The translations under genes were made by a program, and so were the position numbers. The notes below the pieces were generated by a model, which was given only the letters and a program-made list of their open reading frames with translations, had not been told where the DNA came from and searched no databases. Below, in pieces: positions 1 through 64,000 of a DNA stretch of 64,000 nucleotides (position 1 is its first letter; each line of letters starts with the position of its first letter). The stretch comes from Symbiotaphrina buchneri (Eukaryota; Ascomycota; Symbiotaphrinales; Symbiotaphrinaceae), in the NCBI GenBank assembly GCA_001599915.1, contig BCIG01000013.1, positions 372,001 through 436,000 on the forward strand, given 5' to 3'.

Positions 1-12
1 ATGAGACACCTT

Positions 13-31
13 GATATCGGCGGCCGATATC
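13..31. repeat. short perfect inverted repeat
   Basis: GATATCGG at 13-20 and CCGATATC at 24-31 form 8-nt arms around a 3-nt centre. It lies about 170 bp upstream of the first gene. No function can be assigned; it may be a protein-binding site or chance. Confidence 0.5.
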
Positions 32-199
32 GGGCCCCCTTTTCTCTCCCATGTAAAAAGTGTGGGGAAGCCCGGGCCGTGAATGCCGCAGTGACGCGAT
101 GCCGTTCCTAGGATAGCGACTTTGAGCGATGTAGCGTGCTTATCCTCAAACTTTCTTTTCCTCGACGAGACTCGCCAGCGGCAGCTCAAACACAGCATC

Positions 200-487
200 A
201 TGAGCCTTTGGCAGTGAGTCCCGCTTGTCAATCTTCAGCCTAGTTCGGCCCTTAACTGACGTCTTCCTCTACGATCCAGATCTTACAGGAGCCTTGCACC
301 GCGGACGCGCGCCCTGCTTGGCATCGGCTTGATCGCCTGGGCTGGTGCGGGCATTTTCTTCAGCGACCAGGCGGAGAAGGTGCTGGGCCTCGAGCCTTCT
401 GAGGAGGATAGAAAGAAGCTGGAGGAGTCGTTGCCAAGTGTGCGAGTGGTGGAGAGGGGAGATGGGCTGACCAACAAGGAGAGGTGA
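200..487 (+). CDS. conserved small single-helix membrane protein (73 aa)
   Basis: Exons 200-213 and 280-487 are joined across a 66-nt GTGAGT...CAG intron, giving 73 residues. The first coding exon is only 14 nt (MSLW plus two bases of the fifth codon). Residues about 17-33 form one hydrophobic helix preceded by Arg residues (APRTR), and the C-terminal half is charged (PSEEDRKKLEES). The shape resembles small proteins of the inner mitochondrial membrane, and I have the impression that an MSLWQSYR-type N-terminus recurs in Pezizomycotina, but I cannot name the family. The start is chosen because it is the only ATG that splices into the open downstream frame. Function is unknown. It is convergent with the Hsp70 gene. 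Confidence 0.75.
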
Positions 488-1046
488 GGGAAAGTGTCAA
501 ACAGAGGTTTAACACGACATTCACGCCGGGCTCCGTCACTCCTGGTTTGCCCCACGATCGCAAGGTGCACGGGAAAGCAGCTTGGGATTCATAGTCTAGT
601 GCTTGAGCGGGGTAATTGTCGGAGATCCTCCGAATCCCAGCTGGGTAGCGGCGGAAGACACCAAAATTCTACGGCTAGGGCGAACCGCCTTACTTGAAGC
701 ATGGCTTTCGAGTGACGGGAGAGGGGAAACTCTCAACAGCGCCAGTCACCACGTCACGGGCATCTTTATCATGAGAGGAGAATGTTGCATTAGTCTCATA
801 CTTCCAGCCGCCAGAAATGTACAATGACTCCAGCCCCGAATAGACCTTTGCGTGAACGCGCCATGTGCAGATGGAGCAGATGAGGGTAGTAAGACAGGAA
901 AGCGGAATAGAGTAGCGGCCTGATATAGATACAATGAAATTTACAAGAGACGATCCTCTAGACAAAAGGCGAACCGCATGCAAAACCGAGACGCTTGAAA
1001 TGCTTTTGTAGAAGCCCCAATAACACCCAGCTTAGCTTTGAACTTT
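488..1046. other. convergent intergenic region
   Basis: This stretch must hold the 3' ends of the small membrane-protein gene and of SSC1. Short open frames here overlap on both strands, show no family resemblance and are treated as chance. Nothing else is seen. Confidence 0.6.
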
Positions 1047-3269
1047 TCAAGGCTTCTTCTCGCCCTCGGCACCCTCGTTGGGCGGCGCCTGGCTTTCGCT
1101 CGACTGCTGCTCCTCACGAGCCTTGTGCATCTTGTCGAACAGCGTCAAGCTAGCCATTTGAAGATCATCTGTCTTCTGCTTGAGCTCCTCGGCGGTCATG
1201 GTGCCTTCGCCAGCTTGGCTCTTGCTGACAATCTCACGAAGCTGCGTGATCTTCTCGCGGATACCATCAGCCTCGGTCTTGTCCAGTCTGTCCTCAAAGT
1301 CCTTCAGCGCCTTCTCCGTATCGTTCATAACGCTGTCAGCACGGTTGGCGGCCTCGATTGCGGCCTTGCGCTGCTTGTCTTGTTCTCCGTACTTCTCGGC
1401 GTCCTCCACCATGCTTTGAATCTCGGGGTCTGAAAGACCTGAGCCGGAGGCGATGGTGATGGACTGATCCTTGTTGGTTGACTTGTCCTTGGCGTGTACG
1501 TGCACAATCGAGTCAGCATCGATGTCGAAAGTAACTTCAATTTGTGGTACACCGCGGTGCGCTGGAGGAATGCCCACGAGCTGGAAGTTTCCGAGAAGCT
1601 TGTTATCTCTAACGAGCTCACGCTCACCCTGGTACACCTTGATCTCGACGGCAGTCTGGAAATCAGCTGCAGTAGAGAACACCTGTGACTTCTTGGTGGG
1701 GATGGTAGTGTTGCGGTTGATCAGACGAGTGAAGACACCACCCAAGGTCTCGATACCAAGCGACAATGGTGTCACATCGAGCAACAGGACATCCATGACC
1801 TCACCAGCAAGCACGGCACCTTGAATCGCAGCACCAATTGCCACTGCCTCATCAGGGTTGACAGACTTGGCGGGGTCACGGCCGAAAATGCTCTTGACTG
1901 ATTCTGAAACCTTGGGCATACGGGTCATGCCACCCACGAGGATAACCTCCTGGATGTCTTTAGCCTGAAGGTTCGCATCTTTGAGAGCCTTGCGGACGGG
2001 CTCAATGGTGCGGTCAATAAGAGGCTGCATCATGCTCTCGAGCTGGGAGCGAGTAAGCTTTTGGTTGATGTGCTTGGGTCCTGATGCATCAGCCGTGATG
2101 AAAGGAAGATTGATGTCTGTCTGCAGTGACGACGACAGCTCAATCTTCGCCTTCTCAGCTGCCTCACGGATACGCTGGATGGCCATACGGTCGCCAGAGA
2201 GATCGATACCCGACTCCTTCTTGAACTGTTGGACAAGGTGTCGCACAAGGGTGATGTCGAAATCTTCACCACCCAAGTGAGTGTCACCGTTGGTCGACTT
2301 CACCTCGAACACACCCTTCTGAATCTCGAGAACCGAGATATCGAAAGTACCACCACCCAAATCGTAGACTGCAATTACCCGGTCATCTTCCTTTTCCAGA
2401 CCATAGGCCAGAGCGGCGGCAGTTGGTTCGTTGACGACACGGAGGACGTTCAGCCCGGCAATCTGGCCTGCGTCCTTAGTTGCTTGACGCTGAGAATCGT
2501 TGAAGTAGGCTGGGACTGTGACGACGCCGTTCTTGACGGGCTTGCCGAGATACGCCTCAGCCGTCTCCTTCATCTTCTGCAGAACGAAACCACCGATCTG
2601 CGAAGGAGAGTACTTTTGGCCACGGGCCTCTACCCAGGCATCCCCGTTGGTGTGCTGAATGATCTTGTATGGAACTTCCTTGAGATCACGCTGGACTTCC
2701 GGATCGGTGAATTTCCGGCCGATGAGTCGCTTAGTGGCAAAAAGGGTATTTTCAGGGTTGACAACTGCTTGACGCTTCGCTGATATACCGACTAACCGCT
2801 CGCCGTCCTGTGCAAAGGCGACCACGGAGGGTGTTGTCCGCATACCTGGAGCATGTTAGGATTTATCCGTTGGTGGCCGGATGGAAGGATAAGAAAGTTT
2901 CAAAGTTACCTTCAGAGTTCTCGATGATCCTCGGAGTCTTCCCTTCCATGACAGCGACGGCCGAGTTGGTGGTACCTGATTACGATCTCGTCAGCTCATG
3001 GTTCTCAATTTCCGAAGAGATCCAAAGTTCCGGAAAAGTGCCGAAAAGACTGACCTAAATCGATACCGATCACACTGCCCTTGACCTTCTCCTCACCTCC
3101 TGTGGATTCCCATCTCCTTGCAGCAGCATTTATGGATGGACGGAAGGCGGAAGATCGTGAGAAGGCCGATGTCGCTCGAGGAAGCTGTGGCATGTGAGCA
3201 CGAGAGCTTGGTCATAGCGAGCCGGATGGACGCAGTACTCACCGATCTCGACAGCTTTGAAGACAACAT
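1047..3269 (-). CDS. SSC1: mitochondrial Hsp70 chaperone
   Basis: Four exons on the minus strand, 3269-3243, 3184-3055, 2975-2910 and 2845-1047, give 673 residues. The product is the matrix Hsp70, which drives protein import with the TIM23 motor and folds matrix proteins. The first about 35 residues are Arg/Ser-rich without acids ([18 protein letters not shown]), a typical presequence. The ATPase domain follows with IDLGTTNSAV near residue 50, the phosphate-2 motif [12 protein letters not shown] and [12 protein letters not shown]. The substrate-binding domain has [17 protein letters not shown], and the tail is a helical lid ending in acidic/Lys residues. Exon 1 codes for nine residues; without it an ATG at 3193 would give a poorer presequence. 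Length and order match the family, so the assignment is firm. Confidence 0.97.
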
Positions 3270-4741
3270 GGTGAACGGTGAAACGACTATCGAAACAAGA
3301 TACCTGAATGATCAGGTGCGAAGTAGGGGGTAATGGAGGAGCTGGATGCAAAAGATGATGGAGGAGGAGGGTACGGGAGCTCGGGAGATGGAGTTTTCTG
3401 TCTGGAGAAGACGAGGCGAGGCGACAAATTTTAGCCGTACCCCCGTTAAAAGGTACCGAGATCCCGTCCTGCTTGCCCGTCGGCCTCTGCAATCCCACTT
3501 TTCTAGAATGGCAGAGATGACATGATCGTCCACTCTACGTGTAAAGTACCTTAGCACCTAGGCCCGCGTGGTAGATGCCTCTAAGCTACGATACACTTTG
3601 CACTCGTGCTCAGCACGATCCAATCTACCTCACCATTTCATTACTTGTTATCTCTCACTGATCTGACATCTGGAAGTACAGATACCCTGGCCGTCTCGAC
3701 AACATCTCCCATGCATGATATTTAGCGCCGGGGTCCTCGGCTCCGGGCACAGCGTTGCCGTTGCCCGTCTCGCCTTATTTGACCTACCGTTAAGCGTAAG
3801 TGTAAAGCTTCGTAGCTTGTATTCGTAATCCCTAACATCTGTGAGTGTGGCACAACCCCTCCTGCTCCTCGTGGACCTTGAGTGCCGGAATAAACACTGA
3901 TAGTCAAGTCGCGCGACAACCGCTACGGAAAATAACGTGGGGGGAGGGGCCCAATTCGCTCGTGGAATACAAAACCTACAGGAGGTACCATACCTACCGC
4001 AAAGTGCTCGTCTTTCGCCCCGCAGTTCCCTTACGATGTTCATTGCAGGCAGTCGACATCGAAAATTGCAAAACGCATACACATTTCAAGAGGAATTTTA
4101 GAAGCCCCTCCGCATCCGTAGCCACAAGGCGGCTCCATCTTATTGTTCGTCATTCGGAAAAGGTCGCGGCCCGGCTCGCTGCGGGCGGGATCTTGAGTGT
4201 TTCTGGCATGTACTCCGTAGAAGCCCAGTTCTACCTGGTAGTATCCCCACTTGCCTTCTAATAAAGAACTACATATAGTGGCTTCGAGAGTCATGCTGGC
4301 ATCCTTGGCTGGCAGTAGCCAATGGCAATCTATAAGAGACAAATGTAACTGAGGATAGTGCAGCGTGGCGTAAAGCGTGGAAGAGGTTGCTTCGAGACGT
4401 AGCCATATGGAGGCAGGCCCTTGGCACGAGGCGGAGTCAGAGAGCCACTTGCGTAAGGCGGGGGCCGGTTTCTGACGTCGACAAAGACGTCCAATTAGAG
4501 TGACGCAGAGAAGCGCATAGTCCAGGCATGCGGAACGGTAAATTGGAGCTACAGAACTCCTGCTAGTATCATGGCTATAATAATGCTGTACCTTGGACCG
4601 ACATATAAGGTAGCATGACAACCCACTACCAAAGGGTATCCTCCATCCAAACGATTCATGATCCTCGAAGTGAGGCAAAATCATGCGATACTTAGGCATA
4701 TCGAACAGTGCCAGAGACAAAGACAGCCTCTCCACGGACGA
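3270..4741. other. intergenic region between SSC1 and a membrane-protein gene
   Basis: About 1.5 kb with the SSC1 promoter at the left end and the 3' flank of the four-helix gene at the right. A 230-codon frame on the minus strand (about 4040-4735) is Cys-rich, lacks any family signal and no splice signals join it to the neighbour; I regard it as chance. TACC-type motifs occur near 3545 and 3981-3998. Confidence 0.5.
3501..3508. promoter_or_regulatory. possible two-unit heat-shock element upstream of SSC1
   Basis: TTCTAGAA is two inverted nGAAn units with 2-nt spacing, about 230 bp upstream of the SSC1 start. Hsf1 elements normally have three units and I do not see a good third one, so this is only a candidate. 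The link to the Hsp70 gene is the main argument. Confidence 0.25.
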
Positions 4742-5508
4742 TCATGTCTTCTCCTTATTTCCGAAATGCTCGTTCGTGTACCAGTTTGGAGGACGGTCAA
4801 CAGTTTCTTCACATAACGCGAAGAGCTGGTTGCCGTATTCCCTGACTTGCAATGCGAGGCCAAACTGAACAATAGTCGTCCCAAGCATCCACACTGATGC
4901 TAGGATTTCCAACATCCACATCACACGCTCGCATTTTATCCGGCTCTCTCCGAAGGCCATTGCTAGCCCAGACGGAGCCATATTCTGTGGGCCATCCTGA
5001 TATGTCGGTGACGGCAATTGAAGATCCTCGAATGCGAAAGTCGACCCAGGGCTACAGACCAGATCTCCAACCCCAGAAAATACGGCGACAGCCAGAAAGC
5101 GTGGAATGGCACACAGGGTAGCATCTAATAAAAGGTATATGCCAAAAATCGCAACGGAATATGCATGTGCCTGTGATTGAACCGATTAGCGACGAGATTG
5201 GGAAACGTCTAAAGTTCTGACTTGCTTTGAGAGCTCCTAAGAGACCGACCAAGCTGAGCAAGCTCGCGAACTGAGAATATGCCAAGAAGCTCATGGCAAT
5301 ATGATATGGATCATCTGGAAGATGATTGAAAAGGCACGCTGAAACGACATTGGCCACTAAAGCTACCACGCTGAGGGCAAGTGTTGTTCCACTACTGAAG
5401 GTCAGACTCCCTCTCGTGATTTCCGAGATAGATTTTCACATTGATGCTGACAGGCACTTACCGGTAGCTGAGCGACAACATCTTTGGTTCCATGCTCGCG
5501 GAGACCAT
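4742..5508 (-). CDS. four-helix integral membrane protein (214 aa)
   Basis: Exons 5508-5462, 5394-5226 and 5170-4742 on the minus strand give 214 residues. Hydrophobic segments lie near residues 20-36, 47-66, 75-100 and 158-177, separated by polar loops; the C-terminus is charged (EHFGNKEKT). The fit of exon 2 to exon 3 requires a GC-AG intron (5225-5171, starting GCAAGT, ending CACAG). Using the nearest GT instead throws the next exon out of the frame that stays open and hydrophobic to the stop. I do not recognise the family; a MARVEL- or claudin-like four-helix fold is possible but no diagnostic motif is visible. Upstream lies 2.7 kb without a gene. Confidence 0.7.
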
Positions 5509-8226
5509 GTGTTTGCTGGTACCCTTTCATCGCCGACTTAACCCTCTACAACCCCCCGATTCATATGTGATGTAATAGTTCGGTGGACCAGGGTGCAAGA
5601 GAGGTCCGGTACGAGGTAGTTCGAAACTCGAAACACTCAGTCGCCAGGACTGCCAGAGCCCACAACAGACCCGACGAGGGGGTCTATATATGAATGCTGG
5701 CACTCTTCAGGACCTTCGTTGGAGTGACAGTTGTCGTCTTAGAGTGCACCAATATGAAGTGGAAAGGTCCCGTGCTCAGCAGCTGCTCTTGGGGAGGATC
5801 TGCACTACCGTAAGGCTTGCCGGTAAGGCCGGCTCTGATGGAACTGACAAACTTTTATTTTTCGAAAGCACACGGCGGGTTGAATTCCGGTATGAGTGCT
5901 TAACTTGCTTCAATTTCATAAATCTTTCGTCCTTGACAGCCGGACTCACCATCTATATTCGAGTTTGTTTTAATTTCAGTAGACTGCTCGTCGAGATGAT
6001 TCACGGAGTCTTCATTACTAATGACCATCTTTAACACATCACATGGAGATTCGGCACGTCACGGAAGCTTGAGTCGAGCCGCCCAGCCGCTAACTATCTT
6101 GAGCCGGCTGGCGGCTTTGCCGGCTCCGTGTTCCGCTCCAACAGAGGGCGCGGCGGCATTTTCGTAGGCGGTAAGGTACGAGTGCATCAACCGTCATGCC
6201 AAGCCTGGCTCAGAGCAGTTTCTCTCCAATTGCGGGTGGAGTACTCTTGTGCAGTTGTGGACCTTGGGTAAACGGTGACGACAGTATAATTCTCCAATAT
6301 TACCATCACTTCCAGTTCTCGACTCCGGTGGATGTGGTGAGATACCAGGTCTGTTCTATTCATCCCAAATTGTGCAACCAAAGGAGTACCATATCCCCGG
6401 TCTATGCAAATCATTGAGATTGAACAAACTCTGTGGCGTAACCTACCTTACTTGATCCTCTACACACTTCGAGAAAAGCTTGGGTGCTATGTCGATCCAC
6501 GGCAGAGCCGGTGAGCAGCAATCGGGTCCGACCGCACCGGCCAATGCAGGTGCCGACCTGGGAATGAAGGTCATGGACCATTGTATCAATAATGTAAAGA
6601 CGGCTTTGAGGAGCTTGGCTCTTGCAAAAGGTACGTACGGTAAGCCATTCACCGGACACTTAAGCCACTATTGTTGACTCTTTAAAGCGCGCGGCATCGG
6701 ATTTACAAATGTCATGACGAGAGTTCTGGGATTTTGAGATCTCCTGCCTTGTGGGGCCGCATGTGTGTCTCACAAGATCTTGTGCACCAGCTCCCGATCG
6801 ATCTGCTACTAATGCCACACGATCCCAATTATGTAATCATTGGAGAATGCTCTGGTGATAGCCAATATATATTGTTTCCAGCAGAATTGTAACAGACAAA
6901 GCTCCGAGAAGGGATGAGATAGATACTGCAGAAAGTAGACCCTGGATGAAGTTATCTCACGCCGGTGTCAATCAATTTGCTTCCTCCTGTGGGTTACATG
7001 TGTATTTCATCGACTAGTGGACGCTCACATTGCGAGCCGCTGGGGATGGCTTCGGCAGATGCTGTTCTCGAGTATCATACGGGCTTTAGCAATAGGTGCC
7101 CTGGGAGGGATAGTCATGTTCGGACGGGCCACAGAGTGTTTGTGCTCAGGGCCGAGCTTACGAGCTGAGTATATGGAGTATTTGTGCTCTCAAGGTACAG
7201 TGGCGCAAAGACCGGTCCACAGATTCCGATATCCCATACAAACAAAGGGCAGCCATTATTTATTGTTCTGTCGATTGTGACATCAATATACCTTACCCTT
7301 CCCTTCCTGCATTCCATCATGTTCACCTAAGGTAATTGTTATTATTTGCAACTGCCTTAACTGGGCGCCAGGATAAAATGAAACTTAGCCGAGAAACAGT
7401 TGTAGGCGTAAGGTGCTCGGGTGGCAGCCAGCGGCAGGTACCTCAACTGTAAGGTAAAGGTAAGATTAAGGTAGGTACCTCAGTGACCACCAAACACTTT
7501 CTCCGCAGCTCGTCAAACGGTGGTTTCTTAAGGTACCTTACTGTAACCCGATACTGCTGTAAGGTATGTACCTTAAGCGTCTAACTCACCCTCCCCTTTC
7601 CTGCCAAGCTCGCTGCTGTTCTGTCAAGGCCCGGTCCTGAGCCAGAATTGTCTTGGTGCCCTTTCAGCCAACTACCTTACCTACAACAACAGCATTGCTG
7701 AAAAGTGTCTTACCTTGTCTGCGATTCCCGACGACCTGAAACCCTGTACTCTGACCGCTCAATAATAAGCAGCAATAGGGGCTATAACCGATCCGCCGCT
7801 TTGGTCGTCTTGTCTTGTCGAGAATTGCTTTAATCGTACGGGAGACCCGTTACCTTCTTGTTGACCTTCCCCTTTTCACGACCCTCTCAAACGAGACTAG
7901 GGCGTCGACACGAGCCTATAACGAGTCCCCGCTGGGCGCGCTTTGTCTTGATCAGGGTGGGGTGCCCACGATTCAGCTGTGAAGCCCCGTCCCGTCCTTT
8001 GATGAGCAGGGATCATTACCATCTCAACTGCCTCGACTGCCACGCCCCGAACCCGCTGCTACGTCTCCGTCTTGTCGATTGATGGGCTGACTCGATTCCA
8101 CCATCCTCCTTCTCAGCTCACCAAGAGCGTAGGCACACCGAACGAAGTACCAGCCAACCTGGGGCCCTGGCAGCACCTTAACGGGCACGCCGCTCACCTC
8201 AGATCAGTGCAGGTTCCTGGAGGTTA
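5509..8226. other. long intergenic region
   Basis: About 2.7 kb without a convincing gene. Open frames are short and unrelated to known families. 7437-7577 is a dense cluster of GGTA/TACC motifs, including the perfect 12-nt palindrome TAAGGTACCTTA at 7529-7540. The last few hundred bases must contain the promoter and leader of the nucleotidyltransferase gene; the leader probably holds an upstream ATG frame (7858-8082). Confidence 0.5.
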
Positions 8227-11200
8227 ATGGGGCGGCAACAGAGCCACAGAGGCAAGACCAACCCAGAAACGTCAAACTCCACGCCTTCTAGGAATCAGAC
8301 CCGCGCGAACAGGCGGCGTAACACGGTCGATTCGAGTGCTTCGGTCGTCAATACTACCACCTATTGGCCTCCTAGCCTCTCAGCGATCTCTCCTCACCCG
8401 AATCTCTTTCCATTCTACGCTCCGTTGGTCCAGTTCGCTCAGGCTCAAAACATCAACCATCACAATATACTAAATCCATCGCTTTTCGTTTCTGGACCGT
8501 CTTACGGTCCTGCATTTGCTACCGCCTCGGCATCGGGCACGAGAAGTCCCCTCATAGATGAACAACGTCCCTCGAGGTTGGAAGATCCAGGCGTGGCTCT
8601 CGATGGGAAACAGACAAACAACGGATCGGGAACAGACAGCCCTGGCCGTGATTCGATGAGATCGCGGAAGGCTGCTGAAACAATGACTACCAAACACGAC
8701 GGGCTTTATCAGCCCTTGCCACATCGGCCTTCAGCCAACACGAATGCGTCTTTCCAGTCTCTGCAATCAAACTCGCTGCCGTCAACACCACATCAGCGAG
8801 CTCGCCAGCTCTCCTTACAGTCGAGGTCACCCTCTCCCAACGGCCTTGTGGCGCATTCCCCTCGGTCTGTACGGTCGGAGTCAAACAGCATGCTTCCACA
8901 TCTTCGCAATCCCCCACCCGGTTGCAAATTCGAGACCGGGATCCCCTTCTCGCGACGAAGAATGCCCTATTCCATCGGCGATGATCCTTTGGAGAAGCCC
9001 AAAGAACCTCCCAAAGCTGTGCTTGACCGAGCAGAAGCAGAAAAGTTAAGTGGAGATATGAGGGAGCTCTATGATCGGTTACTCCCATCTGCTGAGAGCG
9101 AAGAACGAAGAGCAAAATTCGTCCGGAAGCTCGAAAACATCTTGAATCAGGAATGGCCTGGGAATAATATCAAAGTCAATGTTTTTGGATCCTCTGGGAA
9201 TATGCTCTGCACGAGCGAATCAGATGGTCAGCCGACGTATCGATCCAATATCTGCCTGTGAAAGCTGACCATTATAGTTGATATATGCATCACTACGCCC
9301 ATGAAGGAGTTGGAAAATGTCTGCATGATCGCGAACGTCTTGTCACAACGTGAGTTACGCCGCTGCGTGCGTCTTTGTCTCTAACCCTGCCTAGATGGTA
9401 TGGAGCGTATTGTGTGTGTACCTGCGAAAGTTCCTATCGTCAAAAGCTGGGACCCTGATCTGAATCTCGCCTGCGATATTAATGTCAACAACACCCTAGC
9501 GCTTGAAAACACCAGGATGATCAAAACATATGTTCAAATCGACGAACGGGTGCGACCGCTCGCCATGATTATTAAGTACTGGACAAAGCGACGGATACTA
9601 AACGATGCGGCACTCGGTGGCACACTAAGCTCGTATACATGGATCTGCATGATCATCAACTTCCTTCAAATGCGACATCCGCCTGTCCTCCCCGTCCTAC
9701 ATCAGCGTCCCCATCAGATGCGGACGACCCCTGACGGTGCCAAGTCAACATTCGCAGATGACCTGGACACACTTCGAGGGTACGGTAAAGACAATAAGGA
9801 GACTCTGGGAGATCTCCTCTTCCATTTTTTTCGTCGTTATGCCCATGAACTGGATTATAACAAGGATGTAATATCGGTTCGTCTAGGGACTCTGCTGTCC
9901 AAAGAGGAAAAAGGCTGGCATCTCTTGCAGAACAATCGACTTTGCGTGGAGGAACCTTTTAATACCACCAGGAATCTTGGCAATACGGCAGATGACACAT
10001 CGTTCCGAGGCTTGCATTTGGAGTTGCGCCGGGCTTTCGATGTCCTTTCAGAAGGTGGTTCCGTGGACCAATGTTGCGAGGAGTATATCTTTCCGGCAGA
10101 AGAGGAGAGGTTTTGGGAGAAACCGGCACCGCAGCCCCGCCCAATATTGTCACGAAGTAGTTCCCAAACAAGGCGAGGAGGTCGGGGTGGGACAACGAAC
10201 AGAGGGCGACATTCAAATAATGCCACTTCGAGGGGCAATCGTCGGTCTTCAAGCGGAGCCTCTTACGCTGGTGGTCATTATCCGTTACTCCAGTCGCCCG
10301 CTAGCTTCGCGATCGACGAGTACTACATGCAAGCACAGCAAGCACAAAACCAGCTCCGTGACCAGCTACTTCACCAGTACCAACTCTTACAGCACCAGGA
10401 GAATGAACTACGGTTCCAGCTGTTGCAACAGGCTCAAGCGCATGCCCAAGCCCAAGCTCAGCTCGTAGGCCGTACACAGAGCCGGGCTCAGGGTCGCTCG
10501 AACCATATATCCCTCGTTGAGAATCATCCGAACGGTTCCCCGAGGAGCCGGCCTGCTTACCCTGACAACCCTCCTCTTACAGCACCTATTCCGCAGGAAG
10601 CGTTCTACTATCCTTCGAATATTGGATTGTTGCCGACTCAATCACCACAGCAGACCACCGATGGGACATCGACCTCTCACTCTCCACTTCCTGGGATGCG
10701 GGAGCTGCGTCGTAGCTTAAACCGCTCCGGAGCGGATGGCACCTCTACCGCATCCTTCAGATCTCACTCGCAGCCTGCAAGACTCATGTCTCCCTCTGTC
10801 TCGTTCGTCGCTCCTTCGGCGTCAATGGCAGCCCAGAATGCCATCTTGGACTACTACCGGTATCAGCAAGGGCAGCATCTGGCTCCTGCCAGCACTGCTT
10901 CACTTGACTCGGGTCTTTCAGACAATCCTCTCCCATACAATCCTGCTGTCGCTCCCCCTGACGATGGCTCCCGAAAAGAGTATGTGGGCTATTACGTTAG
11001 TGACTCTCCGTCGGGCCAAATGTTGCGGCGCGAATACCCACTAGCTGCGGTTCCGACGCTCGGTGAACTTCCGGCTCGAAGCAAGAGGGATTCCCACGAG
11101 CAGAGCACTCGACTGGGCTTGGATCTGAAGAACAAATACTCAAGGTCACCCTCTCCGCTGAGGCAGAACAGGAGCCCCTCCATGGAACGTGTGCCGGCTT

Positions 11201-12174
11201 CTGCGCCCCCGTGGAACTCACGTCCCACTAATGGGCTGGGCATCCATGATACCTCTTTTCACAATAGGGGTCCTGTGATTATAGATGGCTCAGTCCCTGC
11301 TCTGTTAGATGCTGCTACCATGCATGCCTCTCTGAGCGAGAGCACTTCCACATCCGAAGACGCTACTTGGGACACACCTGCAACCATGTCCGACACACAG
11401 TCACAAGACCAGGCTGACATTGTCATTACCGATCAAATGCAACAGCAACTGTATGCTCAGCAGTTGCTTGAACTGCATAAACAGAATGAGAATACCAACG
11501 TACATGCGGCAAATGGGATTGAGTCTATTTCGGTACCTACTTCGTCGGCATCCCAGGGAGCAACGCGATCCTCCCCGCCACAGTCGTCTTCGCACTCTGT
11601 CACGACAAGCGCGGCTAGATTGGACACAGTCGGAGAGGAGGAGCTGGTTTGCTCACCCGGCCAATCTCCAAACTCCCGCCAGAGGGCATCGCGTCGAGTA
11701 AACCTCATTCCGACAGCTAACGTCCCCAACCTGGATATTTCGAGGGCCACGGGCAACATGGCCAATGAGGATAAACTAGGATCTGCGCCTCTTCTGTCGC
11801 CGGTGCCAGAGACTCGTACACCGTCGCCGACAGCAAGTCGGAAATATGAGCACCCAGCCGACGTGGAACCGCATAAAGTCCAGGCTCAGGCTAAGAACGG
11901 TCACAGACCCATAACCCAGCAGGGGCCTACGTCCGATCTATCTGATAGCACTCAGTCACATACTTCTACACCTGGCCCAAAGACGAATGGGCATCTGAAG
12001 AAAGGTTCCATGAATGGATCGACGCACGGAACCCTGCAGAATGGCTGGCAGCAACCGAATAAAAAGGGCAACCGCAGACGTGCTAAGTCTAACCCTTCTC
12101 AAAAGGGCTCAGGGGGAGTTGTGTCTAAAGGCCAGCCTTTACCGGTTAATGAGACAGAGAGGAAAGGTGGTTGA
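8227..12174 (+). CDS. Cid1-family terminal RNA nucleotidyltransferase (CutA/CutB-like)
   Basis: Exons 8227-9226, 9278-9349 and 9395-12174 give 1283 residues. Cid1/Trf-type enzymes add U, C or A tails to RNA 3' ends in the cytoplasm; Aspergillus CutA/CutB tag mRNAs for decapping. The core has the GSS motif near 321-323 followed by the catalytic pair D333 and D335 (TSESDVDI) and a third Asp at about 385 (LACDINVNN). A PAP/25A-associated domain follows near 490-545 (KETLGDLLFHFFRRY). The N-terminal 250 residues are Ser/Pro-rich, and the C-terminal about 700 are Gln-, Ser- and Pro-rich with a Q/A-rich helix near residues 660-720, probably disordered. The 45-nt second intron is the shortest in the window. 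Choice between CutA and CutB cannot be made here. Confidence 0.9.
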
Positions 12175-13083
12175 GTGGCATTTCTTAACTTTCTAGATCG
12201 CGCAGATATACATTGGATCAGGCGTTCAGGATACTTGGCACATCACTCATCAAGGTTGTTATTACCATCGCCGTTCGAAATTTCCTCCACAGAGAGGTCA
12301 GTGGCTTCTTGCGTACAAAATTCTCCACAGGCGCAGAATCCGGGTGACATTCAGGAAAAGGCTGCATTGAAGAAATCTCTTCGGATCCTATGCTTGGCAA
12401 TGAGGATCACCTCTACTACTGTAGCGTCTGGATTTTCAACAATTGCTGCGGGAGCCGGGAATGTCTGAATGGCTCGTGGCAGGTATTGAACGGAAGCTGC
12501 ATAGCGTGTATTCTCGGCGTTGACTTTGTTGAGCTTGGCCTGGTGGTGAAAAGCACATTTTTATCTCTGCATCCCGCATATCTTGCATGGGAACCTCGCG
12601 AGCGAGGATAGGTCTTTTGGCATGGCACCGAGAGGGGCGTTTTTTGTTGTGCTGCGTTTCCATCGGTACTGGGCTCCACAGGTTTTTGTGTACTATATTG
12701 CATGAGCCATAGAGGAAATGTGAGCAATTGGAATGAGTCTCCTGCGCCAGACGGCGGATGTTTACTTCTTTACGCAGCCAAGCGTGTGCTATCTTTTACA
12801 GGGACAGAAGCCTTCGACCAAAAATTACTTCTACAATTAGAGCCTAGGTGGTTTGAGAATCCATCGTTATGGAATGCCACCGTCATCTCTGGTGACTTAT
12901 GCCGCATACTGATTGGGCTCTCTGTCAATGTCTCGGAGATGATTTTTCAATCTGAAGAAGATGGTCTTGGAAAGATACTCTGCTTCTGATGACGGAGCAG
13001 AGTAGGCAGCAGATGTCCACCAGGTGATTAGGATTAGCTATTAAGGAAGACAGAAACAACTCCTTTTTACACTGTACACTTTT
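12175..13083. other. convergent intergenic region
   Basis: Nine hundred bases between the 3' ends of the nucleotidyltransferase and ERG1 genes. It should contain both 3' UTRs. Several short frames exist on both strands, none with recognisable protein character. No RNA gene seen. Confidence 0.5.
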
Positions 13084-14690
13084 TTAACTTCTCACCTCGG
13101 CGAGAATGTACGGGAAGATGACCGTACACGCTTTCCAGAACACCGCCAGACTCCTCGCGAATGCAATGGGCAGGCTGAAGAGCCCCGATGATGCCAACAA
13201 GATCCAAATAGAGTACAATGCAACCGCAAAGAAGTGATAAAACAGGACGAGAGGCTGCCGGATGATGCCTGCCAGCAGACCCGCGGGCCCATCAATGCAT
13301 TGTCCGCCCATTTTAAAGTAACGGAAACAACCCAATTGGAGGGCTTTTAATGAAGAATCTGCGAAAGTCGGCATTAGTAACAAACAAGGATTCCCAATAT
13401 GGCACGGACTCACCGTCAGCAGCGAATAAAGCGTACAGAGCTTGCGCGAGAATGTTTATGATGGAGGTTAAGTGCTTCCGTTGCCAATGGAAAACGGCCA
13501 TTTGTCTCAAGACAGCGTCAGTGTCTTCGAGAGCCGGCACTTTTTCCGGGCTGAGAAGCTCCGACACCAGTACAACATCATTGAACGCGACGGTCATACC
13601 CCCACCGGTCAGCGGATGTCGCATATTCAAAGCGTCGCCAAGGATGATCATCCCGCGTGTCTTGTTGGTAGTTGGAGGGAGGAAGGAATTGGGCATTGAG
13701 CGTAGAGCCCCCTTCTCCAAAGCGTGCTCGAAGGAAGGCCGTACCGATTTGGGCAACGCCGGCAGTACAACATTCTTCATGTGGCCTTTGATACCGCCAT
13801 TCTTGACCGACGCCGATGGAAGATTTTCCGGTATGTCCACTAAAGCGCGAGTCTCGTGCGTCCCTATCTGATATAGAAGAATTGGAGACCCATCTCCAAG
13901 CAGAACATGCCCATGCTGCGGCCGTGGGAGGTCGCAGTCTATAAGTTCCAAGCCCCAGAACTTGGAGCGCACGACTGGTTGACGCTTGATGTACTCCTTG
14001 CGGAACTTGGAAGCATAACCGTCGGCTATGACTGTGAGATGCCCGAAATACTACTGCCCGTTAGCCTCGCCAGTTGTTGTTCGCTGCCAGTCAACGCACG
14101 TAATCCTTCTCTCCTTTAGTGAGAGACTCAACGCCTAGTATCTGACCGGTCCAACCATTCTTGACCAAATCCGTGACTGTCGACTCTACCACCGTAACAT
14201 TTGGTGTCGCCACCGCGGCTTCCCTCAACCGCTGGATAAATCTGCCATGATGGAAGGACCTGCCTTCTGGCCTCTGGCGATCCGTTGTATCGGCGTTATG
14301 GGGATAAGGGATATGTACTCTTTCGTCATAATAGAAGATCTCGTAACCGCGGACCGGTATGGAGTCGATACCTTCGAGACATTCTGCATGTGGCATCAGT
14401 ATCCCAGTAGTCATCGTCCCTTCAAGCTCCAAGACCAACACACCGGCAATGCCAATCTTCTCCAAAGCAGTAACGCCACCAGGTTGTAAAAGTTCGCCCA
14501 CAATCCTGTCTGGCTGTTTCAAACTCTTCTCCAGCAGCACAACACTCCTGCCCTGTTTGCCCATGGCGACGGCGAGCGCGCATCCCACGACCCCGGCGCC
14601 GACAATAACCACGTCCGCCTCGTGATGAAGGCGCCGTCGCTCCCCTGACCGATCAGGATTATCCGCCATGGTAGCTGCAACGGTTGTCAT
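13084..14690 (-). CDS. ERG1: squalene monooxygenase (squalene epoxidase)
   Basis: Minus-strand exons 14690-14100, 14050-13414 and 13358-13084 give 500 residues. The enzyme oxidises squalene to 2,3-oxidosqualene with FAD, NADPH and O2 in the ER, the committed oxygen-dependent step of ergosterol synthesis and the target of allylamines. The FAD-binding Rossmann motif is VIVGAGVVG near residue 28. The family motif VIADGYASKFRK opens exon 2, and GDALNMRHPLTGGGM, the second FAD/substrate signature, follows. The last about 75 residues are hydrophobic, as in other fungal Erg1 proteins, and anchor it in the ER. Introns are 49 and 55 nt. A second Met at position 8 is an alternative start. All diagnostic motifs are intact. 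Confidence 0.96.
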
Positions 14691-15149
14691 CTGTACTGGA
14701 TGATGCCCGGCATTTGCAAAAAGAAGGAAATGCTAAGGTGAAAGGCAACAAAAAGAACGTGTTCCGCGCGACACCTGGGAGAGTGGAGACTTAGATGGAT
14801 CGATTGCGTGAGGGTGGTCCAAGAGGAGTGTCGCGGAGAAACACACCAACGCTTTCAAGTCCCGAACTTTTCCATTATTATTCTAAACCTCCGGAGGCTT
14901 AGGTCCCGTCGTTAGGCGGTTAACCCGTACGGTACCTTACCTCAGGTACAATACCGTACAAAGGCGTCAGGGGAAATTCTCACTAAGAAGCAGCTAAGAT
15001 AAAGCGCGATAAGACGCAGCTTGCAGTGAAACACTGGAGGGTCGTCAAATTGTAACTTTGCTGGCACAGCATTAATCAATTGCCCTTTGTCCTTCTCACC
15101 TGACCACACAGTCAATCAACCTGGACCAGCTACCGTATAGCTCTTCACA
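14691..15149. other. divergent promoter region of ERG1 and the Nudix gene
   Basis: 459 bp between divergent starts. GTACGGTA at 14927-14934 and TACCGTAC at 14952-14959 make an 8-nt inverted repeat that also contains CCTTACC. No clear sterol regulatory element could be assigned by eye. Confidence 0.5.
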
Positions 15150-15990
15150 ATGACCGAGAAGAAGACCATATCCGCATCTGGGGCGAAAATCCTTTCAAGG
15201 GAACCGCTGGTGAGTCTGTCGTCCGTCATTCATCGAGTCGACGTTTCGATAGCCAGCGCAGCTGCTGATGCTATCCGATGTAGAAGAATGAGGAGGCAAA
15301 GTGGGCCAGGCTCGTACTGTAGGTGTTCCAATGTCCCACGAGCTCAAGTCCAGACAACTCACCATGTCAGGACGACCTACACCGATCCGAATGGCGTAAA
15401 GCGAGACTGGGAGTCTGGAGAGCGGCGGACACGGCCTGCCACTTCCGACATTGACGGTGTCGGCATAATAACCATCCTCGAGAAGCCGACTGGCCCAGAG
15501 CTGCTCCTACAGAAACAGTTCCGGCCGCCCATTGAGAATATCTGCATCGAGGTGCCCGCTGGACTGATTGACGAGGGCGAAACTCCGGAACAGGCTGCCG
15601 TGCGCGAATTACGGGAAGAGACTGGCTACGTGGGGGAGGTCAAGCAGGGTGGTGGTGGGGTGAGCCCAGTCATGTTCAATGGTAAGCGCCGTTTGGCCGG
15701 GTCTCTTCTTTTCCCTTGCCTGCCAATCTTGCTCATGACTTGGCCTTCTAGATCCAGGCTTTTGTAATACCAACCTCAACATGGTTCATGTGACGGTGGA
15801 CATGTCCCGCCCAGAAAATCAAGACCTAAAGCCCGAGCTGGAGGATAATGAGTTCATCGAGGTCTTTTCTGTGCCATTGAAAGATTTATACAAGGAATGC
15901 CGACAATTAGAAGCGGCAGGGTACGCCATCGATGCCCGTGTAGGTACGCTGGCGATGGGATTGGAGATGGCCAAGGAATGGAGGCTATGA
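15150..15990 (+). CDS. YSA1: ADP-ribose/ADP-sugar pyrophosphatase, Nudix family
   Basis: Exons 15150-15209, 15284-15318, 15371-15681 and 15752-15990 give 214 residues. Ysa1-type enzymes cleave ADP-ribose to AMP and ribose 5-phosphate, clearing a toxic NAD breakdown product. The Nudix box fits exactly at residues 96-118: GLIDEGE, seven residues, then RELREETGY. The upstream strand IDGVGIITIL and the substrate loop QKQFRPPIE are also family features. Exon 2 is only 35 nt. The intron after the Nudix box shares its position style with other fungal members (FNDPGFCNTN across the joint). An insertion QGGGG lies just after the box. Start ATG has no upstream in-frame alternative. Confidence 0.93.
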
Positions 15991-16393
15991 GCGGCAAGAT
16001 GCTAAGATTTTGGGCGACGACTGCCACATGAGCTACAGGCGGGGGTTGCGGGGCGCTCAGCAACCCGGAGCATTTGGTAAAGGCAACACGCGAAGGGGAT
16101 GGATAAGTGCGGTCCAGGACCCAGAGCAGCTCTTCCCGCGGAGATTCTCCTATGCAATCGAACACCGGCATATGACATTCTCATGTCCTCATAGACAGGT
16201 ATAATACCCCATGCTCCTTCCCGTGCATGTCCAGGTCTATGATACAAACAGCGCGTCCTAACGCCCATGCCAACATCATTCGGCCGTTCCCGAGCCAAAC
16301 TGGGAAGTCGCCTAGCTCTGTGCGAAGATCATCAACCATAGAAACCCTGAAATGCATGACCGATATACGCCAGGCCTCCGCCAGACCGGAAGG
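15991..16393. other. convergent intergenic region
   Basis: 403 bp between the stops of the Nudix and PSY2 genes; contains their 3' flanks. Nothing else is seen. Confidence 0.6.
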
Positions 16394-19300
16394 CTAACCA
16401 TCATTATGCGCCGAGGTATTCCCTCCGCTTTTAAGGGCCAGAGATATCGCAATCTTCTTGCCGCTGTTGGCATCCTTGCCATGATTGAAACTTTGCTTTC
16501 GCCGTAGGACGGTGCTATGTGTACTTCCCACACTGCTGGTCGAACTTCTCCTCTTTGTCTGGGAGGACAGCTTGCCCAATTCGTCGTCCTCGTCCTCTTC
16601 TCGTCTTCGTTTCTCCGAGAGACGTTCGGGCGGTGTCTTTGAGGTTACGTCTGCTCCCTTAGGAGACGCATCCTGATCTTCCGCCTTCGCCGGCTCCGAT
16701 GCCGCAGCCGTTGTGCTGTCGGCCTCAGATGTATCGTCCTGGGTATCCATAGCTTCCTCATCCTCGTCAGGGTAGTCGACCAAAGGTTTTGCTACTGGTG
16801 TCTCCCCATTTGATGGCCTCCTGGGCTGTGCATTAAGCTTTTGCATGGGCAGAGTCTCATCCTCGTCGTCTGATGTATTGAAATACTCCTCCTCCGCAGC
16901 ATCCATCTCCTTCACGCCTTGCCAACGTCGGTAGCCGTTGACACGTGTCCTGAATTCATGTCAGCACCGTCGTCTATAGTAGTTGCAGCCGTCTTACTTA
17001 GCGTCCTCATCACCCTCCTGCGTAGCCATTGACGACTCCAAATCACCATTATAACCCTGCATTTGATCGTACCTAAGAAGGAGGGTCTGGAACGTGTCCA
17101 CGTAAGTTATATCCTTGAGTTTATCCCTGTAATTCTCAACAATATGGACAATGACTGGTTTCACGTTTTCCTATTTAAAATGAGTGGGACAGTTTCTTGT
17201 AAAGTGCACGCTGGTCCTGAACCTACCCGCTTGATAAATTCAAACAGTTCCAAACATGCTGAATTCAACAGATTGTCTCGGGGCATGGTCTCGTAGACGA
17301 TATTGAGAATTGGCTGAAAAAGGTGCTGCTGCATGATATGACGGATATAAAACTCGTCTTGTAGTCCTATGCAACTGCGGAAGAATTTTAGGGCAGCTTA
17401 TGCGGTCAGTAGCATATACCGCGTTGGGGGAAGTTGAGACATACTGAGCTTCAAATGCTTTTCTGGGCATGATAGAAGCTGAGCTATGCGTGATGCTAGA
17501 CCCTCAGACAATATCAAGTACTTGCTGCGAAACATGTGGGTGCGGAGGAAAAAGCATAATATTTCCACCAAGTGTGAGAATAATGAAACTTCGTGAACGG
17601 TCAGATTATTCACTAAAGAGTCAGTCACTGTCATTGGCCATTCTGGAGTGACCAGCTTACTTGACGGACGGGCTTCCAAATCTTTGAGAGGTTTAAAAAG
17701 CTTCTTCGCTGATTCCTCATAGAAGTTCTGGATGAACTGCTCCGTCTGTGGGCTAGCTGATGCAGCAATGCCCCGATTCTTAGCCAGAAAATCGCCGCCG
17801 CCTCTTGCTAGGCCCTCCGCGGCTATATTCGAGTTAGGGTCCAGCAGCACTTTGATGGCGTCCGCGATCTGAGCCTTGACACCGAGGTCCACTTCAACAA
17901 GGAGCAGCTCGATAAGCGTATCCGTCAGAGGCGTCTCTTTGTCGTGAATGGATTTGAATATCAACGCCCGCATCATCTGTGCATCGTGATCTATCATCGC
18001 TACCAGCACATCAGTACCAGCTATTCGGACAGAGGCTTCTTCGTGTCGCAGAGCGAAGCTGATCACATTGAACAGACCGCCAGTTATGAAATTCTGATAT
18101 AACTGGCTCCGTGCGGGAGCCTGGAGATTCTTCGCAATCGCACAGCACTGTTGAATGAAGTAGACCGCATTCTTCTTCCGCTGAGCATCCGGTTCCTGAG
18201 GTCGGAAGATACTGAATAATTCGCGCAAGAACGACGCGTTAGCTTGCAAGTGTTGCACTATGTCCACTTGATTGAAGAAAATAAGAGAGTTGAGGACGGA
18301 GAACGTCGGGTCGTCGAGAATGCGGGCAAGTACCACATCTTTCAGGTACTGAAGCCGGTATGTTTGGTGAATTTTCCGCTTGATGGCCGGGTCTTCTATA
18401 GGGACGACCTCCTTGAACTTTGACTCGTCGGACAAGTAATGCCGATGATTTGCTTTGTGGCTCGGAAAATCGGGATCATCTAAGGTCCGGTCAGCAATCG
18501 GTTGAAGTATTGCCAAAGTCGCATTATGCATACACTCCAATGCGCCAACAACCCCAAGAATCACGTCGTCCGTCACCGCATATTCTATGATGCTTGTATC
18601 ATTGAGCAAAATCAGGGTTTTCATGATGTTGCAGAGCCTGTGAAGGTCTGCAAGGTCCTCCAGGTCTTCTGCTATCGACACAAGGGGAATCAGTTTATTG
18701 ATATAGTTTTCACCCATGATGAATTTTGTGAGCGCTTCTCTCCCCGGTTGCGAGGAACTGGCCGCTCGCATCATCTGCTCTATCTCCGGTAGATTACTGA
18801 GTTCCGGGTGTGGTAGCATAATCGGCTGCGGAAAGGGTTCAATGTCGTCCGAGAGGACGTCATCTACAACAGGAATCTCAGTATCAGTCATAGTTCGAGT
18901 CTGGTGGGTTTGGTGTGCGTCGGTCTTGTTGACGCGAAGCTGAAAGTGAGCGTACCTGGTGGAGCTAGTGCCATAAGTTGGGCTTGAACCTGACTCACGA
19001 ATTCCCTGCAAGAGGTTAATGCACTTGCACGACGCACAGTGAATGCATAGGCGGTGTATCTACCAGATAGTCGCACAGCCCTCGGCTTCTTGAAAGCTCA
19101 AAGCCATGTCTGTGCCATTGGACTCCGTCCACACAATCAAGGTATCTGTTGCCACGGTGAATCCTGTGCCTCGAGAGTCTTGGAACGCTAAGTACCTTGC
19201 TGTTTCTGGTATCCATCTTCTCTTGATATCTTTGTCTCCAGGAGCATCCGTTCCGGTTGGTCTTCCGACTCAACGTTGATACGTGGTTCATCCTATTGCG

Positions 19301-19527
19301 AGAGTGTCAAGTAAGCATGGTTCTGACTGCCATTGCTCCAACGACGCCGCCACCCAATGTCCCTTCCTACAACGCCTGAGGCCGCCATTCTTAACCAAAG
19401 GGCCACTGACATTGATAATTTGACCTGTGCAGAACCCCGTCCCTCGGTCAAACCAATCATTGTTCTTGAGTTCATAGACCTTGACCCGTTTTCGCTCGTT
19501 GGGTGCCGGCACCGCCAGCGCCATCAT
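16394..19527 (-). CDS. PSY2: protein phosphatase 4 regulatory subunit 3
   Basis: Nine minus-strand exons (19527-19411, 19292-19196, 19145-19064, 19005-18956, 18863-17661, 17612-17445, 17396-17227, 17170-16998, 16949-16394) give 871 residues. Psy2/SMEK directs PP4 to substrates such as phospho-H2A and Rad53 after DNA damage. An N-terminal RanBD/EVH1-like domain ([35 protein letters not shown]) covers about 1-110. The SMK-1 domain follows, with [26 protein letters not shown] and [19 protein letters not shown]. Then come a conserved [17 protein letters not shown] and an acidic, basic-patch C-terminus ([16 protein letters not shown]) that looks like a nuclear signal. Every exon joint keeps frame and matches family sequence. 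Four of the eight introns are exactly 48 nt. Confidence 0.96.
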
Positions 19528-20436
19528 CAACAGGGTGTGCTTAGCACTGGGGTCGGATCAGGACAGAGTCATCAGAAAGCATGAGCTTCAAGCTCTCGGT
19601 GAATAAGAGGTCGATGATGATCGTCAGGCTGTGGCCGACGGGGCCGATGGATTCTCGTCTAGAGGCCGCGCACGTGGGGGAAGTCTTTGCGCCGACAAAC
19701 AAGCTACAGAACTCGAAGAAAGGTCGTAATGGGAGGAAGAATGTCGCGGATGAGGACAGAGCAGCAACGCACTGTTGGAAAAAAATAACCTGGATGGAAT
19801 GGCGATGGCGATGATGCGTGTCGAATGCGGCGAGGCGGGATGGGGGTGTGATGTGCCTTGGATCGCGTTTCTCTGCACGATGATGATTTGCCGACAGTGG
19901 CCCGGAGGCGGCTCAGGGGACTTGACCGCACATTATTATTAACTGGGTGAGTGCCGCTAGTGCGCTCGGTCCACACAGATCCCTTTCACAGTGGTACAAA
20001 GTACATAATAATCCTCCAAGGATATCATGCCGCGCTGTGCACACATAGGTAGATAATCATGGTCAAGCAGGAATTCATCCATGAGCAGTCATCGGTATCG
20101 ATCTCTGTTCGCATTACCCATCAACTTCGTACACTGCGCATTGCATAAGAATATTAAGGCAAGAAGTGTACCAGATTACGTGCAAACATTGATACCTCGG
20201 CCATGCTATATCATCAGCTACCCGACCATCAAGATCCTCACGTCGCGAAGTTATAGATCCATCATCCTTTGCGCTGAAGAGACTGGTACTCGTATAAGGT
20301 AGGTACCATACTGTCGTGTCTTGAAAGGCCTGAGAGTGAATGCATACCTTATGCCTAAAGCGGGCCAGGTCTCTTTGTGCTTAATTTAAGCTTGTTCAAG
20401 AGACAGGGTGATTGTGCTGATTTAAACAACATGGCT

Positions 20437-20504
20437 CCTGCTGGACATGAACTATCCTTAAACTCAAAAAAACGAAAAGCCATGGATGATAGCTGTCCAG
20501 CAGG
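20437..20504. repeat. imperfect hairpin, 11-nt perfect arms
   Basis: CCTGCTGGACA at 20437-20447 is the exact reverse complement of 20494-20504. Pairing continues imperfectly inward through CTATCC/GGATGATAG. The loop is A-rich. It could be a small foldback element remnant or a structured 5' leader; no coding potential. Confidence 0.5.
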
Positions 20505-20870
20505 TACCTTGGTGGCATGAGATGCTGAAACCCTGAATAAAATTTCCGTGGCCGTCAAGTTTCCTATGTGAAACCCGGGCGAATAATCCACGATGGTTCG
20601 CAAACTTACCTTACCTACCTGGTGGACAAGATACGCCACTCTGTAGAACGTACCTGTCACCACCGGAGTCACTTATCGAGTCCGGGGATCCTTGTGCGCC
20701 GTAATTGGGCCACTGAACAAGCTTATTTGGCCTTCTTATTACTCGATGATTGAATCAACGAATGAAGCTTCTACTTGTTCAATAACAACTATCCCTATTC
20801 TTATCTGGACATCCTACCTTGCCTTATCATATTGATTACTGTATGTGTGCTTATCCATACCTAAAGTACG

Positions 20871-20890
20871 TTACCTTACCTTACCTTACC
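20871..20890. repeat. TTACC tandem repeat, four copies
   Basis: Four consecutive TTACC units. It belongs to the wider TACC/GGTA motif family found in the intergenic DNA of this window and lies about 440 bp upstream of the SLC35F-type gene. Confidence 0.7.
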
Positions 20891-21326
20891 CTCCTGCCTT
20901 ATCCATATTAATGATCGACCCGAGAGTAGTGCGCCCGGTGGGGCGCTGCCAAGCCACCAGAAGCTGGCCAGAAGGATTCCTTATGAGTGGTGGTAAAAAG
21001 TACGAGGTGGTGGCCAGAAAAGGTCGAAAGAAAGAGCTTGGAAAAGTACCCGATTCGGAAGTGTACTCCGTACAACTAGTAGCTCCCGCAAGAAAATAAA
21101 ATCTCCCCCGCAGTCGTCCTCTTTTTCTTCTCTGCTGTTCTTCCTACCCAACAATCCACATAAACTCCACGGTGAGCGACTTCTCGGAGTTTTGCGCTCA
21201 CTCTTCAACTTCAAAGCTCCGGTTCAACCAACAAATATCTCTTGTCCTTGTCTCTCTGTCCAAGAATCGGCTGGACCTATAAACAGAGCTCACTGGTGCC
21301 CCGCATTTCTACGCTGAAGGAGAACC

Positions 21327-22698
21327 ATGGCTTACAACCCCGCCATCACCGCAGCGTCTGATCCCGTCGCCATTGATGAGTCCATCAAACCGAAGGGCGA
21401 TTATGCTGCTTCCAATGAAGTTGGCGCTGCTGCCGCACCATCTGGTCATGCGGTCCCCGAACTTATTGGCATGCATGCGGGAGACGATCTGCGAGGCGCC
21501 TCGGTGACGGACCCGGCCCTCCAGGAGAAGGCCAAGGGCTTCTTTAGTTACTTTAGAACCAAAGAATTCTACGTAATCTTGATTCTAGGGTCAGTAACCC
21601 CTGCGATCCTGGAGCACCGAAGGTTCGGTTGACGATAGTGGATACAGGCAGGTCCTTGCGCTTTGCAATACGTCCACGAGTACTTTCTCAAGCTTGCTGG
21701 CGCAGATTGGAACGTCAATTCCAGCCTTCCAGACCTGGTTCAACTACGTACTTCTGAATCTAGTCTACACGAGCTATACTATCTATCGGTATGGCTTTAA
21801 AGGCTGGGGGAGAGTCCTCCTTAAGGACGGCTGGAAATGTACGCCCTATTTATCATCCTTTCCCCGTTTGGTTATCCCCGGTTCTCATCACTGACCATGC
21901 CACTACGCAGACTTCCTTCTTTCCTTCATGGATGTCGAGGGCAACTATTTCGTCGTGCTCGCTTACCGTTATACCACGATCCTCAGCGCACAGCTTATCA
22001 ACTTCTGGGCTATCGTCGTGGTAGTGATCATCTCCTTCCTTTTCCTCCACGTCCGCTATCATTGGACGCAGGTTGCGGGCATCCTCGTCTGCTGCGGCGG
22101 CATGGGCATCCTTTTGGCTTCCGACCATATCACCGGTTCTAATGGTGGCTACGCCCCCGATCAGCTCAAGGGTGATCTCTTCGCTCTCTTGGCTGCCAGC
22201 TTCTATGGGCTGAGCAACTGCACCGAAGAGTTCCTTGTCAGCAAGCGACCCCTGTACGAGGTGGTGGGTCAGCTGGGCTTCTGGGGCATGATCATCAATG
22301 GAGTGCAAGCGGGCATCTTCGACCGGACCAGCTTCCAGGAAGCCACCTGGAACGGCAAGGTTGCTGGGTACATTATTGGCTACACGCTGTGCCTGTTCAT
22401 CTTCTACTCGCTTGCACCGATCATGTTCCGGCTCTCCTCGGCCGCCTTCTTCAACATCTCTCTTCTGACCGGTAACTTCTGGGGTGTCGTCATTGGCCTC
22501 AAGGTGTTCGGTTACCACATTCATTATTTGTACCCCATAGCATTTGTCTGCATCATGTTGGGCTTGGCCGTCTATTTCCTCATGGAAGGAGGGCTGGGCG
22601 AAGCCGTGAAGCCATGGCTCGGAGAATCACAGGAACGTGGGGTCAGCGGGATTGGCACAGCGAAGAGAGCACAGGAGGTAGGCTCCACGATCGTTTGA
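21327..22698 (+). CDS. SLC35F1/F2-type solute carrier (DUF914, drug/metabolite transporter fold)
   Basis: Exons 21327-21589, 21648-21838 and 21911-22698 give 413 residues. About ten hydrophobic helices follow a polar N-terminal tail of some 80 residues. The signature segment FMDVEGNYFVVLAYRYTT at the start of exon 3 and the repeat-like TILSAQLINFWAI are typical of the SLC35F1/F2 group. Members are EamA-fold carriers of the secretory pathway or plasma membrane; the substrate of the fungal forms is not established, and the human F2 import of a drug is not evidence for it here. The C-terminus is short and cytosolic. Introns are 58 and 72 nt. Frame and family sequence match across both joints. 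Confidence 0.9.
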
Positions 22699-23036
22699 GT
22701 AGAGAGACTAGCTGGCAAGAGATGGGGCGGTGGGTGATTTCAGGAGAAGTTTTTCGAGCGGATATAAGTCCAGGCGACGACGACGACCACTCGCTATGCG
22801 CAGCACTTCCTTGTGGGATTTACAGAGAACGGATTGATTGTTTGCAAAGCTGGATAATGATATATAGACATAGGCAGATGTTCCTTCCAAGTACAAACGC
22901 AACCACCGACCGTTGTTTATAATAAGAGGCTTCATATACATCAAAACACCTTCATTGTCCTAAACGCCTTGCTCTTAAAAGTCCAGCATTGTCATGATCG
23001 TGTCGTGTAATGTAAGAACACAAGAAAAGAGATCAA
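22699..23036. other. convergent intergenic region
   Basis: 338 bp holding the 3' flanks of the SLC35F-type and MFS genes. Nothing else is seen. Confidence 0.6.
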
Positions 23037-24959
23037 TCAGATTCTTCCAACCTCCTCGTCCACCGCAGACACCATGGGCTCCGATGTACCGCCGATGGGA
23101 GCTTCTATGTAAACTGTAGGCACTCGCGTTAGAAGAGTCAAGTTCGATTGCAAGCTGGGAGGGATCTAACCATGTGGCTTGAGGAAAAAGGTGAAGCTGA
23201 AGGCGAATCCAAACGTGACTGCCAGGCACACAAACACAGCCTGAGAGAATTTACCGACGGTGAAGCTGTAGATCAGATTGAAAATAGTGGGTGCCACGAC
23301 CCTCGCAAGGGCATGTAGGAGGCCCATGGCACCCAGTAATTGCCCGGTCTCCTGGGACGGGATATGCTTCGTCAAGGTGGATTGCAGCGTCGGAGAACCA
23401 ATCCCGCCAAAAGAGGCTAGCACTCCTGACAAGATGAACAGCTTGGGGGACCGAGCCAGGCAGTAGCCTATCAATCCTAGCATGTCAAAAAAGACGGCAA
23501 TGCGGATCAATGACAGATCTAACATATCCGCCCCAGCATTGGTTGTCGGCTGCCGTGAGTGTGGGCCTCGGACAAGCCTGGTGATGATGGGAAGCAGAAC
23601 CACAAGAACCAGGACCCGTGAAGTGTTGGCAATAGACACGAATATGCTCGTCTCAAAGTTCCCCCAGCCGAACATGTACTCGGCATATATCACTACCACT
23701 GTGGCCGCTCCCATGGCCACCCCAAACATAGTAGTGTCCACGGCGGCCAAGACAAGCAAGTTGCGGCGGACGGCCACACTGGACCCTTCCCCTGTCGGTC
23801 GCAGGATTTTTAATGGCGCGAAGAGATTGGCAACCTTGATGCTCTCGACAAGTGATGGCTCGCGACCACCAAGCGCCTGTTTCTCTAGCCGATGCCGCTC
23901 CTGAGCTTCAAGTTGTCTCTTCTTAGAGAGAGACTCAGGAATCACGAGCAACACGAAAATAGCGAAGATCAGGTGGCCCGCTACAGCAATATAGAATATG
24001 CTGAGAAGTTGGCCTGTTGCTTTGACAATATAGCCCGCCGCTATTGGGCCCAGAGCAATACCAGTAAACAGACAGCCGTGAAAGTAACCGAATACTACGG
24101 CTCTCTTGGCTGGCGGCGAGCAGTCGGTTGCGTAGGAATGGGCCAATGCCATGCCTCCAGTGAAAGAACCACAAAGACCATCCGCCATGAAACCCAAAAG
24201 TATCCAGTAAACCGAGATCTGGTCGGGAAACGTCGCGGCTAGGATTGTGATGACTTCGCCAATAAGCATGCCAACAGTCGAGCATGCCAAGATCTTTGTC
24301 CGTCCATATCGGTCAGACAACTTTCCGAGCCTAGGCGCACTGAAAGCGGATAGGAGGCCCCCAAGCAAGTGTCCGTAGAGCGTAAACCTTGATACCATGG
24401 CTTGTACCTCCGCATTCTCCTGGCACTGCAAATTGTCCGCCCCAAGGATGACGGGAAGGAAGGTAAAACCAGGTTCGCTGGTTGAACGATCAGAAAGGTA
24501 CTGGCGACAGATGAGCGCAAGTATTAGGTTGATCTTTGGAACCAAGCAGCCTCCAAAGGCGAGGGAGAAGAGGGAGAAAGGAGGCAGTAACCAGTACACC
24601 TGTGTTCAATTTGCTGCGTCAGTTACAAGGGTTTGACAACAGGACGGCCGGAAACTACAGACCGATGGCTTCTTATACCATGGCAGACCCTCGAAGTCAT
24701 CTACACCTGGCCAGGCGGAAGCAACACTGGACCGATGACCCGGCGGACCGCCAGGAGCAGAGGCAGAACCGGTATTGAAATCGCCTAGTAAAGGGGTGTC
24801 TTCTCCCACAGATGAGTCCTGCTTATCTCCTACAGTAGATGGTGCGGACTTTCCATCCCCAGTTGCCGTGGACTGTGAACGCTGGTCCACATAAGGGCGT
24901 GATCGTATACGCGCATCGATACTAGCATCGTCGGCGAGGAGAGATTCGTTCTCATTCAT
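23037..24959 (-). CDS. MFS transporter (tetracycline-resistance/HCP1-like)
   Basis: Minus-strand exons 24959-24663, 24599-23171 and 23113-23037 give 600 residues with twelve predicted helices. The N-terminal about 95 residues are polar, with an acidic dileucine-like start (NENESLLADD) and EDTPLLG, signals often seen in vacuole- or endosome-directed transporters. MFS motif A appears as GKLSDRYGRTK. The family resembles the hippocampus-abundant/HCP1 and TetA group; substrate unknown. I add a last exon: a stop directly after KPHG at 23166-23168 would end the protein, but GTTAGA at that point, a CTAAC branch site and TACAG acceptor lead to a 77-nt exon in frame that ends in an acidic tail (VDEEVGRI). 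Confidence 0.85.
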
Positions 24960-25818
24960 GGTGAACGGTGTAGAGACTATGTCGTGAGCTTATCGAGGTA
25001 TTCCTGAGAAGCCAATGTCGAGCGGCGGTAGAGATATGACGACTGCAATCGCCAACTCGGCATACAACGACTGGGCGTTCGTGCAGGGTGACGACTTAAG
25101 GGGCGAGAGATGTGTCCGAATGTGCAACAAGCATGTTCGAGGTGACGCTTTGAAACTGGTGGTACCTGGTATACTGCGTATTCGGGCAAGTCGTAATAGA
25201 TTGGCGATCGGGGGTTTGTGCTGGCAGTCCTGCTTACCTACCACCTACCAGGTAGGTCTCTGAAGCTTTGGGGTGACGACGTAACCACCTTATGCTTCGG
25301 GCCGAGAAGGACGGGATGGATTGCTTGCTTCAACTGGCGAGCTGGTTCAAGCCTTATCAATCAAGAAAGTCTTACCTTAATCCCTTGGGCACAGGCCGGC
25401 GCCGGAGCTATCCCCTAACTGGCGTTAAACCCCACCCCTTTAAACGCCAGTGGTGTAGTCGCAAATCAGACGGATAACCTGGAATCCTAAGGTGACCTTA
25501 CTTACCTAAAAAGGTAGGCAGCTTTTTGTCTACTTCTGATAAGCAAGCTGCTCCCGCACCAGTCTACGGCCAATTTATGCGAGATGATATCAGATACCGT
25601 ACAGTAGTTGCATCTGGCAGTGCCGTATTTCCATTGTCGCCCGAACTCGCGCATCGCTAAATCACCATAATGTCACTGCCTAATGCGCCAAGAGATGTAA
25701 CCGCTGAAGGAGATCTCCCTGGTCGAACCGGTCTTTGGACCCATAAACGGTAGCGAACGATTCTATGTAAGCAGCTTCAACCTCTGCTTAGGACATCAAT
25801 GAGACGTCTGAACAACAA
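24960..25818. other. intergenic region between two minus-strand genes
   Basis: 859 bp with the MFS promoter on the left and the 3' flank of the epimerase on the right. TACC/GGTA motifs cluster at 25235-25260 and 25490-25525. No gene seen. Confidence 0.55.
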
Positions 25819-27046
25819 TCAGGCCTCGCCCGCCGCTTTCGCTGCATGCCCTTTGATCAAACCCGCCCTCTTCGCTTCAGAATCAACAATATCCGGAATC
25901 TCATCATCGAGGCTTCTGCCCTTTGGAGACCAACCGAGTATTTTCCTGGCTCGAATTGCTCTTGCCCTGGAATTGGCTCCCCAGGAAGCACCTGCGCCGG
26001 GAGACAACTTATTTGCTTCTTCGAAGGACAGTGAGACAACCTTGTCCGAGGGTATTAACCCTTTCTTGTATGCAGCGGTAGCCACTTTCTGCGAGATGTC
26101 TCCCCACACCTGCTCACGTCAGTCCTGGTTTTCAGCCTGAGTGGGAGCAGACCTACGTGCTCTCCGTGCTCGGCGAAGTAGTAACCTTCACTGCCCCACG
26201 TTGCTTTGCCTCCGCCTTGTATGGCTGCCTCGACAAGGCTGAGATAGACGTTGCTAAGGTCATGCACATGCACATTGGTCCAATAAGCCTCTCCCTTACC
26301 TACCTTCAATCCTTCCTTCTGTTCCAAAGTGCATCGTGCAAGCTCGTATACTTGGATGCTTCTTTGATTGCCGGGACCTCTGCCCGGACCATATATCGTC
26401 GGAGGGCAGACGATTGCGGTCTTGACTCGGTCACCCTGGGCCGTACCTGCGGCGAGAACAATCTTGTCGACATCTCGGTGGGGCGCAAAGTCCGGAAGAG
26501 AGGTCACCTCAGATACACCATCCCAATCGTCATATACCTTTGTCGAAGCCTCTCCAAAGATCTTGCGCTCGATGTCTGCGAAGAGAAGAATTCCGGTTCC
26601 TGAGGTATGAATCCAGTAGCCAGGTTGGTCCGGTTCATGTGCCGACAAGCCTTTGGTTATGGCCTCAGCTGCGACAACATGATCGGCATGAGCCCAGTCT
26701 AGAGTTTCATATAGGTGTTAGAAAACGCATGAGGCATTGGCTTTCTCGTGTACTGACGGCACACAATGTCTGCTTTTTTGCTCTCTTCTTCGATGAGGCT
26801 GGCGTCGTCCAGAGTACCATACACCAGCCGGACTTTGGGATATTGGGCAGCAAGGGCCGCCGCGCGGTCGGAATTGCGGACTAGGCAAGTGATTTCGCTT
26901 TCAAGCTCAGGATGAGCATGAAGGAGAGTATACAGGGCATCACCGCCAATGTATCCTGTGGTCCCGAGGCTTGTTGTATGTATAATTAGCTGAGAGCAAG
27001 GACGGAAGCCAGGAACTACGGCTTACGCGAATATCTTTGGGGCCAT
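25819..27046 (-). CDS. NAD(P)-binding epimerase/dehydratase-like protein
   Basis: Minus-strand exons 27046-27027, 26969-26758, 26698-26157 and 26109-25819 give 354 residues. The N-terminus is the Rossmann entry MAPKIFALGTTGYIGG with the GxxGxxG loop, placing it in the extended short-chain/NmrA-like epimerase group. A TSGTGIL segment takes the place of the catalytic Ser strand and PPTIYGPGRGPGN is a typical substrate-domain motif. The first exon codes for only six residues plus two bases, and the loop sequence is completed only after splicing. Fungal relatives are annotated as nucleoside-diphosphate-sugar epimerases without a known substrate. Introns are 57, 59 and 46 nt. No classical YxxxK pair is obvious to me, so activity is uncertain. 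Confidence 0.85.
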
Positions 27047-27601
27047 GATGAGTCTTCAACTTGTCAGTGTTTCGAAAGGGTATGGCAAGTCACAGGAATG
27101 TTGTATCGATGGAGAAGCTGCCAGATACAGGCTTTAGTGAAGCTACCCCGCCAATACTGCACGAACTACGTCAGCGTCTCCCAGCCGGATATCAATCACC
27201 ATTGGGAAACCCGGGCTGAAGAACCGCAAATTAAGGTATGCATGCTACCAGCACGATTAGATCATCTGGTTATACCTCTTGCAAAATTCACATTCACCAT
27301 CTCACTGGAGCAAATTGGATGTCAAGTACTTAGGTAGATCTTCAGAGCGGAATACATTCTAGAACAAGACAATTATCGTTATCGCTTGTAGTACCTCTTG
27401 TACCCATGCGACAATCTCCATTTCTTGTTGCTTTTGGCGAAGGGCAAGGGCAAGGACCACGGCAATCCGGGCGTTCGGGATCTCGGCTTATGCAGATGCC
27501 GATTGCCTCGCTAGTCTCCAGCACCAGGCATGAGCGCACACAAAGTTCAGAGGGCAATTATATTTAGCGAAATTAGGACTACCTTTTCAATAAGCAACAA
27601 C
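27047..27601. other. intergenic region upstream of tRNA-Gly
   Basis: 555 bp holding the epimerase promoter and the 5' flank of the tRNA. Nothing else is recognised. No clear upstream TATA box for Pol III could be fixed. Confidence 0.5.
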
Positions 27602-27757
27602 GCACTGGTGGTGTGAGTTCTTCTCCAAATCTTCATCCCACCAACAGCCTTCTAATTCATCAAAACAGTTAGTGGTAAAATCTGTCGTTGCCATACGTCC
27701 AATCATCTGATTGGCATGAATTCGACAGGCCCCGGGTTCGATTCCCGGCCAGTGCAT
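27602..27757 (+). tRNA. tRNA-Gly(GCC) with two introns, one in the D arm
   Basis: Acceptor strands GCACTGG (27602-27608) and CCAGTGC (27750-27756) pair in all seven positions, with discriminator A at 27757. The T arm is CCGGG/TTCGATT/CCCGG (27733-27749), giving an intact B box. The anticodon stem is TGTCG/CGACA with anticodon GCC at 27690-27692. A 28-nt insertion at 27694-27721 follows position 37, the standard place, and contains TGGCA that can pair with the anticodon TGCCA. A second insertion, 27613-27668 (56 nt), splits the D stem between positions 11 and 12: GTGAGT donor, CTAAT near the 3' end, CAG acceptor. Removing both leaves a 71-nt tRNA with a four-pair D stem. The insertion breaks the A box. 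Downstream, T7 at 27800-27806 can stop Pol III. Confidence 0.88.
27613..27668 (+). other. spliceosomal-like intron inside the tRNA-Gly D arm
   Basis: 56 nt beginning GTGAGTTC and ending AAAACAG, with TTCTAATTC about 19 nt before the acceptor. Length, donor, branch site and acceptor match the protein-gene introns of this window. Its ends are fixed by the tRNA: only this excision restores GTTT/AAAT pairing in the D stem. Confidence 0.7.
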
Positions 27758-27771
27758 TAATTCATCTGGCC

Positions 27772-27806
27772 CCAGTCTTAAGACTGGAGAATCCTGATCT
27801 TTTTTT
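27772..27806 (+). terminator. palindrome followed by T-run downstream of tRNA-Gly
   Basis: CCAGTCTTAAGACTGG at 27772-27787 is a perfect 16-nt palindrome, followed by T7 at 27800-27806. The T-run suffices as a Pol III terminator; the palindrome is not needed for Pol III and its role is unknown. Confidence 0.55.
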
Positions 27807-28210
27807 GCTTATTTTTCTTTTGGGCGTATGGGTGTTTGGCAATTGCTTTTTGAACCCGAACGCGCGAGATCTTTTCCTATGACATTCTGGGAGCCCTGGC
27901 TTTGTACGGTGTATATCCAAAGTCGAATATGGTAGAGCCAGAAGTATGAGGAAATATTATGGCTTGACTAAAGCAAAGTAGGAGGCGTAAGGGGGTGGGT
28001 TAAAGGGGTTCGTCGGTATCTGCCAGACTTGGCCTCTCACCGCCCGGGATCAACTATGTCATCATACCTTTGTACCCTCCCCGGAACCATGCACTTGTGT
28101 GGACACATTAAAGTCGTACGGAGCAAATCAATCTCCCTCCAGATTCAGCGCTTGAGATGTTCGCAGAGAACGGTGTCTAATATTTCGCCGCTGCATCAAC
28201 TCATAACGCG
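27807..28210. other. 5' flank of the inositol phosphatase gene
   Basis: 404 bp between the tRNA terminator and the next start codon; should contain a Pol II promoter. No other feature seen. Confidence 0.5.
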
Positions 28211-29527
28211 ATGGGCTCATCCCTGGAGCTATGTTTATTGACGTTCAATTGTGCTGCTACTCCAGTGGAGCCTGAGACCTTCGCATCAGCACTTTTGGAT
28301 GCTTTGCCTGGGCCCGGGCCCTTGCCGGACTTTCTCGTCCTGTCTTTGCAAGAAATTGCACCTATTCCCTATGCCTTCCTCGGCGGGTTTTTCCTCAATC
28401 AATTCCTCGACCGTTTCCGTCAAGCCATCCGCATCACATGCCACAAACGTGGTGTGGAGGAGACAAGCTTCCTGGAAGTCGTGACGAAGAATATCGGCAT
28501 GACCGCCCTGATGGTATTTGCGAGCCAGGATAAAGCAGAAGGGGTACGAGAGGTTGAAACAGCGGGAGTGGGAGTCGGGCTGCTGGGCATGGGGAATAAG
28601 GCGGCTGTCGGTGCACGCATAAAGTTCAATGCAGATGATACGCAGGGAAACAAGGTCGTGTTGCGACTCACCTTCGTGGCGGCACATTTGGCGGCGATGG
28701 AGGACGGGCTTGAAAAGAGAAACGAAGACTGGAAGACCATTATGCAAGACCTCGTTTTCGCAAGAGCAGGCCCAAACCCCAGCAACGCCTTAATCGAGGG
28801 TGACGACGGTGAAGAGGCGCCGCTCCTAAGACCTGGTGATGATGCAGACCAGGGACCACATGGGGTATATACCAATACAGATTACGCCTTCCTCCTGGGC
28901 GACTTGAACTACCGCACCAATACAGAGAAGCCCTCTCCGACGCAACACGAGACATTTCCACAACCTCAAAACGACGCCGCGCATCCGCAGCATTACCAAG
29001 CCTTGCTAAAGGAGGATCAACTCACCAAGGAGCGCAGCGCTGGACGTACTATGCACGGCTTCGAAGAAGCACCAATTGACTTCCCACCCACGTATAAATA
29101 TGCGATGCAGTCTCCGTCGGATGATTCGACAGAGTGGGTGTGGGCCAAACACCGCTGGCCAAGCTGGTGTGACCGGATCTTGTATCTTGACCTGCCTCGG
29201 TCTCACAAGGACAAGATGCAGATCCACACATACAAGGCCCTCCCATTCATACCGACCTCCGACCACCGGCCCGTCGCACTCTCATTGTCTTTACCAGCGG
29301 CTCCAGTCTCTACCACATCACTTTCCGAAGAAGATCCCAGAATCAACCCTCCCTTCCAGATCGATCCCCATTGGCGAACCAAGAGATCTCGAGCCCGGGC
29401 AGAGGAGATTATAGTCGGTATACTGGCCTACCTGGGCCTTACATGGGAAGGCAATGGGATTCTACTTGCCCTACTGGCCGGGACGTGGGGTGGATGGCTT
29501 CTCACGAGGTCACTGCGGCAGGAATAG
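28211..29527 (+). CDS. tail-anchored inositol polyphosphate 5-phosphatase (INP54-like)
   Basis: A single exon of 438 codons. The IPPc catalytic domain fills residues 1-360, with LQEIA (46-50), the Gly-rich GNKAAV (128-133), FVAAHLAA (155-162), LGDLNYR (229-235), WPSWCDRI (316-323) and SDHRPV (350-355). These supply the Mg-binding and catalytic Asp, Asn and His residues, so an active enzyme that removes the 5-phosphate from PI(4,5)P2 is expected. Residues about 405-434 form a hydrophobic helix next to a basic stretch (RTKRSRARAEE) and only a few residues follow, the layout of a tail anchor as in yeast Inp54 at the ER. No intron is needed. The VPS34 gene elsewhere in the window shares the phosphoinositide theme but not the locus. 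Confidence 0.9.
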   Translation: MGSSLELCLLTFNCAATPVEPETFASALLDALPGPGPLPDFLVLSLQEIAPIPYAFLGGFFLNQFLDRFRQAIRITCHKRGVEETSFLEVVTKNIGMTALMVFASQDKAEGVREVETAGVGVGLLGMGNKAAVGARIKFNADDTQGNKVVLRLTFVAAHLAAMEDGLEKRNEDWKTIMQDLVFARAGPNPSNALIEGDDGEEAPLLRPGDDADQGPHGVYTNTDYAFLLGDLNYRTNTEKPSPTQHETFPQPQNDAAHPQHYQALLKEDQLTKERSAGRTMHGFEEAPIDFPPTYKYAMQSPSDDSTEWVWAKHRWPSWCDRILYLDLPRSHKDKMQIHTYKALPFIPTSDHRPVALSLSLPAAPVSTTSLSEEDPRINPPFQIDPHWRTKRSRARAEEIIVGILAYLGLTWEGNGILLALLAGTWGGWLLTRSLRQE

Positions 29528-29927
29528 CTTTCCATCCCCCGGTTTTTGTTCGTGTTGACTCTGAAGTAAAGGATGATACCCTCGATTGGAAGTTTTTTCT
29601 AGTGCCGTTTCCCTTGTAAACTAGGTACTTAATGGTTCTCATTCGTCTGCTTCAAGGCGTTCGGATTTTTCGCGGGCGAGGGAATGAGGGAGTCGGAAGG
29701 GATAGCACACATACACTTGACTATCTGAGAATACTCGGTGGTTACACACTCGAATTAATGTTAATGACTAGTTGCTAGACGTCTAGAATCAAAGAACGAC
29801 GCTCCAGCTGCAACCGCAATTTGACAGACCCGAATTTCATAACTCCGCCTATAAGTCCCAGAGTCCCATACCACACGCTCGATCGATCTTCCACATCTTT
29901 GAAGATTTAATTACCACCGTCAAACCC
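29528..29927. other. convergent intergenic region
   Basis: 400 bp holding two 3' flanks. Nothing else is seen. Confidence 0.6.
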
Positions 29928-31093
29928 TTACTGCTCCTCCTTCTCCTCGGTTGAGGTAACAGCCACGTCCTCGTACTGAGGAGGCTCATCACCACCCGCC
30001 AAGGACTTTTCATCTACCTCTTGCGGGACACGTGCGTAGGGGCCTCTCTTGCCCCCTCGGAATAACTTGATCCACAGATAGGCAATGAGACGACCAACCA
30101 GCATACCCACAATACTAGCAGTCATCCCTGCAATAATGCCGATTGAGATGGGGATGAGCACATGGACGGTGATGCGATGGATGAAACCCATGACTGCTCT
30201 AAGACCACCCTGATGATGACGATGAGAATGGTGGCCATGGCGGTGGGCACCTGGTTCCCCAGATTCATGATGGCCGTTAGGACGAGCGTGACCCTTTGGT
30301 CCTTTTCCATGGCCCTTGCGACCGGCTCCATGAAAGCCATCTTTGTGGGGTCCGTGGCAACCCTTGAGAGGGAACTTGAAGTTGTGGAACTTGCCACGAA
30401 GCATACCACGCCACTTGCATAGTAGGGTTGTGCAATCCTTCCCTTCTCCAACTCGTCCTTCCTCGCTGGGACTGGACGGGCTGGGAAGTGCGTCAACGCC
30501 GATAATGAAGACTTTCCCGTCGACAGACTTGATTAAATGAATGTCGACAGTTTGCAACTGGACGTCTTGATCCTCAACGGCGTCAATGGTGAATCGGATA
30601 GGGACAAGAGAATCGGACGAGTCCCTGGCTAGCTGCTCGCGACGGAGTTCGAGAGTGTAAGAAAGTCTGAGAGGCTCCGAGCTCAGGTCCGATGATGCAA
30701 TCTGCGGTGCGAAGAGAGGTTGAGGGATGGCAAGATTAGGAGGATAGAATGGCTCTCCATTTAAGTTGAGTACTCCGGGAGATGATGGATCAATACTGAA
30801 GTTGAGAAACTAGATAACGACGTATTAGACAGACCGTCCAGGAATGAGATATTGACGGGACTCACCAAGGAGTTCGAGATATCTGAGGTCCAGGTCTGGC
30901 GGCCGTTTGAGGTTGACTCGGCGAATAGGCAACCAGGACAGTCAAGATGCAAGACTCGACTGTACGGGTCCACCAAGCCCGCGGTGACGGTGTGAGCTTC
31001 CTCGACGCTGGCGCCGTCGACAGTCGGAGGGATCAGGAAACCCCTCGCGGTTGAGCCAAGCGCACCGACGATGGCCAACGAGCGTAACCACAT
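29928..31093 (-). CDS. secretory membrane protein with histidine-rich loop (DUF7728-like)
   Basis: Minus-strand exons 31093-30866 and 30809-29928 give 369 residues. A signal peptide (MWLRSLAIVGALGSTARG) starts the protein. The extracytosolic or lumenal part contains a CPGC pair near residues 52-55 and two more cysteines in the DCTTLLCKWRG segment. Between about residues 228 and 275 there are 14 histidines with Gly and Lys (GAHRHGHHSHRHH). One transmembrane helix follows at about 290-322, with a cytosolic tail bearing PPQYEDV and a Glu-rich end. The overall plan is that of a fungal family catalogued as DUF7728, function unknown. The His cluster could bind metal, which is inference. Confidence 0.85.
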
Positions 31094-31888
31094 GATTGAA
31101 ACGGCGAGATAATCCCGCGCGTATCTGAAACGTCTACTGTTAGAAAAAGTGTCGGGTTAGGACGCAGTGATGCAGTTAATTAAGAAGTACGGGGTCGCAA
31201 GAAGAGGGAAGTTGATGGAAGGCAACAAGGATCGAAGGAGACGAAGGAGGGCCCGGACCGATGAGGTTATCCGCATGACGCCGCGTAAGCCGCCACGCTA
31301 ACACGTTGTCGGCTCGTCAGGCACCACCCCCTCGTCTGTTTTACACAGTGTACGGACGGGTACAAATACGCTGTATCTTACTTCGTACCATGAATACTAC
31401 AAATCACCACCATAACTACAGAACAGAGTAGCTTCAGCATCATCATACTGAATTGACGGGATCACATTCCGACAGCGTCAAAATCATTAGGTGTACTTCA
31501 GCTCCATTACCGCTCCGAATATATGAGCAGCTTTTCTACAAAGTGCTGGTGTATTAATATCCATTTTAAAGCAACTGTTGATTTGTATCTCGCTTGCCAG
31601 CAAAGCGACCATCTCCCCCTGAGGTCGTTATTGAAGTTCGTCTCTTAACAGAACACTGCATTATTTTTTAAAGGAAAGCTCCCACTAATGCAATAGTTCT
31701 TATCCCGCCCGGATGCCCTGGATACAAGTGTGAAAGCAATGCTCAGGTATTGCTTTTTTCGCCATAGAAATGCAGCAAAGACGCCAAAGAAATGCATCCA
31801 AGCGAGATGTACGCTGAACATGCGAACTCGACTGCTCCCCCTCAACCCCCTTTCAATCGTGCAATGAACCCCAACAGTACTGATTTGG
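31094..31888. other. intergenic region between two minus-strand genes
   Basis: 795 bp with the promoter of the DUF7728-like gene at the left end. No gene or RNA recognised. Confidence 0.55.
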
Positions 31889-33254
31889 TCAGCTGTAGCG
31901 GTGGTCCTTTGCCAGTAACAGCGAGAGTTGACTCTTGGACCGTTGAAGTAAAGCACCTGGGGCCTGGTCGTCCTTGGATCCGGGTGTCTCAACAATACCT
32001 TCAGCGGAAGGTTCAGTCAAGGATCCAGCGGATGCGACACTAGATTTCCCTTTCCCAATTGAGAGCGAAGAGGGTGGCCGTGCAGAAACTGTACTTTCGG
32101 AAGTGTTTCTCACACCGAGAGGACCAGCTCCTGTGCTATGCCTAGCAGAGTTCGCATTTAGTGCTCCGGATGAGGAAACTCGAAGATGGTCCTGGAACTT
32201 CGAACGGAAGTCATCCTCGACGAGCGTATCTTTGTCAGATGGGAGCTCCTCCGAGAATCGGCTCTGACGTGCACCTCGATCTGCTCCTGCTAGCTGCTTG
32301 CCCTCACGTCCTGTGCATTTGGAAGACCCGCCTTGTACAGCCCGACCTTTTCCATATGATCCACTTCGGCCTTGGTTCATGGAGATCCGCTGTTCCGCAA
32401 GGTCCTCAGACGATCTTTGTTGATTTTTGGCTGCAGCAGCTAGGCTTGATGGCTGAGCATCGTCAGACGCTGCCCTTGTCGTGTCGCTGTCTTCCAAGAC
32501 TCCTTGAATGGCTGTATCCTTCTCTGCCTCCGGCGAATTATCTGATCGCTGTTGCAGCCCATCGTCATGACCACGCAGTGTAATTGGTGGTTCGGTAGGT
32601 GCGTAGTGTCGTAACACAGGCCCCGGAGACGATATGCGTGCTGTCTTCGAAGTCTCACTCCGGTTACTTGATCCCCGTTTCTTTAGTATCGGTGCAAGCG
32701 GGCTGGCTCTTGCCTCAGTCCTGGACGAGGTGGGCCGAGAAATGGTGGTAGCCGAAGAACTAGTACTTGGGGTTTGTGATCCGACTTGCTGAGCGGCAGA
32801 AGAGGCATCCGCCTGTGGTTTGAAACATAAGTAAGTGCCGCTTCAAAGATCAGACGCATGACTCACAGTTTCTGAGGCTTCATTACTGTACTTAAGCTGA
32901 GGAGTCCTCCAAGAAGCAGCGGTGGTACCGTTTCGGCCCTCGGATATTGATATGAAGACTCGGGCAATAGCAGATCCGGTAATACTCCTTTGTACACGGT
33001 CACAGCCAAGAATCCTCCAGAAAAGGTTCTCCAGCCGTCTGCCTACGCCGTCTTGAAGTACGGCCTTGTTCGTAGTGTAGACTGGGCACGAGCGAATGCG
33101 AATCAGCTTTTGCCCATTGCAGTCATCTTTCCGATGGGACTGTACCTCTCCACAAGCGATAGATATCCTCCAGAAGCACGTTGTCAATGGAGCTGATGTT
33201 CTCGGTCACAGCGCTCGTGCTTGTAACAATGCCTTTGGGCAGGTTCGCCGTCAT
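31889..33254 (-). CDS. areA GATA-like domain protein (DUF1752 with DUF3295-like tail)
   Basis: Minus-strand exons 33254-33146, 33081-32867 and 32812-31889 give 415 residues. The domain LWRVYTTNKAVLQDGVGRRLENLFWRI, split by the first intron, is the short region found at the N-terminus of AreA-type nitrogen regulators and several other fungal proteins. No GATA zinc finger (CxxC pairs) is present, so DNA binding by this route is not expected. The middle is Ser/Thr/Arg-rich and disordered, with PLAPILKKRGSSNR. The C-terminus ends in SKSQLSLLLAKDHRYS, like the end block of DUF3295 proteins. Its role is unknown; TOR or nitrogen signalling would be a guess from the shared domain. The start codon is the first ATG upstream of the domain in frame. 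Confidence 0.82.
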
Positions 33255-35386
33255 GTCTGCAGTCGCGCAGCTGACGGACCTGCAGATGCCCCAACAGCGG
33301 CAGTCATGGATAGTAACAAATCACGCTTTTCAATCGAGAGTTTCAGGGTTGCTTGCACGACTTTGAAAGATTTCGGCCTGAGTGGCTCCGGGGAGTGGAT
33401 TGATGATGTGTACTTCAGATCTTGCGGAACGCTTTGACGGTGTAACGCATTCGTGCTGGATAGGGCCAGACCCGTGCTTCAACACGTCGCGACGCAATTG
33501 CAGAGCTACAGTTCAGTGACTGGCACCGGAGTTAGTGAATACATGATGGGAATCTAGAGTGATAAGAGCTTGCCCGCGTTATGGCCGACAATGGCTCAGC
33601 AGTGGACCACTGGAGTATCTGGTGGTTGAAACGCTTGCAACAAACGATTATGCTGTAGTTGGTAGGCGCATTCCATTTTTACCGGATGTTTCGCAACTTT
33701 TTGTGGAGCTTCACGGCGGGCCCAGGCCCAAAGGAAACGCCGCCACCCACGCGACAGAGCGGGCGCCGTTGTGGGATTTTAGCACCATGCATCCATCCTT
33801 GTTCCTTGTGCTAGCAAGCCTTGGGCGCACAATTAATACCATAATGATAACAGTCTAACTTAAGGTACGCCTACAATACGATACTGGCTGTTGGAGTTGT
33901 TGTATCAGAAAGTACGAAGCACGCTGAACGCATCTGCTCAGGGGTACCTAACTCGTATCAATTCACTTTGGATCGCCTGTGGCAGCAATTATTCCCCTTG
34001 ATCCCTGGCCCCCATCGATCTTCTTAGCTTCTAGGGTCCCTATCTGACATGTGGAACGCGCCTTACCGCCGATCTCGAGCTTCTACGGTAGTCCTAGCTT
34101 GCCTCGCTTCCCACCTAGGCAGGTAAGCAGTCCTAAATAATGCACCACCCTTCGGACAACATTGATAAGTTACCAGGTACACGGTGTAAATCAATGATCA
34201 ATCCATCAATTTCGCATTTCCTTGTTCGGTGGATCAAACCGACCGGTGGATGACAGCCTTTCATATCCTCACATGGCGTGCTTTTCCCTTTTTTTGAGGC
34301 TGCACGAAGCACTTGCCCCCCAGATGCGTACACATCACACCAACATGGCCTGCATGTGATAACTTCTTGTTCCCTCCTTGTGTTGATCTCTTCACTCTCG
34401 CCCCCTGCCGGGAATTCACGGTGGGAAACAATAGGAGTCTCGGTTCGCCTTTCTTGGACGTGTCTCCGCTTGCACGCTCTCACATGCCTCCTGCTCCTGT
34501 CACATTGAACAATTAATACCTTACGCCAAGGGACTTTAGGCCGGACTGATAGAGCTCGCACAGACCCTAGGTGTCATCACATGCTTCCCTGCATGCGTCA
34601 CAACAACCCCATCCAATAATGGCCTTTTTCACTTGGTGTGGACATAACCATTGTGTGTACCGTCGCAGAATGTATATAACCTGTTATCTCCTCTACCCTT
34701 TCTATTTTCCCAGGTGATTCCCTCGTCAGCCCCTTGACAAACCACTCGGACAATCTCGTTGGACCATGACCGGTCGAGGACGACGTACGAGGTCTTTATA
34801 GCTCACTCCTAAAGATCACGTCGCCTACGACTCTATTACAAGGACAGATCATTGGAGAGAACCATACTGAGACCGGGCACGGCAGATGGTCTCGGTGGGA
34901 GAATTCTGGAAGAGTACGCGATGATAACCTTTGAAAAACCGGCGTCGATTCCGGCCTCATAGTCGTACGCATTCTCTCCTCTTATGAGGATATGCAATGA
35001 AATGTCATTCATCCAACCTCTCCTTTCTCGTTGGGTGCTGGAAAAACCTATCTTAGGCACTGGACTTCATCACGTCCAATCAATCGATTAGTAACACCTG
35101 CGGACCGGACTTACTTTTCTGCATGAGGGCAACCTCTACTGATCGTAGCCCGGAGTCTTGATGCAGCTACTAGCTCCTCAAAAATTACTTGCCGTGGAGA
35201 GTTGACTCCCACGGCCTGGACCTTCGAGTCAGCAGAAGGGGGGAGGAACTACAACCTCAGGCTAACAAGGAAAGTGCAAGAAACTTCAAATTACCCAGCT
35301 TCGTCCCAAAAGCAGTCATCCAGCCGAAGTACATTGTGCGTAGAGCCTAGTCTTTGTCCGCAATACGCCTCCAAATATATCTCATC
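33255..35386. other. long divergent intergenic region
   Basis: 2.1 kb between two divergent starts. No convincing coding frame or RNA gene. Short TACC/GGTA motifs occur near 33853 and 33942. An ATG-rich leader may precede the peptidase gene. Confidence 0.5.
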
Positions 35387-36472
35387 ATGGCGGAAACAAT
35401 TAGGAAAAGCTACAAGCATGGTGAACCTTTCGACTCCGGCTTTCTGTCAGTGGGTCCAATTCACAAAATACACTACGAGCAATATGGCAGCAAAGACGGC
35501 AAACCAGGTATGTTACCAGACATAACTCGTTACGCCGGACTTGAGCTGATCCTGACAGTTGTCTTCCTGCATGGCGGCCCCGGAGGTTCTACTTCAATAA
35601 AGAACACCATCTTCTTCAATCCCTCTGTCTATCGCGTGATCCTCTTTGATCAGCGAGGATGTGGGCAGTCTCTTCCCTTAGGGGAGACCCGTGAAAACAG
35701 CTCCCAAGACCTGGTTTCAGACATCGAAGTGCTCCGTAAGCACTTGGAAATTCAGCGATTGCACGTATTCGGCTCCTCATGGGGCTCTACCCTATCTCTA
35801 CTCTATGCCCAAACCTATCCGGAGGCCGTCGCGAGTCTGACTCTTCGAGGCATCTCCTTCTTCGAGGCCCAGGAAGATATCGACTTCAACGCCGCCTTCC
35901 GGCGCACATTGCTTTCCCGTCCAGAGCTGTATGACGAGCTAATTGGGCATCTGACTGAGGAAGAGCGCAAAGATGTTGCGGGCAGCTATGCGAAGCGATT
36001 CTCGTGCGGGGACTATTCAGTGGAGCTTGCGGCAATGAAAATGTATGACAGGTGGGCGGGGTCGATGAGCAAACTTATTCCCAAACATGATGACGGCGAT
36101 GTTGCGATGACTGAAGCAGAGGAGAGGCGTATGATTGCTGCCATTCGGATCGAGTGGCATTACCATGCGCACAACCTGTGGCTGAAGGACCTGCATTACT
36201 TGGAACCCGAGAAGCTGGAGAAGATCAAGAATATTCCCTGCAACATCGTCAATGGGCGGTACGACTTGCTCTGTCCGCCGATCGCGGCGTGGAGGCTGCA
36301 CCAGGCGTTGCCCAAGAGCAGGCTTTTCATCATCCCTGATGCTGGCCACTCAGCCTATGTAAGATCGCGTTCATTCTTCTCTTGTCTTCGCACACTCATA
36401 GTTGTACAGGAGCCGGGTACACAAAACAAGCTTGTCGACATTTGCGACGAGATTGCAACGGTCCCCTTGTGA
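35387..36472 (+). CDS. proline iminopeptidase (alpha/beta hydrolase, S33)
   Basis: Exons 35387-35507, 35559-36358 and 36410-36472 give 327 residues. The enzyme removes N-terminal proline from peptides in the cytosol. The oxyanion motif HGGPGG is at residues 45-50, the nucleophile elbow GSSWGS has Ser114, the acid lies in GRYDLLCPP and the catalytic His in DAGHSAY. DQRGCGQS is a further family motif. Exon joints restore KPVVFLHGG and HSAYEPGTQNK. Both introns are 51 nt, a multiple of three, and lack in-frame stops, so the unspliced message is also one open frame with two 17-residue insertions. The start MAETIRKSY is the first ATG consistent with family length. Confidence 0.93.
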   Translation: MAETIRKSYKHGEPFDSGFLSVGPIHKIHYEQYGSKDGKPGMLPDITRYAGLELILTVVFLHGGPGGSTSIKNTIFFNPSVYRVILFDQRGCGQSLPLGETRENSSQDLVSDIEVLRKHLEIQRLHVFGSSWGSTLSLLYAQTYPEAVASLTLRGISFFEAQEDIDFNAAFRRTLLSRPELYDELIGHLTEEERKDVAGSYAKRFSCGDYSVELAAMKMYDRWAGSMSKLIPKHDDGDVAMTEAEERRMIAAIRIEWHYHAHNLWLKDLHYLEPEKLEKIKNIPCNIVNGRYDLLCPPIAAWRLHQALPKSRLFIIPDAGHSAYVRSRSFFSCLRTLIVVQEPGTQNKLVDICDEIATVPL

Positions 36473-37132
36473 TCGAGGGGATTCGTAGAAAGACTTCGAG
36501 GGAAAGAACTGAAAAAGGGCACGTCTGGGTCGACAGAACTACCATGAAGTCCAGGGCGAACCAGTCTTCCGGCTCAGGTCAAGGCCCCGGGGATCCAACT
36601 TTCAGACATTCGAGAGCACATCTGATCAGTTGCTGGCTTCCCAGACACCAATCTCCGAAGCCCAGTAACTCTGGTCCCCTCCAGTCTGAATTAAGAAGGG
36701 CTGTAGAATCAGTCCAGGTGTGGGACTGGTGCTACTTACGCATATTCCTGGAAGGCATCTCCTTCGATGATAATTCCCAGCTACGCAAGATTCTAGGTCT
36801 CGGAACTGCGTAGGAGTTTCTCCAACAAGGGGCTTGCCCGTCGTAAATGATGCTTCGTAAATGATGCTTCGTAAATGATGCTTTCTAGATTGTGTCCAAT
36901 GCATGATCTACGAAGTAGAGGTACTGATAATCCTGTAAAAGTAATCTAGTCAGGGCGCTCAATCAGTCTACCAACTTTTGCAGTTTCTCCGGAAACGACT
37001 AAGTATCAGGATCAAATATTATAATTACTGTGACACTAATATATACTGCGCTCTCATGGCTACAAGAAACATCTTCCGCTCAGCTCCGACTGCAATCACA
37101 TTTTTTTTTGGATCGACGAATGATGACATGAC
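36473..37132. other. convergent intergenic region
   Basis: 660 bp holding two 3' flanks and a three-copy tandem repeat (36841-36882). Nothing else is seen. Confidence 0.55.
36841..36882. repeat. 14-bp tandem repeat, three copies
   Basis: Three perfect copies of TCGTAAATGATGCT. It lies in convergent 3' flanking DNA; no function inferred. Copy number may vary between strains. Confidence 0.85.
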
Positions 37133-38542
37133 TTATGTGATGGTGTACCCGCCATCAACTCTCAGATCGGCCCTAGCAGGAGATTAGCCTGGAAAGAAAC
37201 TGCTGTGAACTTGATCATATACATACCCGGTAACATAGTTGCTGCTGTCAGAGAGGAGATAGGTGACGGCCCTACGTCGGTACATTAGGAGGGGATATCG
37301 TAAGTCTGCAGGGAGTCTACTCACCCCATAAGGTCTTCAGGCTGACCCATCTTACCCTGAGGAATAAGCGACACCCATTGGCGATGCAACTCCGGGTTGT
37401 CATCAAGGATTTTCTTGGTCCTGGACGTTGTGAAAGCGTCAGATAAGGACGTCTTACCAATGGAGACTCTCAGGTCTACTTACAAGGCAGTGAGCATATA
37501 TCCTGGGCTGATACAGTTGACACGGATACCGGCATGTGCCCATTCCACAGCCAAACTTGCGGCCAAATGCCGGACAGCAGCCTTGGCCGCGTTGTAAGGG
37601 GCTTGTGGCTGCGGCACGTTGACTATGGCTCCAGACATGCTGCCAATGAAGACCATGCTACCGGGAGAATTGCGCTCCATCAAATGTTTGGCCACCGCGA
37701 CCGCGAACAAGTAGGTTCCATCCACATTGACTCCCCACAACTTTTGCATCCTATCGTAGGGGTAGGAGATGGCATCGAAATTCTCGGTAAAGCCCGCAGA
37801 CATGACCAAGTGATCGACCTTGCCATGCTGTTGGACGATTTCCGCAACGGCATCGTTCACAGAAGTAGGGTTAGAGACATCGGCGAAGTGTGCAGTAACG
37901 TTCGGCAGTCTATTAAAGGGATAAGTCAGCGAGCTGGGTGCAAAGGGGCAGACTGGTCACTGACTTGCTGACCCCTGGATTTTCCTTTCGGAAAACCTCC
38001 ACAAGCTCTTTAGCAGACTTGGCCGCTTCGTCCTCTGCAATATTCCCGACGTCATCAGCAGTTCAGGGAAGGAGAAGCACAGAAAAGCGAGCTAGAAGAG
38101 CACATCAGAAGCAGTACTCACTGTTTAGATCGACTATGGCAACATCGGCACCGCCGACAACCATGGCCTGGCTCATGACCAAGCCCAAGCCTCTGGCACC
38201 TCCAGTAACTATCACTGATCGTCCCTCCATCGAGAACGACGCCAAGGTACGTTTGAAGTGGAGACCACCGCGACCCTGAACTGGCGCGCTAGATGGCAAT
38301 TCGTGTTCCTCTGGGTATTCTACCTGCACATTCGGGTCGGTACGAGCAAAGGCACCCTCAGGTTCCTCGTCCTTGGATAGTTCATCCTTCATCAGGCGGC
38401 ATGTGGTCGACAATGCTCGGGCACCGGACGTGGTCCTCAACGAAGGACCCGCAGCAGCCACGGAGGCTCTAGGGATGGATACTGTGGATGTAGCAACAGC
38501 TCGGACTGCCTGCCGAAGCAGCTGGGGCCTGAATGTGGACAT
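37133..38542 (-). CDS. mitochondrial short-chain dehydrogenase (arabinitol dehydrogenase-like)
   Basis: Six minus-strand exons (38542-38122, 38034-37965, 37909-37484, 37420-37325, 37271-37227, 37172-37133) give 365 residues. The first about 100 residues form an Arg/Ser/Ala-rich presequence (MSTFRPQLLRQAVRAVATS) and linker. The classical SDR fold follows: TGGARGLG cofactor loop at 113-120, Ser254/256 in GSMSG, and the YxxxK pair Tyr269 and Lys273 in PYNAAKAA. The C-terminus VTGADLRVDGGYTIT is the usual final SDR strand. Closest plan is the fungal D-arabinitol 2-dehydrogenase/sorbose reductase group; substrate is inferred only from that. The last two coding exons are just 45 and 40 nt. All joints preserve the frame. 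Confidence 0.88.
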
Positions 38543-39582
38543 AATTGCTTTGCGGCCGGTGGTTGGGAGAGTAGCGGTCCTTGTCCTGACAATAGACACA
38601 CCCAGTCAGAAAGATTCGGACTCAGATTCAAACAATTTACACAGGCAGGCAAGGCAGAATGGGCGATGGCTGAGCGACAGTAGAGGGCGTGCGCCGAAAC
38701 AATGAGAAAGGTCAAAGGAAATTTTGGGACAGCCAGGGGTGGAGACTTCTAGCTTGGGAAGCGCAATCCAGTGCCGGAAGGTAAGATGTCACTCACCAAT
38801 GGCTCCGGATTTCACTGCAAGACGCAGGAATTGGAGGACAGAAGCTGCGATGTGGTGGAGTTGGAGATGTTGGAGCTTGATGTTGGAGCGTGCTGTTGTG
38901 CCGGTGATGGTGGATGTGGTGGCCCTCCTTTCCCGGAGCAGCAGGCGAAGATCGTGTACCTTAGGGTCCAGCCCATCGGCGGAACAGACGAACATCGTCA
39001 CATGCGGGCTGGATTCGAGTCATTGGACTCGTCAGGGCGTTGTGCCTTACTCGGTACGGTATAGACCAGTGGCATTATTGGGCACCCAAGCTCCCAGAGA
39101 CCCGGCGAGCCCGCCTGAGCAAGCCGGCGGAGACTTAAAAAAAGATCGGCGAGAAGGGCAGAGTCTCACAGTCGCTCCTTCGCGTTTATTACTTGGGGAA
39201 GGAAAAATTCAGAATAAATACTACGTACTGGGGCTCGAGGATGATCATCATCCAATAATAATTGTCCTCCTAGCAAGTATGTACATAGAAGACACCCAAA
39301 CGGAGCTAACCGCAATTATCGTCACTGTTTCTGCTCAATTACCTTACCTTACATACTGCAACGTTCAGTATGGTAAATGTATTGAATAGCACTAGCGTTG
39401 CGTCACCCTTATCCTAAGGTACCTTATGCTTGCCTTTATGCTTGGCCCTTCCTTTCCCTCAGTGACGTCTTTGTATGAAATATCTGTTCACGTTTTGGTG
39501 AGAAGATAAACAGTAGCTCCTAAGCCCACATACAAAGCGTGAATTTGCGACTACACGACTACATAGAGACGCTGACAGAAGC
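38543..39582. other. divergent intergenic region
   Basis: 1.04 kb between divergent starts. Contains the perfect palindrome TAAGGTACCTTA at 39415-39426 and TTACCTTACC near 39340, about 160-240 bp upstream of VMS1. No gene recognised. Confidence 0.5.
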
Positions 39583-41695
39583 ATGGTACTCGTACAACCT
39601 GCAGAGGAGTTGATCAAGCGCCCACTTTACGGTCTGTCTGCGCCCTCAAGGACACCGTTAACCCGTACCCACCCCGCTTACACCTCGCCAGTCTATGACC
39701 TCCCGGAAGAGATACTACTCACTCTCCAGCTCAAGCGGGATCAGTCGCACAGATTGCCCGGCTCTGCGTCCAGCCCATCCCCAGATGGATCCAATGACGA
39801 GGCAGCGCTCGTGACCGGCGGGCCAACAGCAGGCTTGTCGTGTTCTCTGTGCCAAGTGGCATTTGACAACCTTCGGGATCAAAAAGCGCATGTCAAATCC
39901 GACTTCCATCGCTACAACTTGAAGCAGAAGATCAAGGGCCGCCAAGCCGTGGCGGAAGCTGAGTTCGAGAAGCTGGTGGATGGTGAGCAGCTAAGCCCTT
40001 GCCTCTGGAGCGTGTCGCATTCCACTAAGCTGTCCAGACTTGAACGAGAGCATATCCGGCTCCGAATCAGAAGGAAGCTCCGAAAATGAGGACGGACATC
40101 TTCGTGGATCCTCGAAGCACGGCGACACATCTCTGGATACCCTCCTCGACAAGCAAGCGACAATATCTGTACAAGCTGATGTGGACAATTTTGCGAACCG
40201 ATCCTCCCAGGGGTCCGGAAGGGCGCCCCTGATATGGTTCAGCAGTCCCACTCTACCATCCAACACGTCGTTGGGCATTTATCGTGCATTGTTCTCCCAG
40301 GAAGAGCAGCAGGACGAAGGACGTCTGGTAGAAGTGATACGGAACAAGCAACTTGCGCCGGCCGCGGTCTCTAAAGCACGCCCTAGAAATGAAAATACGA
40401 CTGTCCCGTCACAGGTGGTTGATGTACCGCACATCTTCATGTGTATGATGGGAGGTGGGCACTTTGCTGCCATTATCCTCTCCCTGGTGCCGAAGACGAG
40501 CAAAGGATCTGGAGGAAGTGACCAGCGACAAGCCACAATTCTTGCGCACAAGACTTTTCATCGATATACCACCAGACGAAAGCAAGGCGGTGCGCAGTCT
40601 GCAAATGATGCCGCTAAAGGAGCAGCTCACTCAGCTGGGTCCTCATTACGGCGCTATAATGAAGCAGCCTTGACGAACGAAATCCGTGAACTTTTGGCGG
40701 AGTGGAAGTCATTGATAGACTCGTCCGAGCTGCTCTTTATTCGGGCTACTGGGAGTACCAATCGCCGTGCCTTGTTTGGACCTTACGATGGTCAAGTGCT
40801 TCGAAATAACGATCCCCGCCTTCGCGGATTTCCATTTAGTACTCGGAGGGCGACGCAGAGCGAGCTTATGCGGGCGTTCATGGAGTTGACACGAGTCAAG
40901 GTCAGCCAGATCGATGAATCTGCGCTTGCTGCGGCCGCTGCTGCTGAAGCGGAGCGTGTCTCGGCAGCCGAGTTGAAAAGGGCCAAACAACCACCTCCGA
41001 CACCAGCCGCCAAGGTCTCGAAAGAGGAAGAGGAGGCAACCTTGCATACCTCACAGCTTCAATCTCTCATACGGCGGTCAAAAGCTCCCGCTGTCGTCTC
41101 TTACCTGGCGAGTAATAAGCTCTCTCCAAATTTCACCTTTTTCCCTTCCTCCTCACAGCCAAATCACCACGCACCAACTCCACTACACCTAGCGGCAAGT
41201 CTAAACTCGCCTACAGTAGTTCTCGCGCTCCTCACGAAAACCCGGGCCGACCCCACCGTCCAGAATGGTGAAGGCAAAACCGCCTTTGATCTGGCCGGGG
41301 ATCGAGCCACTCGAGATGCCTTCCGGGTAGCACGACACGAACTGGGCGAGGCTTGTTGGGACTGGACGACGGCTCATGTCCCTCCTGCTCTAAGTAAGGC
41401 CGATGCGGAGAAGAGGGAAGAAAGAGAGAGAAAGGAGGCGGAGAAAAAGGAGGCAGACAGGCGGAAGGCAGACGTGGAAAGACTAAAGAATGAGGAAGAA
41501 GCAGCAAGAGCCAGTGCAGTCCCGACGAGGAAAGCCGGCAAAGTCCTTCGATTACCGGAAAAGAGTGCGGCCGAAAGGAGAGAGGAAGAGACAAGAGGAA
41601 TGACCCCAGAGATGCGTATGCGACTGGAAAGGGAAAGAAGAGCTAGGGCAGCCGAAGAACGAATTCGACGGATGCAGGGAGGTGTCTCCAGGTGA
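39583..41695 (+). CDS. VMS1: Vms1/ANKZF1 peptidyl-tRNA hydrolase of ribosome quality control
   Basis: Exons 39583-39982 and 40038-41695 give 685 residues. Vms1 releases nascent chains from tRNA on stalled 60S subunits and works with Cdc48 and at mitochondria. A C2H2 finger (CSLCQVAF...HVKSDFH) lies near 86-110. The VLRF1 release domain contains MGGGHFAAII and HRYTTRRKQGGAQS (about 308-321), which carries the family's catalytic glutamine. Ankyrin repeats (TPLHLAASLNSPTVVLALL) follow near 500-560, then a charged coiled coil. The C-terminal RERRARAAEER (665-675) fits the VCP/Cdc48-interacting motif Rx5AAxxR exactly. The 55-nt intron joins VDD to LNESIS. Domain order is complete. Confidence 0.95.
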
Positions 41696-41913
41696 TGTCC
41701 CACCTGCCCGGATGAACATACCCCATGGCGGTAGCGCAAGTTTCATTGGCCAGTCACATCTATCACGAAGACCGTCTTATAAGGGCTTCAAAATCTCCAG
41801 CATCGTCTGAGCGAAGAGTATCTTATAGATGAAATGAAAAACATTTCCCTCCATATGCATCGTTAACGTCGTGAGGCAATTTGCGCTGCGTCAAATGAAC
41901 CTGCCGGCAGACC
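41696..41913. other. short convergent spacer
   Basis: 218 bp between the stops of VMS1 and the GT8-like gene; 3' flanks only. Confidence 0.6.
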
Positions 41914-43231
41914 TCATGTCTCTCTGCGCTTCAGTTCTTCTGAAGTCATACTTCCATCTTCGACTGTACTTTTCGCCTCTCTCATCGGAGACCTTTGCAT
42001 GCTCTTCTCGACCACCGGCTCCAAATCTAGGCCGCATACGTCCATTCGGAGCTGTTGGAAACCTTGATAAGCGCTCTCCCACAACTTCCTAGTCTCGATA
42101 TCCTCCGGTGCTGCACGCTGAAACTGCCAGTAAGGTATATCCATCTCTGGACCAGGTAGTTGCGGGTCGGAGATATGGATATACGACGGCATCATGACAT
42201 TCCCTGACCTGTTGAGGCTTTTCAGGGGTCTCTCGCAAATCCGCTGTTGAACTCACAAGAGGACCGTCGCACCTGTCCCACCCCCGTAGCGATTTGGCAG
42301 CGGCTCGTATAGCCTGTTCCGGTGAGCTGGCATGTCTGAAAAGATTGTAGTTCTCCAGTGAAGATTGAAACAGAAGCAGAGAGGATTCTATCAAAGTCAC
42401 TGGGACTGTTGCCTCTGTCTCTAGAGCGACGTCTGGTACAAGAAGTGCATCGAGCGGTTCAATATCGATCGGCAGCCCAGGTGTCGGCAGGTAAAGGAGC
42501 TGAGAGTAGTCAATCATAGAAAAGATTGAAGCCATGGAATAGGCGAGTGGAGACGTTGCTGTTCCAGGAGTTAGCAAGCGGTAAGGTTCCGCCGGCTCAT
42601 GAGAATCTTTACCTTCAACGTCCTCGACAGTCGGCTCTACCGCATGGAGCACAACCCCATATCTAGCTGCAGCAAAACCCAATAAACGTCTGGTGCTCTC
42701 AAGAGATCTCTGTGTAGCTGGGTCCAAGGTCTGGACATTGTCGTGCCAAATTTTGGGATACAGCAGTAGCCTCTTCGGCCGACTTCCAAGTCTGTCGAGC
42801 TCGGCAAACAGGATTATGGCATTGCACACCTGCGATGTCTCCCGCACCAGTTGTGTATAAGCAACATGCTGCCATACTGATGCAGGTCGAGCTCGTGATA
42901 GATGGTCTTGGTAGGCGATATGTCCCGGTGACCCTGGTGGGTCTCCGAAGTGCTGGGCTACGATGCCAGTTGGAGATGTGAGTGTTGTGGAGGATGTTGA
43001 GGAAGTAGTTCTGGTCTGAGGGAGAGGCGATGGGCGGATCGCGGCCTGGATGTTCCGCACAGTCTGTTGTTGGAGGACATAGCCAGAGAGGAAGAGGAGC
43101 GAAGTGAAGATGAACACTGCATTTTCGTATTAATTATCGATATAGTCATCAATCTAGTCATATTGCTGGACAGTTCACGCACCGATTCCAGAAGATATGG
43201 TCATGGAAAGCTGCCCGCTGGTGAGCAGCAT
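41914..43231 (-). CDS. GT8/glycogenin-like glycosyltransferase-fold protein
   Basis: Minus-strand exons 43231-43183, 43116-42273 and 42208-41914 give 395 residues. An N-terminal signal anchor (TSLLFLSGYVL) suggests a type II Golgi protein. The domain resembles fungal N-acetylglucosaminyltransferase/GT8 proteins: AYTQLVRETSQVCNAIILFAELDRLGS, FSMIDYSQLLYLP, then LPGPEMDIPYWQ and YDVCGLDLE-type MDVCGLDLE near the end. The DxD that binds Mn and the sugar nucleotide should follow the LLYL strand; instead the sequence reads LPTPGLPIDIEPLD, so the motif seems lost. The second intron (42272-42209) is placed so that RGWDR joins SGNVMMPSYI; other GT sites leave the wrong frame. Activity is doubtful; a donor-independent or structural role is possible. 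Confidence 0.8.
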
Positions 43232-43555
43232 CTTATTCCGAATTGATTGTGAAGTATGTACACCGTATGGGCTTCACCGTTGGATTGATGTCATTTGGAA
43301 TGTGCGACTACGGCACGAGGCAGCTTAAGTGCATCGGCGGGAAGATGCGCACATGTGAAAATTGGCTGTTGGCGGGGCAACAATCGATAATCGACTTGGC
43401 GAAAAGTTCGAGATCAACCTGCGGCTCTGGCTCGTCCAACGTCGCTCAACACACTCTCATCGTCTCTTCTCTTCGACCTCGCTCGGATTCGACTCCAAAT
43501 TGCCCGCCTCTTTCGCTCCCTTCCTCAAAGCGGCTGCTGGCCGTTCCTTTTAGCC
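43232..43555. other. bidirectional promoter region
   Basis: 324 bp between the divergent starts of the GT8-like and PRP38 genes. A CT-rich stretch (43440-43550) precedes the PRP38 start, common in fungal housekeeping promoters. Confidence 0.55.
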
Positions 43556-44224
43556 ATGGCCCACCGCGCCGATGCAAAGACCATGCTCGATGAGCGCGGC
43601 TATGCCGGTGAGCTCATTCGGGGGCAGAACCCCGCCCACCTCATGGAAAAGGCCACCAGGGACCGCATTACCGAGTCATACTACTGGAAAGAGCAGTGCT
43701 TTGGGCTGAACGCGGCGACGCTGTGCGACCGCGCCGTCGAGGTCACCTACATTGGTGGGACCTACGGGCAACAGAAGCCGACGCCGTTCCTCTGCCTAGC
43801 CTTCAAGCTTCTGACGCTGACTCCAGAGCGCGATATCATTCTCGAGTATCTGCACCAAGAAGATTTCAAATATCTCACAGCACTGGCGGCCTTCTATGTT
43901 CGGCTAACCTTTGATCCGCCGGACGTGTACAAAACCCTCGAGCCGTTGTTGGCGGATTATAGAAAGCTGAAACGGAGGCGCGACGAAGGGATGACTCTGA
44001 CATTCATGGATCAATTCGTTGACGATCTTTTGACGCAAAACCGGGTCTGCGGTACTACATTGTGGAAGCTGCCTACAAGGCCACAACTGGAGGATTTGGG
44101 CCTGCTGGATGAGAGGATCAGTCCGCTGGCGGAGGAGCTTGAAGCACTTGATGATGAAGAGGAGGGCCGGGAGCATTCTGACGGAGGGATGGATGATGTG
44201 CAAGAAGTCAATGTGGCCGACTGA
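43556..44224 (+). CDS. PRP38: pre-mRNA splicing factor, tri-snRNP subunit
   Basis: A single exon of 222 codons. Prp38 is a tri-snRNP protein needed for spliceosome activation (release of U1 and U4). The N-terminal PRP38 domain fills residues about 15-180, with NPAHLMEKATRDRI, ESYYWKEQCFGL, GGTYGQQKPTPFLCL, EYLHQEDFKYLTALAAFY and the MDQFVDDLL segment. The acidic tail (EALDDEEEGREHSDGG) is short, and there is no SR-rich extension as in metazoan PRP38B. The ATG at 43556 follows a pyrimidine-rich leader and is the only one in frame before the domain. No introns. Confidence 0.96.
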   Translation: MAHRADAKTMLDERGYAGELIRGQNPAHLMEKATRDRITESYYWKEQCFGLNAATLCDRAVEVTYIGGTYGQQKPTPFLCLAFKLLTLTPERDIILEYLHQEDFKYLTALAAFYVRLTFDPPDVYKTLEPLLADYRKLKRRRDEGMTLTFMDQFVDDLLTQNRVCGTTLWKLPTRPQLEDLGLLDERISPLAEELEALDDEEEGREHSDGGMDDVQEVNVAD

Positions 44225-45398
44225 AACGTACATCAGCAACAGATGGCTGTACTGCGAAGATCTTTCACCGACGGAGCAAGAGAGTACTGCGATCAGTCCT
44301 TTGCTGCGCACGTCCTCGCGAGCTCGTTCGCCGGTTGCGCTGGCTACGGCCATACTCCTAGACGTGCCCGGATACAGGCATTGGCGGCAGTGGAACATGG
44401 CCTGCCCCGTCTTCGACGTCGAGATGATACGCCTGCTACACTCGTACTCAACTTCATGTGGTATAACTACAATCCGACCATCCAACTCGAGATTGCACTG
44501 CACCCTTCCAGGGCCGCAGCTCCACTTGGGATATGATCTCCCTTGTCCCACACGCCGGGCTGGCAATCAGAGACGTGGGATGTTTCCGGGTTGGGATTGG
44601 GGAGAGCTTTGCTCAATTTCGGGAGCAACGTCGGTCGCAAACTGTTCCATGGCTACATGGCAATAGCGGAGACCAGACAAGGTTTTGGGAAGAAACGATT
44701 ATCTGATGGATACCATGATCATCCAGAATAGGAGTCGGAGGGGCCCGACATGCGACAGAAGAGATCTGGACTGGATCTGAATAAACAAGACACTAGCCAT
44801 CTACGAAGTAGTAGAGGGCTTTCTTGCAGTTTATGGGGACTACGTCGCGTGTGGACGCCTTAGCCCATTAGTACAGTTTGTGGAGCAAATAAAAGCCGGT
44901 GGGGCGCATTCATATTTATAGAATGGATAACTTGTCTGGGTACGGCGCACAAGCCATAATGACGGAGAAGAGGGGAAAGGAGAGGTGGTCCAAGAAGTAC
45001 AGTCTTCGTAAGGTAAGGTACCTTGAGGTACCTTACCTTTAATTCACAAATTACATGGACATAGACTTTATGGAAGTGGAAATTCATCTTTTATTGGAAG
45101 TCGCGATGCTAGCCTGACCAGAGCGCGAGTGGGCTCTACCTGTCTCCTTACACACGGTACGGTAAGGTATGTAATGTTACGTTAGGTACGCTTAATTCGT
45201 ACACTGTACAACCTTTTGGTGCTGAGATATCTTGGGATACTTCTAATACCATTTTTCACTTTCACGAGAATATGTTGATGGGATTCGGGCGCAACGACGG
45301 ACCCCTCGAGCAGCTTTGTTCCCGTCGGTTTCAGAACTGCTGACGATATGGCTCCACCGGCACATCGGGCAAATCCAAGCTAAAGCCCACGGGAGAAA
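44225..45398. other. tandem intergenic region
   Basis: 1.17 kb between PRP38 and MTG1. Contains a 30-nt palindrome at 45010-45039 and further GGTA motifs at 45157-45190. Overlapping frames on both strands at 44240-44670 have no family signal. Confidence 0.5.
45010..45039. repeat. 30-nt near-perfect palindrome of GGTACC motifs
   Basis: Arms AAGGTAAGGTACCT and AGGTACCTTACCTT (14 nt each) are exact reverse complements around a 2-nt centre. It is built from the same TAAGGTACCTTA unit found elsewhere and lies about 360 bp upstream of MTG1. Confidence 0.9.
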
Positions 45399-46436
45399 AT
45401 GGCTGCAGCTTTTATACCTCGCCGTAGCTTCCCTATGTTGGACTCGCTTCCAAGGTCGTACTTCATCGGCCATCATCGTGCAGCACTAAACAAGATAAAG
45501 CGGATGCTGCCGACTGTCGACCTCGTGATAGAATGTCGAGACTACAGAGTGCCCTTGACTTCCCGGAACGGGTTGTTGGCGCAGGATCTCGGCGGTCGAC
45601 CTAGGCTGACTGTTTACACCAAGACGGATCTGGGGAAGAGGAAGAGATCGGAGAACGGGGAGATTGAGGAGCTCCTTCGCGACTGGGACCATCCATCTCC
45701 GGTGGCGTTCTACAGTGAAAAAGACAAAGCAGGCGTTCACAAGATCCTACAATTCCTACGACTGCATGCCTATTTCTCCAATACGCTGATCGGCACCCGT
45801 TTGCTTGTAGTCGGCATGCCAAATGTCGGAAAGTCGTCGTTCCTCAACGCGTTGCGGAAGGAAGGCACCGGCGGGGGCAAAGCGGCATATACAGGAGCAC
45901 AAGCCGGCATCACGCGGAATTTTGCCAGCCGTGTCAAGATACTGGAAGGCGCTGATTCGAAAGAAGCAGTCTACCTGACCGACAGCCCTGGGGTGTTCAT
46001 ACCGTATGTTCCTGATTCGGAAGCCATGCTCAAGCTTGCGCTTTGTGGGTGTATGAAAGATACAATCATACAGCCCACAATCGTAGCTGATTACCTGCTT
46101 TATCACATGAATCTGCATTCGCCAGCGCTATACTCTGCGTATTGCGGCCCTACGAACGATGTCATGCACATGCTCGCGGCTATAGCAGAGAGGACCGGAA
46201 GGCTTGGTAAAGGAGGCTCCCCGGATCTGGATGCTGCAGCCATGTGGATCATCCAGCAATGGCGCATTGGTTGTATGGGCCAGTTCATGCTCGACGAGGT
46301 GACAGAAGAGGCTTTGCAGCAGCAACGAATTGGCGAAGGCGCCCTCGGCAGGAGCTTGAACCAGGCTAGGAAGGCGCAGAAGCAGAACAGGTTGTTGGTT
46401 ATGCGAGAGAGGTATAAACAGCTACCAGCCGGATAG
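45399..46436 (+). CDS. MTG1: mitochondrial ribosome-assembly GTPase (circularly permuted)
   Basis: A single exon of 345 codons. Mtg1 (YlqF/RbgA family) helps late assembly of the large mitochondrial ribosomal subunit. The GTPase motifs occur in permuted order: G4 TKTD at 74-77, G1 GMPNVGKSS at 139-147, the G2-region Thr in AGITRNF at about 170-174, and G3 DSPG at 195-198. An N-terminal amphipathic Arg-containing segment (MAAAFIPRRSFPML) fits mitochondrial targeting. VIECRDYRVPLTSRN is the typical family opening. The C-terminal region is basic (ARKAQKQNRLLVMRERYKQ), suitable for rRNA contact. It is convergent with ISY1, with 118 bp between stops. Confidence 0.94.
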   Translation: MAAAFIPRRSFPMLDSLPRSYFIGHHRAALNKIKRMLPTVDLVIECRDYRVPLTSRNGLLAQDLGGRPRLTVYTKTDLGKRKRSENGEIEELLRDWDHPSPVAFYSEKDKAGVHKILQFLRLHAYFSNTLIGTRLLVVGMPNVGKSSFLNALRKEGTGGGKAAYTGAQAGITRNFASRVKILEGADSKEAVYLTDSPGVFIPYVPDSEAMLKLALCGCMKDTIIQPTIVADYLLYHMNLHSPALYSAYCGPTNDVMHMLAAIAERTGRLGKGGSPDLDAAAMWIIQQWRIGCMGQFMLDEVTEEALQQQRIGEGALGRSLNQARKAQKQNRLLVMRERYKQLPAG

Positions 46437-46554
46437 TTCATCAACATACAGCCCTAAAATGCCTCTGTGTGAACTGATTTTGAAACATTGGAAAGCTTTT
46501 ATCCCCCCTAACGCCATCCAGATCATCCGATCGATACCAGTGCGCGGTAGAATA

Positions 46555-47339
46555 TCAACCTAACTTGTCCAGCAAGCGCCTTCTTCTCCTGTCCACCAAC
46601 TCTTCTTGAACCTCCTCGGTCGTCGGTAACCTCCACCTCTGACCGTCGCCTACATCGCCTGGGAGCGGCTCCCAATCCTCATCCTTCTTTTCGCCCTGCT
46701 TCAACAGATTCTGGAAAGCTTCTTCCTCTTTCTTCTTTTCGTATGCCAGGAGAGTCCCATCCTCTTCGTCCAGGTTATACCCATAATAGGCGGCGTCGAC
46801 ATTCTTCCGCAGCTCAGCCCGCGTCTCTGATTGCTTGTCAGGCGCTTTTGGTTTCGCCGCCTCGAACATCTCCTTGACACCGGGCAACTCTCTGGCCCTT
46901 CCGAAATATCTGTACCCTTTGCCGGCTCCAACGATCTCATTCCCTTCCTCGTCGTAGACCCGGCCACCCCCGCGCATGTAGTTCGGCCCGCCCAGGTTAC
47001 GTATCTGAATCTCCCACATGTGTTTCTCACGCATCAGCTTGTTGATCTCGTCGTTGAGATCGCGGATCTGATAGTCGCTGAGGACCGGGTCTTGGATCTT
47101 CGACACTTTGCGCGAGATCTCCTTCAACACCTGGCCCCGCCATTTCTCACATGAAGGGATCGAGTTGACCTCAGTGATCATCTTCGGACGCCGCGTGCGT
47201 CCAGCATCTATGATACCCAGGTCGGCCGCTTGTTGCGCTCGAAAGCGGAACAGCATCGACTGCGCCTTTTCGGAATTGCGAGCCTGGGCGCAGGTTAGCA
47301 ATGCGTGCTCTTGCACGGAAGAAAGTGGCGGCTTACCAT
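46555..47339 (-). CDS. ISY1: pre-mRNA splicing factor, NTC component
   Basis: Minus-strand exons 47339-47337 and 47283-46555 give 243 residues. Isy1 belongs to the Prp19-associated complex and stabilises the first catalytic step of splicing. The first coding exon is only the ATG: GTAAGC follows directly, and a 53-nt intron with CTAAC branch site and CCCAG acceptor leads to ARNSEKAQSMLFRFR, the invariant Isy1 N-terminus. No Met is present near the beginning of exon 2, so this joint is needed. Further family motifs are RRPK, EKWRGQVLKEISRKV, DEINKLMREKHMWE and the C-terminal RRRRLLDKLG. Length is as expected for fungi. Confidence 0.95.
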
Positions 47340-47739
47340 GACGATAGGCGGCGGTGACTCTCAAGCTGACGCAGCAGTATATGGGGTAACTGCTTGAGAT
47401 CTACAGAATAGGGTGGTCTCTTGAAGTTCTGGATTCGGCGTTCGTGAAGTACAACGGTGGAGGTTCACCGATTGAGAAGACGCACGGACCACGCGTCAAC
47501 TTTCAAACCCATAATAGACCCTACTCCGTACTTGAGCTCCTTTATGCGATTAACATACAATTAACATGGCACATGGGATCCTTAAAAGTCAGGTTATGAG
47601 TTGCAACGCAGTACGTAGGCCTAGATACAGAGACAATACTCAGATCACCAGATGTGAACGCTGCGGTTGCGCGAACGCTGCGGTTGCGCTGTGAAATGCT
47701 CTCAACGCCCCTGTCTCCTTTCACCAGAGCATGGTAATC
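47340..47739. other. tandem intergenic region
   Basis: 400 bp between the ISY1 start and the VPS34 stop. Contains a 17-bp direct duplication at 47656-47689. Nothing else is seen. Confidence 0.55.
47656..47689. repeat. 17-bp tandem duplication
   Basis: Two adjacent perfect copies of GAACGCTGCGGTTGCGC, 50 bp beyond the VPS34 stop in its 3' flank. No function inferred. Confidence 0.85.
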
Positions 47740-50700
47740 CTACGCCCGCCAATGCTGTACAAGTCCATGCAGGCGATCGATTACAACCGGAAAGATCGCG
47801 TTGACACTGTCCCCTATAAGTGCCTCAAAGTGCCTGATGGCTTCCTCCTCGCTCAACTCCAGATGGAACCGTTCCTTGACCTTGAGAACCGCCTTGTCCG
47901 GCTCCATTTTGATGTCTGGTATATTGGCATCCACCATCAGGCTGAACAGGTTGAGGATCAGATTTGATGATTTTCGTAACGTCGTATAAGCTGTAAAACA
48001 GTATTGCTTGAATGACGCATAGTTAATAGAGTTAGCACCGCCCATTCCTTCTACCATCTCCTTGCACAACTTCATCGCCGGAGCGAACGGTTTTGGATCT
48101 CGCCCAAGAATGAAACCAAAGTCAGCGTGAAAAAAGTGGCCTATCACATCATCATCAGCATGGAATGCACTTTCGACAGGACTTATGAGCCATAGGGGTA
48201 CAAACCATCGGGGGCCAGCAGCAAATTGTCAAGATGACGATCTCCAACTCCCAGGAGGTAAGTAATCACGCAGTAGCCGGCGCAACTCCTGACGTATGTC
48301 TCCATTGTCTCCTTCCTCACACCCAGAGGCTCAGAAGCGTCTGGGTTGTTCGCTTTTAGGTAGGCAAGAATACTGCCACGGTATCTTGCAACGGCAGCAG
48401 CCAGACTCATCGAATCGATGAATTGCACAGCGCCAGCATTGGCGCTCGTAGCCAGAATGCGATAGGGAGTCAACTTCAGATCAAGGTTTTCCTTTTGCAA
48501 CAACCGGTCCATAAGAGTGATAATTTGTATGACCAGCTGGTCCTGTCTCAGATCATCTCCTGTCTTGAATATTATCGGATATTGTCGTCCATCCGCCGTT
48601 TTGAAACGGATCAAAAGCGGAAAGAGGGAGGATTTGAACACGGTAGACTCTTCTGGGTAACAACCCACAACCGATACCGCTGGATCTAGCGGCAGAGGCA
48701 AAGGAGGTTCGATATTTGTCATCTCATTTTTAGGGTCAGAGAGAGCACGTTTCAGCCGCTCAATTTTGTGAGGGCGATCTTCCCGGGAAAATCGGACATC
48801 TTTTGATATTCTTGACAGGATCGTGATTAGTTCCCCTTGACGAAGCAGGGTCTTCCTTCTCTCGACACCATCAGGTTGCTAATCAGGGCAATCACATTAA
48901 CTTAGACACAGCTTTTGACTCATGGTAGATGGATACTTACCCGGAGTAGCTCGGTCATGAAATCATACTCCACTCTGGCAAAGAGTTTGTGCTGCTCTTT
49001 TGGTTGATCAGGGCTTCGATCATCGCATTCAACCATTAGGTACCAATGAAAGAAGTTCCCTAGCATGGGACTCCTGACAGCTCGTGAGATCAAGAACATG
49101 GCCAGCGAGGAGTCCTGAGTCGCGTCCTGGATAGCTTCGGCTGATATCCTCTCAAATTTGAGAGCTTGCACAAGTTGTAAGAGATACAAGAGCAATTCCT
49201 GTTAAAGTAAGCATATTTGCCGCGGCACATTCTCCCCCTCACTGACCTCATCGTCCGCTTTGCGAAGACGATCAACTGCATAGGCACGGACGGTGGGATT
49301 GTCGAAGCTTGGGCCTAGCAGTTCTAACGCATCATCCACATCAATTTCCGTCCACTTCGGTAATAGTTGCACTGCCTGTCTCGCTTCATTCTGCTCATTC
49401 CAGCTCACCGACTTCACGAATTTCGTTAGGGCCTGCGAGTGGTGTTATTACATAGCCTGTCTCCTCTGGAAATCTGAGCATCTGATACGAACCCGTTTAT
49501 TCCTTGTCAAATGATGCCGAAATTTCCATATTAGATCCTTTTCCTCCGCGCTAAGTTCTTGCATCGGCCCGTACTCCATTATCATCTGCGATTTTATTAG
49601 CGGTTTCAGCTTTGCCAGCAGCAATCTAAAACGTACGTTCAATTCATCACGGATTTTCGCATTCGGCTTCAGATCACGGTCCATCAGTCCTGTACGGACA
49701 TTTCTCACCAATCGTCGGTGCTTGTTTTCAACCGGGTTGTCTTTTTGACCAACTTCTGGGTCATAGATCCGAACAATCCTGCCGTTGAATGCTTCAGCAT
49801 GATCTCCAGTACGTCCGCCAACCCCCAGAATCCCCGGGCCTGGTTCTAGTCCTGGAGGTGGCTTCAAGTTGATATTTGAAGACGCAGCAGTATGATAGGG
49901 ATGAGTTGATATCGGAGGCGGAGGGTATTCATAGTCAGTAAATACGATTGGAAAATCAAATCGAGGGAAGTCGATATAAAGTGTGAATCTTTCCTCGTCC
50001 TCCATTTCATTGGATTCGTTAAGCTCTCGTCGTTCACCCGCTGGGCCACCATTGGCAATGCTCGTGGTCTCATCATTCAGCCCAATTTTGGTTGGCCCGT
50101 GGTGTACGCGGCTCTTGGAGGAGCGACCCGAGTGCTGGCCGGTCTTTTCTACGGCACGGAACACCAGCTGATCTAACCAGTCCACCCTCTGTATTTCTCC
50201 CAGCTCATGCTTTTTGAACAACTTCTCCAACCTTTCCATCTCCTCCACTCCATCCCCAACATTATTGGTAGCAAGCTCGGCTCTTGTCGCATTACGCTGC
50301 GAGGTCTTGGAGATGTACGGCGTCCCTGTCGACGATAAAGGATCCGCGCTCTTGTGACGATGGACCAAGCACTTCTGACGCCCCTTTTGAAGAGTGTTGT
50401 CTTCATCAAAGAGTGGAACTGTGGTCCCCCCAAAGGGGATAGAATGCCCGTGAGTTCCAGGCCCTCCGGTCGGTGAGAGATCCCAGATTGTGATGGCGAG
50501 CTGGGCTGATACCGGAAGATCGGCGTAGTTTATTGGAAGAGTAAGCCACTCGTTCCATCTACGAGCTCAGATCAGTCTCCGGCCAGTCTCTAACTCAATA
50601 AAGTCAGCAGGCTAGACTCACGTCCGACTTGACTTGAAAGCCTTGTAAGCTGTCTGCACTGGGACCGTAAGTGGTTTCGAGTCTGCCCATATTTGGACTG

Positions 50701-51033
50701 TCACGTATAGGTCGGAGAAGTTACTGGACGATCTGATTAGGCTCGTGTTGCCGTCGCTACCTTCGCAGCGAGGATCGAGGGCATTACCTCTGGTTGGACC
50801 CGACGTGCCTGAGGTCAGGATGTTTGAGAAGGGTGAAGAAAGGAATCTGTTTTTGCTTCCCTTCCAAGCTCCCACTGCTCGAAATTAGAGCTGACTTTAT
50901 GCAGATGCTGAACAGCAGCTGTAGGGCGGAAATAGGCAGGGCGGGAGGAGAGAGAGAAAGAGAGAGTTACGAACATCCTCACATTCACGGGAATGCGCAG
51001 GGCATCGGAGCCCGCAAAGGTGTAAGGTTCCAT
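47740..51033 (-). CDS. VPS34: phosphatidylinositol 3-kinase
   Basis: Nine minus-strand exons (51033-50975, 50874-50788, 50732-50622, 50558-49637, 49585-49493, 49432-49247, 49198-48941, 48878-48206, 48140-47740) give 929 residues. Vps34 makes PI3P for autophagy and endosomal sorting with Vps15 and Atg6. A C2 domain ([33 protein letters not shown]) is followed by the helical PIK domain ([21 protein letters not shown]). The kinase domain contains [24 protein letters not shown] (catalytic loop) and HADFGFILG (Mg loop), ending LVQHWRA. An upstream in-frame ATG at 51084 exists, but MEPYTF is the family start. The fourth intron (49636-49586) is 51 nt with no in-frame stop. Confidence 0.96.
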
Positions 51034-51635
51034 GGCTGGTGCCCATGTCTCATTATTGATAATGAATGGAGAAGCATTGGGCATTGAGCATTGAGATCAC
51101 CATTATTGTTGATGGCGGGAGTATACGAAGCTATTGTTGCCGGACGGCTCGCAGCTGTCACCTGGGGTCGATAGACGAAACGGGAGAAGGAAGAGAGCGC
51201 TAGGCCGCTTTCGGTCCAAAAGTACCTCCCTCACCCTTGTGACTGGGTGAGATACGAAGTACCCCTGCTTATCTGTCGGTCGCGGTGGCCTGTGCGGCTT
51301 GCCATTCTTTTCCCGTTCTGCGCCTTCCTAGGAGCCTCCTCGTCACTGCCATTCAAGAGCAACTCCTTTCGCTCTTCATCTTCACCACTTCATCCTAACC
51401 GCACTGTCATCATTATTTCCCGCATGATGCATTTCTGAACCTTCTATAGCGCATTATTTGGGTCCAGAATATCGTGGCTGTCAGTTCTACGACCTGGGAA
51501 ACTGGTACCGCAAGGCAAACGCGCCCCGGGGCTCTCAACATCATTGAAACAAACGACGCGCGACTACCCGGAATTGCTGGTCACCCGGTCGCGGCTTCTC
51601 AGGCTTCGCTCCGACCTTGAAGCAGATAGGGCCAA
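51034..51635. other. divergent promoter region
   Basis: 602 bp between the divergent starts of VPS34 and NSE4. CT-rich tracts precede NSE4. No other feature recognised. Confidence 0.55.
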
Positions 51636-53193
51636 ATGGCGCGTCTTGCAAATTCATCGATTATGGAGGATAGCGGCGACGAGATACATAGTGGCGCAGC
51701 AAGTTCCCAACGCCGTTCGCAACACTTCTCACCCTCCCCGGTCGGATCAACATCCTCGGACAAGGAGAATCACGAGAGTTCTACAACTCCACATGCATCG
51801 GCGCGAGGAAAGAGACTGTCAACAGACATGCCACCCCCGGATCATGTTGGCAGCTCGAGCGTGACTACTTCGTTGAGGGCCAACAAGAGACGGAGATTGG
51901 GAGACCGTATCGCGCCAACAGATACCCCAGATGAAGCCGAAGTCGAAGACGAGGAGATAGACACTAAATACTATGATCCTGATCAAGATCCGGAGGAGCG
52001 TAGAGCGGTCAGGAAAGAACTCCGAAACCTCGCTCGGAACCTACACGGTTAGTCGCCAGTTTTGCTCTGAAAAGTTTGAAGCTAAGATGATATAGATAAT
52101 CGTACGGAATACCTTGCCCCAGGCAACAATGGGCTGGTGGATACTGTGATCAAAGCGAATGCTCTAATGACAAATGTCAAGCAGACATCGGACGCTACAA
52201 TAGATTCAAGGCTGTTGGTAGTAACAGGCGACCTGTCGTACAAGAAGACCGTACAGATGACTCTAGGGGACAATGCAGCAGGGATTGACGTTGACGATTT
52301 TGTGTCAAAATGTATTCGATTCATGCGTAGTGGACCGAACCAAGATGACGACGCGACGCCGGGACACAGCACGCAATCGAGACGCCGTCGTGCAGCGGCC
52401 GAATTGGCAGATGAAGATGAAGATGACGAGGCTGGCGAGGCTGGCGATGCCATGAACTGGCAATGGCTTGGCCGTCGCGCCTGCTTCGTCCACAATGCTC
52501 GTCCACCAGTTCCTGGCTTTTTGCTAGGCCCCTTGTCTGTTCAGATGCGAACACGGAAGGAACGAACTAGGAGGACAGCCTTGCAGCGCCGAAACCAAGG
52601 GCCAGAAGTCAGACCAGAGGAGCTCCAGCAAGAAGACCTGGAGAAAGTAGAGAATTCGAATCTGACAAAGCTTTGTGTCAATATCCGTGACAGGCTCTTG
52701 CAAATTCAAAAGGAGCGCTACAATGCCGCGGTTGCGGAGGCAGAGACTGAGACTGAGCTGCTGCCCGAGGCGCTCGAGAAACACGGCGTCGTCGACGAAG
52801 ATGGCGGCATTCCATTTTTCGAATTCGTCGTCAACCCACACTCCTTTGGACAGACCGTTGAGAATCTGTTTTACGTGAGCTTCCTGGTCCGCGATGGAGC
52901 TGTGAAAGTGGGCAAGGATAAGAATAATCTTCCCACACTTTGTATGTTCTTGCTTCCCTGAATTGCTAGATTCATTGTCGCCCGAGATTGCTAACCCTTG
53001 ACCAGCCGCTGCGCGACCTTTGTCTGCAGAAGAGATTAGAGAACAGCGCATCGAACGATACCAAGCCGTATTCAGTCTGGACTGGCCTACCTGGCTAGAC
53101 TTGATTGATGTATTCAACATCAAAGAGCCATTGATACCGGACCGCACGAACTCCGCTGGCACTCAGGTCACTGGTCGTGGCTGGTATGGCTAG
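51636..53193 (+). CDS. NSE4: SMC5-SMC6 complex kleisin subunit
   Basis: Exons 51636-52047, 52096-52941 and 53006-53193 give 481 residues. Nse4 bridges the Smc5/Smc6 heads and binds Nse1 and Nse3 for recombination repair. The N-terminal 110 residues are disordered and Ser-rich with KRRRLGDR. The kleisin N-domain follows (RRAVRKELRNLARNLHDNR, NGLVDTVIKANALMTNVKQT). The middle has an acidic run (ELADEDEDDEAGEAGD) and NWQWLGRRACFVHNARPPVPGFLLGP, a Nse4 signature. The C-terminal winged helix has GGIPFFEFVVNPHSFGQTVENLFYVSFLVRDG and ends REQRIERYQAVFSLDWPTW. Both introns keep frame and give continuous family sequence. Confidence 0.94.
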
Positions 53194-53786
53194 AAAAATT
53201 CTTCTTTTTGGCGAGTAGTCTTCTTTGTGGGTTTCCTTCAAGATGTATTGGGCGGTGGTTGAGCCTCGACTTTCACCAGGTGGTCTCAGGTCGGGAGTGT
53301 TATGGATAGGCTGAATGTTAAGTGCTTTCTCCCAATATACCCAGCTTTCGTTCCCATTCGGCGGTTGTTGTCATCAGATCGGGTTGTCTGTGCATATTTT
53401 GCTGGGGGCTCTGATTCTTTTGTCGATAGAGGGAGCACTTCGGCAGGTTTCATGGATCCATATTGCTGAGGCTAGAGATATACAAGAGGACTATGGAAAC
53501 TGCTGTTCATGGGGTTGCTGTTCAGGGGCGGTTCACGTGCACATTTCATACACCTTGGACCTTTCCAGTAGATAATAGAAAATGCCAGCACCTTCCCGAT
53601 CATACAGACACAAAGTGCCTACTGTGTGACGTTTCAATATGCCTACACAGCGACAGCGCATGTTCAATTAGGACACTGGCACCCTGGCACCTCTACAGAG
53701 CGGTCCATCTGACAAGGACCGAACGCCACCAAATGCAAGTAGTTGAAACGACGCCACATATAAACCCAGCCCTGAATCCTGAGGTG
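53194..53786. other. convergent intergenic region
   Basis: 593 bp holding the 3' flanks of NSE4 and the phosphatase gene. Nothing else is seen. Confidence 0.55.
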
Positions 53787-55031
53787 TCAATGCATTCCCA
53801 CATCCGGATCTAAACCACCGAGCTGCTGCGCCCGTCGTAAAGCTGCATAGTTAGTTCCCGGTACACTGACCAGGGATGTCGATGCTCCAAAGTAACCGGC
53901 CTCGACAATCAGGGCAGAAAGCTTTCCGCCGCTGACGCAGCCCGAGTCGAGCCCCTTCGAGTATTTGCGAATATTAAGCCCGACTTTGGAATCATGCCCA
54001 TAGATGACCGTCGTACGGTCTTTCTTGGTAAGCGAAGACTGGTAGTAGTTCCACAGCTTGGTCCAGTTGACGCCGTCGCGGCCATCACTGGGAACAAGGG
54101 TCTCCAGATCGATCGTTCGCATGTTCATGACATAGAAAGGGTCCTGTTGCTCCAGTCGAAGACCAGGAACAAGGCCGCCATGAACGACCACCACATGGCC
54201 AAGCCCAGGTATCTCGCCAACCTTCAATATGACCGGGCACTGGCTTAAATACTGCACCTGGTCATCCGTAAGATTGCGCGCAACTCCGCGGTCCTTCAGA
54301 TCTCCACGCGCATTATCCTGAACGCTATCTTCCTCTGGTTTTCCGTTGGGGTGGCGAACATGATGAGACTTTAGGTCTTTGTATGCTAGAAGAACCCGAT
54401 CCTCATGGTTCCCACGGACACAGGAGGCTCCTAGCTGCTGTGCCATGTCTACTACGCCACCGGAATCCGGGCCTTTGGCAATCATATCGCCCGTGAATAT
54501 CAGGTGGTCGGTATCCTGAGAAAAGTGGACTTTGTCCAGTAGGCTTGAGACTGGCGCAGGTGAGCCGGAAGAAACGGAGAATGGAATCAGCCAGGCTTAC
54601 GTTCTGCCTTACACCCGTGAACATCCCCAATGAAGATCAATCTCCGGGCTTTGTCCGCCCTATCTCGGCTTTATATGTACAATATCCGAAAAGCCCACAC
54701 GGGCATTGGTCCCAAAACGTCGGCCATCCTGCTCCTGTAACAATCTATCAACGTCGGCGCTAAGGATGCTCTGCTCTTCCCAATGGGGCTTCAACCACGC
54801 CTTGTATGCCAGTAAGAAAATTGCGAGCAGAACGAGATGCACAAAAACATAACGCCGGAGCCGCGGCGCTCTGATCATGGCTGAGACGGCGCCTAGTCTT
54901 CGTCCCCAAGCCCCTATTTGGATATCTTCGGAGTGCGATTGGCCGTACTTGGGGTTATATTTCCATTCGTTCTTGACGTAGTCGATGAGCGGAGCTGTGG
55001 GGAGTGACCGTGGTCTACGTTTGCGATCCAT
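53787..55031 (-). CDS. calcineurin-like metallophosphatase, Ppn2-like (frame uncertain near one joint)
   Basis: Minus strand: 5' part 55031-54601, then an intron 54600-54551 and final exon 54550-53787. An N-terminal cytosolic tail precedes one membrane helix (FVHLVLLAIFLLAYKAWL), so the phosphatase faces the vacuole lumen, as in yeast Ppn2, a zinc-dependent polyphosphatase. Metal motifs are intact: GDVHGC, TGDMIAKGPDS, RGNHEDR, VVHGGLVPG and YGHDSK. Between GTNARVGFSDIV and RRLIFIGDVHG the frame changes. A 52-nt intron 54700-54649 (GTGTGG...AAAG, no good branch site) would restore it at the cost of 17-18 residues; a one-base sequencing or genomic frameshift is the alternative. The total would be about 380 residues with the intron. 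Confidence 0.8.
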
Positions 55032-56768
55032 CCGCGAACGCAAGTCTTCCACTGTCCTTGAAATTGCTTTCTAGAATCAGACCCCTGCTCCGACTCCGTT
55101 GCATCCGTTGTCGCTGAACGGCGCCGGGAAGACGCAGTAATCAGGTGCTCACGTAGTTGCAGCGCGAGATGCGACGTTGCTACCGCTCCGAATACAAGAC
55201 GAATCTGTGAGAAGTAGGTAGCGTCTGTCCTGGAAGTAACTAGTCTGCTCTTAGGAGGAGATAGATGAGACTCGTGGACGACACGAGCTTGTCGTTGACA
55301 GTGGCTCCGGGAGCCAAGCTTTCGCCATGACGGCTGTGCGTCTACTGCCGCGTAATTTGGTTGCTTCAAGCTTTCCGGGGGTACGAGGTAGGTGCGCGAA
55401 GTGCCAACCACCTGCAGGTCCCGCCGGTCCGGCTAGCATGGCGTCTGACTTTGTTGCTATTATTATTATGGTGCGGCTTATGTACCTAAGGTAGGTAAGG
55501 TGTCAAGTATCTTCGTTAGGGACAATCTCATCCACCGGTACTACTTCGTATACCGTAGCAGTCGAGCAGTCGAGCAATCTACGAGCATGCCGAAGGTCCA
55601 GTTCTGCCATTCAAAGCAACAACAATGCATGGGTAAGGTGCTGTGCAGGCCGGAAAACCCACGAACTATAGGGAAGACCGAAAAGCCAGCAACAGCATGC
55701 GTATGAATCATCAGGGGAGCTGCACTACAGAAATTATATTTCAGTGACAAGATGCTTATATACAACCCCCTGACCTTCGTCATCGCAACAAGTCTGTGTA
55801 GGCTCTCAGATTAGCTCTCACGTTCTCATCGATAACCTTGCCATCTTCGCTCTTTTGAAGGAGGGACAAGCAGGTTATCATGCATATTTGGCTTTTGACA
55901 CTTTTATCATCACCGAGCCTAACGCAGCCACTGACATCCTATCTGAACGGGCAGACCGTGCTAAGGGTTTCGAAACAGACAGCAGACGTCAGAAGACCTG
56001 GTGCGACTTAGCATTTGTTAACAGCGGGGTAGCCACAGGGTAACCAACGCGAGTGCTTCTCCGATTGAAAACTACAAACAAATTCCTCTTCGGCAGCTCG
56101 CGTTCCCAATTTCTCGAAAGCTCAGATGAGCTCCTGCACACCTCAGTATCCCGTTCTCTATCTTGAGGAAGACGGTCCAAAACATACTCAATTGGAGAAG
56201 ATGCGCCTCGGATGTCGATTGTCGTCACAGCACTCACCGCCCCTTCGGCCCGCCATCGGCATGCGAAACCGGCTTTGCATCTCGTCCCAAGCAGAGAGTC
56301 GTTCGTAGCTGAGGCATCCAAGGATCGCGCAGAGCCTCCCTAAGATCTCTGTTCACATAGCTCAGTCATTCTTGGGCGGGCTGTGGGCATCGGAACGCGC
56401 ACAACAACCGCGCCTGTCGTGGAAGCTCTTGTGAGGGTCTTCTTCATGGGGAAACTAAACAGCTTTATTATTCCGAAGTTTTTGAATGGCTGTGGGGATG
56501 TAACTGAGCGCGTACCTTTGCTGTTCCACTGGATGCAGCATCAAAAAGAGAGAGTGCAGTAAGGAAGCCCAAGAGGTACTTGGGCGATCCGCGGCAAGTT
56601 CCGAGCAGGAGAGCGAGGAGATACGGGGGAGCTTGTCTTCGGTACGGAGATTTACGCATTTAACATGGCCTTTCAATCCTGACATCGATCTCGATGTGTC
56701 AAATGCCGATGAATGGGAAGATAATATAAGGTCGATCTAAAGGAGGGAGATAGGCAAGCTTTCCACCA
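55032..56768. other. intergenic region with possible unresolved minus-strand gene
   Basis: 1.7 kb. The left part should hold the phosphatase promoter; GGTA motifs lie at 55482-55500. On the minus strand three exon-like pieces occur: a hydrophobic start at about 56659-56516 ending in a GTACGC donor, a segment ending at a GTGAGT near 56238, and a C-terminus SEDGKVIDENVRANLRAY ending in a stop near 55779. I could not join them into one credible protein. No assignment made. Confidence 0.3.
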
Positions 56769-58397
56769 ATGGCCTCCTGGCTATCCCGGACGGCTTCCAC
56801 CCAGAAGGCCCAGCTAGCTATCACAGCCGTGATCTCTGGGGTAGTGGTGGCAGGGACGATAATCGGTTATCAGAGCGTGAGAAGAAAAGTCAGGACACAC
56901 GATCTGAAGGAGTCGATTCCAGATATAGACGAGGAAAATGCTCCGCAGACGGTGGGTTCATGCCCTGCCATGTACCGCCGGTCCGTCCGTCCAGGCTGAT
57001 CGACGAAGTACAGCTTACGGAATATGGCGTTGCTTCCACAGCAGCCGCACCGAACAAAGAAGATGAACGCAGTGCAGCTCTGGCAGAAAGGGCGCAGATG
57101 GGAGATTATGATGAAGGTACGATTGCCCGTTTGTCGAGGACCGTAGGTAATTGCAACTGATACGCGTTCAGATCTGATACTCGAGCAATTGGCTCGAAAC
57201 AGGGTATTTTTGAAAGATGAAGGCCTTGCAAAACTCCGTGCTGCATTTGTGATCGTCGTTGGTTGTGGTGGAGTCGGGTCGCATGCGACAGCAGCTCTCG
57301 CAAGATCTGGCGTGTCCAAGCTCAGACTGATTGATTTTGACCAAGTTACCCTATCATCCCTCAACCGGCACGCTCTTGCTACTCTGGTGGATGTCGGCAC
57401 TCCTAAGGTTCAGTGTATCCGGAAACGCATTGGACAAATTGCCCCTTGGGTACGATTCGACTGCCGCAACGAGCTTTTCAGCGAGAGCTCCGCGGAGCGC
57501 CAATTGGGTCCTTGGGAGGGTCAGAAGCCGGATTATGTTATCGATGCGATCGACAACATCGATAGCAAAGTTGCTCTGCTAAACTATTGCTATAATCACT
57601 CAGTTCCCGTCGTGTCCTCTATGGGTGCAGGAACCAAGTCTGATGTCACACGTATCTTCATTGGAGATATTTCATCAAGCCTGGAAGATCCGTTATCGAG
57701 GGCAACGCGGCGTCGTCTACGAGCGCTGGGGGTCAAAGACGGCATCCCCGTCGTATACTCTACGGAGAAGCCAGGGCCCGGAAAGGCAGAGCTGCTGCCA
57801 TTGCCTGAAGAGGAATTCGCAAAAGGAGGGGTCGGTGAACTGGGTGTTCTTCCGGAGTTTCGTGTGAGAATCCTGCCGGTGCTGGGTACTATGCCTGCTG
57901 TCTTTGGATACGCGGCAGCAAATCATGTAATCCTGGAAATTGCAGATTATCCGCATGAATACATTCCTGCCAAAACTAGGGAGCGAATGTATGAGGGGAT
58001 ACTTGGTACGCTGCATGGACTTGAGGAGAGAATCGCTCGGTATCAAGGGGAAGACGTGATTGGCCTCCGCCTGCCAATTACGAATGAGGACGTTGGGTAC
58101 CTCGTTGATGAAGTGTACAAAGGACGTAGTGTGGTCAGCGGACTACCCACTCGACTGGTCTTAACGCGGTGGAGACCTCCAGAGAAAGGCTCCATGATTG
58201 ATCGCAGGATGGAGGGGCAGAAGCTGGCCAGATTGAAGCTTAGAGATCTGGTTTGCATGACCAAGGAAGAGATGCTCGTCCATGAGAAGCAGGTGCTGAA
58301 TGGGGGCCAGCAACCCGAGCAGGTGTACGATGCGGCAGTGTGCGAGCTGGTGGAGCGACGGATGAAGGAAGAAGCTGAATTTGAGCGTTACAGGTAG
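56769..58397 (+). CDS. E1-like tRNA threonylcarbamoyladenosine dehydratase (TCD1/TCD2 type)
   Basis: Exons 56769-56951, 57014-57116 and 57172-58397 give 503 residues. Tcd enzymes (CsdL/TcdA family) use ATP to cyclise t6A37 of ANN-decoding tRNAs to ct6A, and in yeast sit on the outer mitochondrial membrane. A membrane helix at about 16-34 is followed by Arg-rich VRRKVR. The ThiF/E1 domain has VVGCGGVGSHA, IDFDQVTLSSLNRHA, DAIDNIDSKVAL and SSMGAGTKSDVTRI. The PVVYSTEKPGPGK segment and LPVLGTMPAVFGYAAANHV are family features. The first intron ends at TACAG (57013), 14 nt after a CTGAT branch site, joining APQT to LTEYG. The upstream CAG gives the wrong frame. Confidence 0.93.
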
Positions 58398-58847
58398 AGC
58401 ATATAAGATTGTAGAATACACTGCACGCGGCCCTGCATCTCAACTCCATGCTCGGAAGAATATGTAGCAACATCGGTTCAGCAAGAATGGAGATGAAAGA
58501 ACCTTTTGGACAATGATGATATGATTGCTGGTCACGACATGTGAAATCAAAGCTGGCCGGGTTATTTGAATCCTCCGTGTAAGTGTTTAAGGTATCCACT
58601 ACGTGAGGTACCTGGCGCAAGCGGTCCTGTGACTCCGGCGCATTCAACACCGCCGATGAGTAAACCGCATACGTACATTCCCGTATGCGTGCACAACCAT
58701 TCGTGCGTGACACAACAACACTGCAAGATCTCCAACCAGCCCAGACCGGTGACGTCCTGGCTAACTTTCTTTGTGCTTGCTATTATTACTTGCACCCCAC
58801 CCTGTTATTTCCATCCTCCTACGACTCGCTCAGGACCCCGCCCGAAT
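58398..58847. other. tandem intergenic region
   Basis: 450 bp between the dehydratase stop and the ATG3 start. The frame of ATG3 is open far upstream, but without family sequence, so the upstream part is taken as leader. Nothing else is seen. Confidence 0.55.
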
Positions 58848-59992
58848 ATGAAAAGCATCCTCCGCTCAGCAGTGGATACCTGGCGCGATAGACTCGCGCC
58901 CATCACGCACACCTCGAGCTTCCGCAATACTGGCCAGATCACGCCCGAAGAGTTCGTCGCCGCTGGCGATTATCTGGTCTACAAATTTCCTACCTGGTCA
59001 TGGGCGGACGCTTCTCCCGTCAGCAAGCGGGTCAACTACCTGCCCCCGGGCAAGCAGTACCTGGTGACGCGTGGGGTGCCATGCCACCGGCGGCTGGACG
59101 AGGATTTCGCCGGCGACGCAGGTCGCGACGAGACGGTCGTACAGGACGGGTTCGTGGGCGATGGGGCGGCCGACGACGATGGATGGCTGAGGACCGGTGG
59201 GATGGCCGCTAGTCAGGAGGCAAAGGCCAGGGATGTGCGGACGGTGGACGACAGTGGGGAGATGGGCGAACGGGAGGAAGAGGAAGAGGATGAGATCCCG
59301 GACATGGAAGATGAAGAAGATGACGAAGAAGCTATCATCAGGGACCCTAAGGGTGGAGCGGGCACAACTGCGTAAGGCCCCTCGGCCTCTACTGCTCGGG
59401 ATGGTGAAGCTGACCTTTGCCTTTGTATAGGCCGGTACGGACATACACCCTTTACATAACGTACACACCATACTATCGCACTCCACGCCTGTACCTCTCC
59501 GGCTATCTGTCTCCTTCAGAGCCGCTCGCTCCTCAGCTAATGATGGAAGATATTGTTGGGGACTACAAAGACAAGACTGTGACGCTGGAGGATTTCCCAT
59601 TCTTCGAAGGCGGGGTGAAGATGGCCTCAGTGCACCCTTGCCGCCATGCTTCTGTTATGAAAGTGCTCCTGGATCGAGCTGATGCTGCTTTGAAGCTGCG
59701 GCTGCTGAAATACAGGGAGGGTGCAAAGCAAGGCGAGCGTGTGGAGACGGGAATGGAAGGCCTCATAGATGACACCAGCCGGCTTGCCCTAGAAAACAGA
59801 GCGTATGGTGCCGGTGTCGCAGCCGCTGGTGGCAACGGAGGGGATGAGTGGGAGGTTCTGCAACACGAAACCGGGGCGGCGCCGGAGGAGGATGACGTTG
59901 CAATACGAGTGGATCAATATTTGGTGGTGTTCTTGAAGTTCATCAGCTCCGTCACACCTGGCATCGAACATGACTTCACGATGGGCGTTTAG
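58848..59992 (+). CDS. ATG3: autophagy E2-like conjugating enzyme
   Basis: Exons 58848-59371 and 59431-59992 give 361 residues. Atg3 transfers Atg8 from Atg7 to phosphatidylethanolamine. The N-terminal amphipathic helix ([18 protein letters not shown]) senses curved membrane. [19 protein letters not shown] and the GVPCHRRL segment are conserved. A long acidic flexible region ([19 protein letters not shown], about 142-170) binds Atg7 in the family. The catalytic Cys is Cys245 in the HPC motif ([13 protein letters not shown]). The C-terminus [24 protein letters not shown] is the standard end. The open frame extends upstream of 58848, but residues there have no family likeness. Confidence 0.95.
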
Positions 59993-60305
59993 GAATACGC
60001 ACCCGCATTTCTTTCATGGGTTTGAGCAGGCGCATGGCAGCGGACAATTGCTAAAGGCACATCCCTTTGGGGCTGCATTTTCACAGTCAGCTGAGATTGG
60101 AATATGTTGCGCGAGTAACGATCCTGATGAACTTCGGTTGGGTGACTCTCTCTATTGTTTAGCGCATCACGGCATGCTTATCATGATATCCTCTAGATGG
60201 AATCCCTCACTACTTGTTTCCCATATCGCCACTTTTTGATGCTCTCTTAACTGTTCGTCCGCGGAATGAGAACTACCCGAGCCTTGGTTGTTCGCATGCC
60301 AGGTT
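59993..60305. other. convergent intergenic region
   Basis: 313 bp holding the 3' flanks of ATG3 and the small secreted-protein gene. Nothing else is seen. Confidence 0.55.
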
Positions 60306-60826
60306 TCAGTAGCCTTGATAGCCCCTCTCCCTTCTCCAGCCGTTTTCAAAGTCCCTCTGCCCCATCCTCATTCGAACCCTCTTCTCTAACTCCTGCATCT
60401 CGTCCGCTTCGGTCATCCGTTTGGAGACGGTCTCCACCTTGAATGCCCCGAACAGGCGCTTCAGCAGTGACGGACCAGANNNNTNNNTNNNNCNGNNNAC
60501 GGCATACGAGATGGATTCTTCCGGCACTGGTGGGGAAAGGTCGAAGCCGCGGCGCTTTCTCTTCGGCGACGAAGCCGGACAGAATATGTCCGCTGCAATG
60601 AGCTGTTGATCCTATTGTCAGCTTTCAGAGCATGAAAATATCCACTACCGCAGAGGGAATGGCATACAGGTGGCACGCCTAGCGACAGGACCGCAAGTCT
60701 GAAATCATCGTTGTCGCACTCGACCACCTCTCCCTCGGGCCCCGCGACTGGTGAGGACATGACAGGAAGGATACAAAATGTTAGAAGAACCACAATGCGT
60801 ATCAAACATTTTGTCGGAGGTGCCAT
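60306..60826 (-). CDS. small secreted or vacuolar-type protein, interrupted by masked adapter
   Basis: Minus-strand exons 60826-60668 and 60602-60306 give 151 codons including the masked part. A signal peptide (CLIRIVVLLTFCILPVMSS) starts the protein. A short acidic stretch and a hydrophobic AVLSLGVPP follow; exon 2 begins LIAADIFCPASSPKRKRR, a possible dibasic processing site, and ends in a charged helical segment (ADEMQELEKRVRMRMGQRD). I do not recognise a family. About 33 nt (60480-60512) inside exon 2 are mostly N, and the called bases match a sequencing adapter, so the true exon probably lacks or differs in this stretch. Both sides remain in the same frame, but the length is not reliable. 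Confidence 0.6.
60480..60512. other. masked stretch with sequencing-adapter remnant
   Basis: 60480-60498 is mostly N with four called bases. ACGGCATACGAGAT at 60499-60512 equals the 3' 14 bases of the Illumina P7 oligonucleotide. The called c (60493) and g (60495) also agree with the P7 bases expected there. It is an assembly artefact rather than biology. Confidence 0.85.
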
Positions 60827-61710
60827 GATCGTCTTTCTACTCGGTCACCGGTGAAAACAGCAACCCAGCACGGGCGAGTGGGCAAGAGTAGAAGTAATCG
60901 ACAGTTAGAGCACGCGATGCCAGACTTGAACGGGATGTCATTCGCTATATGGATGTCGGATTCATGGAGTACCGCGATGCATCACTTGCAGAATGGCGCA
61001 CCGGTCCTTCAAATAGACGGGCTCGGGAGACCAAGACCTTGAGACCGTCATGGTCTTGCGCGTAGCTCGCCCTCTGGATCCCTAGAATCAGTCAAGTGAG
61101 GGGTGGTGCTTGGCTTTGACGGAGTTAGAGCTGTGCGACAGTCAGGCTTGGCTGCGGTTGAGCAAGATAGGGTCACAAGCAAGGTTTTCGGACATCGGGG
61201 ACGATCGTCTGCTATTCAAGTGTTTCTGGGTCAAGTCTTGTGCAACAGAGTCGGACGCATGCGTTTCACTGAGCTATGCGAGGAATGAAGGGTTTGGTAA
61301 GGGGCAGCCTTGACTGATGGTTGTATTTGAAGAAGGGGGAGGTTCCAGACTATTCGGGTCTTCTCAGGGGTAAGAGCTCGTGCTGCAAGGGGCGACGTTT
61401 GCCAAGCCACGACCTGAACGGACCTAGCTCGCTAGGTATTGACCAACCGCCAGGCCCATGCATCGTCCACCAATGGATCAATGAACCAACAAATGAATGC
61501 CGCAATATGAGATGGAGCTGAAAGGGTATCATGATTACTGAAGCATAAGACAAAAGAGCGACAAATGCGAGTCCGCTGAACGTAAATACCTTCGCTTAAG
61601 CCGACAGAACCCCCGGTTACCCTGCGGTTGATGAGACCGACCAGACGGACCCAATTGGTTTTGACGCCCAGGTTGCCAGCCTGAGGGTATGACTGCGCTG
61701 TCGCAAGGCA
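60827..61710. other. intergenic region between two minus-strand genes
   Basis: 884 bp. Holds the promoter of the small secreted-protein gene and the 3' flank of the coiled-coil gene. Nothing else is recognised. Confidence 0.5.
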
Positions 61711-63168
61711 TCAGCCGAAGGGGGCTCGCGAACCGAACGCACTTCCAAAGTTCATGCTCCTCTTGAACCTGAGCCTCGGTTCGCCCTCCTCCTGCCCAGG
61801 CCCTTCTCCATTCTCATCACCTGCTTCCGAGGGCTCCTCCGATGCTATTGGCGCTGAACGAACAATTTTTGAAGCTTCCTGTAGCAGTTTCGCATCTAAC
61901 TGCTTGAGGAAAACATCGTCATGCTCTTCGTGATTTTCTAGATGTAATGGACCTGTCAGTTCCGGATCATGCTCGGTCTCCTCTTCTTCTTCAGGAATTG
62001 GTGGCTCCTGGACCTCAGCTGGAGGCTCAGGCCGAGTGGGTTGTATTGCTGGCCTTGGTACCCCGACCGGAGTTATCTCACCGCTGAGGGCGCCATCCAA
62101 GTCGTAACGCTGAGACAAGGGCGTATGACCCGCATCTTTGGTCAGATGTGATTCGCTTGGCGACAGTAGGGATACCGGGGACACAGGTGTCTCTTGTTGA
62201 ACAGCGGACGGAGCCCGTGAAGGAGACGGAGAACGCGGTGGATCTGTGGTGGGCGAAAGAACTTTGGCGACAACTGCTGGTGGGAGAGCAGAAGGTTTCA
62301 AGCTGATGCCATCAAGCCCCTGTTCGACAAGGGAGATATCGATGCCACTATGAACCAGCCTCGGATTCTCTTCACTTGAACTCGGTGGCAAAGTGTGCAT
62401 TGGAGAGGTCAAAGATTCCATCCGGAGCTGTGATGGTCGGTCTCCATCCGTCTCCGAAATGCTGGGCAAGCGCCCTTCCTCCATCTTCGCTGTGTTTGAA
62501 AAGCTCCTTGTAGTCACGGAACCATGCCTAGATGACGCACCGGCACCTTCCCAAAATCTATCGCTGTTCTCGGAGTCTGTAGACTTAGTCCCTGCAGATG
62601 AGGACCCGTTCGAGGCCTTTAACGAGAGTGGGCTGCGGGTGAGACCAGGCACATCCCCAACGGCAGTCGGTTGGGCCCTGGGTGACACAAGCGATGATCC
62701 AGGAGCGCTTGCCCGGTTGCTTTCGACGGTGCGCTCTAGCACTTCGATCCTCTTCAGTAGTTCAGCACGCTCTAGGTTCCACAGCTCTCTAGCGCGCTGA
62801 TACAACTCCAGTTGGTGTTCGTACAGACTGACTTGTTGCTCAAGCACATCCCGGGATGACTCAAGTATGCGCGTGGAAAGAGACCTGCCCGTGACTTCCG
62901 CCCGGGTTGGCGATGCAATGCGATTCCGGATTTGGTCCATAGGCTGTGGCACTTGGTTCGGTGGGTCAGAACGAGCACGACGACTTGTCGACGTCAAAGG
63001 AGCGAAGCTCTCAGGAATAGGAGGGCGAACGCGATGAGCGTAGCCAGAGCGAGGTAATGAGCTCGCGCGGCGTAGGGACGTCTTTGGCGACATACTCTGG
63101 TTTGAGTCCATGCTCATGGCAGGCGTGGGCAAAAAAGCCATAGGCGGAGATCCAGAACCCGTGGCCAT
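61711..63168 (-). CDS. serine-rich protein with central coiled coil (485 aa)
   Basis: A single minus-strand exon of 485 codons. The first 100 residues are Ser/Pro/Arg-rich with RRASSLPRS, a likely phosphorylation site. A coiled coil runs from about 105 to 150 (LEQQVSLYEHQLELYQRARELWNLERAELLKRIEVLERTV, quoted in parts: LYEHQLELYQRARELW and LLKRIEVLERTV). The middle is low-complexity with SPSPSRAPS-type repeats and a Glu run (IPEEEEETEHDPE). The tail EPRLRFKRSMNFGSAFGS looks conserved and basic. I do not recognise a named family; similar uncharacterised proteins occur in Eurotiomycetes to my knowledge. Other starts within the first 25 residues (Met10, Met18, Met20) are possible. No function proposed. 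Confidence 0.8.
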   Translation of the reverse strand: MATGSGSPPMAFLPTPAMSMDSNQSMSPKTSLRRASSLPRSGYAHRVRPPIPESFAPLTSTSRRARSDPPNQVPQPMDQIRNRIASPTRAEVTGRSLSTRILESSRDVLEQQVSLYEHQLELYQRARELWNLERAELLKRIEVLERTVESNRASAPGSSLVSPRAQPTAVGDVPGLTRSPLSLKASNGSSSAGTKSTDSENSDRFWEGAGASSRHGSVTTRSFSNTAKMEEGRLPSISETDGDRPSQLRMESLTSPMHTLPPSSSEENPRLVHSGIDISLVEQGLDGISLKPSALPPAVVAKVLSPTTDPPRSPSPSRAPSAVQQETPVSPVSLLSPSESHLTKDAGHTPLSQRYDLDGALSGEITPVGVPRPAIQPTRPEPPAEVQEPPIPEEEEETEHDPELTGPLHLENHEEHDDVFLKQLDAKLLQEASKIVRSAPIASEEPSEAGDENGEGPGQEEGEPRLRFKRSMNFGSAFGSRAPFG

Positions 63169-64000
63169 GAGGGCGGTACACAGTCCACTAGTCTAAGAGG
63201 GCGCCGGTCGTTGTCGAGTTGAAACGGCTGTTATAGTATGGTCTTAGTCGCGCGACGCGGCCCTGCCATGAACTTGTAGACCTCCAGATCGTCTGCTTCA
63301 GCGAGCGGGAGCAGTGCAGTTGTAGACAACCTGGGTCTATAGGAGGCGAGACGGCTCCGAGACCACAGATTAGCTGGATGGCGTTTCTGTCTGCACCCTT
63401 CGGCAGAGGTTGGGTGACAATCAGGTAACAGAAGAAGGAGCGGGATTTGCAGCCTGATGGTATCAGAGAGTGCGATGTGATATGGCAGATGGTGTAGGTG
63501 TAGCAGTGTAGGTTCTGAGACGGTGACGTCCTGACGTGCCAACGAGACGAGACAAGTACGGTAGACCAAAGGTTAATGAGACGGGATATAAAATCAAAAT
63601 GAGTAAAGGGAAGCGTGACCGGCACTGCACAAGAATGCTACCTTTCTGGCGCCGGAAGAGGTTTCTCGATGATGAATACTCATTCACTTATGCGGACACC
63701 GATGATTCCCATAATTTCTTGGTTTTACTGGGTACGCGGAAAGTTTTTCGAGTCGCAGCGCTGCTTGCCCTTGCCCTGGCCCTTGACGGAAGTTGACGAG
63801 TTGGAACGACGTGTTCCTGACTACTGACTACGCCGACCACGTAGGTACGGTACCTCACAAGTTACCTTCAAGGAGGTAAATTTGGGTACCTTACGTTAGA
63901 CTGCAATTTGGTATTTTATTATTGGACCCTGAATGGTCCCGGGATCCACTCGACCCTTTTCACCGCACTTTCCAACTCAATTTTATCATTTCGGTACCTT
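63169..64000. other. 5' flank of the coiled-coil gene to window end
   Basis: 832 bp with no supported gene. GGTA/TACC motifs are dense at 63842-63895, and GGTACCTT ends the window. A 63188-63625 minus-strand frame upstream of the start codon may lie in the leader but has no protein character. Confidence 0.5.

Follow-up and report, generated by a model that had tools for sequence, protein, structure and literature searches.

The stretch of DNA analysed here, referred to as the window, comprises 64,000 nucleotides of Symbiotaphrina buchneri and is part of contig C13 in a 23.4-Mb assembly of 82 contigs. A tRNA-Gly(GCC) gene within it is divided into three exons by one interruption in the D arm and one at the ordinary tRNA intron site (Table 1). 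When both introns are taken out, the exons form a fully paired cloverleaf of 71 nt, as the initial annotation of this DNA had proposed from the letters; its start at 27602 stands, and its end moves from 27757 to 27756, making the gene one base shorter. The sequence also bears out the 56-nt insert between positions 11 and 12, with GTGAGT at its start and ACAG at its end, as well as the second intron, which is seen both in the sequence and by ARAGORN after removal of the insert. The CTAAT motif described in the insert is present too, although it starts 17 nt, and not 19 nt, before the insert end. The claim that the A box is broken up by the D-arm intron also holds, for both Gly(GCC) genes of this genome.

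Table 1 Features of the tRNA-Gly(GCC) gene (window coordinates) and sites of the ectopic inserts found across the genome (usual tRNA numbering, assigned from the fold).
Feature	Position	Strand	Basis or remark
Exon 1 of tRNA-Gly(GCC), positions 1–11	27602..27612	+	Sequence and structural scoring; 11 nt
Ectopic spliceosomal-type intron at 11/12, GTGAGT ... ACAG	27613..27668	+	Structural scoring, signals; 56 nt; same site in L002
Branch-site-like CTAAT	27652..27656	+	Sequence; 13 nt between branch A and intron end
Exon 2 of tRNA-Gly(GCC), position 12 to 37, anticodon GCC	27669..27693	+	Sequence, structural scoring, ARAGORN; 25 nt
Ordinary 37/38 tRNA intron	27694..27721	+	Structural scoring, ARAGORN; 28 nt
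Exon 3 of tRNA-Gly(GCC), 38 to discriminator	27722..27756	+	Sequence, structural scoring; 35 nt; holds B box GGTTCGATTCC
TATA-like element TTATA	27558..27562	+	Upstream-element scan; ~44 bp 5' of tRNA-Gly(GCC)
Perfect inverted repeat CCAGTCTTAAGACTGG in the 3' trailer	27772..27787	+	Sequence
Seven-T run, likely Pol III terminator of tRNA-Gly(GCC)	27800..27806	+	T-run scan
Ectopic insert, Gly(GCC) L001 (window gene) and L002	11/12		D arm
Ectopic insert, Ala(AGC) L077	13/14		D arm
Ectopic insert, Val(AAC) L101	15/16		D arm; GC-AG type
Two ectopic inserts, Ser(AGA) L102	15/16 (L102a) and variable arm		No 37/38 intron
Ectopic insert, Arg(CCG) L027	19/20		D arm
Ectopic insert, Pro(TGG) L080	23/24		D arm
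Ectopic insert, Asp(GTC) L109	30/31		Anticodon arm
Ectopic insert, L040	32/33		Anticodon arm; probably Thr(TGT), isotype uncertain
Ectopic insert, Trp(CCA) L029	51/52		T arm
Ectopic insert, Ala(AGC) L161	51/52		T arm
Ectopic insert, Pro(AGG) L082, Gln(TTG) L099 and Arg(TCT) L086	52/53		T arm
Ectopic insert, Ile(AAT) L028	53/54		T arm

To assess the borders of the insert, we used a cloverleaf score that is blind to splice sites and tried excisions of 40–79 nt along each gene. For the window gene, the insert running from GTGAGT to ACAG was the single best among 3,220 excisions on this structure-only score, and the GT-AG insert of the second Gly(GCC) gene was likewise the single best among 3,140. 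ARAGORN returned nothing on the uncut locus; once 27613–27668 had been removed, it called tRNA-Gly(gcc) and placed a 28-nt intron at 37/38. The uncut locus was not reported by the Rfam tRNA model, and running ARAGORN in its bacterial mode gave no tRNA for the whole window.

The trailer of both Gly(GCC) genes is long, extending for 42–43 nt before the first stretch of at least five T, and has a hairpin in its middle whose stem differs between the two copies (CCAGTCTTAAGACTGG in the window gene, CTGATCTAAGATCAG in the other); judged from these stems, the hairpins look like a conserved pairing. For two proteins of the window, the best-matching named sequences belong to Pezizomycotina (71–74% identity), namely Lepidopterella, Trichoglossum and Xylona for one protein, and Pycnora (Candelariomycetes), Sarea (Sareomycetes), Thelocarpon and Xylona for the other.

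On the minus strand at C9:675660-675812 lies the second Gly(GCC) gene (L002), whose mature 71-nt sequence is identical to that of the window gene. The L002 insert occupies the same 11/12 site and keeps GTGAGT, TCTAAT and ACAG, with a diverged interior. A search of the assembly with a Gly(GCC) pattern spanning the D loop to the anticodon, which genes interrupted within that stretch would escape, gave exactly two perfect matches, and both are the split genes. With one mismatch allowed, the single match was Gly(CCC) L007; with two, there were 23 matches compared to 10 for a reversed-pattern control, and among the 23, one was Ala L077 and five were near-identical copies of one repeat. The initial annotation had named the presence of many intact tRNA-Gly(GCC) genes as grounds for regarding the window gene as dead, and this one pattern search of the assembly returned no intact gene. 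An equivalent pattern for Trp(CCA) gave one perfect match in the genome, which is again a split gene (L029), and 7 one-mismatch matches against 12 in the control. The Gly(GCC) and Trp(CCA) tRNAs are irreplaceable, and because other tRNAs cannot substitute for them, the split genes must be spliced, on the assumption that the assembly is complete.

For a genome-wide survey of tRNA genes, we combined the Rfam tRNA model run over the assembly (at least 27 matches, with 62 of 613 candidates scored) with two B-box patterns, GGTTCGANYCC, for which 91 of 91 sites were read, some of them with no more than about 240 nt of upstream sequence, and GGTTCAANYCC, for which 58 of 81 were read. Seven of 42 rows were dropped by eye as non-tRNA (L031, L045, L079, L100, L118, L154 and L158); in the second scan, L055, L088, L094, L107 and the two over-long readings of L062 and L066 were dropped by eye, and in the third scan one of 3 matches was filtered out by a script. 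Two further loci, L009 and L016, were set aside as mitochondrial-looking. One of the dropped rows, L100, combines within 295 bp a D arm like that of a tRNA (GGGCACTTGGCCTAGTGGTATGGC) with a perfect T arm but lacks matching acceptor strands. Compiled in this way, the survey favours genes that have a B box and would largely overlook introns that disrupt it, and it lacks several isoacceptors, namely Phe, initiator and elongator Met, Ala(TGC), Ser(CGA), Ser(GCT) and Ile(TAT). The surveyed set has few copies per isoacceptor.

The survey contains 44 nuclear tRNA-like genes, three of which are doubtful (L020, L036 and L106). Fifteen of the 44 carry a total of 16 inserts outside 37/38, here called ectopic, placed in the D arm (seven), the anticodon arm (two), the variable arm (one) and the T arm (six). 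Among the doubtful genes, L020 is a 162-nt tRNA-like gene in which the anticodon loop could not be resolved, and its acceptor and D arm recall what we take to be Ile(TAT). L036 and L106 are tRNA-like with a score of 48 each, compared to 57–66 for the other 26 in the same set, and are possibly decayed or otherwise split.

The 16 ectopic inserts are 49–69 nt long; 15 start with GT and one with GC, all end in AG, and G stands at position 5 in every one. In fungi, the branch-site motif is CTRAY, and a strict version of it is found in 14/16 inserts, leaving 10–18 nt after its A, while L080 and L040 have weaker motifs only. All 16 satisfy a loose intron rule (a G[TC] start, G at position 5, a branch-like motif and an AG end) that was written after the inserts had been seen; of 400,000 segments of 45–71 nt drawn at random from the window, 107 satisfy it as well. 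Insert borders were first set by eye with splice signals in mind, and the blind structural score served as a check on them. In 12 of the 14 single-insert genes, no excision beats the GT-AG one structurally when sliding ties are allowed; the exceptions are Ala L077, where five other excisions outscore the spliceosomal-type one, and Val L101, where four do. Across the split genes, structural scores are 56–64 for excised and 38–60 for uncut sequences, and the Thr gene L040 already scores 60 uncut, compared to 63 excised. ARAGORN, allowing introns of 0–120 nt, recognised a tRNA in 15/15 excised genes and the assigned isotype in 11/15, reading another anticodon that disagrees with the assigned isotype in Arg(CCG), Thr, Ile and Pro(AGG). 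The excised sequences are thus predicted to fold as complete tRNAs.

Ordinary 37/38 introns occur in 25 of the 28 tRNA-like sequences that have no ectopic insert, a high share for fungi, and none of these 25 introns has GT/GC...AG ends. As a reference for mRNA introns, we aligned two window genes to their homologues, requiring GT/GC and AG alone. The ten introns mapped in this manner are 48–118 nt long, with seven between 48 and 58 nt; a strict CTRAY at most 35 nt from the end is present in six, one has no motif, and position 5 is G in eight. One intron used in this comparison (57117-57171, GTACGA...CTGAT...CAG, 55 nt) lies in a ThiF-type gene, for a tRNA threonylcarbamoyladenosine dehydratase. 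The likeness between the D-arm insert and the mRNA introns of the window, which the initial annotation had put forward, holds in size and in the kind of signal, with the qualification that the mRNA signals are weaker and less regular. Judged by these signals, the ectopic tRNA introns and the mRNA introns appear to be the same in kind, the tRNA ones being the more regular. A loose intron pattern applied to the whole window gave 46 occurrences, compared to a simulated mean of 28 (sd 5.8, largest 45), and was discarded as too loose for use.

Paralogues within the genome provide empty sites. At the place where Ile(AAT) L028 has CTGGG, 69 nt of insert and TTCGAGC, its paralogue L008 shows CTGGGTTCGAGC, so that L008 is a version without the T-arm intron; Asp L023 reads CATTTCTGCTTGTCA where L109 has CATTTCCG, a 49-nt insert and CTTGTCA, and is thus without the anticodon-stem intron. 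The two Ala genes are reciprocal, L077 carrying its ectopic intron in the D arm, with an uninterrupted T arm, and L161 the other way round. Since these Ile, Asp and Ala paralogues show empty sites, removal of the inserts restores the sequence of a sister gene from the same genome. We also considered introner-type repeats and rejected them: with the whole Gly gene as query, the two Gly loci alone were found at E<=0.001, and no pair among the 16 ectopic introns is more similar than the two Gly copies, which gives no sign of a recent repeat family.

Only split genes with flanking sequence of 40 nt or more entered the counts of terminators and upstream elements. A run of at least five T occurs within 60 nt 3' of 9/9 split genes and of all 21 ordinary tRNA genes tested (of 29), compared to 2.75% of random 60-mers from the window. 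TATA-like elements lie upstream of 7/14 split genes and 10/21 ordinary ones, with 7.5% of random window 60-mers containing one. In five of the six T-arm-split genes, the B box GGTTCRANYCC is perfect in the DNA by way of the final AG or G of the intron, a count that is biased because four of the six (L082, L086, L099 and L161) came from B-box patterns; the exception is Ile L028, where it reads AGTTCGAGCCC. Arg(CCG) L027 and Pro(TGG) L080 have a whole A box 5' of the intron, and most of it is retained in Val and Ser; the intron cuts it in both Gly(GCC) genes and in Ala L077, with GTGAGT following TGGT or TGGTTT. Avoidance of T-runs in the ectopic introns was not significant (at least four T in 1/16, 3.8 expected, P=0.066), and the count lends Pol III no support, because mRNA introns, with such a run in 1/10, are no different. 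The one exception among the ectopic introns is that of Trp L029, which contains TTTTT and might stop Pol III early. The initial annotation had left the choice of polymerase open; because terminators and upstream elements match those of ordinary tRNA genes, Pol III is now favoured, and on the evidence of these flanking elements it is the likely polymerase of the split genes.

Taken together, these observations suggest that the D-arm insert is very probably a U2-type spliceosomal intron in a working nuclear tRNA-Gly(GCC) gene, and that about a third of the tRNA genes surveyed would be read alike. Support for the spliceosomal reading comes from the 5' splice site, branch-like motif and AG found in 16/16 ectopic inserts, from their mRNA-intron size and from the empty sites in paralogues. 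From the sequence signals we infer that the ectopic introns are removed by the spliceosome. In the gene of the window, Pol III would probably start from the TATA-like element, the B box and a partly kept A box, and stop at the T-run; the D-arm intron would then be removed by the spliceosome, after which the D arm could fold, and the 37/38 intron would subsequently be removed by the tRNA splicing endonuclease and ligase. The 37/38 endonuclease measures from the tRNA body, and because an insert in the D arm or T arm should spoil this measuring, the spliceosomal step probably comes first. On balance, we favour the wider proposal that the spliceosome is obligatory for tRNA processing in this fungus, acting before the endonuclease on Pol III transcripts from roughly one in three nuclear tRNA genes, among them all Gly(GCC) genes and the single Trp(CCA) gene detected, in which case splicing would limit translation.

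Splicing by the spliceosome normally goes together with Pol II transcription, which counts for a different route in which the split genes are Pol II transcripts that are spliced like mRNA, with the tRNA then cut out of the spliced product; the interrupted A boxes of Gly(GCC) and Ala L077 also speak for it. This route nevertheless seems unlikely to us, given that split and unsplit genes are alike in their T-runs (9/9 and 21/21) and TATA-like elements (7/14 and 10/21), and that S. pombe U6 is described in PMC8917221 as a Pol III transcript that is spliced by the spliceosome. Another reading takes the split genes to be dead or dying copies carrying insertions, with functional intact genes elsewhere. 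An assembly in 82 contigs may be incomplete, and 58 of the 81 GGTTCAANYCC sites were read, both of which leave some room for such genes; against this, the exons are paired, the two mature Gly(GCC) sequences are identical while the intron interiors have diverged with their signals kept, and the pattern searches of the assembly yielded neither an intact match for Gly(GCC) nor, for Trp(CCA), a perfect match besides L029. Random insertions, moreover, would not all be GT/GC...AG. We therefore consider the dead-copy reading largely refuted and very improbable. That the D-arm insert is a lone, newly arisen intron, which the initial annotation had entertained, is excluded, since the phenomenon recurs over the genome.

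Ectopic tRNA introns of the bulge-helix-bulge (BHB) type, which are removed by the tRNA endonuclease, are described for archaea and the red alga C. merolae in PMC3978253, and the inserts could in principle be of this type. In the Ser gene, insert L102a can form 9/10 pairs of such a motif, a value matched by 2.4% of its shuffles. It is the only one of the 16 inserts with at least 9/10 pairs, where 0.18 would be expected from shuffles; a 4-bp central helix is missing in 10/16, including both Gly genes, and the GT-AG ends and branch motif are left unexplained. The claim that the usual tRNA endonuclease site cannot account for the insert is accordingly sustained, both by these pairings and by the positions outside 37/38, and we give BHB introns an even smaller chance than dead copies. 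Finally, tRNA-like halves might flank an unrelated, intron-looking spacer by chance: flexible searches can find long tRNA-like arrangements, and L020, L036 and L106 are cases in point. With a unique structural optimum, a second Gly copy and one rule for 16 inserts, chance is already refuted by recurrence, and its probability is negligible.

In textbooks, the spliceosome serves Pol II transcripts, and tRNAs are processed by a protein endonuclease and a ligase. The introns reported here are ordinary in kind; it is their location in tRNA genes that is unusual. Among the papers listed in searches of the open-licence PMC literature, preprints excluded, none was found that describes a spliceosomal intron in a nuclear tRNA gene, and the exceptions that we met in that literature are fission yeast U6, transcribed by Pol III, and lichen rDNA, transcribed by Pol I. 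U6 of Schizosaccharomyces pombe is a Pol III transcript with an mRNA-type intron that is spliced by the spliceosome (PMC8917221); there, a single snRNA gene that is itself part of the spliceosome is concerned, whereas here the hosts are many tRNA genes, interrupted in conserved structural arms. No parallel U6 intron exists in the present genome, where the U6 match runs through the full model in 99 bases, so that an intron would not fit; a search for SRP RNA gave no match in this genome and none in the control genomes either. Lichen-forming ascomycetes have ectopic short spliceosomal introns, one of them 57 bp, in nuclear rDNA (PMC8527467). These are likewise short, spliceosomal and located in ascomycete genes outside the Pol II set, although their hosts are rRNA genes rather than tRNA genes. 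Canonical 37/38 introns also interrupt tRNA genes, and both Gly(GCC) genes have one in addition, but the ectopic inserts differ from them in position, in their GT-AG ends and in the branch motif. There is also a likeness in placement to archaea and Cyanidioschyzon merolae, where ectopic tRNA introns, along with permuted tRNA genes, rest on BHB motifs and similarly fall in the D, anticodon, variable and T arms (PMC3978253); in contrast to those, 15/16 of the inserts here are without a good BHB, and all have spliceosomal ends.

If the proposed reading is true, the spliceosome can routinely process short, structured, uncapped Pol III transcripts, splicing capacity is tied to translation, and the Ile, Asp and Ala paralogues constitute natural before-and-after pairs for intron gain. 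Annotation is affected as well: the Rfam tRNA model missed the gene of the window, and with introns allowed, ARAGORN gave a wrong isotype for 7/15 uncut split genes, nothing for the other 8/15 and the assigned isotype for 0/15.
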